Notes under the pieces: model-generated | The model's input: only the letters and a program-made list of their open reading frames with translations | Told to the model about the DNA's origin: nothing | The model's database searches: none | NCBI GenBank assembly: GCA_031271905.1 | Contig: JAISUT010000021.1 | Span: forward strand, 1 to 50,644 | Direction: 5' to 3' | DNA: 50,644 nucleotides | Source of the DNA: Acidobacteriota bacterium | GTDB taxonomy: Bacteria; Acidobacteriota; UBA6911 | Shown: one piece after another, positions 1-50,644 of the stretch | How the letters are laid out: each line of letters begins with the position of its first letter | Numbering within the stretch: position 1 is the stretch's first letter | Program-made: the position numbers and the translations under genes

Positions 1-1
1 A

Positions 2-265
2 CGGCGTGAAGGCGGTTGCGGAGCGAACCCCCGCCGCCGCGCTTCTGCTTCTTCAGGAGGGCCCTGCGCAAGCCGGGGCGTCCGTTGTAAAATCAATCTC
101 GTCCTCGTCCTCGATCGACGGCTCCCCGGCGGGGGAGAGGACTTCTGGCTGCTGAGCCTGACCGACGACCTGTCGTTCGAGGGGTCGAGCGTGATGTTGC
201 GCAGACCCGCCGTACGTGCGGGACACGGCGTCGAGCCGGCATTCGGCACCTATGGAAACCTCTAA
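2..265 (+). other. Open frame entering from the left edge, unassigned
   Basis: The frame is open from the window edge to a TAA at 263-265, which is supplied by the first bases of the palindromic element at 254. Its second half (about 145-215) has almost only G or C in third codon positions, as the real genes here do, and encodes DFWLLSLTDDLSFEG. That stretch loosely recalls the D-x-S-x-x-G core of PilZ domains. The first half looks less like coding sequence. An open minus-strand frame ending at 53 (tail EPSIEDEDEIDFTTDAP) is the competing reading. I cannot choose between a truncated gene end and chance; no start or full domain is visible. Confidence 0.15.
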
Positions 266-316
266 AAACCCCGGATACTGCGTTGCGCCTTGCCTGCGAG
301 CTTTTTAGAGGCTCCC
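254..316. repeat. MITE-like palindromic element, short form, copy A
   Basis: This 63-bp sequence begins GGAAACCTCTAAAAAC and ends GCTTTTTAGAGGCTCCC, which is nearly its inverted complement. It is flanked by CTAT on both sides (250-253 and 317-320), consistent with a 4-bp target duplication. It matches copy B in length and layout, and it matches the two ends of the longer copies C and D with their central hairpin missing. It lies just upstream of the GH9 gene, whose own ribosome binding site (AGGAG near 332) is outside the element. Confidence 0.75.
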
Positions 317-342
317 CTATGTCGAAAACAGGAGTGTGACTT

Positions 343-2388
343 ATGCTGAAGAAAACCGCCATTATGACCCTCCTCGCAGTTTTCTGCGGATTGCTGGACA
401 TGCCCGCCCGCCCGACTTTGAAGGAGATCCGCTCCGCTTCCGACGACGTGCTGGTCGTGTTCATCGCCGGAGACTCCGGCGACGTGAACGCCATCGACAT
501 CGAGGACGCCTCCCGATGGAAGGTCAACGGCGAGGCGGCGCGCGCCGTCTACAAATACTCGACCCGCGCCAACCCCTTCGACCACCACGTCTACCTGAAG
601 ACGGCGAAGCTGGAGGAAGGCAAGCAGTACCGGTTGGAAACCCCCTACGGCGACAAGGACATGGTGTTCCGCGCGCGCGAGGTTTACTGCGAAGCCGTCA
701 AGACCAACCAGGTCGGCTACAGCGCCCAGTCGCGACGGCGGTATGCCAACTTCGCCATCTGGCTCGGAACCGGCGGCGCGGGGAAGATCGCGGGGGCGTT
801 GCCCGCCTACGAGGTGTGGGACGTCAAAACGGGCAAGACCGTCGCCGACGGCACGTTGGAGGATGTCGGCGAGGACGCGGGCTCGGGCGACCGCGTCTAC
901 CGCATCGACTTGGGCAAAGTCCCCGAGGGCGGGCCGTACAAGGTCACCGTAAAGGGATACGGCAGCTCCCACCCCTTCGGCGTCGGCGGCCGCTTTTCGC
1001 AACGGCTCGCCTACACCCTCTTCCGCGCACAGTACCTGCAACGCTGCGGCTGCCCCATCCACAAGCCCGACATCCGCAAGAAGCCGTGCCACACGCTGGT
1101 TTATGACGTGGACGGCCCTATCGGCGAGGCCAACATCGACGTGAAGGGGGACGAGCGGACGCTGCGCGTCTACGGCGGTTACCATGATGCGGGCGACGCC
1201 GACCGGCGCGCCTACCACATGGCGAACCCCGTCATCAACCTGATGATTTACGAGGCGTTCCCGGAGTATTTCACCGACGGCCAGTACGACCTGCCGGGGA
1301 AGTTCGACGCCGAATACAACATCCTCGGCTACGACAACGGCGTCCCCGACATCCTCGACGAAGCCGCCTGGGGGAGCCTCGCCTGGGAGTACCTGCAAAA
1401 CGAGGACGGCAGCATCCATTTCGGCACGGAGACCCGCGGCTATCCCGAGCCGTTCGCCGCGCCCCTGGACCAAGACGGCAAGAAGTACGGGACGGTGAAG
1501 ACCGACGACCGCGCCACAAACACCGGCGCGGGCCTGTTCATGCACCTCGCGCGCGTGCTCAAGCCGTTCGACGCCAAGCGGTCGGAGGAGCTCGTGGCGC
1601 GCGCGGAAAAGGCGATGCGCTTCGGCGACCAGTCGATGGCCGCGCCGGAGCGGCTGTACTACCACATCCAGCGCTACCTGCTGCTCGGCGAGGAAACCGA
1701 CCACCGCAAGGTCAAGGAGCTTTACCGAATCGCCGGCGGGTTGAAGGACAACCTGTACCTGACGCCGGGATATTCGCTGAACGACGACAAGTTCGACAAC
1801 CCCGCCTATATAATTTCCTACATCGTGGAGAAGAAGGTCGCGACCGACCCGGCCGTCGTCGCGTTCTTCAAGCAGGCGGTCAAAGACGCGGCGGACGCCA
1901 ACATCGCCGAGTTGCGCCGACACGCATATCCCGTCGGGAACAACCCGGACGGCATGGCGTGGGGCCACAACGTGCGCCAGCCGCAGTACGCGGCGGCCCC
2001 GCTGCTGCAATGGAGGCTCTCCGGCGGGCAGGAGTATTTCGACGCGGCCTCCGAGCTGATGGACTACAAGCTGGGCCTGAACCCGGTCGGCGTCAGCTAC
2101 GTCACGGGGCTGGGCGTCCAGCAGGTCTACAACGTCCACGACCGCGAAAGCGCCTACACGGCGTCCCTGGGGCGGGGCTCCAAGCCGGGCATCACGGTCT
2201 TCGGCCCCGGCGTCCCCGGCTGGAGCCGGACCTTCCCCGCCGTCCCCGACGTGGCCAAGCTGCCCAAGGAGCGCCAGTACGTAGACGACCGCGAGATCAT
2301 CTCCTTCAACGAGTTCACGATCTTCGAGACCATGCACTACGACGCGCTCTACACGGTCTTGGCCGGAGGCGGGAAATGGGAACCTTGA
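343..2388 (+). CDS. Secreted glycoside hydrolase family 9 (endoglucanase-type)
   Basis: The 681-residue protein starts with a short signal peptide (KKTAIMTLLAVFCGLL). Around residues 115-215 it has the Ig-like CelD_N module (TNQVGYSAQSRRRYA) that normally precedes GH9 catalytic domains. The (alpha/alpha)6 catalytic domain follows: GGYHDAGDAD carries the conserved aspartates, and DILDEAAWGSLAWE and DYKLGLNPVGVSYVTG are typical GH9 signatures. Near the C-terminus FNEFTIFETMHYDALY supplies the expected catalytic glutamate. Family members cleave beta-1,4-glucans such as cellulose, mixed-linkage glucan or xyloglucan outside the cytoplasm; the exact substrate cannot be read here. The first 90 mature residues are an extra N-terminal domain I do not recognise. 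AGGAG eight bases before the ATG supports the start. The gene appears monocistronic. Confidence 0.9.
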   Translation: MLKKTAIMTLLAVFCGLLDMPARPTLKEIRSASDDVLVVFIAGDSGDVNAIDIEDASRWKVNGEAARAVYKYSTRANPFDHHVYLKTAKLEEGKQYRLETPYGDKDMVFRAREVYCEAVKTNQVGYSAQSRRRYANFAIWLGTGGAGKIAGALPAYEVWDVKTGKTVADGTLEDVGEDAGSGDRVYRIDLGKVPEGGPYKVTVKGYGSSHPFGVGGRFSQRLAYTLFRAQYLQRCGCPIHKPDIRKKPCHTLVYDVDGPIGEANIDVKGDERTLRVYGGYHDAGDADRRAYHMANPVINLMIYEAFPEYFTDGQYDLPGKFDAEYNILGYDNGVPDILDEAAWGSLAWEYLQNEDGSIHFGTETRGYPEPFAAPLDQDGKKYGTVKTDDRATNTGAGLFMHLARVLKPFDAKRSEELVARAEKAMRFGDQSMAAPERLYYHIQRYLLLGEETDHRKVKELYRIAGGLKDNLYLTPGYSLNDDKFDNPAYIISYIVEKKVATDPAVVAFFKQAVKDAADANIAELRRHAYPVGNNPDGMAWGHNVRQPQYAAAPLLQWRLSGGQEYFDAASELMDYKLGLNPVGVSYVTGLGVQQVYNVHDRESAYTASLGRGSKPGITVFGPGVPGWSRTFPAVPDVAKLPKERQYVDDREIISFNEFTIFETMHYDALYTVLAGGGKWEP

Positions 2389-2469
2389 GCCTTCCCGAGC
2401 CTATCCCGAGACTCCGTGTCATGGAAGCGTTTCCTGTGGGAAATGCCGGCGGGCAAGCCACCGCTTGAC

Positions 2470-2495
2470 CTGTCTGCCTGCCTGTCGGCAGACAG
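2470..2495. terminator. Hairpin between convergent genes (terminator or repeat)
   Basis: A perfect 9-bp stem CTGTCTGCC / GGCAGACAG with an 8-base loop lies between the convergent GH9 and FAD-oxidoreductase genes. There is no clear T-run, so it may be a dispersed palindromic repeat of the CCTGTCTGCC type common in uncultured-bacterial genomes rather than a dedicated terminator. Confidence 0.4.
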
Positions 2496-2569
2496 CCGGT
2501 TTTCCAGACCTTGGCGAAATCCTCCATAGCCTGATCGGGAGCCTGTATGTCAAGAATCACGGTTTTCAC
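2495..2569 (-). pseudogene. N-terminal fragment of a possible COG4190-like regulator
   Basis: Reading from a GTG at 2569, the minus strand encodes VKTVILDIQAPDQAMEDF followed by AKVWKTG. This resembles the first 25 residues of predicted HTH regulators of the COG4190 type. The reading then runs directly into the palindromic repeat at 2470-2495 and loses all similarity. It sits 36 bp downstream of the FAD-oxidoreductase stop, in the same direction. I read it as the stump of a gene cut off by the repeat. The identification rests on about two dozen residues and is weak. Confidence 0.25.
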
Positions 2570-2605
2570 GACGCCACCTCGCGATCTCATTCTGGAAATC
2601 GGAAA

Positions 2606-4099
2606 TCAACTGTTCCGGCGACGTGAACGAATATGGAGACTCCCTTCCGTCGCAATGCCGATGATCGGGAGTATCGCCCCGTTTTTGACGAGTTCCGCAC
2701 GAAGCGCGGCGTATTCGACGTCGCGCAGATCGACGCCGCTTTTCACGGCAAGCGCGGCCGCCGCGCCAGCCGCCTGCCCGAAGCACATGCAGTGCGGGAT
2801 GAGGTTGAAAAACTCCTGGAACTCGTAGTCGGACGAAAACGCCCTGCACGCGACCAGCAACCCGTCAACGCCTTTGGGGACAAGCGAGCGGTAGGGGATG
2901 TACGTCCTGGGATGTTTCAGCGACGCCTCGCCGCGGTCGTTGTCGGCAAAGACCGCGACCGTGTCCTCGAAGGGCGTGTCGGTGTCCATATCCTTTTCCG
3001 TCAAATAGTATTCGCCGACTATCCTGCGCCCGCCGGAGGTGCCGAGCTGGGGGCAGCTGAGCATGATGAAGCTGCGCTCGAAGCCGGGCATGTGGGCTTT
3101 GAGCAGCTCCCAGTTCCGCACCGCCTGTTTGCGCGTCGTCACGTCGATGTGCGTCATTTCCTCGACGTCGGTCTGGTGCAGCGAGCCGATGAGGTTGAAC
3201 ACCCAGACCACGTCGTCCTGGTGTTCGAGCAGTCCGCGCGAGAAGGCCGCCGAACCGCCTTTTTCCACGATCGCTGCGCTTGCCGCCTTGAAGTTGTCCG
3301 GCTCTGTCTGCGCGAATGCGTCGTACTCGGCGAGGTTGACGTTGCAAATCCAATATATCCAGCCGAACTGGGCGATCCGCGACCCCGGCTTCATATATTC
3401 GTCCGTCGCCGCGCCGGTATACGGAATTAGATCGCCGTCGCCGGAGCAGTCGATCACGACCTTGCCCGAAAACGCCTGGCGTCCCGACTTGCTTTCGGCG
3501 ATGACGCCTTTCACGGCGTTGCCGTCCATGATCGGCTCGGTGACCCAGGTGTGCAGGAACAGTTCCGCGCCGGACTCCAGCACCATGTTGTTCAGCTCGT
3601 CCTTCGCCACTTCGGGGTCGATCACGGCGGTGTAGAGGACGACAAGCTCCCCGTCCGGGTTCTTGCGGATATAGAAGTGCGTCATGTTCGCCTTTTGGTA
3701 CTTCCCGACCTCTGCGGGGTCGCCTTTGCCCCAATGCTCCCTCGCGGGGAACGACGCCGCCCCCCGCGCCGACACCCTGTCGATGAACTCTTGGCAAAAC
3801 CCGCCGATCAACTGCTCGCCGTAAATGCTGGCAAGGTTCGGGATGATGTTGACCAAGCCGCCTGTGGCCATGCCGCCCAGATGCCCGTATCGCTCGACAA
3901 GCACCGTCTTGGCGCCGCCTCTCGCTGCCGACACCGCCGCCGCGACGCCGCCCGGCCCGCCTCCGACGACGATCACGTCGGCTTCGCGTATGACGGGGGT
4001 CTCCCTGCGTCCCTCCACCAGCGTTCCGACCGGTTTCTTTTTCTCGATGGTGTGCGGCATGTCATAACTGCTGTGAACTTCCGTCGCATATTTTGCCAT
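2606..4099 (-). CDS. FAD-dependent oxidoreductase (FAD_oxidored family)
   Basis: The 497-residue protein has an N-terminal Rossmann dinucleotide-binding motif at about residues 41-47 (VVGGGPGGVAAAVSAAR), then VERYGHLGGMATGGLVN, the typical start of the pfam12831 family. Further FAD contacts include KVVIDCSGDGDL in the middle and LLVACRAFSSDYEF near the C-terminus. It has no signal peptide, so it is cytoplasmic. Members oxidise diverse, mostly unknown small molecules. The C-terminus (DLRDVEYAALRAELVKNGAIL) is full length for the family. The gene overlaps the end of the upstream sigma-factor fragment by 38 bp and converges with the GH9 gene. Confidence 0.8.
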   Translation of the reverse strand: MAKYATEVHSSYDMPHTIEKKKPVGTLVEGRRETPVIREADVIVVGGGPGGVAAAVSAARGGAKTVLVERYGHLGGMATGGLVNIIPNLASIYGEQLIGGFCQEFIDRVSARGAASFPAREHWGKGDPAEVGKYQKANMTHFYIRKNPDGELVVLYTAVIDPEVAKDELNNMVLESGAELFLHTWVTEPIMDGNAVKGVIAESKSGRQAFSGKVVIDCSGDGDLIPYTGAATDEYMKPGSRIAQFGWIYWICNVNLAEYDAFAQTEPDNFKAASAAIVEKGGSAAFSRGLLEHQDDVVWVFNLIGSLHQTDVEEMTHIDVTTRKQAVRNWELLKAHMPGFERSFIMLSCPQLGTSGGRRIVGEYYLTEKDMDTDTPFEDTVAVFADNDRGEASLKHPRTYIPYRSLVPKGVDGLLVACRAFSSDYEFQEFFNLIPHCMCFGQAAGAAAALAVKSGVDLRDVEYAALRAELVKNGAILPIIGIATEGSLHIRSRRRNS

Positions 4100-4256
4100 A
4101 AAGCCCTCGTCCCTGGGCGGCGGGCCGGTAATCGGCGAGCCGTTCGCGCCATTTCGCCGCGCCCCTTGAAATATACGACTTCACAGTCCCCGGGGGAATA
4201 CCGGTCGCCTCGGAAATCTCCGCATGGGACGCGCCGTCGCCGTAAGCCGGGGGAGT
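4062..4256 (-). pseudogene. 3' remnant of an ECF sigma factor (region 4 only)
   Basis: The minus-strand reading AYGDGASHAEISEATGIPPG then TVKSYISRGAAKWRERL is a textbook sigma region 4.2 helix-turn-helix (compare GLSHAEIAEALGIPLGTVKSR in ECF factors). Everything upstream, including region 2, is missing. The frame is closed on its 5' side by a TGA at 4257-4259 inside GGGAGTTCAACCTT. The same 14-mer occurs at the insertion-sequence end near 50217. I infer that an insertion sequence once truncated the gene here and then decayed. The 3' end overlaps the start of the FAD-oxidoreductase gene. Confidence 0.6.
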
Positions 4257-4264
4257 TCAACCTT
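4251..4264. other. Insertion-sequence end-like 14-mer
   Basis: GGGAGTTCAACCTT is identical to the sequence at 50217-50230, where an IS3-family element interrupts the SUMF1-type gene. At both sites the truncated reading frame meets the element in the same register, TGA ACT CCC. Beyond the 14 bases the two sites differ, so this may be a related or decayed end. Confidence 0.35.
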
Positions 4265-4366
4265 GTCTGCGAACTTGTCGGAGGCTCTCTTCTGGTTCCC
4301 TTTTGCATGTTTTGCGGAATCCCGTGATAAAATCAAACCCGCAAGATCTTCAACAAGGAGGGGATC

Positions 4367-5236
4367 ATGATGAAAGCGGCTGTTTTTGGCATCGTTCTTC
4401 TTGTCGCGGCAAGCGTCACGGCTTGGGCGGATTGCGAACTTCGCCCGCAGGGGGAGCTCAAGGTGGTGGGCGAAAAAACCACCGCGTCGTCCGGCGGCGC
4501 CACCTCGCGCACCTACGAGCTGGAGATGAAGCTGGAGAACCACATCGCCTGCGCCGGCGACGAGGTTTGCAGTTGCAGCGCGTACATCGCCTTGAAAGTG
4601 GGGAGAACCACGCAGGACACCGTGCAAAAAGACGGCGCTTGCGCCGACAACGTCATGGCCGTGTCGAAAACGGTCACCGTTTCCCCCGGCGCCCGTTACA
4701 GCGCCGGTTACATAGCGGGCGCGGCGTTCACCGGCAGTTGCCACGACACGGGCGCGTTGGGGCGGAGTTCGGCCAGGAGATGCGGGTCGAACCATGTTGA
4801 CATCCCGCCCGTCATCGAAAGCGCGACGATCTTCGGGAACGACCCGCGCGACGCCAAAGCGCCTTTCATCGGCTGGATGAACGGCCTTGTCGTCGGCAAG
4901 GCCGCGCGGATATCGTTCGCCAGCCCGCTTGCGCCCGGGGTCTCCAAGGCGACCTATGTCTTCAAAGGCGCGGGTGTCGATGTGCGCAGAGATTCCAAGG
5001 GGAACGCGATGTTCGAGGACATCGTCCCGACCGAGCCGGGCGTCTTGACCGTGACGCTCGAAGTGAGCGGCACCAGCCCCGTGTACGGCAAGAAAAAAGG
5101 CGCCACCTGCGATTCCACGGAGGAGCCGTGGACGCTGACGAGCGAGCCTTTCCTCATAAACGTGGGCACAAAGCCGTGTCCCCGCAAGGGAGGCGGTTCC
5201 ATCGGCTCGAACACGGCCTGCGGCGGCGGCAAATAA
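4367..5236 (+). CDS. Secreted cysteine-rich protein of unknown function
   Basis: The 289-residue protein has a clear signal peptide (MKAAVFGIVLLVAASVTAWA, cleavage likely before DCEL). AAGGAGGGG lies just upstream of its ATG. The mature part has about ten cysteines (CELRP, CAGDEVCSCSA, CADN, SCHD, RRCG, ATCDS, KPCPRKGG, TACGGGK), suggesting disulfides in an exported beta-rich protein. Residues 155-235 look like an Ig-like fold (VSKATYVFKGAGVDV, PTEPGVLTVTLEVSG). I do not recognise the family. It is transcribed convergently with the activase gene. Confidence 0.75.
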   Translation: MMKAAVFGIVLLVAASVTAWADCELRPQGELKVVGEKTTASSGGATSRTYELEMKLENHIACAGDEVCSCSAYIALKVGRTTQDTVQKDGACADNVMAVSKTVTVSPGARYSAGYIAGAAFTGSCHDTGALGRSSARRCGSNHVDIPPVIESATIFGNDPRDAKAPFIGWMNGLVVGKAARISFASPLAPGVSKATYVFKGAGVDVRRDSKGNAMFEDIVPTEPGVLTVTLEVSGTSPVYGKKKGATCDSTEEPWTLTSEPFLINVGTKPCPRKGGGSIGSNTACGGGK

Positions 5237-5269
5237 GGCCGGCATCTTCAGAGGCGCCATTCGGAGCCT

Positions 5270-5286
5270 GCGGTTCTGACAACCGC
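5270..5286. terminator. Small hairpin after the secreted-protein gene
   Basis: GCGGTT ctgac AACCGC followed by TTGAAAT forms a 6-bp stem 34 bp past the stop of the 289-residue secreted protein. The stem is short and the T-run poor, so termination is only possible. Confidence 0.3.
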
Positions 5287-5294
5287 TTGAAATC

Positions 5295-5396
5295 ATGTAC
5301 AACATTCTAAACGCGAAGGCGATGGCCACCCGCCAAACTCCGTCAGAACTGGTCGCCGACATGGTTCGCAGGGAACTTTCCACCCACTCGCAGTAA
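5295..5396 (+). CDS. 33-codon mini-ORF, ribbon-helix-helix antitoxin-like tail
   Basis: The frame from ATG 5295 to TAA 5394-5396 encodes MYNILNAKAMATRQTPSELV then ADMVRRELSTHSQ. The segment AKAMATRQTPSELVADMVRREL resembles the two helices of small ribbon-helix-helix antitoxins, but the beta strand and linker are almost absent. There is no ribosome binding site and no toxin partner next to it. I read it as an internally deleted antitoxin relic rather than a working gene. Confidence 0.3.
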   Translation: MYNILNAKAMATRQTPSELVADMVRRELSTHSQ

Positions 5397-5453
5397 GACG
5401 GTAAGCCGCCTGGCGGGCGAAACGGCTGTCGATCCCCGATTCCTGCGCGCCCT

Positions 5454-8771
<3,318 letters not shown>

Positions 8772-8886
8772 AATCCTGCCTGTAAAACAATATTAGAGTG
8801 CCTCCCCTGCAACAAGCCGCAATTTAGCGCAGGGACGTTGCGATGCGGCGAAGCCGCGAGCTGCCGGCACCCGCCATCGTCCACGG

Positions 8887-9013
8887 TCGCACGGGTGCAG
8901 GGTGGTGTGGATGCAAGGCGCGCGCAGGGCGGGCTCCGCAGGCGTACCCACGTACGTCGAGGAAGCCCGCCCAAGCAGCAACGCAGCAGACGCGCCGCCA
9001 TGCGCCCGTGCGA
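8887..9013. repeat. Long nested palindromic element
   Basis: The outer arms TCGCACGGGTGCA (8887-8899) and TGCGCCCGTGCGA (9001-9013) pair at 12 of 13 positions. Inside, GGGCGGGCT (8927-8935) pairs perfectly with AGCCCGCCC (8964-8972), and CGTAC / GTACG form the tip (8943-8956). It fills the gap between the two dehydratase-system genes, so it could form a strong RNA structure between them. Fifteen bases of its right arm recur in inverted orientation at 48237-48251, which hints at a repeat family. Confidence 0.6.
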
Positions 9014-9026
9014 CATAAATGGCGGT

Positions 9027-10694
9027 TTACCGTTGCGCCATCAGGTCGCTGACGTGGAACACGAGGTTGGCGGCGACCCCCGCCGTCTCCGGATGGTGCG
9101 GCACATGGTAGAGCGGCCGGTTCAGCTCCGGGTGCTTCGTGACGAAATCGCGCACCTGCTCCAAAGTCTTGCCCGTGCTGGCGAGCGCCGCCTGGAGCTC
9201 GTCCTTGGCTTTCGCCTTGGCCTCCCCCAGCGCCATCTGCACGCGGCTGTGGGCGTTGACCTCCCCCTCGCCCGAAGTCTCGATAGGAAGGTAGATCATG
9301 TCTTTGTGCTTGCCGACCACAGCCGACTGGATGCCGTCGGACTGCGACGAGGGGAGGCAGCCGAAAGGCTTCAGCCCCAGCACCATATGCGTCAGCTTCC
9401 GCGAGTGGTAGTAGATGTTCTTGCCGACCTCCAGGTAGCCTTCGCCGCCGCGCGCCAAAGGCTTGAAGAAGGGGCGGGCGCATTCGGCCAGCTCCTCCTG
9501 CGGCACCAGCCGGTGCGCGACGCCGCCCATGTCGCGCACGACGCGGTGGTAGAGCCATGTGTAGAACTTCTCGCCCAGGGAGAGCATCAGCCGCCGCTTC
9601 TGGAAATTCAGCTCGTTGCGGAACCTCTGCCCCAGCGCCCAGCGCCCCGGCTCCTCGCACTCGGCGTTCATGCCGCGCTTGGGGTAGAGCTGCATCCGCG
9701 CGTGCGCCATCAGGTACGCCAGCCAGGTGCCGATGGCCTCCGGCTGCACATGCGCCCCTTCCTTCTCCAGGAAGTCGAACATCCTGTAGTTGCCGCCCCC
9801 CTCGGTGGTCTGCGCCCAGAACTCGCCGACGACCTTGACCACCGGCTTGAGCTTGGTGCGGTCCAAGGCGATGCTGTCGATGCGCTTGCGGCAACGCGCC
9901 ATCACCGCCATGAACTCCGGCCCCTTCAGGTGCATGTGCATCTTGTAAAAAATGCTCGATATGTGCCGGAGCATGTCGTACCGGCGCAGGGCGGGGCGAA
10001 AGACGCGCGGCGCGGCGTCCACCAGCTCCGGCGCCTTGTACGTCCGCAGATGGTCGCAGAAATCCTTCATGCACTCGGCCATGACGCGGTTGGTCTCGCC
10101 GGGGTTGACCTCGTAGGCGCGGACGCCGTGCGTCAGGTCGTTCATCACGTCGCCGATGAACAGCACCTTCAACATGCCGAGGCCGAAGTCGATGGTGTAT
10201 TTCAGGCCGGGGGCGGAGACCTTCTGGTGGATGCCGTCGTCCTGCTGGAAGCGCAGGACGCGGAAGCCGTCGAAGCCCGCGCTCTGCAACGCCATCCGGT
10301 ATTCGGCGGCGTAGGTGCTGAAGCGGCACGGGCCGCAGGAGCCTGCGGTGAAGTACAGGTAGCCGTCCACGATCTCTTGGCGGGACATGCCTGCGGCTTC
10401 CAGCGAGCGCAGGTACTTGATCAGCGCGCCGGAGGTGAAATAGCAGGGGCTGCACTGGCCGTTGTTGCCGAATTCCTTGCCGAGCAGGAACGCCGACTGG
10501 TCGGGGACCGGAAGCAGTTCGCAACGGTAGCCGCTCCCTTGGAACACCGCCTGTATCAGCTCCTCGTGCTTGCGCGTCAGGCCGCCGACCAAGATGGTGA
10601 CCTTCTCGCGCTCCTCCACCGTGAACGGGCGTTCGGCGGGGCGCCGGTAATGTTGAATCGTCTTTGCCATCGGTAACGCGACTGCTGATGCCAT
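9027..10694 (-). CDS. 2-hydroxyacyl-CoA dehydratase-like (HgdB/DUF2229-type) protein
   Basis: The 555-residue protein has conserved cysteine motifs suited to binding an iron-sulfur cluster (NGQCSPCYF, AGSCGPCRFS, GLKPFGCLPSSQSD), as in proteins annotated as activator-of-2-hydroxyglutaryl-CoA-dehydratase-like. In many anaerobes this module is fused to the double activase; here it is a separate gene upstream of it. It is probably the electron-accepting partner of the 5454-8771 product. It has no signal peptide. AAGG eight bases before ATG 10694 supports the start; an in-frame ATG at 10670 is an alternative without a ribosome binding site. The real substrate is unknown. Confidence 0.75.
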   Translation of the reverse strand: MASAVALPMAKTIQHYRRPAERPFTVEEREKVTILVGGLTRKHEELIQAVFQGSGYRCELLPVPDQSAFLLGKEFGNNGQCSPCYFTSGALIKYLRSLEAAGMSRQEIVDGYLYFTAGSCGPCRFSTYAAEYRMALQSAGFDGFRVLRFQQDDGIHQKVSAPGLKYTIDFGLGMLKVLFIGDVMNDLTHGVRAYEVNPGETNRVMAECMKDFCDHLRTYKAPELVDAAPRVFRPALRRYDMLRHISSIFYKMHMHLKGPEFMAVMARCRKRIDSIALDRTKLKPVVKVVGEFWAQTTEGGGNYRMFDFLEKEGAHVQPEAIGTWLAYLMAHARMQLYPKRGMNAECEEPGRWALGQRFRNELNFQKRRLMLSLGEKFYTWLYHRVVRDMGGVAHRLVPQEELAECARPFFKPLARGGEGYLEVGKNIYYHSRKLTHMVLGLKPFGCLPSSQSDGIQSAVVGKHKDMIYLPIETSGEGEVNAHSRVQMALGEAKAKAKDELQAALASTGKTLEQVRDFVTKHPELNRPLYHVPHHPETAGVAANLVFHVSDLMAQR

Positions 10695-10906
10695 CTCCCT
10701 TACCTTGCTTTTATCGACTGGAGACCAGTCCGAACTTCCTGTGAGGCCAGCTCTGTTGGTTGGCGCATTTGAAAACTCCCAATTTTATAGCATCCCCGCC
10801 GCCAGCGCAATCTCCCGCGTCGCCGCGTGCACTTCGGGGCCGCGTCGCTTGACGCCGGTTCCCGGCACCGATCCGGCGCAGGGCGGCAAATCGGGGGTTT
10901 CCGGGG
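10695..10906. other. Intergenic region with leader hairpin
   Basis: Upstream of the dehydratase-like gene, GACTGG aga CCAGTC (10716-10730) forms a small hairpin in its 5' leader. The rest contains an AT-rich patch (TTTTATAGC near 10780-10790). I see no supported gene. Confidence 0.3.
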
Positions 10907-11854
10907 TCAGCGCAGTTCGCGGGTGTTCACGATCCGGCGGATGGCGTAGGTCTTTTTGTCTTGCGCCTCGAAGTAGGTGCGCATCTGCAACTCGGCGACG
11001 ATGCCGATGGTGACGAACTGGATGCCGCCCAGCACGAGCATCACCCCCAGCATGAGCAGGGGCTTGCCCCAGATGTCGCGCCCCATCAACTTCAACGCCA
11101 GCATGTAGGCGTTGATGAGCGCGCCCAGCCCCAAGGTGGCGATGCCCAGCCCCCCGAACAGGTGCATCGGGCGTTGCAGGTATTTTTTGAAGAATATCAT
11201 CAGCATCAGGTCGCTCAGCACCTTGGTGGCGCGCCCGATGGTGTACTTGGACTTGCCGGAGGTGCGGGCGCGGTGGTTCACATCCACCTGGGCGATGCGC
11301 ACGTTGCCTTCGAGCGCCAGCAGGAGGGGGATGAACCGGTGCAACTCGCCGTAGATGGTGATGCTCTTGGCGGCCTCCCGGGTGAACACCTTCAGGGTGC
11401 AGCCGAGGTCGCGCATCTTCGTGCCGGTCGATTTGCGGATGATGTAGTTGGCGATCTTGCTGGGGATCTTGCGGAGGAAGGCGCCGTCCTTGCGGTGCGC
11501 CCGCACCCCCGCCACCATGTCCCAGTCGCCTTCCACCGCCACCTTCAGCATCATGGGGATGTCGGCGGGGTCGTTTTGCAGGTCGCCGTCGAGCAACACG
11601 ATGTGCGCGCCTCCGGCGAAGTCGATGCCCGCCTGCAAGGCGGCGCTCTGCCCGTAGTTCTTCTTCAGCTCCAGCAGCGTGACCCGCTCATCGCCGAGGG
11701 CGAGAACCTCCTCCCGCGTCCGGTCGGTGGATCCGTCGTCCACGAAGATCGCCTCGTAGTCGCACCCTTCCAAGGCGCGGGCGATCTCCGCCCCCAGGGG
11801 CCGGATGTTGGATTCCTCGTTGTAGACGCAAACGACCAGGCTGAGCTGTTTCAT
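10907..11854 (-). CDS. Family 2 glycosyltransferase, polyprenyl-phosphate sugar type
   Basis: The 315-residue protein begins with the GT-A nucleotide-sugar site (VVCVYNEESNIRPL, FVDDGSTDRT) and the catalytic LLDGDLQNDP. Two C-terminal membrane helices follow (LFGGLGIATLGLGALINAY and LLMLGVMLVLGGIQFVTIG). This is the ArnC/GtrB/DPM1 arrangement: transfer of a sugar from a nucleotide donor to undecaprenyl or dolichyl phosphate at the cytoplasmic membrane face. The ATG at 11854 is chosen because AAGG lies five bases upstream; upstream in-frame codons have no such site. The product could feed the ArnT-like transferase at 46525-48156, but that link is only inferred. Confidence 0.85.
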   Translation of the reverse strand: MKQLSLVVCVYNEESNIRPLGAEIARALEGCDYEAIFVDDGSTDRTREEVLALGDERVTLLELKKNYGQSAALQAGIDFAGGAHIVLLDGDLQNDPADIPMMLKVAVEGDWDMVAGVRAHRKDGAFLRKIPSKIANYIIRKSTGTKMRDLGCTLKVFTREAAKSITIYGELHRFIPLLLALEGNVRIAQVDVNHRARTSGKSKYTIGRATKVLSDLMLMIFFKKYLQRPMHLFGGLGIATLGLGALINAYMLALKLMGRDIWGKPLLMLGVMLVLGGIQFVTIGIVAELQMRTYFEAQDKKTYAIRRIVNTRELR

Positions 11855-12044
11855 AATCCTTGGCGGCGGCTCCCGTGCGCCGCTTCCAATACCAATACCA
11901 GTTTCCGGGCACGGGTTAATATCTGTTCCGGGCGGGGCTTTGTCAAGCCCCGATGGACGGATGCGGGCGGATGCGGATGGAAACGGCGCGCCAACCAGGC
12001 CGGGGGGCGGCGCGCCGTCTCGCGGCATCGCCCTGGGGCGGGCG

Positions 12045-12335
12045 TCACAGCCTGTTGAAGGTGCGGATTTCCGTCGGCTTTTCCTTGAAGGCGTCGCCGC
12101 CCGGAACCAGCCTCTGGAAATGCTCGCTCGTCATGTGCTTCTCGAGCGCTTCCTTGCTCTCCCACAACTCGATCATGAAGAGATCCGTGTCCGAACCGCC
12201 CTCCGGCTCGTACAGGTTATACGCCAGGCAGCCGTCCTCCTGTTGCGTGAGGCGGATGAGCTCCGCCATGTGCGCGAGGAACGCCTCCTTCTGCCCCTTC
12301 TTGATCTTCTCCGTGCAAACCACCGCAATCGCCAT
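12045..12335 (-). CDS. Antibiotic biosynthesis monooxygenase (ABM/YgiN-like) domain protein
   Basis: This small 96-residue protein has the ferredoxin-like ABM fold signatures: IAVVCTEKIKKGQKEAFLAH, the central QQEDGCLAYNLYEPEGG and FMIELWESKEALEKHMTSEH. Family members are dimeric and include quinol and polyketide monooxygenases that need no cofactor; many are stress-linked quinone-modifying proteins. The ATG at 12335 is preceded by GGAAAGGAAGGG at good spacing. The nearby 16-kDa-scale genes give no pathway context. Confidence 0.75.
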   Translation of the reverse strand: MAIAVVCTEKIKKGQKEAFLAHMAELIRLTQQEDGCLAYNLYEPEGGSDTDLFMIELWESKEALEKHMTSEHFQRLVPGGDAFKEKPTEIRTFNRL

Positions 12336-12402
12336 TGTAGAAACCCTTCCTTTCCATTGTTGTGAACCAGTGCGCCGTATCATTTAAACCGGACATCCTC
12401 AT

Positions 12403-12465
12403 GGGAACCTCTAAAAACCCCGGACGCTGCGTTGCGCCTTGTCCGCGAGCTTTTCAGAGGCCCCC
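12403..12465. repeat. MITE-like palindromic element, short form, copy B
   Basis: This 63-bp element starts GGGAACCTCTAAAAAC and ends GCTTTTCAGAGG then CCCCC. It is flanked by TCAT on each side (12399-12402 and 12466-12469). The right-hand TCAT contains the TGA stop codon of the molybdopterin-subunit gene on the minus strand. The element therefore inserted exactly at the end of that gene. Same short architecture as copy A. Confidence 0.75.
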
Positions 12466-14814
12466 TCATATCTTGCCGAGCGCCTGCAGCACCTTGTCAG
12501 GCGTGGCGGGGGGATCGACCCACTTGCCGATGGCGTTCTGGAGGGCGCAAATCACCAGGTGCGTGTTGGCGAGCGAGTGGCTGATGCCGTTGGAGCCGTA
12601 GGCGGCGTTGCCCGCATGGGTCTCCAGCAGCTCCTTGTCCACCGGGGCGACGTCCGCGATGGTCGGCTTTTTATAGTCGAACATGTTGTTGTTGAGCTTC
12701 ACCCCCGTCTTCGCGTCGTAGAAGTAGTCCTCCAGCAACTGGCACCCCTGGCTGAAGTACAGCACCTGGTCGATCTGGCTCTCCAAGGAGGTGCGCCGGA
12801 TGATCTTGCCGGTGTCGGCGGCCACGCCGAAGCGCAGCACCTCCACCTCGCCCGTCTCGGCGTCCACCGCAACCTCGCACATGGCGACGTTCATCGTGTC
12901 CAGCGCCTTGCCCATGCCGGTGCTCCAGATGGACAGCGGCGGGCGTCCGGAGTAGGTGGCGAAAAGGTGCGCGCGCGTGGCGCGGGCCAGCGGCACGGCT
13001 TGCGACGGGTCGGCCTTCAAGACCACGTTCCCGTCCTTGAGGTCGAGGTCTTCGGGCTTCTTCCCCTTGAAGGGGCTGGGCGCGGCGGGTTTCTTGGGGG
13101 CGGGGCCGAAGCCGCCCGCCGCCGGGGGGTTGTCCGCCTCCTTGACGACGGCTTCGAGGATGCGTTGCTTCAGGATGTTGGCGCACTCCTTGGTCGCCCA
13201 CGCCGAGGCGGTGGTGCCATCGCTGCCGCCGCCCACGGGGGTGAAGATCTCGCGGTAGTCGAAGTCGATGCTGACGTCCTCGTAGCGCAGCCCCAGCTCC
13301 TCGGCCACCACCATCGCGTTCCCCTCCACGGCGTAGATGCCGGTGCAGGGGCCTTGCGTCGGCATGTGGACGACGCCGTTGCGGAACTCCAGCATGCAGT
13401 TGAACGACGCGCCGGAATGGCGGGGGCTCATCTGGTAGCGGAAGCTCGCGCCGTGGAGCCGCCCGTCGGGGAGCTTCCTCGCCCCGGCGGCGTGCCAGTT
13501 CCAGCCCATCAGCTTCTTGCCCGCCTCGACGCACGCCAGGTAGCTGGGCACGGGGCGCGCGTCCTCCTGCGAGTCGGGACCGTGCAGGTTCAGCGTCGCC
13601 ACGTCGATGGGGTCTTTGCCGAGCTTCTCGGCGATGATGTGGTTCGCCATCGTCACCGAGTCCCAGTTGAAGGGGCAGTGCTGGCCGCTGGTGTACATCT
13701 TGCCGCGGTTGGTGTCCACGATGTCCATGTTCTGCCGGATGTTCAGGCAGCGTGTGGTGACGTAGGGGCCGTAGCCCTGGTCGCCGCTGTTGCCGAAGCT
13801 GGAGCTGCCGCGCACGCCGTTGTCGCCTATGGAGAAGTCGTCGATGGCGGTGATCAGCCCGTCGCCCTTGAAGCCGACCTTCAGGTGCATGAGGCGCTGG
13901 TTCATCTGGAAATCGTACATCTCGTCGCGCCGGCAGACGCAGCGGACGGGCCGCCCCGTGCGCTTGGCGAGCAGGGGGGTGATCTCCTGCGACTTGCGCG
14001 TCCCCCAGTCGCAGTATTTGCCGCCCTGGAACAGCCCTTCCTGTATGGTCTTCTCCGACGGCATCCGGTACATGCCCCCCACGCTGTCCTTGCGCTGCAC
14101 CGCCCCCTCGATGTGCAGGCTCTTCCCTTCGCCGTGGTACGGGTCGTCCTCCCACCAGGCGACCGAACCGGAGGGGTTGGGGATGTGCGAGGAGAATGCG
14201 GGCATGTTCAGGTCGTACTCGATGACGTGGTCGGCCTGCTTGAAGCCCGCCTCGATGTCGCCTTGGCTCACGTTGGAGTAGGAGACGTTCCCCTTCTTGG
14301 GCGGGTTGTTGTTGCCGCCGCCGCCCATCATGAAGCCGCCCGACTTGGCAGGGGGGTATTTTTCGCGGATGACGGGGGCGTCGGGCTTGCGCCCCTCGCG
14401 CAAGTCCACGACGTGCGGCAGGACTTCCCATTTCACGTCCAGGGCGCGCAGGGCCTCTTCGCAGATGTCTTCGTTCTCCGCCACGACGATGACGGCGACC
14501 TCGGCGCCCTCCATGTCGGCGATGTTGTCGAGGAAGCCGCCGCCGCTCAACTGCTTCATGTCCTCGTCTTCCCAGGTCACGATGTCCACGACGCCGGGGA
14601 TCGCCTTGGCTTTCGCGGCATCGACCCCCAGCACCCGCGCGTTGGCGTAGGGGCTGCGCAGGAACTTGGCGTGGAGCATGTCGGGGACGGCATAGTCGAT
14701 GCCGAACTTCGCCACGCCGGTCGCCAGCGCCGGTGAGAGTTTTCCGGGAAGGTTGGGCTTCCCGACCACCTTGAATTCCGTCCTTTGTCCGTTCACTCCT
14801 TCGAGATCGGCCAT
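12466..14814 (-). CDS. Xanthine dehydrogenase-family molybdopterin-binding subunit
   Basis: The 782-residue protein has the two expected domains: an N-terminal aldehyde oxidase/xanthine dehydrogenase a/b hammerhead (GIDYAVPDMLHAKFLRSPYA) and the MPT-binding domain (KRTGRPVRCVCRRDEMYDF, PTQGPCTGIYAVEGNAMV, GGGSDGTTASAW). Enzymes of the family hydroxylate or oxidise aldehydes, purines and N-heterocycles at a Mo site. They normally work with FAD and [2Fe-2S] subunits; neither lies nearby. The C-terminal motif that usually reads GxGEP, with the catalytic glutamate, reads GISHS here. A glycine/asparagine-rich insert (FMMGGGGNNNPPKKG) is present. AAAGGAGT nine bases upstream supports the ATG at 14814. 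It is either an unusual enzyme or one with altered chemistry. Confidence 0.8.
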   Translation of the reverse strand: MADLEGVNGQRTEFKVVGKPNLPGKLSPALATGVAKFGIDYAVPDMLHAKFLRSPYANARVLGVDAAKAKAIPGVVDIVTWEDEDMKQLSGGGFLDNIADMEGAEVAVIVVAENEDICEEALRALDVKWEVLPHVVDLREGRKPDAPVIREKYPPAKSGGFMMGGGGNNNPPKKGNVSYSNVSQGDIEAGFKQADHVIEYDLNMPAFSSHIPNPSGSVAWWEDDPYHGEGKSLHIEGAVQRKDSVGGMYRMPSEKTIQEGLFQGGKYCDWGTRKSQEITPLLAKRTGRPVRCVCRRDEMYDFQMNQRLMHLKVGFKGDGLITAIDDFSIGDNGVRGSSSFGNSGDQGYGPYVTTRCLNIRQNMDIVDTNRGKMYTSGQHCPFNWDSVTMANHIIAEKLGKDPIDVATLNLHGPDSQEDARPVPSYLACVEAGKKLMGWNWHAAGARKLPDGRLHGASFRYQMSPRHSGASFNCMLEFRNGVVHMPTQGPCTGIYAVEGNAMVVAEELGLRYEDVSIDFDYREIFTPVGGGSDGTTASAWATKECANILKQRILEAVVKEADNPPAAGGFGPAPKKPAAPSPFKGKKPEDLDLKDGNVVLKADPSQAVPLARATRAHLFATYSGRPPLSIWSTGMGKALDTMNVAMCEVAVDAETGEVEVLRFGVAADTGKIIRRTSLESQIDQVLYFSQGCQLLEDYFYDAKTGVKLNNNMFDYKKPTIADVAPVDKELLETHAGNAAYGSNGISHSLANTHLVICALQNAIGKWVDPPATPDKVLQALGKI

Positions 14815-15031
14815 GTCGCCATACTCCTTTGGATTCCGGCCTCCCATCTTTCCCATGAAAAGCCGCGTCAAGTCACGTCAGGTCGCCGGCGCGCCGCGCG
14901 CCGTCGCCTATCCTAACGCCAACGGCAAGCCTGCCGCAACGGAATTCCCCGTTTCGCGCTTCGGGATTTTTGGGGCGGCGCCTGCGCGGGGCGGCGCGCG
15001 AGTCCGCCCAGGATCGCGGTCGGGCCGACGG

Positions 15032-16354
15032 TCAGTTGCGGACTTTGACGGTGATGGTGCGGTTCTTCCCCTTGCGGAGGACTTGCAGGACGAGGCGCGG
15101 GCCGATCCCGTGCGACTGCCAATAAGAAGCGAAGCTGGCGGCGTCGAAGATGGGCTGCCCGTCCATCGCGGTGACGACGTCCCCCGCCAACACCCCGGCG
15201 GCGGCGGCGGGGGACTGCGGGGCGACGCCGGTCACCAGCAGCCCGGTCTGGCCGGGCATCTGCATGGCGTCGGCGAGGTCTGGCGTGAGCACGACCGTGT
15301 CCAGGCCGATCATCGGGCGGGGGGAGTTCAGCGACAGGTGGTTCTGCGCCGTCTGCGTCTGCCGCGCCCGGATCTTGGCGATCACGCTCATCGGCGCGCC
15401 ACGGCGATTGATGTCGATGCTCGCCTTGGCGCCGATGGCGGTGTTCTCCACCATGTCGATGAACTGCCGGGCGCTCTCGACCATGCGGCTGTTGTAGCGG
15501 AGCAAGAAGTCGCGCGGGCTCAAGCCCGCCTCCGCCGCCGGGCTGCCCGGCTCCACACCCTGCACCATCACGCCTGTGGGCGCATCCTGCAACCGGATCC
15601 CCAGCCAACCCGCCTGGATGTCGCCTCCCGCCTTGAGCACCTGCCGCGCGGAGTCGAGCAGACGCTTGACGGGGTATACGACCCCGGCGTCCGGCGAGTC
15701 TTGGCCGGTCATGAAGCCGATGACCTCCATGTCGCGGTTGAGCACCGGCTGGCTGATGTCCGACAACGGCTCCCGCATCGGCACCCGGAACGCCCCCGCG
15801 TCCGGTGCGCCGGACACCCTGCCGTTGCCCATGACCACGCGCCTCTCGCCGAAGCGGGGCGCGTTCGTCCCCCGCGTCGCGGGAACCATGACGATGGCGC
15901 CGTCCCGCCCTTCGCATATTTCGCAAACCTGCGTCGGCCTGAACCGCCCACCCGTCGTCTGTATGACGGCGACGCCGCTGCGCTGGTCGATGCCGACCAG
16001 CCTGCCCTTCAACTTCCTCCCTTCGCGGTTGGAGACCTCGATGCGCGGCTTGTCAGACCGGATGTCCACCCAGCGGTAGCTCAGGAAGGTCATCACGTGC
16101 CCCTTGTCGTCGAGCACGATGCCGGCGGAGGAGAAATCCTGGATGACCGTGGGGCTGTAGTCGTTGAGGATCTTGCCGTTGAGCTCCACCGCCCCCTTGG
16201 GCCCGCGGAACTCGCTGATGATGTTCACCAGCACCAGGCTGGGTTCGGCGGCCGGCGCCGGGGGCTCCCCGGAGGCGGTCGCCGCCCCGGCGAGGAGCGA
16301 AGCCGCCAAGATGGCGGCGGGGAGGATTCTGGCGAGGTGGACGGGTGCGGACAT
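15032..16354 (-). CDS. Secreted HtrA-like PDZ protein with degenerate protease domain
   Basis: The 440-residue exported protein (signal ILPAAILAASLLAGAATASG) has an HtrA/DegQ layout: a trypsin-like domain then two PDZ domains (GWLGIRLQDAPTGVMVQGVE and GLDTVVLTPDLADAMQMPG). Key residues are lost. The usual TNxHV histidine region reads GHVMTFLSYRW, the aspartate site TDLAV reads SGVAV, and the GNSGGP serine loop reads DISQPV. Proteolysis is therefore unlikely. It is the last gene of the sigma/anti-sigma operon, nine bases after the anti-sigma stop. It may sense envelope damage or scaffold a periplasmic partner in that pathway. Confidence 0.75.
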   Translation of the reverse strand: MSAPVHLARILPAAILAASLLAGAATASGEPPAPAAEPSLVLVNIISEFRGPKGAVELNGKILNDYSPTVIQDFSSAGIVLDDKGHVMTFLSYRWVDIRSDKPRIEVSNREGRKLKGRLVGIDQRSGVAVIQTTGGRFRPTQVCEICEGRDGAIVMVPATRGTNAPRFGERRVVMGNGRVSGAPDAGAFRVPMREPLSDISQPVLNRDMEVIGFMTGQDSPDAGVVYPVKRLLDSARQVLKAGGDIQAGWLGIRLQDAPTGVMVQGVEPGSPAAEAGLSPRDFLLRYNSRMVESARQFIDMVENTAIGAKASIDINRRGAPMSVIAKIRARQTQTAQNHLSLNSPRPMIGLDTVVLTPDLADAMQMPGQTGLLVTGVAPQSPAAAAGVLAGDVVTAMDGQPIFDAASFASYWQSHGIGPRLVLQVLRKGKNRTITVKVRN

Positions 16355-16362
16355 GGCGGCTT

Positions 16363-17010
16363 TCAGTGACTCACGTTCATGATGAAATATTCTTCGGACG
16401 GAGGGCCGTAACGGACGTATATCTTCCCGGGCAGCCGCTCCGGGGCGGGCTGGTTGTCGGGGCTGACGAGGAGCAGGTTCACCGCCTCCGCCCCGGACGG
16501 CATGGAGAACAGCTCCGCGTCTTCCGTCGCCGTCGCCTGGAGCGCGTCCACCGGCGCCAGGGCGTCCATCAGGGCGTCACCCGCATCCGTTTGCACCGCC
16601 GCCTGTTGCAAGACCGCGTCGTCGCTCGCATCCGGCACCCCCCACTGCACGTAGCGGACGGCGGAGACGCCGAACGCCAGCGCCGCGCAGACCGTCGCCG
16701 CGACGGCCAAGCGCCGCCAAGAGGACGTCTCCGGCCAGGCGAAGCCGCAAACCAGCCGATGGTGCAACCGGGCGAAGAACCCCTGCGACTTGCGCTGCGC
16801 GATCGCCTGGCAAAGCCGCGCCTCGAAGTCCACCGGCGCCTTCACGCGGTCGAGCGCCGCCGTCATATGGCGCAGCGTGCGTGCGTCGGCGAGCTCTTTC
16901 CCGCAAGCGAGGCAGCGCTCCGCATGGCGCTCCATGCCGAAGCGTCCGGCGAAGTCGAGCCCGCCGTCGAGGTAATCCTCCAAGGATTTGTGAAAACCAC
17001 GGCAATCCAT
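16363..17010 (-). CDS. Membrane anti-sigma factor with zf-HC2 zinc finger
   Basis: The 215-residue protein has an N-terminal H-x3-C-x2-C zinc-binding motif (ERHAERCLACG, about residues 30-40) typical of zinc-associated anti-sigma factors. A single membrane helix (LAVAATVCAALAFGVSAV, about residues 102-120) precedes a periplasmic tail ending IYVRYGPPSEEYFIMNVSH. It presumably holds the ECF factor encoded just upstream until an envelope signal arrives. The ATG at 17010 was chosen; GTG at 17016, closer to AGGTGG, is also possible. It is followed nine bases later by the HtrA-like gene. Confidence 0.8.
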   Translation of the reverse strand: MDCRGFHKSLEDYLDGGLDFAGRFGMERHAERCLACGKELADARTLRHMTAALDRVKAPVDFEARLCQAIAQRKSQGFFARLHHRLVCGFAWPETSSWRRLAVAATVCAALAFGVSAVRYVQWGVPDASDDAVLQQAAVQTDAGDALMDALAPVDALQATATEDAELFSMPSGAEAVNLLLVSPDNQPAPERLPGKIYVRYGPPSEEYFIMNVSH

Positions 17011-17101
17011 AGCCACTTGCCCACCTGCACAAGATATTCACGACGAACCGTCGCGTTTGTTTCAATCCCGTCGCCGCGATCTGGAAACCGAGGTTTCCAG
17101 A

Positions 17102-17806
17102 TCAGACGTAATGTTCCAGCTTGCGCTGGAGCAGCTCCCGCGCCCGGTGCAAGCGCGACTTGATCGTGCCGGGCGAGGTCTTCAATATCTTCGCGATCTC
17201 GTCGTACTGCAACTCTTGAACCTCTTTCATGATGAAGGCGGTTCGATACTTCGGGGGGAGCGAGCGGATGGCCTCCCCCAGGATCTGGCCGCTCTCCTTG
17301 CGCAACACCTCGTCGCTGGGGCTGCGTCCGGTGTCGCGCAACACGAACTCCTGCTCCTCCCCCGCGTCCTTGGTGCGGTTGCCCCAGATGTTCCGGTAGA
17401 ACACCTGCCCGCGCCGTTTGCGGTAGCGCATTTCGTCGATGGCGAGGTTGGTGGCGATACGGTAGATCCAGGTGGAGAACTGGTACAGGTTGCTGTAGCG
17501 GCCGATGTTCTGGTACACGCGCAGGAAGGTCTCCTGGGCGAGATCCGTCGCCACGTCGTAGTTGCCGACCATCATGTTGAGGTAGTTGGTGATCGGATCC
17601 TTGTAGCGGGTGACGAGCTGCGTGAACGCCGCGTCGTCGCCGGCGATGAACTCCTCGACCAGGATGTTGTCGGCGACCGGCTCCCCCTGCCCCGTCAAAT
17701 CCCAGTTCCGTATCCTGATTGCCTCTCCCTGCGCTCCTGAAACCAACGCCTCACCTCCGGCAACGCCCCGTTTCCCCCTGTTTCCACTGTGCGACATGCA
17801 AAACAT
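17102..17806 (-). CDS. ECF-type RNA polymerase sigma factor (RpoE-like)
   Basis: Region 2 is seen in AFTQLVTRYKDPITNYLNMM, DLAQETFLRVYQNIGRY and FSTWIYRIATNLAIDEMRYR. Region 4 follows as LPPKYRTAFIMKEVQELQYD and EIAKILKTSPGTIKSRLHRA. The product directs RNA polymerase to stress promoters and heads an operon with its anti-sigma factor and an HtrA-like protein. The start is uncertain: the upstream ATGs (17806, 17797) lack a ribosome binding site, whereas a TTG at 17746 lies six bases after GGAGGT and would give a more typical 214-residue protein. Confidence 0.85.
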   Translation of the reverse strand: MFCMSHSGNRGKRGVAGGEALVSGAQGEAIRIRNWDLTGQGEPVADNILVEEFIAGDDAAFTQLVTRYKDPITNYLNMMVGNYDVATDLAQETFLRVYQNIGRYSNLYQFSTWIYRIATNLAIDEMRYRKRRGQVFYRNIWGNRTKDAGEEQEFVLRDTGRSPSDEVLRKESGQILGEAIRSLPPKYRTAFIMKEVQELQYDEIAKILKTSPGTIKSRLHRARELLQRKLEHYV

Positions 17807-17971
17807 AAGACTAGACGTAATTCCCCGTCAAACGTTCCGTAAAATTTCCAGGAATTTTTCGGCGGCCCCCCCCGGTCGACAGCGCGCCAGGAAGCGGATC
17901 AATACATTCGAAATGCTGCAAGAATTGAATACGCGGTTCGACTGGTTGCAGCCATAGGCTGCGGTTCACGG

Positions 17972-17990
17972 GACGGCGCTTCGCGCCGTC
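17972..17990. terminator. Hairpin overlapping the polA stop codon
   Basis: GACGGCGC ttc GCGCCGTC forms a perfect 8-bp stem with a three-base loop; its last bases overlap the TGA of polA (17989-17991). No T-run follows on the polA side, so factor-independent termination is uncertain. Confidence 0.4.
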
Positions 17991-20649
17991 ACTTCATGTC
18001 CATCCAGTTGTCGGCGACGTTCAGATCGACCTTCAGCGGGACTAGCAGTTGCGCCGCCCCCTCCATCTCCCGCCGGAGCAGGTCGCGGGTCGCCTCCGCC
18101 TCCGCCTCGGGCGCCTCCAGCACCAGCTCGTCATGCACTTGCAGCAGTATCCTCGCCGCCATCCCGCCCGCCCGCAGCTCGCGCTCGACCCGGATCATGG
18201 CGATCTTCACGATGTCGGCGGCCGTCCCTTGGATGGGGCTGTTCACGGCGGTGCGCTCGGCGAAGCCCCGCGCGTTGAAGTCGCGGCTGTTGATGTCCGG
18301 TATCTGCCGCAGCCGCCCGTAGAGCGTCCGCACCATGCCCGTCCTGCGCGTCTCCTCCACGGTGCCGTCCAGCCACGCCCGCACCCCTTGGTAGCGCTGG
18401 AAATAGGCGTCGATGAAAGCCTGCGCCTCGTGCCGCGCGATGCCGAGCGACTGCGCCAGGCCGAAGGACGACTGCCCGTAGACGATGCCGAAGTTGATGG
18501 CCTTGGCCCGGCGACGGCATTCCGCGCGGTTATCGAGCGCCGCCGCGCCGAACACCTCCCGCGCCGTCCGGTCATGGACGTCCTCCCCCGCCCGGAAGGC
18601 GTCCACCAGCACCTCGTCCCGCGAAAGGTGCGCCAGCACCCGCAACTCGACCTGGGAGTAGTCGGCCGAGACCAGCAGGTTCCCCTTCTCCGGGACGAAA
18701 GCGGCGCGGATGAGCCGCCCCATGTCCGTCCGTATCGGGATGTTCTGCAAGTTGGGGTTGGAGCTGGACAGCCGCCCCGTCGCCGCGCCGGTCTGATGGA
18801 ACGACGTGTGGACACGCCCGGTGGCGGGGTGGATGAGCTCCGGGAGCGCGTCCACGTAAGTGGATTTGAGCTTGGCGACCTGCCGGTACTCCAATATCCG
18901 CCTCGGCAGCTCGTAGGTCTGCGCCAGCTCCTCCAGCACGCTGGAATCGGTGCTATAGCCGCCCGTCTTGCGCGTCTTCTTCCTGAGGGGGAGGTTGAGC
19001 CGGTCGAAGACCTCGCCGAGCTGCTTGGGCGAGTTGATGTTGAACTCCATCCCCGCCATCTGGTAGATGCGTCCGGTCGTCTCCGCCAGAAGCTTCTCCA
19101 TCTCCAGGGACATCCTCTTGAGCGTCGCGCGATCGACCTTGACGCCCTCATGCTCCATCGCCGCCAGCACTGGCACGAGCGGCAGGTCGATCTCCTCGTA
19201 GACCGCGCGCACCCCCATTTCGTCCAGGCGCGGGGCGAGGCGTCCGTGGAGGCGTCGCAAAGCGTCCAGCCGTCGCGCCAAGGCGGCGGCGTCCCTTTTG
19301 GGCTCCTCCGCGTCGAGGAACCCTGCGAACGACGCCTGCCGCATCCGCGCCCCCTCCGCGCCGGCGTCGCCGGAGGCGTCCAGGGACAGGCGCGCCTCAT
19401 CCAGCGCCCAGCGCTTCAGCGAGAAGTCCCCCGCGTTCGGCGCGGTCAGGAACGCCATCAACATCACGTCGTCCGGAGCGCTCGCCATCCGTATCCCCAA
19501 GGACTCCTGGAGCTCCATGAACGCCTTGGCGTCCCAGCAGACGAGTTTCGCCGCGGCATCTTCGGACAGCCGCCGCCAGCATTCGAGGTGCGCCCCCTGG
19601 CCGAGGTCGAGGACGGTCGCCGCCTCGCCCCCGTCACCCAGGACGCAGGCGGCGTCCGCCTTCCGGAGCCCGTCGAAACCTTCCGTCGTCTGCAACTCGA
19701 CAAAGACGTGCCGCGCCCCCCGGAGCGCGGCGAGGAGGGCGGGGACGCCCTTTTCATCCAGCCATACGCCCGCAACGGTCTTCTGCACCGCCACGTCGAG
19801 GAACTCCTCCGTCAGCGACTTGAAACCCAGCTCGGTGAAAAGCTCGAAGGCGACGCGCCGGTCAGGCTCGCCCAACGCCAGCTCGTCCAAATTCAGCTCG
19901 ATCGGCAGGTCGCGGTGGATGGTGGCAAGCTCCCGGCTCATGCGGATGAGCTCCTGGTTGTCGCGGAGGCTTTCCTGCTGCGCCTTTTTCTTGACCTGGC
20001 TCCAGTTCTCCAAGAGGTTGTCGAGCGTGCCGAACTCGGCGATCAGGGCGCGCGCCCCCTTTTCGCCGATGCCCGGCGCGCCGGGGATGTTGTCCGAGGC
20101 GTCCCCCCACAGGCCCAGGAGGTCCGCCACCTGGTCGGGGCGCACCCCCAGCTTCTTCTCGACCCCGTCGGCGTCGAAGAAGAGGCCTTCCTTCATCGTG
20201 TCGAGCACGGTCACCTTGTCGGTCACGAGTTGGAGCATGTCCTTGTCGCTCGTGACCACGACCGTTTGCAAGCCCCGTTCCCCCGCCTTTTTCGAGAGCG
20301 TGCCGATCACGTCGTCGGCCTCGTAGCCGGCGAGGCTGATGACGGGGACGCGGAACGCCGCGCAAACCCGCCGGATGTAGGGGAGCTGCGGGACGAGGTC
20401 TTCGGGCATGGGCTTGCGCGTCGCCTTGTATTCGGCGAACTGCTCGTGGCGCACGGTCGGGCCTTGCAAGTCGATGGCGACGCCGATGTAGTCCGGCTTG
20501 TGGTCTTCGATCAGCTTGCGCAGCATCGCGGTGAAGCCGAACACCGCGCCCGTGGGCAACCCCTGCGGGTTGCTGAGGTGGCGCACGGCGTAATACGCCC
20601 GGTAGACGTGCGACATGCCGTCGATCAGAAACAGCCGTTTTGCGTTCAT
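17989..20649 (-). CDS. polA: DNA polymerase I
   Basis: The 886-residue protein has all three Pol I regions. The N-terminal 5'-3' exonuclease shows AGYEADDVIGTL and GDASDNIPGAPGIGEKGA. A central 3'-5' exonuclease-like region follows, then the polymerase domain with motif A LVSADYSQVELRVLAHLSRD, motif B RAKAINFGIVYGQSSFG and motif C LLQVHDELVLEAPE. The proofreading domain has lost its DxE signature (VFVELQTTEGFD in place of FDTET), so it is probably inactive, as in Taq and Bacillus enzymes. It fills Okazaki gaps and repairs excision tracts. The ATG at 20649 matches the conserved MNAKRLFLIDG start, with GGAGG about ten bases upstream; longer readings lack support. Confidence 0.95.
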   Translation of the reverse strand: MNAKRLFLIDGMSHVYRAYYAVRHLSNPQGLPTGAVFGFTAMLRKLIEDHKPDYIGVAIDLQGPTVRHEQFAEYKATRKPMPEDLVPQLPYIRRVCAAFRVPVISLAGYEADDVIGTLSKKAGERGLQTVVVTSDKDMLQLVTDKVTVLDTMKEGLFFDADGVEKKLGVRPDQVADLLGLWGDASDNIPGAPGIGEKGARALIAEFGTLDNLLENWSQVKKKAQQESLRDNQELIRMSRELATIHRDLPIELNLDELALGEPDRRVAFELFTELGFKSLTEEFLDVAVQKTVAGVWLDEKGVPALLAALRGARHVFVELQTTEGFDGLRKADAACVLGDGGEAATVLDLGQGAHLECWRRLSEDAAAKLVCWDAKAFMELQESLGIRMASAPDDVMLMAFLTAPNAGDFSLKRWALDEARLSLDASGDAGAEGARMRQASFAGFLDAEEPKRDAAALARRLDALRRLHGRLAPRLDEMGVRAVYEEIDLPLVPVLAAMEHEGVKVDRATLKRMSLEMEKLLAETTGRIYQMAGMEFNINSPKQLGEVFDRLNLPLRKKTRKTGGYSTDSSVLEELAQTYELPRRILEYRQVAKLKSTYVDALPELIHPATGRVHTSFHQTGAATGRLSSSNPNLQNIPIRTDMGRLIRAAFVPEKGNLLVSADYSQVELRVLAHLSRDEVLVDAFRAGEDVHDRTAREVFGAAALDNRAECRRRAKAINFGIVYGQSSFGLAQSLGIARHEAQAFIDAYFQRYQGVRAWLDGTVEETRRTGMVRTLYGRLRQIPDINSRDFNARGFAERTAVNSPIQGTAADIVKIAMIRVERELRAGGMAARILLQVHDELVLEAPEAEAEATRDLLRREMEGAAQLLVPLKVDLNVADNWMDMK

Positions 20650-20924
20650 CCGATCAGTGCCTCCAAAGCGTCCTGCGGCATGGCGCGCCGCCCGACGGGT
20701 TCCCAACCTGTTCGAGCCGGAGCCTCCAACCGGGAGCGACGCCCCGACCGCCATCGCCCGAAGATTGCCTAACATCCTACGGGATATGAATAAATAATAG
20801 AATCAATAATTCACGAAATCGGTTTCTCTGCGCCCCCCCTGTTCCCGTGACTACGCGCTCTAGGCGGCCGCCTTGTCTTCACCCGTCCCACACCCGCATT
20901 TCATACAGCCAACCGGCCATTTCA

Positions 20925-21369
20925 TACAACGCCACATGGGGAGGAGCGGTGGAAGGTGGACGCCGTGGCGGAGGCGGTCGGAGTGAGCGACCGCACGTTG
21001 GAGCACCTGAAAGAAAGGTTTGTCAAGGGCGGCCTGGAGGGGGCGTTGGAACGACGGAAGCCCTGCACTCCGTCCAAGAGGCTCGTGTTCGACGGCGAGT
21101 TCGCGTTGCGGCTCGCGAAAAGGCTGGAGACACACCACACCCCGAAACACGGGAGCTGGCTGAACGTGACCGAGATCGAGCTGAGCGTGTACAAACGGCA
21201 ATGCCTGCCCGAGCGAATCCCCACCATGGAAGACGTGCGTGCGTTGACACGGGCGTGGAACAAGGACAGGAACTCGCGGCAGTCAAAGGTGGACTGGCAG
21301 TTCTCCACCGACGACGCACGGATAAAACTCAAAGGCTTTATCCGAAATTTTGATTTTTACAGTGTACTA
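20925..21369 (+). mobile_element. IS630-family insertion sequence remnant
   Basis: The reading EERWKVDAVAEAVGVSDRTL (an IS630 helix-turn-helix) is joined in frame to TPKHGSWLNVTEIELS and KVDWQFSTDDARIKLKGFIR, the C-terminal end of the same transposase family. About 200 residues between them, holding the first two catalytic aspartates, are missing, and the N-terminus is also truncated. The right end runs to TTTTTACAGTGTACTA at 21369, where the next gene's stop codon is formed. The element cannot encode a working transposase. I cannot find a matching left end. Confidence 0.7.
20956..21350 (+). pseudogene. Internally deleted IS630 transposase
   Basis: Helix-turn-helix residues (VSDRTLEHLKERFVKGGLEG, ALERRKP) are followed at LAKRLE by the C-terminal DDE-domain tail (HHTPKHGSWLNVTEIELSVY). 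The fusion keeps the frame open, but the catalytic core is gone. The frame runs on past the element into DNA antisense to the neighbouring gene, so no natural stop is present. It is an inactive relic. Confidence 0.65.
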
Positions 21370-21753
21370 GGTGATGGCGTAGGTCGTCCCTTTCACGACG
21401 AAGTGTATGTCGCGTTGCGTGACGATGAAGTCCACGGGCACGGTATAGTCGATGGTGACGACGAGCTGGCCGGCGAAACGTTCGACCTTGATGTTCTCTT
21501 TCGTGAGGCGGATGTTGTTCTTCTCCCCCAGCTTGATCAAGTTCTTGACCACGACGTCTTGCGGTTGCGGACGGGCGCCGATGCGGCTGACTTCCACTTG
21601 CAAATCCCCGTCCAGGGCATAGTTCCTGTAATACGCCGGACCGGCTTTGAAAGAGACGAAGGCGATGGCAACCAGCAGGACGATGGTGAGCAGGCAGCCT
21701 GTGGAGCCTTTGCCTTCTTCATCGGATTGGAAAAAACGGTCTATGGGTCTCAT
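21367..21753 (-). CDS. Small single-pass membrane protein, DUF4845-like
   Basis: The 128-residue protein has a cytoplasmic start (MRPIDRFFQSDEEGKGS), one membrane helix (GCLLTIVLLVAIAFVSF) and an extracytoplasmic alpha/beta tail (LTKENIKVERFAGQLVVTID, YTVPVDFIV). This matches small DUF4845-type proteins, whose function is unknown. GAGGA lies just upstream of ATG 21753. The stop codon TAG uses bases of the IS630 remnant's end at 21367-21369, so the natural C-terminus may have been slightly longer. Confidence 0.65.
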   Translation of the reverse strand: MRPIDRFFQSDEEGKGSTGCLLTIVLLVAIAFVSFKAGPAYYRNYALDGDLQVEVSRIGARPQPQDVVVKNLIKLGEKNNIRLTKENIKVERFAGQLVVTIDYTVPVDFIVTQRDIHFVVKGTTYAIT

Positions 21754-21893
21754 GGCTTTTCCTCCTCTTGGCGCATATGCATGCGCCCCGACTGGGCGCA
21801 ATCAGACGCGATTCCCCCATCGGCGGAAACAGGAGGCGACATTACGAAATTCGTATATCCCAAGCCCGGCGGGTCCCCGGCCAGGGGCGCGCG

Positions 21894-22118
21894 TCACCCC
21901 TTGCGCAGGGGCATCGGCTCGGCCGGCTCGCCCGAGATGTCCAAGATGATGCGGTACCAGCAGTTTTTGCAGACCAAGGCGCGGTCGATGGTGAGCAGCA
22001 CCTGTTGCCAGGGGCCCAGCTCTTGGCCGCAATGGGGGCAGGAGCTGTACGTCCTGCCCGGTTTCTGAAGCGCCTCCTCGGCCTCCTCGATGCTTTCGAC
22101 TCTCACGTTCTTCTCCAT
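21894..22118 (-). CDS. Small zinc-ribbon protein
   Basis: This 74-residue protein has two CxxC pairs, CPHCGQ and CKNCWY, spaced 22 residues apart, which is a zinc-ribbon arrangement. An N-terminal acidic stretch reads VESIEEAEEAL. No known partner or function can be named. It lies between the membrane protein and the response-regulator fusion, all on the same strand, and could be co-transcribed with them. The ribosome binding site is weak. Confidence 0.6.
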   Translation of the reverse strand: MEKNVRVESIEEAEEALQKPGRTYSSCPHCGQELGPWQQVLLTIDRALVCKNCWYRIILDISGEPAEPMPLRKG

Positions 22119-22230
22119 ACAATTGCAATAAGAACCAACTTCAACCGCGAAAGGGATCCGAGGCGCCCTCCACGCCGGAGGGGGCTGTCCGCGCTTTTCG
22201 CGTGCTTTGCGATCCCGGCCTCCGCAAGCC

Positions 22231-25209
22231 CTACTCCGGCTTCAGGACGAGCCCCTTGTTCTGGTGCCCGTCGATCTTCACCGTCACGCCTTTGTCCAGG
22301 CGGACGTGTCGCGTCCACTCCTTCTCCCCGGCACGGGGCAGCGAGCGCAGCCACTGCCAATCGACGAAGCCGCCCCATGCGGCGCCCACCGTGAAGTAGC
22401 CGACGCGGAAGGAGGTCAGGTTGTGGAAGAAGTGCGAGCCCTGCGAAGGGTCCACCGGCACGTCCTTGAACCCGTCCTCGACGATCACGCGCGCCCCCGC
22501 GATCTGGTCCCACTTGACCGGGATCCCCAGCCACGGGTCCAAAGAACCCCATCGACCGGCTCCGATCAAAAGATAAGGACGTTTCTGCGCCATCAATGTC
22601 TCATTGAAGGCGGCGACCTCCCCCGCGACCTCGCGGCTGTGCGCGCGGTCGAACTTTTCCGCGTCCACGTAGACGATGTCGCAGACGCCCTCGATGACGC
22701 CATGCCCCAGCGTCCGGTCGCTGCGGCAGGCGAGGCGCGCGTCCTCGACCTGCTCCAGCACCACCGAGTCCGCCTCGCGCCGCAACCCCAGCGGGCGCAG
22801 TTGCAACATGGAGAATTGGCGCGGCTCCCCGCGCGGCGTCGACAGGTTGGCGGCGAACTCCATCTCGACCGGCGCCCCCATCCCCCACGCCCCCATGTCC
22901 AGCAGCAACTCGACGATCTCCGGCAGCGGGAAGACCTTCTGGCGCAGGATGGGCGCGAAGGTCACGACGCGCACCCCTTCGCGCGCCACGCCGTCGTAAA
23001 GGGCGTCGTTGTCCGGCGACCAGGTGGACGCCAGGTTCCGCAGCACGTCGTCGGCCTCGGCGTCCGCGAGGTCGTAACCCCGGACGCGCGAGTCGCTGGT
23101 CTCCCCGGCGTGGATGGGCGGCGCCTCCACGTCCAAGGCGAAGAACCGCGTCTGGTTGCCGCCCGCCGACGCCTCCGACGGGTTGAACGGCGGCAGGATG
23201 CCGGGGTATTTCGGGCAGAAGCGGACGGACACGCCGCCGTCCACGATGGTCTTGCCCAGTCCCAGCGCCACGCTCACGACGCCGTCCCCCGCCTTTTGCG
23301 GCGCGACGGGGTAGTAGTTGTACGACTTCGCCACGCCGGAGAAGTCGGGGTAGAAGCGCGCGCCGTGCCGCGCCCCGCACATCTTCTGCACGATGACCGC
23401 CATCTTCTCCTCCTCGTGCCGGTACTCGGTCGCCTTGAAATAGTCCTTCGCCGACTGGTAGAAGGTCGAGGCGTAGACCCGCTTGACGGCGGCGACCAGG
23501 ATGCCCAGCCGCACGAAGCGGTCGCCCTGCCCGTTCGGGATCATGTAGGTCTGGTACACGCCGGCGAACGGGTGGTACTGCGAGTCTTCGAGCATGCTTG
23601 AGGAGCGCACCGCCAGCGGCTCGCGCACCAGGTGCAGGAATGCCGCCAAGTCGCCGAGCGGGTCTTCGGGGAAGACGCCGTCCAGGAACCGGCGGGTGAT
23701 CTCCGCGTCGTCGGGGCATTCGAGCGCGAACTTGCGCAGGTTGTTCCGGTCGAGGAACTGGTCGAAGATCTCCGCGCCGAGCACGACCGCCGGGGGGACG
23801 GAGACGCGCACCCCGTCGAAGCGCCGCCGCACGTCGTAGTTGTTGATCAGCGTGTTGAGGAACCCCAGGCCGCGCGCCTTGCCCCCCAGCGAGCCGCCGC
23901 CGATGCGGGCGAAGCTCCGGGACGGGTCGAAGGAGTCCTTGTCGAATTCCGTGGTCAGCCCCTGCTGCTGGAGGCGGCTGTAGGCGCCGAGCGCGGCGAT
24001 GAGGTCGCGGCGCATCTCCTCCACGTTCGGGTAGTCGGAGACCTTCAGCGGGCGCACCCGCTCCGCCAGGCGGAACTCGGTGCGCGCCTTGAGCCAGTTG
24101 GAGAAGTGGTTGCGTTCGGCATGGTAGAGCAGGCTCTCCTCCGGCGCGTACTGCAACTGCTCGCGCAAACCCTTCAGGTCGGACGCCCGGCCGACCTCGC
24201 GCCCCTTCGGTGTGCGGAAGACGAAGTCGCCGAAGCTGAAATACTCGGCCATGAAGCGCCGCAGCCGGGCGGCGAAGTCGGGCGAGTCCTTGGAGACGAA
24301 CGAGACCCGCAGCGACGCCGCCTCTCCCGCGTAGTCGGCGGCGTTGCGCGACTGGAGCAGGATGGGCAGGTCGGGTTTCCCCGCGCGCACCGCGCGGGCG
24401 AACTCCAGCCCCGCCTCGGCGTCGGGCCTTCCCTCGCGGGGGAAGTCGATGTCGGAGATGACGCCGAGGATGTGCTCGCGGTAGGTCTCGTAATACCGCC
24501 ACGCCTCCTCGTAGGTGCGGCAGAGCAGGATCTTGGGGCGCGCGACCGTGCGCAGCACCCTGTGCGAGAGGTTGATGCCCTCGCCCAGGAGCCGTTGCGA
24601 CTGCTCCATCAGCTCGGTGTACAGCAGGGGCAGGAGGGTCGAACGGTACCGGATGTCGTCCTCGATGAAGATGATCGACTGCACGCCGACCAGCCGCGTG
24701 TCGTGATCGACGTTCATCCGGTCTTCGAGGTGCTTGATGATGCCGACGATGAGCCGGAAGTCGCCGCGCCAGACGAAGACCTGGTCGAAGACGTCGGTGT
24801 CGTGCTGCGCCCGGAGCTGCGTCAGCTCGCGGATGTCGTAGGCCAGCAGCACGACGGGGATGTCCACCCCCGCCGCGCGCGCCTCCCGCGCCAACTGCAC
24901 CGCGCTCATGTCCTCGACGTGGAGCGTGGTCAGGATCAGGTCGAAGCGCCGTTCCTCGGTCGCCAGCACGACCGCCTCCTTCCCGCTCGAGACGCGGGTC
25001 AGCTCCGGCGAATGGCTCAGGTTCAGGTGCTGGTACTCGTTGCTGATGAGCTCGTCGAAGCGCCCCTCCTCTTCGAACAGGTAGAGGTCGTACAGGCTCG
25101 TGACCAGCAGGATGTCGCGGATCCTGTGGCGCATCAGGTTCTGGAAGCCTTGGAAGCGCGTCCCGTAGCCATGTTCGATCCAGAGCGGATCCAGGTGTTT
25201 TTCCGTCAT
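22231..25209 (-). CDS. Response-regulator / PEP synthase ATP-binding domain fusion
   Basis: The 992-residue cytoplasmic protein has three parts. Residues about 1-170 resemble a receiver domain in which the phospho-acceptor aspartate is replaced (DLILTTLHVEDM). Residues about 185-370 form a second, apparently intact receiver (IIFIEDDIRYR; ISDIDFP with the acceptor aspartate; ILLQSRN; VSKDS). A pyruvate-phosphate-dikinase/PEP-synthase N-terminal ATP-binding domain follows (RIGGGSLGGKARGLGFLNTL, AVRSSSMLEDSQYHPFAGVY, SMLQLRPLGL). The PEP-utiliser domain with its swivelling histidine and the C-terminal TIM barrel of true PEP synthase are absent; instead about 190 unassigned residues follow. It looks like a phosphorylation-controlled kinase or ligase of unknown substrate. 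The ATG at 25209 gives MTEKHLDPLW. Confidence 0.75.
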   Translation of the reverse strand: MTEKHLDPLWIEHGYGTRFQGFQNLMRHRIRDILLVTSLYDLYLFEEEGRFDELISNEYQHLNLSHSPELTRVSSGKEAVVLATEERRFDLILTTLHVEDMSAVQLAREARAAGVDIPVVLLAYDIRELTQLRAQHDTDVFDQVFVWRGDFRLIVGIIKHLEDRMNVDHDTRLVGVQSIIFIEDDIRYRSTLLPLLYTELMEQSQRLLGEGINLSHRVLRTVARPKILLCRTYEEAWRYYETYREHILGVISDIDFPREGRPDAEAGLEFARAVRAGKPDLPILLQSRNAADYAGEAASLRVSFVSKDSPDFAARLRRFMAEYFSFGDFVFRTPKGREVGRASDLKGLREQLQYAPEESLLYHAERNHFSNWLKARTEFRLAERVRPLKVSDYPNVEEMRRDLIAALGAYSRLQQQGLTTEFDKDSFDPSRSFARIGGGSLGGKARGLGFLNTLINNYDVRRRFDGVRVSVPPAVVLGAEIFDQFLDRNNLRKFALECPDDAEITRRFLDGVFPEDPLGDLAAFLHLVREPLAVRSSSMLEDSQYHPFAGVYQTYMIPNGQGDRFVRLGILVAAVKRVYASTFYQSAKDYFKATEYRHEEEKMAVIVQKMCGARHGARFYPDFSGVAKSYNYYPVAPQKAGDGVVSVALGLGKTIVDGGVSVRFCPKYPGILPPFNPSEASAGGNQTRFFALDVEAPPIHAGETSDSRVRGYDLADAEADDVLRNLASTWSPDNDALYDGVAREGVRVVTFAPILRQKVFPLPEIVELLLDMGAWGMGAPVEMEFAANLSTPRGEPRQFSMLQLRPLGLRREADSVVLEQVEDARLACRSDRTLGHGVIEGVCDIVYVDAEKFDRAHSREVAGEVAAFNETLMAQKRPYLLIGAGRWGSLDPWLGIPVKWDQIAGARVIVEDGFKDVPVDPSQGSHFFHNLTSFRVGYFTVGAAWGGFVDWQWLRSLPRAGEKEWTRHVRLDKGVTVKIDGHQNKGLVLKPE

Positions 25210-25535
25210 AGTGAAAGCGCCGGCCCCCCGACTTCGACTGCGAAGAAACGCCACAACCGCAAAACCCCGGACGTGCGCCCACCCGCGCGTTTATGCGCCC
25301 GCGCATCGCCCCCGCGCCCGCCAAGGGCGGAAGTTTACGCCGCTGCGGCGCCAAACAAAAGCGTCCGCGATGGGAATTCTGCATGGGGGGGTGGGCGCGA
25401 AAGTCGCCTTTCCGTGGAGAAATCAGGTAATATGAGATTTCATTTCGTCGAACACAGACCCGGGGGCGGCGCATGGAAAGGCAGTCGCGCCGCGCCCTCG
25501 ACCTCGCCTTTAAGATTAAGATAAGGAGAAGAGCC
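25210..25535. promoter_or_regulatory. Divergent intergenic region
   Basis: This 326-bp gap separates the divergent response-regulator fusion and the aminotransferase gene, so promoters for both should lie here. I cannot place a convincing sigma-70 promoter; GTAATAT near 25427 is the most AT-rich candidate -10. TAAGGAGA at 25522-25529 is the aminotransferase ribosome binding site. No gene is supported in it. Confidence 0.4.
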
Positions 25536-26753
25536 ATGCCTGACACGCCGCACGCCACCCTCGCCGCCCACGCCCACGCCGCCGCCACCGCGCCCACGCC
25601 GCCGATGAGCAGGCGCGGCCTGTTGAAAATGTCGGGATTCGCCCTGGGCGCGCTGGCTGCGGCGCCCGCCATCCTGACCCCCGCCCGGGACGCGCTGGCT
25701 GCGGACCCGTTCAAGGGGACTGCCAAGGTCACGGCGGCGCACCCCTTGCGCATCTGCTACAACGAGAACGCCCTCGGCATGTCGCCCAAGGCGCGTGCGG
25801 CGGCCGCCAAGGCGCTGCTCGAAGCCAACCGCTACCCGTTCGAGGCGCAGCCCGCGTTGCGGGAGGTCGTCGCCGCCTACCACAAGGTCACGCCGGACCA
25901 CCTCCTGCTCACCCCCGGCTCTTCGGACGCCATCCGGGGATGCGTCGCCGCCTACGCCGCGCCCGGGACGCAGTTGGTGATCCCGGAGCTCACCTATGGC
26001 GACGGCGAGATGTACGGGCGCATCAACCGGCTGGACGTGGTCAAGGTGCCGTCCGACCGTGAGACGTGGGCGATAGACCTGGAGGGGATGAAAAACGCGG
26101 TCGCCGCCCACGGCGGCCCGTCCATCGTCTATCTGGTCAACCCCAACAACCCCACCTCGACCGTCACCGACTCGGCGACGGTGGACGCCTGGATACGCAG
26201 CAAGCCCAAAGACACGGTGTTTTTCATCGACGAAGCCTATGCGGAATTCGTCAACGACCCGTCCTTCCACTCCGCCGACCGCCTGGTCGCGTCAGGTCTG
26301 GACAATGTCGTGATCCTCAAGACCTTTTCAAAGATCCACGGCATGGCGGGGCTTCGCACCGGCTACGCCGTCGCCGTCCCCCCGGTCGTCGCCCGCGTCA
26401 AAGACCACGTCGAGAACGACAGCATGACCTTGACGGCCCCCGCCATCGCCGCCGCCACCGCGTCGATGCGGGACGCGGCGCACCTCGCGCTCAGCAAGCG
26501 TTGTAACGACCAGGCGCGCGCGGTGCTGACCGGCGCCTTGGACGAGCTGGGGTGGAGGTACCTGCCCTCCGAGGCGAACTTCGTGTTCCACCGCGTCCCG
26601 GGGAGCCTGGCGGATTACCAAAGGCGGATGCGCGACGCCAACATCCTGGTCGGGCGGGCGTTCCCCCCCGCCGACGGCTGGTGCCGCGTCTCGCTCGGCA
26701 CGCCTGCGGAGATGCGCGCCCTCGTCAAGGTCATGAAGGCGCAGGCGGGGTAA
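25536..26753 (+). CDS. Tat-exported HisC-like PLP aminotransferase
   Basis: The 405-residue fold-type I aminotransferase resembles histidinol-phosphate aminotransferase. LTPGSSDAIRG holds the cofactor phosphate region, VNPNNPTSTV and FFIDEAYAEFVND are the PLP-binding asparagine and aspartate segments, and LKTFSKIHGMAGLRTGYAV carries the Schiff-base lysine. Unlike cytoplasmic HisC it begins with a twin-arginine signal (MSRRGLLKMSGFALGALAA), so it should be folded with PLP and exported. The substrate is unknown; no histidine genes are near. TAAGGAGA before ATG 25536 fixes the start. It converges with the glycyl-radical activase gene. Confidence 0.85.
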   Translation: MPDTPHATLAAHAHAAATAPTPPMSRRGLLKMSGFALGALAAAPAILTPARDALAADPFKGTAKVTAAHPLRICYNENALGMSPKARAAAAKALLEANRYPFEAQPALREVVAAYHKVTPDHLLLTPGSSDAIRGCVAAYAAPGTQLVIPELTYGDGEMYGRINRLDVVKVPSDRETWAIDLEGMKNAVAAHGGPSIVYLVNPNNPTSTVTDSATVDAWIRSKPKDTVFFIDEAYAEFVNDPSFHSADRLVASGLDNVVILKTFSKIHGMAGLRTGYAVAVPPVVARVKDHVENDSMTLTAPAIAAATASMRDAAHLALSKRCNDQARAVLTGALDELGWRYLPSEANFVFHRVPGSLADYQRRMRDANILVGRAFPPADGWCRVSLGTPAEMRALVKVMKAQAG

Positions 26754-26785
26754 AGCCGTCGCCGGCAGGTGGGGGCGGGCAGATG

Positions 26786-26809
26786 CGGACGGCGCGCCCC
26801 CGCCGTCCG
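26786..26809. terminator. Bidirectional terminator-like hairpin
   Basis: CGGACGGCG cgcccc CGCCGTCCG forms a perfect 9-bp stem with a six-base loop in the 56-bp gap between two convergent genes, where a shared terminator is expected. No long T-run is present on either side. Confidence 0.5.
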
Positions 26810-27754
26810 TCATCGGGAGATGGTGCAGGTTACGCCGAGCGTCTGATAGGCGTCCCGCGCCGCCTCGGCGGCCCGGTCGCCGTCCGGATCGACCCCTTCC
26901 ATGGGATAGGGCATGTCGAGCGCACGGTATTTGGCCTGCCCCACCCGGTGGTAGGGCATCAGCTCCAACCCGATGACCCCCGGTCCGAGCCGGTGCAGGA
27001 ACTCTGCGGTGGCGGTGATGTTCTCCAGCGAGTCGTTGACCCCGGGAACCAACGGCTGGCGGAACAGCACGTCGGCGCCATACTCCACCAGCAACGAGGC
27101 GTTCGCCAATATCCAGTCGTTGGGCCAGCCGGTGTGCTCCTCATGGGCGCGCGCGTCCAGGTGCTTCAGGTCGAACAGGAAATGGTCTGTGACGGGGAGG
27201 ACGTCGGCGAACGCCTCCTGGTTGACGAAGCCGCAGGTCTCGACGCAGGTGTCGACGCCGTCCTCCCGGCAACGGGTGAAAAGCTCTCGGACGAACTTCG
27301 CCCGCAACAACGGCTCGCCCCCCGAGACCGTGACGCCTCCGCCCGAGCTCTCGTAGAACAGCTTGTCGCGCCGCACCGCGTCCCAGACCTCCGCGACCGT
27401 CATGGATTCGCCGTAGCGGACCAGGGCGTCGTGTCCGCACCTGTCCGCGCAGGCGCCGCACGCCTGGCAAAGCGCGTAGTCGATGCGGTGGACGTCCGCG
27501 CCGGGGCGGATGGCGCCGTGCGGGCACACGCCGCCGCACCTGCCGCAATCCGCGCAGAGGGTGCGGAGGAAGCCGACCTGCGGCTCCTTGGACATGCATT
27601 CGGGGTTGGCGCACCAGCGGCAGGCGAGCGGGCAGCCTTTGAAGAAGACCACCGTTCGGATGCCCGGTCCGTCATGGAGCGAAAACCCTTGGATGTTGGT
27701 GACGACTGCGACCAGCCCCCCGCCGTCCCCGTTCATGGCGCCATGGTCGCTCAT
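26810..27754 (-). CDS. Glycyl-radical enzyme activating protein (radical SAM)
   Basis: The 314-residue protein has the radical-SAM cluster motif C-x3-C-x2-C ([13 protein letters not shown], about residues 35-47). Two ferredoxin-type clusters follow ([16 protein letters not shown] and [16 protein letters not shown]), as in activases of pyruvate formate-lyase-like, choline, glycerol or benzylsuccinate-type glycyl-radical enzymes. It cleaves S-adenosylmethionine to place the glycyl radical on its partner. [10 protein letters not shown] is the SAM-binding motif. Its ATG overlaps the stop codon of the upstream cupin gene by one base (TAATG), so the two are probably translationally coupled. No glycyl-radical enzyme lies in this window. 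Confidence 0.9.
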
Positions 27755-28209
27755 TAGGTCGGGGGCACGCTTTCGAAACGGGGTTGTCGCGACATGGCGA
27801 TCTGGAACACGGGGCGGTCGATCTTGCGGAAGCACAGCCCCCCATGCTCGACCCCGGCGGGCACATGGACGAAGCAGGTCTTGGTGATCGTCGTCTTCAC
27901 GCCGTCCACGACGAGGTCGATCTCGGCGTCCAGGTCGGTCGGGTCGTCCGTGTTGCTGCTGACGAAGCCGAGGATCTCGTCATGGTCGTCGTGGCGGTGG
28001 ACGGGATGCACCGTCGGCTCGGGCGCGGTCACCCACACGGCCTCGACGTAGAACGAGCCGGGGACGATCCGGTCGTCCAGGTAGATGAGCCGCTTGAGCG
28101 AGGCGGGCATCTCCGCAGGCTTCCCCTTGTTCCCCTCCGCTTCGAAGTCGTGGACGCCCGGCGGCAGTTCGGTGTTGGTGCTGAACGTGGCTTTCGGTTT
28201 GTCGGACAT
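27754..28209 (-). CDS. Cupin-domain protein coupled to the radical-SAM activase
   Basis: This 151-residue protein has cupin-like features: [17 protein letters not shown] supplies the histidine/glutamate metal ligands of the first motif, and [14 protein letters not shown] the histidine of the second. Charged residues separate them ([16 protein letters not shown]). The GGGAGG five bases before ATG 28209 fixes the start; longer readings are not supported. The stop TAA shares a base with the ATG of the glycyl-radical activase. Its reaction is unknown; it may act on the product or substrate of the missing glycyl-radical enzyme. Confidence 0.7.
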
Positions 28210-28449
28210 GAATGCCTCCCTTGTCATGGTTTCACCCGCATCTATCAGTTCTTGTTCCGCTTCCGCGCCTCCGGCGCGAGCCCATTTGAAGTCATTTCGC
28301 GCCACTTGTCAAGCGTTGCCCGAAGTTTGGCGTCCTTGCGCGTCCTCCCGCCGCCGGGCGCGTCCGCCCCCCTGCGGTCGCCGCCCCCCTCCCGGCAATC
28401 CCCCGGTTTTCCCGGTTTTCCAACAAACGCTGGTAAGTGTGTGTGGAAA

Positions 28450-28458
28450 TGGTATACT
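28450..28458 (+). promoter_or_regulatory. Extended -10 promoter for rpmE
   Basis: TGGTATACT combines an extended -10 TGN with TATACT (five of six matches), 66 bp upstream of the rpmE ATG. A clear -35 box is not visible, as is common with extended -10 promoters. Confidence 0.45.
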
Positions 28459-28524
28459 TCCCCTTTTTCCCTCGCCCGACGGCCCGTTTGTGGGAGAGCG
28501 TCCGGCGAACGACCGAGGTTGAAA

Positions 28525-28758
28525 ATGAAAGAAGGAATCCATCCCAAGTACAACGCCGTGACGGTCACCTGCGCCTGCGGTAACAAGTTCGAAACGCGCT
28601 CCACCAAGTCGGACATCCGCTTGGAGCTCTGCTCGGAATGCCATCCGTTCTTCACCGGCAAGCAGAAGCTGGTCGATACCGCCGGACGCATCGAGCGGTT
28701 CCAGAAGCGCTACGGCTTGGACAAGAACGGCAAGAAAATCGAAAAGGCCGAAGCCTAG
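28525..28758 (+). CDS. rpmE: 50S ribosomal protein L31
   Basis: The 77-residue protein begins [19 protein letters not shown] and keeps the zinc-binding cysteines of the C+ L31 type (CAC, CSEC). It binds the large ribosomal subunit near the central protuberance. GAGG nine bases before the ATG supports the start. It heads the common bacterial order rpmE, DUF1385, prfA. The MITE-like copy C has inserted 11 bp after its stop. Confidence 0.95.
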
Positions 28759-28769
28759 GCTTTCCCAAT

Positions 28770-28890
28770 GGGAACCTCTGAAAACCTCGCAGACAAGGCG
28801 TCGCCGCCGGTCGAAAAGCGGAGTTTACTGGGGTAAATGAGCATTTTCGACCAAGGCGCAACGCAGTATCCGGGGTTTTCAGAGGTTCCC
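28770..28890. repeat. MITE-like palindromic element, full form, copy C
   Basis: This 121-bp element has 17-bp perfect terminal inverted repeats (GGGAACCTCTGAAAACC at the left, its complement at the right). A central hairpin GGTCGAAAA / TTTTCGACC encloses TTTACTGGGGTAAA. The flanks are CAAT (28766-28769) and TAAT (28891-28894), a near-perfect 4-bp duplication. Its right end places AGAGG (28881-28885) seven bases before the ATG of the DUF1385 gene, whose first bases come from the flanking TAAT. Without the element, the AGG at rpmE's stop would have been the nearest binding site. Confidence 0.8.
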
Positions 28891-28892
28891 TA

Positions 28893-29936
28893 ATGGCAGA
28901 CGCGAAACCCGCAACGTCCCCCGAAGACATCCTGGTGGGCGGGCAAGCGGTCATCGAAGGGGTCATGATGCGCACGCCGCATGCCTACGCGGTGGCGGTG
29001 CGTCGCATGGACGGCTCCATCGAGGTCAAGCGGGAATTGGTCAAACGCCTTTCCGAGCGTTGGAAGGTCTTCTCCTGGTGGGTGGTGCGCGGTTTCGCCG
29101 TCCTGGTGCAATCGATGGCGCTCGGCATCAAGACGTTGAACTACTCCATCAACGTCTCGGTCGAGGACTTGGAAGCCAAGGAGGCCGCCGAGGCGGCGGC
29201 GAAAGAGGCGCAAGGGGAGGCGGGCGCGACGACAGGCGCATCCGCGAAGAAGCGGAAGAAGAAACAGGGCGGGGGTAAATCCAGCGGCAACGCCGCGCCC
29301 ATAGCCCTGTCCATGCTCTTGGGCGTGGTCGCCGCCGTGGCGCTCTTTATCCTGTTGCCGCTCGGCCTGACCCACTGGCTGAAGTCCTACTACCCCGCCA
29401 TCGAGAACTGGATCGTGTTCAACTTGGTGGACGGGGGCATCCGCGTCATCGTCTTTTTCGCCTACCTGCTGGCGATCAGCCGCCTGAAGGACATCCGGCG
29501 CGTGTTCGAATATCACGGGGCGGAGCACAAGGTGGTTCACACTTGGGAGGACGGAGTGGAGCTGACGGTGGAAAACGCCCGCCAACGTTCGACGTTGCAT
29601 CCCCGTTGCGGCACCAGCTTCCTGATGTTCGTGATGGTGGTCAGCATCCTGGTCTTCTCCATCTTCAAGTTCCACGCCTTCTGGGCGATCTTCCTGTCGC
29701 GCGTGGTGCTGATCCCGGTGGTCTCGGGGCTTTCCTACGAACTCATCCGTTTCTCCGCCTCCCGTTGCAAGAAGGGTTTTTTCCGGTTGCTCGTGCTCCC
29801 CGGCCTCGGCCTGCAACGCATCACGACCAAGGCGCCTTCGGACGACCAGTTGGAAGTCGCCATCCGCGCCCTGACCGAATCGCTGGAACTGGATGGCGTC
29901 AAGTTGCGCGAAGAAGCCCCCGCGCCCGCCGCTTAG
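28893..29936 (+). CDS. DUF1385 integral membrane protein
   Basis: The 347-residue protein carries the family hallmarks ILVGGQAVIEGVMMRTPHA, FEYHGAEHKVVHTWE and LHPRCGTSFLMFVMVV. Several membrane helices are visible (IALSMLLGVVAAVALFILLP, VIVFFAYLLAISRL, FMFVMVVSILVFSIF). A charged Ala/Glu/Lys linker at residues 90-128 is longer than usual. The family, often next to prfA, is of unknown function, although a metal-related membrane role has been suggested. Its start codon abuts MITE copy C, which supplies the likely ribosome binding site. Confidence 0.9.
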   Translation: MADAKPATSPEDILVGGQAVIEGVMMRTPHAYAVAVRRMDGSIEVKRELVKRLSERWKVFSWWVVRGFAVLVQSMALGIKTLNYSINVSVEDLEAKEAAEAAAKEAQGEAGATTGASAKKRKKKQGGGKSSGNAAPIALSMLLGVVAAVALFILLPLGLTHWLKSYYPAIENWIVFNLVDGGIRVIVFFAYLLAISRLKDIRRVFEYHGAEHKVVHTWEDGVELTVENARQRSTLHPRCGTSFLMFVMVVSILVFSIFKFHAFWAIFLSRVVLIPVVSGLSYELIRFSASRCKKGFFRLLVLPGLGLQRITTKAPSDDQLEVAIRALTESLELDGVKLREEAPAPAA

Positions 29937-30004
29937 CGGTCTTGCCCCGTCCCGCCGCCCGTCGGCTGTCCTTATGCGATGAATCGAAAACCTGGTGAAC
30001 CGAC

Positions 30005-31069
30005 ATGATTGACAAACTTACCGCCCTGGAAAAGAAATACGAGGAACTGAGCGCGCTTTTGGCCGACCCGGACGTGATCGCCGACCAGGCGGCATACCAG
30101 AGGCATGCGAAGAACTACCGCGACCTCGGCTCTGTCGTGGAGAAGTTCCGCGAGTACAAGGCCGTCCTGAAGGGGATCGAGGACTCGCGGGCGCTGGCAG
30201 AGTCGGAGACCGACGCGGAGATGCGCGCGCTGGCGACGGAGGAGCTGCAGGAGCTCGAAGCCAAGGAGAAGGAGTGCGAGAAGGAGCTGAAGTGGCTCCT
30301 GATGCCCAAGGATCCCAACGACGAGAAGAACGTGCTGCTGGAGATCCGCGCCGGCACGGGCGGCAACGAGGCGACGCTGTTCGCCGCCGAGCTGTTCCGC
30401 ATGTACTCGCGCTTCGCGGAGCGCATCGGCTGGCGCGTGGAGATCATGGAGTCGCACGAGTCCGAGGTGGGCGGCTTCAAGGAGGTCATCGCCATGATCG
30501 AGGGCGACCGGGTCTACAGCAAGCTCAAGTATGAGAGCGGCGTCCACCGCGTGCAGCGCGTGCCGGAGACCGAGGCCAACGGCAGGGTCCACACCTCGGC
30601 GGTGACGGTGGCGGTGCTGCCGGAGGCGGACGACGTGGAGATCGCCATCGACCCCAAGGACATCCGCATCGACACCTTCTGTTCCTCCGGGCCGGGCGGC
30701 CAGTCGGTCAACACGACTTACTCCGCGGTGCGCATCACGCACCTGCCCACGGGGCTGGTGGTCTCCTGCCAGGACGAGAAGTCGCAGATCAAGAACCGCG
30801 CCAAGGCGATGCGCGTCCTGCGCTCGCGCCTGTACGACATCGCCCTGCAGGAGCAGCAGCAGTCGATAGCCGCCGACCGCCGCAACCAGGTCGGCTCCGG
30901 CGACCGGAGCGAGAAGATCCGCACCTACAACTACCCCCAGAACCGGGTGACCGACCACCGCATCGGCCTGACGATCTACAACCTGTCCGAGTTCATGGAC
31001 GGGAGCATCGCCCAGGTCGTAGACGCCCTGTTCACGCACTACCAAGCCGAGCGCCTGAAAGAGGCGTAG
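30005..31069 (+). CDS. prfA: Peptide chain release factor 1
   Basis: The 354-residue protein has the GGQ peptidyl-hydrolysis motif ([16 protein letters not shown]) and the RF1-type stop-recognition tripeptide PxT ([10 protein letters not shown]), so it reads UAA and UAG. N-terminal helices ([17 protein letters not shown]) and the C-terminal [16 protein letters not shown] are conserved. The methyltransferase gene prmC, which often follows prfA, is not next to it here; a zinc-ribbon gene follows instead. Confidence 0.95.
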
Positions 31070-31185
31070 CCGCCGCGCCGCCGCCGGTTTCTGTTGTAAA
31101 GCCCGGTCTGTCCCGCGCCGATAAGTCCTTTGCGAAAATTGAAATTTCGAAGCATGCGTCTCGCGAGGCGCGGCGGACTGGAGGG

Positions 31186-32016
31186 ATGGTGCAAGACACG
31201 GAACAGATGGAAAAACCGGTTGCTGCCAAAGTCGCCGCGTTCAAGTGCCCGAATTGCGGCGCCGCCGCCGACCCCGACGCCACGTCCTGCCTTTATTGCA
31301 GGGCCCGGCTTTCGACGCGCGTCTGCCAGACCTGCTTCCACGCGGTCGCCGTCGGCATGAGGCACTGCCCGCATTGCGGCGCGCTGGTCTCCGACGGCTT
31401 GTCGGGCCCGGAAGCCGAGGTCAAGTGCCTCCGTTGCGGCAGCGCGTTGGAAACGCACGCCGTGGGCGAGTACGGCATCCCCGTCTGCCCGCGTTGCGGC
31501 GGCTGCTGGCTGGGGAAGCAGACCTTCCACGACATCTGCGTCCAGGCCGACATGCAAAAGCTGCTGCTGGAACATATCTTCCCCGAACCTCCGGCCGCGC
31601 CACCGGCGCAGCAAGTGTGCGTCTACGTCCCCTGCCCCGAATGCGGCAGGGTCATGAACCGCAAGACCTTCGCCCACGGCTCGGGCGTCATCATCGACTG
31701 GTGCTCCAAGCACGGCGTCTGGCTCGACCGGCAGGAGTTGCACCGCATCGTGGAGTTCATCCGCAAAGACGGCATGCGTCGGCATCACAAGCACAAGCAG
31801 GAGGAGATGGAGGAACGGGCGAAGCGTCTGCTTTTCATGAGGCGGACGGAGCCCGCCATCCTCAGAAACGCCCGATCCGAATCGCAGGAGAGGGTGCCCA
31901 CGTTCACGAGCGACCCGCTCCAGGCGGAGCTGACGTACACGGAGGAAAAAATCCGCAAACACTCGGCGACCGATCCGTTGAAGCAGATATTCAAACACAT
32001 CTTCGGCGAGCCTTGA
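31186..32016 (+). CDS. Multi-zinc-ribbon protein with TFIIB-type fingers
   Basis: The 276-residue protein contains several CxxC pairs: CPNCG/CLYC, CQTC/CPHCG, CLRCG/CPRCGGCW and CPECG/DWCSKHG. The last two blocks have the zf-TFIIB form (CPRCGGCWLGKQ, WCSKHGVWLDRQELHRIVEF) found in bacterial zinc-ribbon proteins of unknown role. The C-terminal third is charged and probably helical (HHKHKQEEMEERAKRLLFM). It follows prfA in the same direction. The start is ambiguous: ATG 31186 is directly against GGAGGG, and ATG 31207 is 20 bases away. Confidence 0.7.
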   Translation: MVQDTEQMEKPVAAKVAAFKCPNCGAAADPDATSCLYCRARLSTRVCQTCFHAVAVGMRHCPHCGALVSDGLSGPEAEVKCLRCGSALETHAVGEYGIPVCPRCGGCWLGKQTFHDICVQADMQKLLLEHIFPEPPAAPPAQQVCVYVPCPECGRVMNRKTFAHGSGVIIDWCSKHGVWLDRQELHRIVEFIRKDGMRRHHKHKQEEMEERAKRLLFMRRTEPAILRNARSESQERVPTFTSDPLQAELTYTEEKIRKHSATDPLKQIFKHIFGEP

Positions 32017-32191
32017 CCACCCCGCCTATTCTTCGATTTCAAGTCGCCTGCCCAGTAACTTCATCTAGGCGAAGTTGCCCGCAGGGCGTTTCTCGGCCCC
32101 GCCGAGCGGTCGGCTTCGCGGTTGTCCGGCGGGTGCGCGGCAAACGGCGGGTTGTCCAATATCTCGCACATATCGCACACCCGCAAAGCGA

Positions 32192-32221
32192 TTGACTCCG
32201 CACAGGTGCTTCGCATACGAT
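32192..32221 (+). promoter_or_regulatory. Putative sigma-70 promoter
   Basis: TTGACT (32192-32197) and TACGAT (32216-32221) are separated by 18 bases and lie 30 bp upstream of the sugar-isomerase-like gene. The -35 box matches five of six consensus bases, the -10 box four of six. It would drive the isomerase and possibly the E1 genes behind it. Confidence 0.4.
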
Positions 32222-32250
32222 ACACGTTCATTTCCGCAAGGGGGGTCGTC

Positions 32251-33096
32251 ATGAAAAACGTTGATTTGATCGCTTCCTATTGGACCATCGCAGGTCCGGT
32301 GCATCCGCATTCCGCGCAGGAGTTCAGTCCGTGGCCTTTCGAGGAGCGCGTCAAGGCCGCGTCCAAGGCGGGCTTCACCGGCATCGGGTTGAAGGAGGTC
32401 GATGTCGCGCACACGCTCGAACGCTTGAGCTTGAAAGACATGAAGCACATCCTGGACGACAACGGCATTCGCCACGTCGAGCTGGAGTTCATCTCCGACT
32501 GGTTCCTGGACGGCGAGAAGAAAAAGCAGTCCGACAAAATAAAGCATCTGTTGCTGGAGGTCGCCGAGGCCTTGGGCGCGCGCCACATCAAGGCGGGCGA
32601 TTTCGACACCACCCTGACGCCGATGCCCAAGCTCATCGAGTCGTTCGCCGCGCTGTGCAAGGACGCCGAGAACTACGGCACGAAGATACTGTTCGAACTC
32701 ATCGTCGATGCGATGATCAAGACCCTGCCGGAGACGTTGGAGATGCTCTCTGGCGCGGACGCGAAAAACGGCGGCGTCATGCTCGACCTCTGGCACATCG
32801 TCAAGCTGCGCATCCCCTACGAGGAGGTGGCGAAGATACCCCGGCGGTTCATGCTCGGCGTGGAGCTCAACGACGGGACGCTGGAATGCCCTTGGGATCT
32901 GCACGAGGACACGGTCAACCACCGCCGCCTGTGCGGCGAGGGGGAGTTCGACATCAAGGGCTTCGTGAAGCAGATCCTCGCCGCCGGTTACGACGGCCCT
33001 TGGGGCATCGAGGTGTTGAGCGAGGAATTGCGGAAAAAGACGCTGGAGGAGGCCGCGACCCAAGCCTACGCCACCACCATCGCGCAGTTTGAATAG
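32251..33096 (+). CDS. Sugar phosphate isomerase/epimerase-like TIM barrel protein
   Basis: The 281-residue protein belongs to the AP-endonuclease-2/xylose-isomerase-like superfamily. Acidic and histidine metal-ligand positions are recognisable in FELIVDAMIKTLPE, GGVMLDLWHIVKL, MLGVELNDGT and WGIEVLSEELRKKT. Members isomerise, epimerise or dehydrate sugars and cyclitols such as inosose. The specific substrate cannot be read. AAGGGGGG before ATG 32251 supports the start. It is followed 45 bp later by the TPP-dependent dehydrogenase alpha gene, suggesting a shared catabolic role. Confidence 0.75.
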   Translation: MKNVDLIASYWTIAGPVHPHSAQEFSPWPFEERVKAASKAGFTGIGLKEVDVAHTLERLSLKDMKHILDDNGIRHVELEFISDWFLDGEKKKQSDKIKHLLLEVAEALGARHIKAGDFDTTLTPMPKLIESFAALCKDAENYGTKILFELIVDAMIKTLPETLEMLSGADAKNGGVMLDLWHIVKLRIPYEEVAKIPRRFMLGVELNDGTLECPWDLHEDTVNHRRLCGEGEFDIKGFVKQILAAGYDGPWGIEVLSEELRKKTLEEAATQAYATTIAQFE

Positions 33097-33141
33097 AAAC
33101 TTCGAATAGAAACCAAGGATGGGGAGGCAAAGGACGGGAAA

Positions 33142-34107
33142 GTGGAATTGGACAAGAAGACTCAGGCGGGGCTGTATGAGACGATGCTGACCATCCGGCG
33201 CTTCGAGGAGCATGTGGCGCGGGAGGTCTTCGACGGTCACATCGTCGGTTTCGCCCATTCCTACATCGGCCAGGAGGCCGTCGCCGCCGGCGTCTGCCGC
33301 CACCTGACGGTGAAGGACAAGATCGTCAGCAACCATCGCGGCCACGGCCATTGCATCGCCAAGGGCGCCGACGTCAACCGGATGATGGCTGAGATCTACG
33401 GCAAGAAGGACGGTTGTTGCAAAGGCAAGGGCGGCTCGATGCACATCGCCGACTTCGGCGTCGGCATGCTGGGCGCGGACGGCATCGTCGGCGCGGGTTT
33501 GCCGATCTCGACCGGCGCGGCGCTCGCGGCGAAGCTCGAAGGCAAGAAGAACGTCGCGGTGGTCTTCTTCGGCGACGGCGCGTGCAACGAGGGGGAGTTT
33601 CACGAGAGCCTGAACCTCGCGGGCATCTGGAAGCTGCCGTTGCTCTTTGTGTGCGAGAACAACGGCTACGGCGTCAACACCCCCGCGAGCTACGCCATGG
33701 CGGCGGGCGACATCACGCGCATCCCCGAGGCGTACCACATCGCCAACGCGACCGTGGAGGGCAACGACGTGGAGGCCGTCTACGAGGCGGCGGGCGCGGC
33801 CATCGAACGGCTTCGCAGGGGAGAAGGCCCCTGCTTCCTCGAATGCAAGACTTACCGCTGGCATACGCATTTCCTCTCGAAGGACATCGAAGACCTGCGC
33901 CCCAAGGGGGAGATCGCGGCGTGGAAGGAGCGTTGCCCCGTCGCCACCTATGCGGACAAGCTGCTACGGCGCGGGACGCTGGCGCCGGCGAGGTTGCAAT
34001 CGCTCCAAGCGAAGGTGCAGAAGAAAATCGACGACGCCTTCGCCTTCGCCGCCGCCAGCCCCTATCCCAAGCCCGAGGACGCGCTGGCGGACGTTTATTC
34101 GGCGTGA
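33142..34107 (+). CDS. TPP-dependent 2-oxoacid/acetoin dehydrogenase E1 alpha
   Basis: The 321-residue protein has the thiamine-diphosphate motif GDG...NN (FFGDGACNEGEFHESL to VCENNGYGV) and the E1-alpha signatures SNHRGHGHCIAKGAD, GKGGSMHIAD and YRWHTHFLSKD. Together with the next gene it forms the E1 decarboxylase of a pyruvate or acetoin dehydrogenase-type complex. The start is GTG (33142), with AAAGGACGGG upstream. No E2 or E3 gene is in the window. Pyruvate and acetoin enzymes cannot be separated by eye here. Confidence 0.85.
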   Translation: MELDKKTQAGLYETMLTIRRFEEHVAREVFDGHIVGFAHSYIGQEAVAAGVCRHLTVKDKIVSNHRGHGHCIAKGADVNRMMAEIYGKKDGCCKGKGGSMHIADFGVGMLGADGIVGAGLPISTGAALAAKLEGKKNVAVVFFGDGACNEGEFHESLNLAGIWKLPLLFVCENNGYGVNTPASYAMAAGDITRIPEAYHIANATVEGNDVEAVYEAAGAAIERLRRGEGPCFLECKTYRWHTHFLSKDIEDLRPKGEIAAWKERCPVATYADKLLRRGTLAPARLQSLQAKVQKKIDDAFAFAAASPYPKPEDALADVYSA

Positions 34108-34258
34108 GGATGTGACGTAAAGGCGGGATGCCGCGCCATTTCCCACAGGCGTCCATTAGAGGATGAAAACCGTAGGGGCGTCCCGGAAAGACCGCAGGCG
34201 GGGCGCTGGCGGCGCGGCAACCGGGGGTTCCACAACCCCAACCATTAGGAATGAGGAT

Positions 34259-35212
34259 ATGAGAGAGATCACATACGACCAGGCGGCGGGCGAGGCCATC
34301 CGCGAGACATTCCGCTCCAACCCCCGCACCGTCTATGTGGGGACCGACCCGGTGCTGGACATGCAGAAGGAGTTCGGCGAGGACAGGGTGCGGGTGACCC
34401 CCATCGCGGAGAACAGCTTCGTCGGCGCCGCCATCGGCTTGGCAGGCTCCGGCTATCGCACCGTGGTCAACCTCCGCATGGCGACCTTCGGCTTCGTGGC
34501 GATGGACCAGATGATCAACCACGCCGCCAAGATCACCTACATGTTCGGCGGGCAGGCGCGATTCCCCGTCCTCATCCGCATGACGGTGGGGGCGGGCTTC
34601 TTCGGCGCGGCGGAGCACTCCATCAGCCCCTACGCCATGTTCATGAACGCGCCCGGCCTGAAGCTGCTCCTGCCGAGCACGCCCTATGACGTGAAGGGGT
34701 TGCTCAAGACCGCGCTCGCGGAGAACAACCCGGTCATCTCTTTCGAGCCGTTCCTGCTGGGCAAGGCCAAGGGCGAGGTGCCGGAGGAAGATTACTCCGT
34801 CCCCTTCGGCCATGCCGCCGTCCGGCGCAAGGGCTCCGACCTGACCGTCGTCGCCTTGGGGCGCATGGTGCCGGAGGCGCTAGCGGCGGCGGACGACCTC
34901 GCCAAGGGCGGCGTTTCGGCAGAGGTCATCGACCCCCGGACGCTGGTGCCGCTGGATACGGCGGCGATCCTGCGCTCGGTGCGCAAGACCGGCCGTCTCG
35001 TGGTGGTGGACGAGGCGTGCCAGACCTGCGGCGCGGCGGCGGAGATATTGGCGCGCGTCGCCTCGGACAAGGCGACCTTCGGGAAGCTCAAGAGCGCCCC
35101 GGCGCGGGTCTGCGGCCTGGACGTGCCTATTCCGTTCAGCCCGCCGATGGAGAAGTTCGCCGTCCCGGACAAGTCCAAGATATTGAAAGCCGCCAAAGGC
35201 GTGTTGAGGTAG
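34259..35212 (+). CDS. TPP-dependent 2-oxoacid/acetoin dehydrogenase E1 beta
   Basis: The 317-residue protein shows the E1-beta pattern: ITYDQAAGEAIRETFRSNP, PIAENSFVGAAIGLAGSGYR (with the catalytic glutamate region), MDQMINHAAKITYMFGGQA, IDPRTLVPLDTAAILRSV and the C-terminal PIPFSPPMEKF. It pairs with E1 alpha to decarboxylate the 2-oxoacid. The ATG at 34259 lies after AGGAATGAGG; readings starting further upstream are low-quality. The 151 bp between the two E1 genes is unusually long for such pairs. hypC follows 23 bp downstream. Confidence 0.85.
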   Translation: MREITYDQAAGEAIRETFRSNPRTVYVGTDPVLDMQKEFGEDRVRVTPIAENSFVGAAIGLAGSGYRTVVNLRMATFGFVAMDQMINHAAKITYMFGGQARFPVLIRMTVGAGFFGAAEHSISPYAMFMNAPGLKLLLPSTPYDVKGLLKTALAENNPVISFEPFLLGKAKGEVPEEDYSVPFGHAAVRRKGSDLTVVALGRMVPEALAAADDLAKGGVSAEVIDPRTLVPLDTAAILRSVRKTGRLVVVDEACQTCGAAAEILARVASDKATFGKLKSAPARVCGLDVPIPFSPPMEKFAVPDKSKILKAAKGVLR

Positions 35213-35235
35213 GTCGTTTCCAAACGGGGTGCGGT

Positions 35236-35484
35236 ATGTGTCTGGCGGTTCCTGGCAAGATCGAATCCATCGACGGCGACGACCCGATCTTCCGCAGCGG
35301 GAAAGTCAATTTCGGGGGCGTCCTCAAAAACGTCAACCTCGCCTGCGTCCCCGACGCGCGCGAGGGGGATTACGTCCTCGTCCACGCGGGCATCGCCATC
35401 AGCGTCGTGGACGAGGAGGAGGCCCGCAAGACGCTCGACTGCCTGCAAGCCCTCGACCAGGCGGTGCCGCCGGACGCGCCGTAG
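35236..35484 (+). CDS. hypC: Hydrogenase maturation chaperone HypC
   Basis: The 82-residue protein begins MCLAVPGKIESID, with the essential Cys2, and contains VLVHAGIAISVVDEEEA, typical of HypC/HybG. It carries the Fe(CN)2CO unit between HypD and the hydrogenase large subunit during [NiFe]-hydrogenase assembly. It is next to hypD and hypE, but a 123-bp MITE-like element separates it from hypD. No hydrogenase structural gene is in the window. Confidence 0.92.
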   Translation: MCLAVPGKIESIDGDDPIFRSGKVNFGGVLKNVNLACVPDAREGDYVLVHAGIAISVVDEEEARKTLDCLQALDQAVPPDAP

Positions 35485-35521
35485 CATCCGCCGGGGAAAG
35501 AAGCCATGGAGCAGGTCTTAT

Positions 35522-35644
35522 GGGAACCTCTAAAAACCTCGCAGACAAGGCGTCGCCGCAGGTCGAAAAGCGGAGTTTGCTGAGGCGAACGAGCATTTTC
35601 GACCAAGGCGCAACGCAGCGTCCGGGGGTTTTTTAGAGGTTTCC
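35522..35644. repeat. MITE-like palindromic element, full form, copy D
   Basis: This 123-bp element starts GGGAACCTCTAAAAACC and ends with its near complement. It has the same central GGTCGAAAA / TTTTCGACC hairpin as copy C. It is flanked by perfect TTAT duplications (35518-35521 and 35645-35648), the right one giving the first bases of the hypD start codon. AGAGG at 35635-35639 lies seven bases before that ATG. The ancestral site GGAGCAGGTCTTATG, rebuilt by removing the element, already had a ribosome binding site. Confidence 0.8.
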
Positions 35645-35646
35645 TT

Positions 35647-36729
35647 ATGAAGCATATCGACGAATACCGCGACGGCGCGGCGGCGCGCGCCCTGGCCGCC
35701 GCCATCCGCAAGCTGGTCACGCGCCCTTGGACGGTCATGGAGATCTGCGGCGGGCAGACGCACTCCATCGTGAAATACGGCATCGACCAACTGCTCCCCG
35801 CGTCGGTCACGCTCGTCCACGGACCGGGCTGCCCGGTCTGCGTCACGCCCTTGGAGCTGGTCGAGAAGGCGATCGAGATCGCCTCCCGCCCGGAGGTGAC
35901 CTTCTGCTCCTTCGGCGACATGTTGCGCGTCCCGGGCGTCTCGCGCGACCTGCTTTCGGTCAAGGCCGCAGGCGGGGACGTGCGCATCGTCTATTCGCCG
36001 CTCGACGCGGTGAAGGTCGCTGCGGAGAACCCGCGCCGCGAGGTCGTCTTTTTCGCCGTCGGCTTCGAGACCACCGCCCCCGCAGTCGCCATGGCGGTGT
36101 TGCAGGCGGCGCACTTGCGGCTCGGCAACTTCTCCCTGCTCGTCTCGCACGTCTTGGTCCCTCCCGCGATGGAGGCCATACTCTCCTCGCCCGACAACCG
36201 CGTGCAGGGTTTCTTGGCGGCGGGTCACGTCTGCGCCGTCATGGGCTACGAGGAATACGGGCCGATAGCGGCGCGCCACCGCGTCCCCATAGTGGTCACG
36301 GGGTTCGAGCCGGTGGACATCTTGCAGGGCGTCCACCTGTGCCTGCGGCAGCTCGAGGAGGGGCGCGCCGAGGTCGAGAACCAGTACGCGCGCTCCGTGC
36401 GGCGCGAGGGGAACCTGGCCGCGCAACGCCCCGTCCGCGAGGTCTTCCGCGTCACGCCGCGCAAATGGCGGGGCGTCGGCGAGATACCGCAAAGCGGCCT
36501 GGGCTTGCGGGAGGCATACGCGGCGTTCGACGCCGAGCGGCGCTTCGGGCTCGCCGACCGTCGGAGCGAGGAGCCGCCGGAGTGCATCAGCGGGCAGATC
36601 CTGCGGGGCGTCAAAAGGCCGGGCGACTGCCCCGCCTTCGGCGTCCGTTGCGTCCCGGAGCACCCCCTGGGCGCGCCGATGGTCTCCTCCGAAGGGGCTT
36701 GCGCCGCCTATTACCGCTATCGGAACTGA
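35647..36729 (+). CDS. hypD: Hydrogenase maturation protein HypD
   Basis: The 360-residue protein has HypD hallmarks: [26 protein letters not shown], the [12 protein letters not shown] loop, [13 protein letters not shown] and the C-terminal four cysteines ([19 protein letters not shown]) for a [4Fe-4S] cluster. It scaffolds assembly of the Fe(CN)2CO centre with HypC, receiving cyanide from HypE. The stop is nine bases before the hypE ATG. Its translation start is directly against MITE copy D. Confidence 0.95.
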
Positions 36730-36738
36730 CTTTGGGAC

Positions 36739-37872
36739 ATGGCCATGGAAGACGCTACGAAAAAAGATGAGAAAGATGGCTCGGGCGACGCGGGCGCGTT
36801 CTCCTGCCCGTCGCCCGTCCAACAATACGACAGCGTGCTGTTGGCGCACGGCGGCGGCGGGCGGCTGACGCATCAGTTGATCGAGCAGGTGTTCCTCCAG
36901 GCTTACGGCAACCCGCTGACCGAGGAGCGGCACGACGGCGCGGTCTTCGAACTTCCCGCCGGACGGTTCGCATTCACCACCGACTCCTACGTCATCCGGC
37001 CCCTGTTCTTCCCCGGCGGCGACATCGGCGAGCTGGCGGTCAATGGCACGGTCAACGACCTGGCGATGTGCGGGGCGCGGCCGCTCTACCTGAGCGCCGG
37101 GTTCGTCATCGAGGAAGGGCTGCCGATGGACACGCTGCGGCGCGTCGCCGCGTCGATGCAGCGCGCCGCGTCGCGCGCCGGGGTGCGGCTCGTGACCGGA
37201 GACACCAAGGTCGTGGACCGCGGCAAGGGGGACGGCGTGTACATCAACACGGCGGGGATAGGCCAAGTGGTCGCCCCCCGGCGCGTCGCCCCGTCGAGCG
37301 TGATGCCGGGCGACGCCATCGTCCTGAGCGGCGACATCGGGCGGCACGGCATCGCCATCATGGCCGTGCGCGAGGGGCTGGAGTTCGAGAGCGTCATCGA
37401 GAGCGATTGCGCCCCCGTGAGCGAACCCGTCCTCGCCTTGCTGGAGGCGGGGGTGGAGGTGCATTGCCTGCGCGACCTGACGCGCGGGGGGCTGGCCAGC
37501 ACCTTGGTGGAGATCGCCGAGGCGACGCGGTTGCGCTGCGAAATCGAGGAGGAGGCGATACCGGTGCGCGAGGACGTGCGCGGGGCGTGCGAGATATTGG
37601 GCTTCGACCCGCTCTACGTCGCCAACGAGGGGCGTTTCGCCGCCTTCGTCCCCGGGCGGGAGGCGGGGCGGGCGCTCGACATCCTGCGGCGTCATCCGGT
37701 CTGCGAGTCCGCGCAAATCGTCGGGCGCGTCACCGGAGGCGGAAAGGACGAGGTGGGCGAACGCGGCGGGACGGGCGCGGGGCGGGCGGGCGCGGTCACC
37801 CTGCGCAGCCGCATCGGCGCCATGCGCGTCGTGGACATGATCAGCGGCGAGCAGCTCCCCCGCATCTGCTGA
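36739..37872 (+). CDS. hypE: Hydrogenase maturation protein HypE
   Basis: The 377-residue protein has the AIRS/PurM-like ATP-binding pattern ([60 protein letters not shown]) and the C-terminal PRIC, whose cysteine is carbamoylated and dehydrated to thiocyanate. About 28 extra residues at the N-terminus are unusual but harmless looking. HypF, which would supply the carbamoyl group, and HypA/B are not in this window. Confidence 0.95.
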
Positions 37873-38047
37873 ACACCGCAAAGGATCGCCGCGTCGAATT
37901 GAAATGGCGTATGCCGGAGGCCGCGACCGGGCCGGGTCAGGCTGTTTCCCAAGCCGCTCGAAAAACCGGTACCGCGTCGCAAAAACCCGCAGTAGAATCA
38001 ACACCGATGCCGCGGCGCGGCGACACCATGAAAAAGGAGGCGGCGGA

Positions 38048-39070
38048 ATGGCGGGACGATGGCGAGAGGCGATGTTGCCGGTCTTGGGCGCGGCACTCTG
38101 CGCGGGGGCGGTGCTTTCGCCCCGGCTGGCGAGGGAGGCGCGGGCGGAGCTGGAGGCGCCGGTTCGGCGGCTGATCCTGACCGACGGGTCGTATGAGCTT
38201 ATCCGCGACTACACCGTGGAGAACGGGCGCGTCCGCTACTACAGCACCGAGCGCCATGAGTGGGAGGAGCTTCCCGAGGGCATGGTCGATTGGGAGGCGA
38301 CGGAAAGGCGCGCCAGCCGCGCGAACGACTACGCGGGGGAGCGGGATTACGGGGACGCGACCGCCGACGTTGAAGACGGCGAGGACGACGAGGACGCGCG
38401 ACGGCCGCTGGTCGCCCCCGGGTTGCGGATGCCCATGGAGACCGGGGTCTTCCTGCTGGACGCCTTCGAAGGGCGGCAAGCGCTCTCCCCTCTCGCCCAG
38501 GGCGGCACGGACACGAACCGCAACCTGAAGGGCAACATCTTGCGCGGCATCTTCAACCCCGTCGCCAGCTCGAGGCAGACGCTCGAACTCGACGGCCTTG
38601 CCGCGCGGACGCAGGCGCACACCGGGACGCCGGAGATCTTCGTCTCCGTAGATCCGCCAAGGCGCGCCGACTCCCCCGCGAAATCCGACGAAGGCGCCGA
38701 TGGGGGCGTGGGCTATACCGGCATGACGGCGCGGGAGCACCTGCGCCTGGTGCGTTGCGGGCGCAAGGACGGCAAGCGCACGGTGCTCACGTACAACATC
38801 GCCGTCTATGGCAAGGTCACCCCCAAAGCCGAGGAGGTCGCCATCGTCGTGGAACCGGTCTCGTCGCGCTGGGTGAAGGTGCGCCCCGCCGCGCCGTTGC
38901 CGACGGGAGAATACGCGCTGGTGGAATGGGGGCCGGACAACGCCGTGAACGAGTTGGTGTGGGACTTCGGCGTGAACCCGTCCGCGCCGCCGAACGCCGC
39001 CGTCGGGGGCTCCCCGGGCCCTGCGCCCACAGGCCCCCCGGTGCTGATCGAGCGCGGCAGGGACGAGTAG
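38048..39070 (+). CDS. Secreted protein of unknown function
   Basis: The 340-residue protein has a signal peptide (MLPVLGAALCAGAVLSPRLA with cleavage near AREARA). A recognisable first module reads LILTDGSYELIRDYTVENGR then VRYYSTERHEWEELPEG, which resembles secreted proteins I associate with Acidobacteriota. An acidic linker (DVEDGEDDEDARR) follows, and the rest looks beta-rich (VAIVVEPVSSRWVKVRPAAP). The C-terminus is proline/glycine rich. AGGAGG before ATG 38048 fixes the start. The function is unknown. Confidence 0.7.
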   Translation: MAGRWREAMLPVLGAALCAGAVLSPRLAREARAELEAPVRRLILTDGSYELIRDYTVENGRVRYYSTERHEWEELPEGMVDWEATERRASRANDYAGERDYGDATADVEDGEDDEDARRPLVAPGLRMPMETGVFLLDAFEGRQALSPLAQGGTDTNRNLKGNILRGIFNPVASSRQTLELDGLAARTQAHTGTPEIFVSVDPPRRADSPAKSDEGADGGVGYTGMTAREHLRLVRCGRKDGKRTVLTYNIAVYGKVTPKAEEVAIVVEPVSSRWVKVRPAAPLPTGEYALVEWGPDNAVNELVWDFGVNPSAPPNAAVGGSPGPAPTGPPVLIERGRDE

Positions 39071-39190
39071 GCCTCCAAAGATGCCCTTTTATAAAGCCGC
39101 GCCAGCCATTAGAATGAGTTTTTTTGAATTCGCCCGGCATCCGCGCCTACGGTCGCATGCCCGTCCGGCGGTTCGTTCGAGGCGTTCGTC

Positions 39191-40528
39191 GTGAAAGCAG
39201 TGGTGACAGGGGGGACGGGGGAGGCAAGGCCCGAGGAAAGCAGGTACCTCAACTGCATCCGTTGCGGGCTGTGCCTGTCGGTCTGCCCGACCTATCGCGA
39301 ATACCAGAAAGAGACCGCCTCGCCGCGCGGCCGCGTGGCGCTGACGCGCAAGGGGCTGGAAGGCCGCCTCGAACTGTCGCCCAACCTCGTCGAGCAGATG
39401 TACGGCTGCTTCGCCTGCATGGCATGCAACGACGCCTGCCCGGTCGGCATCAAACCGGCGGACCTGGCGCTGTCCATGCGCCAAATCGACGAGGGGCGGC
39501 ATCCCGCGAAATGGAAGCAGTGGCTGTTCGGGGGGCTGGTCGGACACGCCTGGCGCATGGAATGGGCGACCTTGCCCCTGCGCCTCTACCAGCGGCTGGG
39601 GTTGCGCCGCCTCGCCTACGCGCTGGGGCTGCGCCGCCTCCTGCCCGCGAAGCTCCGCGACTTGGAGGCGATGCTGCCGCGCCTGCCGCAACGCCCCCTG
39701 CGCCGGGTGTTGCCCGAGGTCACGCCGGCGCGCGGCGAGGAAAAGCGCCGCGTCGGCTTCTTCCTCGGTTGCGCCCAGAGCCTGCTTTTCGCCAGGGAGA
39801 GCGAGGCGGCGTTACGCGTGCTGGCGCGCAACGGCTGCACCGTCGTCACGCCCAAGGCGGTCGAGTGTTGTGGGATGCCGGCGCGCGGCTACGGCCGCAT
39901 GGATCTGGTGATAAAGCAGGCGCGGCACAACATCGAGGTCTTTGAAAAGCTGGACGTGGAGTGCGTCCTGACCGACTGCGCCACCTGCGGCTCCACCCTG
40001 AAGGAGTACGCGCACATCTTCGAAGGCGACCCGGAGTGGAGGCCGCGCGCGGAGAGGTTCCAATCCAAGGTGCGCGACATCTGCGAGTTCCTCGCCTCGA
40101 TCCCGCTGGAGAAGCCCGCCGGGCGCGTCGAAGGCAGGGCGACCTACCACGACCCCTGCCACCTGCGCCGGGCGCAGAAGGTCTGGAAGGAGCCGCGCAA
40201 GCTCCTCGCGCTGATCGACGGTCTGGAGTTCGTGGAGCTGCCGGAGGCCGACTGGTGCTGCGGTTCGGCGGGGAGCCAGCTCATCACGCACTACGAGACT
40301 TCGTGGAAGGTCTTGGACCGGAAGCTCGACAACGTGGAAAAGACGGGCGCGGACGTGCTGGCGTCCGGCTGCCCCGGATGCCGGATGCAGTTGCAGACGG
40401 GTTTGAGGCGGCGCGGGCGCAAGGTGCGCTCCGTGCACCCGGTCGCGCTCCTGGACGAAGCCTACGAAAACGCCGACCGGAAGGGCGCCGAGGGGAACGT
40501 CGGCGAAAACGCGGCGGGAGGGGAGTGA
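39191..40528 (+). CDS. glcF: Glycolate oxidase iron-sulfur subunit (GlcF-like)
   Basis: The 445-residue protein has two [4Fe-4S] ferredoxin motifs (CIRCGLCLSVCPTY and CFACMACNDACPVGIKP). Two CCG domains follow (VECCGMPARGYG, DCATCGSTLKEY; DPCHLRRAQKV, DWCCGSAGSQ). This is the electron-transfer subunit of glycolate- or lactate-type oxidases. The start is GTG 39191, with GAGG eight bases upstream. Its stop is two bases before the ATG of the flavin subunit, so they form an operon. The third subunit gene, glcE, is absent. Confidence 0.8.
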   Translation: MKAVVTGGTGEARPEESRYLNCIRCGLCLSVCPTYREYQKETASPRGRVALTRKGLEGRLELSPNLVEQMYGCFACMACNDACPVGIKPADLALSMRQIDEGRHPAKWKQWLFGGLVGHAWRMEWATLPLRLYQRLGLRRLAYALGLRRLLPAKLRDLEAMLPRLPQRPLRRVLPEVTPARGEEKRRVGFFLGCAQSLLFARESEAALRVLARNGCTVVTPKAVECCGMPARGYGRMDLVIKQARHNIEVFEKLDVECVLTDCATCGSTLKEYAHIFEGDPEWRPRAERFQSKVRDICEFLASIPLEKPAGRVEGRATYHDPCHLRRAQKVWKEPRKLLALIDGLEFVELPEADWCCGSAGSQLITHYETSWKVLDRKLDNVEKTGADVLASGCPGCRMQLQTGLRRRGRKVRSVHPVALLDEAYENADRKGAEGNVGENAAGGE

Positions 40529-40530
40529 CG

Positions 40531-41910
40531 ATGGACAGCGGTTTGATCGACAAGTTGGCGGGGGTGGTCGGCAAGGACGGGGTGCTCACGACGCCCGAGG
40601 ATTTGGCGGCCTACAGCTACGACGGGACGTTCGCCGAGGGTGCGCCGGATGTCGTCGTCCTGCCGCGCTCGACCGAGCAGACCGCCGACGTCATGAAGCT
40701 CGCGGCCGAGACGCGCACCCCCGTGGTGGCGCGCGGCATGGGCTCGGGCCTCGCCGCCGGCTCCATCCCCGCCGTGGCGGGGGGCATGGTGGTCAGCTTC
40801 ACCCGCATGAACCGCATTCTGGAGATCGACCCGCGCAACTCCACCGTCTTCACCCAGAGCGGCGTCGTGACCGCGACGCTCCAGGCCGAGGTCGAGAAGC
40901 TGGGCCTTTTCTACCCGCCCGACCCGTCCAGCATCAAGCACTCCACCATCGGCGGCAACATCGCCTGCAACGCGGGCGGGCCGCGCTGCCTGAAATACGG
41001 CGTCACGGGCAACTACGTGCTGGGACTGACCGTGGTGCTGGCCGACGGGCGCGTCCTGCGAACCGGCGGCAAGCCGATCAAGGATGTCACCGGCTACAAC
41101 CTGAACGGCCTGTTCACCTCTTCCGAGGGGACGCTGGGCCTGGTCACCGAGGCGCTGTTGCGGCTGGTCGCGCGGCCGCGCCACGCCAAGACCGCCCTGG
41201 CGGAGTTCGATTCGCTCGACAACGCGGCGCGGGCGGTGAACGAGGTGCTCGCCGAGGGGATCGTCCCCGCCAGCCTGGAGCTGATGGACCAGACGGCCAT
41301 CGCCTGCATCGAGGAGGCGATGCACCTGGGGCTCGAGACCGACGTCGCCGCGTCGCTGATCATCGAGACGGACGGCGCGGACGAGGCGACCGTGACGCGC
41401 GAGGCGGAGGCCGCGGGGCGCATCTGCCGGAACGTCGGCGCGCGCACGGTGAAGGTGGCGCAGACCGAGGAGGAGCGGGCGGGGCTGTGGAAGGCGCGGC
41501 GCTCCATCTCCCCCTCGCTGGCGCGCAAGGCGCCGAACAAGCTGGGCGAGGACATCACCGTGCCGCGCAGCGCGATTCCCGAAGTGGTGCAGAAGATCAG
41601 GGCGATCAGCCAGAAGCACGGGCTCCCCATCGTGATCTTCGGGCACGCGGGCGACGGCAACCTCCACCCGAACATCCTCTTCGACAAGCGCGACGCGGGG
41701 CAGTGGGCGAAGGTGGAGGAGATGGTGCGCGAGATCTTCGCCGTCGCCCTCGCCGTCGGCGGCACGCTTTCGGGCGAGCACGGCGTCGGCGTCCTGAAGC
41801 GCCCCTACTTCGAGCAGGCGCTCGGCCCGGTCTCCGTGGCGGTGCAGCGCGCCGTCAAGGCGGCGCTCGACCCGCTTGGCATCCTCAACCCCGGCAAGAT
41901 GTTCGCCTAG
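40531..41910 (+). CDS. glcD: FAD-linked glycolate/D-lactate oxidase subunit (GlcD-like)
   Basis: The 459-residue protein has an FAD_binding_4 domain (TPVVARGMGSGLAAGSIP, HSTIGGNIACNAGGPRCLKY, GKPIKDVTGYNLNGLFTSSE) and the FAD-oxidase C domain (GHAGDGNLHPNILFDKRDAG, GTLSGEHGVGVLKRPYF). It oxidises a 2-hydroxyacid such as glycolate or D-lactate and passes electrons to the GlcF-like protein. GGAGGGGAG precedes the ATG. The specificity is not certain. Confidence 0.85.
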   Translation: MDSGLIDKLAGVVGKDGVLTTPEDLAAYSYDGTFAEGAPDVVVLPRSTEQTADVMKLAAETRTPVVARGMGSGLAAGSIPAVAGGMVVSFTRMNRILEIDPRNSTVFTQSGVVTATLQAEVEKLGLFYPPDPSSIKHSTIGGNIACNAGGPRCLKYGVTGNYVLGLTVVLADGRVLRTGGKPIKDVTGYNLNGLFTSSEGTLGLVTEALLRLVARPRHAKTALAEFDSLDNAARAVNEVLAEGIVPASLELMDQTAIACIEEAMHLGLETDVAASLIIETDGADEATVTREAEAAGRICRNVGARTVKVAQTEEERAGLWKARRSISPSLARKAPNKLGEDITVPRSAIPEVVQKIRAISQKHGLPIVIFGHAGDGNLHPNILFDKRDAGQWAKVEEMVREIFAVALAVGGTLSGEHGVGVLKRPYFEQALGPVSVAVQRAVKAALDPLGILNPGKMFA

Positions 41911-41964
41911 CCCGGTTGAAAATCCGCGCCATCGGGGCGGCAAAGTTTTTGATGGTGCGGGGCG

Positions 41965-44190
41965 CTAGGATTTCGAGACGCCCTTCCAGTCGTCCGGGCC
42001 GGAGTAGGAGTATTCCCGGACCTCCTGGGTCGGGACGGCCTTCACGACGCCGCCGACCTTCTCGTAGCTGACCGGCATGGCTTTGACGCAACGCCCCCGA
42101 CCGTCCTCGGCGACCGACAACAACCCCTCGGCGTTGAAGCGCTGGACGCCGTCCTCGGAGTACCGCGTCCAACCGAGCATCGTCCCGTCGGGGGCGTAGC
42201 GGTAGACGTCGCGCCACGCCTTCGGGGTGTCCAGGCGCGCGTCCACGTAGTTGGCGCGCCATTCGTCGCGCACGATGCGCGGGTAGATGACATGGGCGAG
42301 CAACGAGGCGTTCAGGCGCGCCACCTCCCCCTTTTCAAACCGGGTCAGCCTAGTCGCCAAAGGCGCGCCCCCCCCTCTGACCGGGGTCAGGTCGAAGCCC
42401 CCCGCGGGGGATTTGCGAAGGACGCCGGAGCGCACCAGCGCTTCGCGGCAACTGTCGAAATCCGCCAGGTCGTCCCTGCCCGCCGACTGGAGCAGCGGCT
42501 GCAAGGTGCCGACGTTCGCCGTCATGAACCCCACGTCGTGCAGGATGCCGTCCAGGGCTTGCCGCACCCGCGCCGCGACGGTCACGTCCGATTTCGGGAG
42601 CTTGCTTTGCAGGATGCGCTCCCCGACGCCCTTGGCGTCCTCGAACGACCTGCGGGCGGCATCGACCGCCTGGTTCGACGCCTCGGCGCGCTCCAGCCCC
42701 GTCCTCGCGGCGATGGCCGCGGCGTCCGCCTTGGAGAACTCCGCCGCCACCTTCCGCAACGCCGCCAGCTCCTCCGCGTCGAAACGGCCGCGCAGCAGCC
42801 GCTCCCGCCAACCGGCGCCCTCGCCGCCCAGCATCCGCAGCAACGCCGCCCAGTCGGCGACCGACACCGACGCCGTGCCGACGCCGTAGCCGACATCGAC
42901 GACCCTGCCGTCGGCGTCGTAAGTCCTGGCCTCGCTGTCCAGCGTGAAGAAGGTCAGGAACGCGGGCGGCGAATACCACTTGCCGTTGTGGACGAAGACC
43001 CCTATGTCGACGCGGTTGGTTTCCATGCCGGGTTTCCCGGAGACGGGGAAGCGGTCGAAATAGGGGATCGTGACCTCGGCGACGGAATGCTCCGGGTTGC
43101 GGTATTCGATCTTTATCCGGCTCGCGTCCCCTTGCAGCACCGTCCAGAAGAACTTGACCGGCTTCCCGCCCAGGTCTTTGCTTTTGCCGGCGTCCACGGT
43201 GACTTTCCGCGTGCGCGCCGTGCCGCGAAAGACGCGGGCGACGGCGGCGGGGGTGTCCCCGAGCCTTTCGGTCTTCTCCGGCTCGAAATAATCGAGCCCC
43301 AACACGGGATCGTCCTCCCTTGCGACGTGGATTTGCGCCATCGGCGGCAGGTCGTCGGCGGTCATCGCGTGCGCAAGCTCCACCATCTTGCGCTCGTTGA
43401 CGTTCGCCCCATCGAACACCGGCGGGTGCGCCTTGCCGGTCAGGTACTCCCCCTCGCCCGCCAATTGCCTGCCGGTGAGGCGCAGCAGCATCTGGACGGC
43501 GGGGAACAGCATCCCCGACTGCCGCAACTTCTGTTTGACCTCGGGGCGGAACGCCGCGAGGGTGCGCGGCACCGCCCGCATGAACGGCTGGTCTGATCCC
43601 GACGACCCTTGGGAGATGATCAGGTACGGGGTGTTGGCGGGGTACAGGTCGCCGTAGCCGTCGCCGTAGCCGTTGTGCCCGGGGTCGTAGTCCTGGTGCT
43701 CGGGATAGATGTAGAGGTTGTTGCGGACGTACTCCCCGAAAAGGAACACGATGCCGGAGGGGCGCACGTAGTAGCCGCGCGGGTTGCTCCCCCCTTGGGC
43801 GGCGGACAAGGACGTGGACGAGTTGCCGAACACGACGTCCGGGGCGATGAGCCGCGACTGCGCCCCCCAGTTGGCGCGGGCCTTGACCTGATCCTCGGTG
43901 TAGGAGATCTGCTGCAACTGGGGATAGGAGGCGAGGTCGAGCTGGGAATGCCCCTCGTCGCGGTTGTCGTAGTAGTCGCCGACGTTGCCGGCGGCGGTGC
44001 CGGCGGCGTACCACTTGCGCAACAAGTCCCCGACCTCGTCCCCGGGAAGCGCGATCGGCTTGTCCCCGGCTTTTTCGGCGTTCCCCGCAGGGGTGCCCCG
44101 TCTTTGGGACATCGCGGAGCGGATGCCGAGGAATGCCAGCGCCGCCGGGACGACGATCATCAGAAGAAGGAAGCATCGGCGCAAATTCAT
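41965..44190 (-). CDS. Large secreted protein of unknown function
   Basis: The 741-residue protein has a signal peptide (RRCFLLLMIVVPAALAFLGI). Residues about 85-300 contain WGAQSRLIAPDVVFGNSSTS and PYLIISQGSSGSDQPF. A PKD-like module (KPVKFFWTVLQGDASRIKIE, VDIGVFVHNGKWYSPPAFLT) is followed by ARTYDADGRVVDVGYG, a helical region (ALRKVAAEFSKADAAAIAAR) and a C-terminal YRYAPDGTMLGWTRYSEDG that looks like a beta-hairpin repeat. It is exported and probably envelope or extracellular. I do not recognise the family. It converges with glcD. Confidence 0.7.
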   Translation of the reverse strand: MNLRRCFLLLMIVVPAALAFLGIRSAMSQRRGTPAGNAEKAGDKPIALPGDEVGDLLRKWYAAGTAAGNVGDYYDNRDEGHSQLDLASYPQLQQISYTEDQVKARANWGAQSRLIAPDVVFGNSSTSLSAAQGGSNPRGYYVRPSGIVFLFGEYVRNNLYIYPEHQDYDPGHNGYGDGYGDLYPANTPYLIISQGSSGSDQPFMRAVPRTLAAFRPEVKQKLRQSGMLFPAVQMLLRLTGRQLAGEGEYLTGKAHPPVFDGANVNERKMVELAHAMTADDLPPMAQIHVAREDDPVLGLDYFEPEKTERLGDTPAAVARVFRGTARTRKVTVDAGKSKDLGGKPVKFFWTVLQGDASRIKIEYRNPEHSVAEVTIPYFDRFPVSGKPGMETNRVDIGVFVHNGKWYSPPAFLTFFTLDSEARTYDADGRVVDVGYGVGTASVSVADWAALLRMLGGEGAGWRERLLRGRFDAEELAALRKVAAEFSKADAAAIAARTGLERAEASNQAVDAARRSFEDAKGVGERILQSKLPKSDVTVAARVRQALDGILHDVGFMTANVGTLQPLLQSAGRDDLADFDSCREALVRSGVLRKSPAGGFDLTPVRGGGAPLATRLTRFEKGEVARLNASLLAHVIYPRIVRDEWRANYVDARLDTPKAWRDVYRYAPDGTMLGWTRYSEDGVQRFNAEGLLSVAEDGRGRCVKAMPVSYEKVGGVVKAVPTQEVREYSYSGPDDWKGVSKS

Positions 44191-44244
44191 ATCACCCCTT
44201 CCCGGAGACCCGCCGTTTGCGCAACGCGACGCGGCGGGCCGGCC

Positions 44245-44991
44245 CTATAGTTCCGCCACGACGGGGGCGTGGTCGCTGGTGCCGACCCCGGCGCGCACCG
44301 CGCATCCCTTGACGCGCGCCGCCGCCGCGCCGCTCGCCAGCACGTAGTCCAGCCGCCAGCCGATGTTCTTTTGCCGCATCCCGCGCCACGGCGGCCACCA
44401 GGTGAACATCCGGTCGTCGTCGGGGGCGAGCGCGCGGCCTGCGTCGGTCAAGCCGCCGCCGGAGAGCACCCGCTCGAACAGCGCCCGCTCCTCGGGGCGC
44501 TGCCCGATGGCGTCGGGCTTGCGCTCCTTCGGATGCACGTCGATGTCGCCGCGCGTGATGTTCATGTCGCCGCACAGGACGACGTCCCGCCCGGCGGCGC
44601 GCAGGTCGGCGAGGTGGCGCCCCATCTCCTCGAAAAAGCGGATCTTCGCGGCGAAGTCCTTGCCGCCGTTCGGCGCGTAGACGGAGGCGTAGGTGACCTC
44701 GCCGACCCGCGCCGTGACGACGCGGGTCTCGAAGTCGAAGCCGGGGTGCCCGAACGACGGGGCGTCCGCCGCGAGGCGGCGGTGCAGCAGCAACGCCACG
44801 CCGGAGTAGGCGCGCTCGCCATGCCAGCACCCCCAGTAGTCGGGCAACGCCGTCAGCGACGCCGGCACCTGCTCCCGCGCGGCTTTCAGCTCCTGCAGGC
44901 AGACGACGTCGGGATCCTCCTCCGCGAGCCATTGCAGCACCTGCGCCTCGCGGGCGCGGATGCCGTTCACGTTCCAAGTCGCGACCTTCAT
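44245..44991 (-). CDS. xth: Exodeoxyribonuclease III / AP endonuclease
   Basis: The 248-residue protein has all motifs of the family: MKVATWNVNGIRAR, DVVCLQELKA, VLCGDMNITRGDIDVHPKE, WWPPWRGMRQKNIGWRLDYV and the catalytic SDHAPVV. It cuts DNA at abasic sites in base-excision repair. GGGAGGGG is directly before ATG 44991, and its start is 11 bases after the cysS stop, so the two are probably co-transcribed. Confidence 0.9.
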   Translation of the reverse strand: MKVATWNVNGIRAREAQVLQWLAEEDPDVVCLQELKAAREQVPASLTALPDYWGCWHGERAYSGVALLLHRRLAADAPSFGHPGFDFETRVVTARVGEVTYASVYAPNGGKDFAAKIRFFEEMGRHLADLRAAGRDVVLCGDMNITRGDIDVHPKERKPDAIGQRPEERALFERVLSGGGLTDAGRALAPDDDRMFTWWPPWRGMRQKNIGWRLDYVLASGAAAARVKGCAVRAGVGTSDHAPVVAEL

Positions 44992-45002
44992 CCCCTCCCC
45001 CG

Positions 45003-46406
<1,404 letters not shown>

Positions 46407-46524
46407 TGATTCGTCTCCGCAGGTTTCTGATTTGCAGAAACAAAAATGTTGAAGCCATGCCCGGGAAAAAGCAACCCAAGATTGCGGGAAAACGGGGAAA
46501 ACGGCGAAAGGGGCCCGTGCGGCG

Positions 46525-48156
46525 TCAATCCGCGGCGGCGCGGCCGCCCCGCCCCGCCACCCGGAGGAGGAGGAAACCGCCTTGCCGGCATAGCCGCCGC
46601 GTGGAGAACCCCCCGGCCCCCTCCAACTCCCGCGCCCCCGCCTCCTTCGTCAAGACCAGGAACGACGGGTGTTCCGCCGCGAAGCGGCGCAAGGCGCCTT
46701 CGTCGTCCAGGCGCGTCTCCGCAAGGTAGCCGGTGTAGTATGGGAACGTGTGGTGGAAGGCGCGGTACATGGCGACCGGCTCCCCCGCCGTCCGCTCCGC
46801 CAGCGCCTGGCGCGCGATGGCGCGCGTGGAGTGTCGTTCGCCCAGCGCCGGGAAGGCGAACAGCGCCACCGCCGCCACCAGCGCCGTCCCCTGGACGACG
46901 GTCGCCCACACCGCCGCAGGGAGGTTCCCCCGCCTGCCGAAGGCGAAGGCGGCGAGCGCGGGCGTGAGCGCCGCCGCCGCAATCCCCAGCCCGACCCCGA
47001 CCCGGCCGCCGTAATCTTTCTGGAAGAACACCGGCGCGGCGACCGCCATCCCCAAGGAAAGCGCCAAGTGCAGCCACAGCGCGGCGCGGAGGCGGGGCAG
47101 GGGGCGGCACCCCCCGGCCGCGCGCCCCAGGCGCGCCCCCACGAGCAGCGCCAGCGGCGGCAGCGACGGCAGGACGTACCCCGGCAGCTTGGAGCCGGAG
47201 AGGGAGAAGAACGCCACCGGGAAGAGGAGCCAGGCGGCGACGAAGACCGTCGCGGGCCGCCACGCCCGCCAGCGGCGCAAGCCGTCTTTGACCGCCTGGA
47301 GCGACTGCGGGCAGAACACCGGCAGCCAGCCGCTCCAAGGGAAGGCGAGCGCGAACATCACGGGCAGGTAGTAATAGAAGGGCTGTGCGTGGTGATGGAC
47401 GCCGGTGGCGTAGCGCGCCAGGTTGTGGTTGATGAAAAACGTGGCGACGAAGGCGTAGCCGTTTTCGCGGAACGCCAGCCAGAACCAGGGGAGCGCCACC
47501 AGCGCCGCGAGCGGCAACCCCAAAAGCGGGCGCCAGCGGCGCAACACGCCGCCCCGCCCGCCATCGCCCGTCTCGTCGAGGAGCCAGCAGACGACGCCCA
47601 CGCCGAGGGCGAGGACGACGGCGACCGGCCCCTTCCCCAGCACGGCAAGCCCTAGGGGCACATATGCCGCCAACACCCCCCACCCGACATCCTTCTCCGT
47701 CGCGACCGCCAAGGTCGCCAGAGCCAGCGTCAGGAAGCAGGTGAAGGGCATGTCGGTGGTGGCGCTGCGCCCGAACCCGGCGACGCCGAGCGTCGAAAGG
47801 AGCATCGCCGCGCCGACGAAGCCCGCCGTCGGCGTCCAGAGCGCGCAACCCGCCCAGTAGACCGCGAGGGCGGTGGCGAGCGCGCAAACGGCGCTCCCGG
47901 CGCGCGCCGCCACCTCCGGGCTGTCGAAGGCGGCGTAAAACGGCTGGGCGAGCCAATAGTAGAGCGGCGGCTTTTCCAGCCAGGGCTCGCCCTGGAGCGT
48001 CGGCGTGACCCACCCGCCGCCGCCGCGCATCTCCTCGGCGACGCGCGCATAGCGCGGTTCGTCCGCGCCCGTCAGGGGCAGGGCGCCGAGGCGCAGGAAC
48101 AGCGTGATAAACGCGATGCCGAGCAGGATCGTCAGGTGAAGGGGGATGCGTCGCAC
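46525..48156 (-). CDS. ArnT-like membrane glycosyltransferase (GT83/PMT family)
   Basis: The 543-residue protein has about a dozen membrane helices and the N-terminal GADEPRYARVAEEM motif of ArnT-type enzymes, which transfer a sugar from a polyprenyl-phosphate donor to lipid A or other envelope acceptors on the periplasmic side. EKPPLYYWLAQPFYA and FFSLSGSKLPGYVLPSLPPL are further family signatures. The start is likely GTG 48156 (VRRIPLHLTILLGI); longer upstream readings run through the hairpin array and are not credible. The polyprenyl sugar could come from the GT2 at 10907-11854. Confidence 0.8.
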   Translation of the reverse strand: MRRIPLHLTILLGIAFITLFLRLGALPLTGADEPRYARVAEEMRGGGGWVTPTLQGEPWLEKPPLYYWLAQPFYAAFDSPEVAARAGSAVCALATALAVYWAGCALWTPTAGFVGAAMLLSTLGVAGFGRSATTDMPFTCFLTLALATLAVATEKDVGWGVLAAYVPLGLAVLGKGPVAVVLALGVGVVCWLLDETGDGGRGGVLRRWRPLLGLPLAALVALPWFWLAFRENGYAFVATFFINHNLARYATGVHHHAQPFYYYLPVMFALAFPWSGWLPVFCPQSLQAVKDGLRRWRAWRPATVFVAAWLLFPVAFFSLSGSKLPGYVLPSLPPLALLVGARLGRAAGGCRPLPRLRAALWLHLALSLGMAVAAPVFFQKDYGGRVGVGLGIAAAALTPALAAFAFGRRGNLPAAVWATVVQGTALVAAVALFAFPALGERHSTRAIARQALAERTAGEPVAMYRAFHHTFPYYTGYLAETRLDDEGALRRFAAEHPSFLVLTKEAGARELEGAGGFSTRRLCRQGGFLLLRVAGRGGRAAAD

Positions 48157-48587
48157 GGAAAGGATATAACCACAAAACGCGCCGATTGGCAAGATGCGGC
48201 ACCCCGCCGCGTCAGGCGGGACGGGATCAAGGGCGATGTCGCACGGGCGCGACCTTGCATAATCGTTGTGGCGCGATATGTGGGGCGAAGCCCCGCCAGC
48301 AACCGTGAAGCGGTTGCAGAAGCCCCGACGGGGCTTCGTCACAAAGCCCAGGGTTGGCGGACGCGAAGCGTCGCCTACCCTGGGGACGGGGGATGGAAAA
48401 GGATCCAACCCCGTAAGGGTTGCGCCGAGGACGACCGTTCGGGGACAGGGCGCACCCCCTTCGGGGTTGGGAATTTATTTTGACCGCCACCCAGGGTTGA
48501 CCGCGCTTCGCGCGCCCAACCCTGGGCTTCGTTGCGTAACCGCTTCGCGGTTGTGCGGCGGAGAGCCGCCGCAAGGCGGGGCTCCGC
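48157..48587. repeat. Array of at least eight palindromic hairpins
   Basis: No gene is supported here. Perfect or nearly perfect hairpins follow one another: GGGGC gaa GCCCC (48282-48294), GCAACCG / CGGTTGC (48299-48317), AAGCCCC gac GGGGCTT (48320-48336), CCCAGGGT...ACCCTGGG with inner GACGC gaa GCGTC (48347-48384), CAACCC / GGGTTG (48406-48422), ACCCC cttc GGGGT (48454-48467), CCCAGGGTTG...CAACCCTGGG with inner CGCGC ttc GCGCG (48490-48526) and AACCGC ttc GCGGTT (48538-48552). Many have three-base gaa or ttc loops. They lie between two genes on the minus strand. Confidence 0.75.
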
Positions 48588-49461
48588 TTACTGGTCTAAG
48601 GCCAGGCGGAAACCAACCAATCTACTACCATTATCGTCGGGTGCCTGGTACCCACGATGCGACACCCGCATGGACGTCGCAGGGTCGGAAATAGACCCGC
48701 CCCGGATTACGCGATACGAGCCCGAGCTAGGCCCCGTGGGGTTGGTCTGCGCGCCGTTGGAGTAATTACCATACCGGTCGCCCACCCACTCATACACGTT
48801 CCCGCTCATGTCGTGGATACCCAGCTCGTTCCCAACCTTCGCCCCTGTTCCCACCGGGACGCCGCCGCCGTTGCCTGAGTACCACGCCACGTCGCCGACG
48901 ATGTTGCTCCCGCTGTACTTGTACCCGGCGCTCCACGCGCCTCCGCGCGCCGCGTACTCCCACTCAGCCTCCGTCGGCAGACGGTACACGCGACCCGTCC
49001 CCGCCGCAGCCTCCAGTTGGTTCAACTTGCAGATGAATCCGTTCGCATAGTAGGTGACGCCCTTCGTCGTCCTGCAGGATCCTCCGCTCGTCCCCACTAC
49101 CTCGTCCCAACTCACAATACTGACGATACTGCCCGCACCAACAGAAGACGGGTTGCTCCCCATCACCGCCACCCATTGCCCCTGTTTCACCTCGTACTTC
49201 CCTATGGAGAAGTCGCTCAACGTCACCGAGTGCGTCGGGGATTCATTGGCAGCGCAATCGCTCCCCTGCTCAGCGGTGCACCCCATCGTGAACATCCCGC
49301 CAGCCACCGGCACCATCCTCACCAACGTCACCGCCCCGTAATCGACCGTAATCGACGCAACGTGCCCAGTCTGGTCCCTCACACTCACCGTCGCCGTCCC
49401 GGCCGCCGCCACCGCCGCCGTCGGCGTCCCCCTTATTTTGCCACTATCATAGTCTATATCG

Positions 49462-49532
49462 AGCCCATCGGGAAGCCCTGTCGCGCTGTACGTGTACGGT
49501 GCGACGCCGCCGGTCGCCGCCGCCACCGTCAC
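49462..49532. repeat. 71-bp repeat within the Ig-like modules (first copy)
   Basis: This sequence is identical to 49738-49808 and encodes the GVAPYTYSATGLPDGL part of an Ig-like module. The identity at all codon positions, including silent ones, points to recent duplication or gene conversion. Confidence 0.7.
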
Positions 49533-49737
49533 AGGCGCTATCGCCTCGCCACTAACCATCTCCGGGATGTCGTAACTCGCGTTGTCCGCCAGAACCAGCG
49601 CCGGAACCACCGCGCCGTAGCCGACCTCGATCGACGCGGAGTTCCCGGCATAGTCCGTCACCGCCACCCGCGCCGTCCCGGCTGACGCCACCGTCGTCGG
49701 CGTCCCCGTTATCTGCCGCGTAGCCGCGTTGAACGCC

Positions 49738-49808
49738 AGCCCATCGGGAAGCCCTGTCGCGCTGTACGTGTACGGTGCGACGCCGCCGGTCGCCGCCGCC
49801 ACCGTCAC
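49738..49808. repeat. 71-bp repeat within the Ig-like modules (second copy)
   Basis: Identical at base level to 49462-49532, whereas the flanking parts of the two Ig-like modules differ. Confidence 0.7.
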
Positions 49809-50316
49809 GGGTGCCACCGCCTCGCCCACCATCATCGTCGGGAGGTCGTAGTCCGCGCTGTCCTCCAGCGCCAGCGTCCTCGGCGTCACCGTCACCGTCA
49901 CCGTCTTCCCATACGTCGCGTTCGCCGTCGGCAACACCGTCACCGTGAACGTCCCAACCTCCACCCCTACGCACTCTATGTTGTCGCCGCTCACGGAGCA
50001 CGCCAGACCAGAATAAAGCGGCTTCAACGTGAAGTCCGTGTTCTCCTTCGTCACCGTGAACACCGTCGTCTCCTCGACCGCCACCGTCGCCACCTCGGGC
50101 GCAACGCCCAGACGGTACGCCTTCAGCGTCACAGTCCGCGCCAACGCCGGATCCGCCGTCGCCTTCACCGTGACAGGGTAATCCCCTGCGACCGTCGGCG
50201 CGCACTGCACCCAGCTGGGAGTTCAACCTTTTTATAGACAATTTGCTAAGCAACAACCTGCCTCCGTTTTGTTCATGCGGCGTTTCGACCGATGTCGGGC
50301 GGGGCACCGACGCTTT

Positions 50317-50369
50317 GGCGAAATCCGCCGCGCCGAAGGCCGAAGGCCGCAGGCGCGGCGGATTTCGCC
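50317..50369. terminator. 18-bp stem hairpin within the IS, after the transposase
   Basis: GGCGAAATCCGCCGCGCC (50317-50334) pairs perfectly with GGCGCGGCGGATTTCGCC (50352-50369) across a 17-base loop. GGGCGGGGC and GCCCGCCCC outside it extend the pairing. It could end transposase transcription or block transcription running through the element. Confidence 0.5.
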
Positions 50370-50384
50370 CGCCCCGCACCCCGC

Positions 50385-50644
50385 TCATGCCGCCATTTCC
50401 CCTTGTCCCGCCTGCCCGCCCGTCCGGCGCGACGACTCGAAACGCTCGCGGGGGGACATGTAGCCCAGCCCCCGCTGCGTCCGCGTCGCGTTGTAGAAGC
50501 AGTGCACGTACTCGAACACCGCCGCCCGGACCGATTCCCTCGTCTCGTAATGCCGCCAGTGGGTCAGCTCCTTCTTCAACGTGGCGAAGAAGCTCTCCGA
50601 CCATGCGTTGTCGCCGGGCATTCCCACGCGCGAGAAGCTCTGCC
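50385..50644 (-). CDS. IS3-family transposase OrfB, C-terminal part
   Basis: The partial protein reads QSFSRVGMPGDNAWSESFFA then TLKKELTHWRHYETRESV and GLGYMSPRERFE. This is the C-terminal end of the rve integrase domain of IS3-family OrfB. The glutamate in WSESFF is the last catalytic residue of the DDE triad. The gene continues past the window edge, so its start and the other catalytic residues are not visible. A hydrophilic tail (SSRRTGGQAGQGEMAA) ends it. Confidence 0.85.
   Translation of the reverse strand, partial: QSFSRVGMPGDNAWSESFFATLKKELTHWRHYETRESVRAAVFEYVHCFYNATRTQRGLGYMSPRERFESSRRTGGQAGQGEMAA

Follow-up and report, generated by a model that had tools for sequence, protein, structure and literature searches.

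The 63-bp element at the end of a molybdopterin-subunit gene (copy B) very probably belongs to a non-autonomous IS5-family MITE with roughly 300 copies in this genome, mobilised in trans by an IS5 transposase into C-TTAA-G-like targets, with its hits on codons following from target preference. In this scheme an IS5-family DDE transposase, acting in trans, would recognise the GGGAACCTCTAAAAACC inverted ends and insert the element into A/T-rich 6-bp palindromes such as C-TTAA-G, duplicating the middle 4 bp. As the genome is 65% GC and 85% coding, an A/T-rich target would lead to insertions exactly at codons: many of the targets that spare genes would fall at stop and start codons, and the target duplication would regenerate the codon that was hit. 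Upstream of genes the element lies almost entirely in one orientation, either because the opposite one disturbs the gene that follows or because insertion itself fixes the orientation.

The window (the whole stretch of DNA analysed, 50,644 nucleotides) lies on contig 60 of a 3.40 Mb genome in 67 contigs, and holds four copies, A to D, that a repeat search of the window linked as one family. Copy B is a short element on the minus strand at 12403-12465. Throughout, ‘sense’ denotes the element strand beginning GGGAACCTCTAAAAACCTCGCAGACAAGGCG, which for copy B is the minus strand, as for both flanking genes. Its two TCAT target duplications, to which no strand is assigned, lie at 12399-12402 and 12466-12469, and the right one holds the TGA stop (12468-12466, minus strand) of the xanthine dehydrogenase-like molybdopterin-subunit ORF (12466-14871, minus strand). 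The hexamer gene caller puts the start of this ORF at 14796 rather than 14871, and its name comes from the first-pass annotation and the residue pattern rather than a profile search. Copy A, also short, occupies 254-316 on the minus strand between CTAT duplications (250-253 and 317-320). The two long elements are on the plus strand. Copy C (121 bp, 28770-28890) is flanked by CAAT (28766-28769) and TAAT (28891-28894), with an ATG start codon at 28893-28895 in its right flank, and copy D (123 bp, 35522-35644) lies between TTAT duplications (35518-35521 and 35645-35648), with an ATG at 35647-35649. This ATG begins a gene that we take, from its residue pattern and general knowledge, to be hypD-like. 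The first-pass annotation had described the paired TCAT, its overlap with the TGA and the targets of copies A, C and D, and the coordinates bear out all of these. No gathering-level Rfam match was found in the window, and copies B and D, when scanned for promoters and terminators, yielded a single weak terminator-like site.

The element is abundant. A pattern for its ends matched 426 times in the whole 3.40 Mb genome, compared to 8 matches for the reversed pattern. A profile search of 2.63 Mb of stretches (77% of the genome, 65.1% GC, 85% coding, 2,182 genes called by the hexamer gene caller) found 239 copies, or ~91 per Mb. Both ends were present in 198 copies, most of which were 61-66 or 118-126 bp long, giving two length classes of ~63 and ~121 bp with inverted ends of ~20 bp. 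As expected of a MITE, the element has terminal inverted repeats, lacks coding capacity and is present in high copy number. The short form equals the long form minus ~58 bp between two AAGGCG repeats, which suggests that it may have arisen by deletion between these direct repeats. The element is a non-autonomous MITE family, very probably of IS5-family type, and belongs to a kind that is already known; no description of this particular element turned up in the literature searched.

Where might the transposase have come from? The first-pass annotation had proposed a search for an autonomous transposon with matching ends; such elements were found, as IS5-family elements in other bacteria, but none was found in this genome. 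Ends identical to the GGGAACCTCTAAAAACC inverted ends occur in many bacteria. They bound a 1286-bp element on an Acidovorax MAG contig (L226:416-1701, no exact duplication) and a 1296-bp element on an IMG/VR contig (L312:6626-7921, CTCT duplication), whose transposases both match PF05598+PF01609 (DUF772+DDE) and the NCBIfam model NF033581, IS5 family. Thus, as expected of an IS5 derivative, the element shares its ends with IS5-family elements that encode a DDE transposase. Plasmid relatives annotated as IS5 have close ends, with a TCAC duplication in Diaphorobacter and AATT (read by hand) in Comamonas; in the other plasmid relatives an exact duplication was looked for and not seen. This genome (G000) gave no match to PF05598 or NF033581 and no tblastn match to an IS5-type transposase, although absence from a draft assembly is not proof. 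A parent transposase in the same genome would support IS5 descent but is not demanded of a MITE. Its apparent absence counts against the explanation we favour and makes the source of mobilisation indirect, and we infer that the family was probably mobilised in trans by an IS5-type transposase that is now absent or not assembled here. The congener G005 has one NF033581 match, which is not accompanied by any of these ends. DDE_Tnp_1 was matched only once in this genome (L171:1456-2787), by a fragment that forms an in-frame fusion with an unrelated ORF.

Among 10 genomes of the same genus, the element occurs only in G000 and G002. The G002 copies are ~75% identical to those of G000; most of them share 90-95% identity with copies from an Acidobacteriota MAG. 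Many same-ended MITEs elsewhere have 4-bp duplications (e.g. TAAA, TATA and TTTA). MITEs in an Acidobacteriota MAG (L260:1379-1500 and L272:884-1003) and in a Prevotellaceae MAG (L245:2297-2430) share their interior with the sister-species element, which suggests either that the element has moved between phyla or that the bins are cross-contaminated. In two spirochaete MITEs (L209:6644-6762 and L248:5692-5799) the inverted repeat is doubled and forms two hairpins in tandem, with end-like sequences on either side of each. Clostridial loci (e.g. L215, L222, L229, L232 and L243) form a separate same-ended MITE family of 157-224 bp, in which some copies have extra hairpins inserted inside them.

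The proposal of a transposon-like element that duplicates 4 bp of its target held across the genome. Exact 4-bp duplications flanked 58 of the 198 two-ended copies, compared to 1 of 198 in a shifted control, and a further 66 copies (11 in the control) matched at 3 of the 4 bases. Together, 124 of 198 copies (12 in the control) had 3 or 4 matching bases. Exact duplications of other lengths were rare among the 198 copies (9 of 3 bp, 4 of 5 bp and none of 6 bp or more), and the fixed length of 4 bp is as expected of a MITE. Copies without an exact duplication are taken to be decayed, although the low proportion with one (29%) counts against the explanation we favour.

The target is a weak 6-bp A/T-rich palindrome like C-TTAA-G, of which the middle 4 bp are duplicated. 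The logo of the 58 exact duplications was near-symmetric and, when symmetrised, read C 55%, T 64%, T 59%, A 59%, A 64%, G 55%; A/T content was 81% within the duplications compared to 43% in their flanks. Insertions per 1000 permitted sites ranged from 5.5 for ATAA through 3.1 for TGAA and 2.9 for TAAA to 0.15 for AAAA, and the difference between ATAA and AAAA shows that sequence matters beyond A/T content alone. Avoidance of TTAA was considered and rejected, as its 0 duplications at 817 permitted sites could arise by chance, given the observed rates.

The most unusual feature of the family is the size of its orientation bias, for which convergent gaps serve as an internal control. In tandem gaps copy orientation matched that of the flanking genes in 123 of 145 cases (123:22), and in divergent gaps 18 of 19 copies agreed with the nearest gene (18:1), whereas convergent gaps showed no bias (15:14). 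Overall, 141 of the 164 copies upstream of genes shared the orientation of the downstream gene (141:23, P ~7e-22), and about 150 of the 2,182 called genes have a copy ≤200 bp upstream, nearly all sense. A replication-strand explanation was discarded, as it misfits the 18:1 in divergent gaps. In G002 and related loci, read by hand, 5 copies lay with and 2 against the gene, a sample too small for a judgement, as was that of the clostridial loci. With respect to the gene that starts at 343, copy A is antisense, which is the minority state. We regard the bias as real, and its cause as either a bias at insertion or a selective filter; with its internal control, it poses directly the question of whether the element alters expression according to its orientation or whether transcription governs which way it inserts.

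A selected regulatory role has, in our judgement, somewhat less than an even chance of being the cause. The transcribed element would be a functional leader, as a structured RNA or a supplied Shine-Dalgarno sequence, or the antisense element would be harmful, so that mainly sense copies were kept. The strong bias in tandem and divergent gaps and its lack in convergent gaps agree with this, and the sense RNA was predicted to be more stable than the antisense RNA in 100 of 117 long copies. However, identity to consensus was equal in all gene contexts, so the element has no extra conservation upstream of genes, and base pairs broken from the consensus were only weakly skewed to G-U over A-C (160 compared to 129). 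Selection on the RNA after insertion was rejected on these two observations.

Start codons also bear on a regulatory role. Grouped by offset from the element, they numbered 9 at 0-2, 4 at 3-12 and 54 at 13-39, compared to scaled expectations of ~12, ~20 and 54. When starts were chosen with no bonus for a ribosome site, the numbers were 7, 4 and 49, and the depletion at 3-12 (expectation ~18-20 overall) had P ~7e-5. Insertions that part a start codon from its ribosome site are missing and insertions right at the start are tolerated; the cases at offsets 0-2 escape the depletion that affects offsets 3-12, a pattern that favours the regulatory role. All 9 of the 9 copies at offsets 0-2 had AGAGG or GGAGG at the element end, 5-7 nt before the start, and the element may supply a ribosome site to the downstream gene. 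This suggestion, and with it the regulatory role, is weakened because AGAGG is predicted to pair with CCUCU in a stem, which would mask it.

Alternatively, orientation may be set at insertion, e.g. by transcription through the target, rather than by later selection, to which we give the same somewhat less than even chance. The bias was independent of decay, being the same in young-looking copies with exact duplications (44:6) and in decayed copies (97:17), and tandem gaps were not poorer in copies than convergent gaps (0.76 and 0.68 per kb, with 0.18 in divergent gaps). Both observations are expected if orientation is fixed at insertion, and both count against a selected role. Convergent gaps, which are transcribed from both sides, would also be expected to show no bias. 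In contrast, the near-symmetric target logo does not point to an oriented insertion, and no IS5-family precedent was found in the literature searched. We think it unlikely that the family is an oriented mobile 5′ leader whose structured RNA or AGAGG end affects how the downstream gene is transcribed or translated; if it were, one insertion event would rewire the expression of a gene.

The insertion at a stop codon seen at copy B recurs across the genome, where the excess is real. A real stop codon lay wholly inside the gene-side tetramer at 25 of 396 ends (13 at offset 0 and 12 at offset 1, with ~1-2 expected per position); every other stop offset up to 39 held 0-4 ends. Matching for tetramer gave an expectation of 6.5 ends at offsets 0-1. 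Copies were also 2.8-fold denser near stops at offsets 2-39 (59 compared to 20.8), and tetramer match and near-gene density together gave ~18 expected ends. Stop-codon insertion is largely explained by target preference in a gene-dense, 65% GC genome, perhaps with a small excess on top. A weak A/T-rich preference in such a GC-rich genome suffices for insertion exactly at stop and start codons, with no special targeting. Active targeting of stop codons by the element or by host machinery is improbable: the 25 ends would fit it, as would a stop triplet in 43 of 58 duplications (14.5 expected at equal A/T content), but ~18 ends are expected without it, and exact-duplication copies alone gave only a small excess (6 at stop codons compared to 2.0 expected from tetramer preference). 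That same small excess counts against explanation by target preference.

The first-pass model, in which a specific preference for NNAT(G) would direct the element to start codons (NNATG) and to overlaps of start and stop (ATGA), is very improbable. All four window copies fit NNAT and six start codons lie at offset 2, but the genome-wide logo is palindromic, NNAT/ATNN accounts for 22 of 58 duplications (15.1 expected from tetramers of equal A/T content) compared to 43 of 58 for TTNN/NNAA (22.7 expected), and the 9 ends at start offsets 0-2 are about what tetramer preference times near-gene density (4.9 × 2.3) predicts. Thus the A/T-rich part of the proposed target stands and NNAT as its motif does not; likewise, some copies do lie exactly at start codons, with no excess over target preference. 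That the four sites in one window were all NNAT was chance. The G noted beside them is the outer G of the C-TTAA-G palindrome or the element's own G, and on the left side it is trivially the element's first base.

Among the closest known systems is the IS5 family (the NF033581 group in Acidovorax, Diaphorobacter, Comamonas and Azotobacter), with which the element shares the GGGAACCTCTAAAAACC ends or close variants and 4-bp duplications (CTCT, TCAC, AATT). Those elements encode a DUF772+DDE transposase in ~1.2-1.3 kb, whereas the present element has 63-121 bp and no gene. The same-ended MITEs (Acidobacteriota MAG L260/L272, Prevotellaceae MAG L245, Clostridia, Treponema and Sulfurovum) share the ends and, in many, A/T-rich 4-bp duplications; most differ in the interior, but in those from the Acidobacteriota and Prevotellaceae MAGs the interior motif GCGGAG...GTAAATGAGCA...GCGTAACGCAG is shared as well. 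Pneumococcal BOX, RUP and SPRITE and the ERIC repeats have different ends and parent families. They resemble the present element in being small, structured, intergenic mobile repeats, and no C-TTAA-G target is described for them in the passages of PMC3049150 consulted. According to these passages, BOX encodes the stop codon of 36 pneumococcal genes and orientation-dependent effects of boxB and ERIC are cited, so there is precedent for small mobile repeats that provide stop codons or whose effect depends on orientation (PMC3049150). MITEAba12 is likewise a MITE (~113 bp) with IS-matched ends and A/T-rich duplications, but its duplications are 9 bp long and its ends are those of the ISAba12 group (PMC6382973).

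Elsewhere in the window, tandem repeats of ~276-279 bp occur inside a coding region at 49329-49953, and are probably repeated domains of one large protein.
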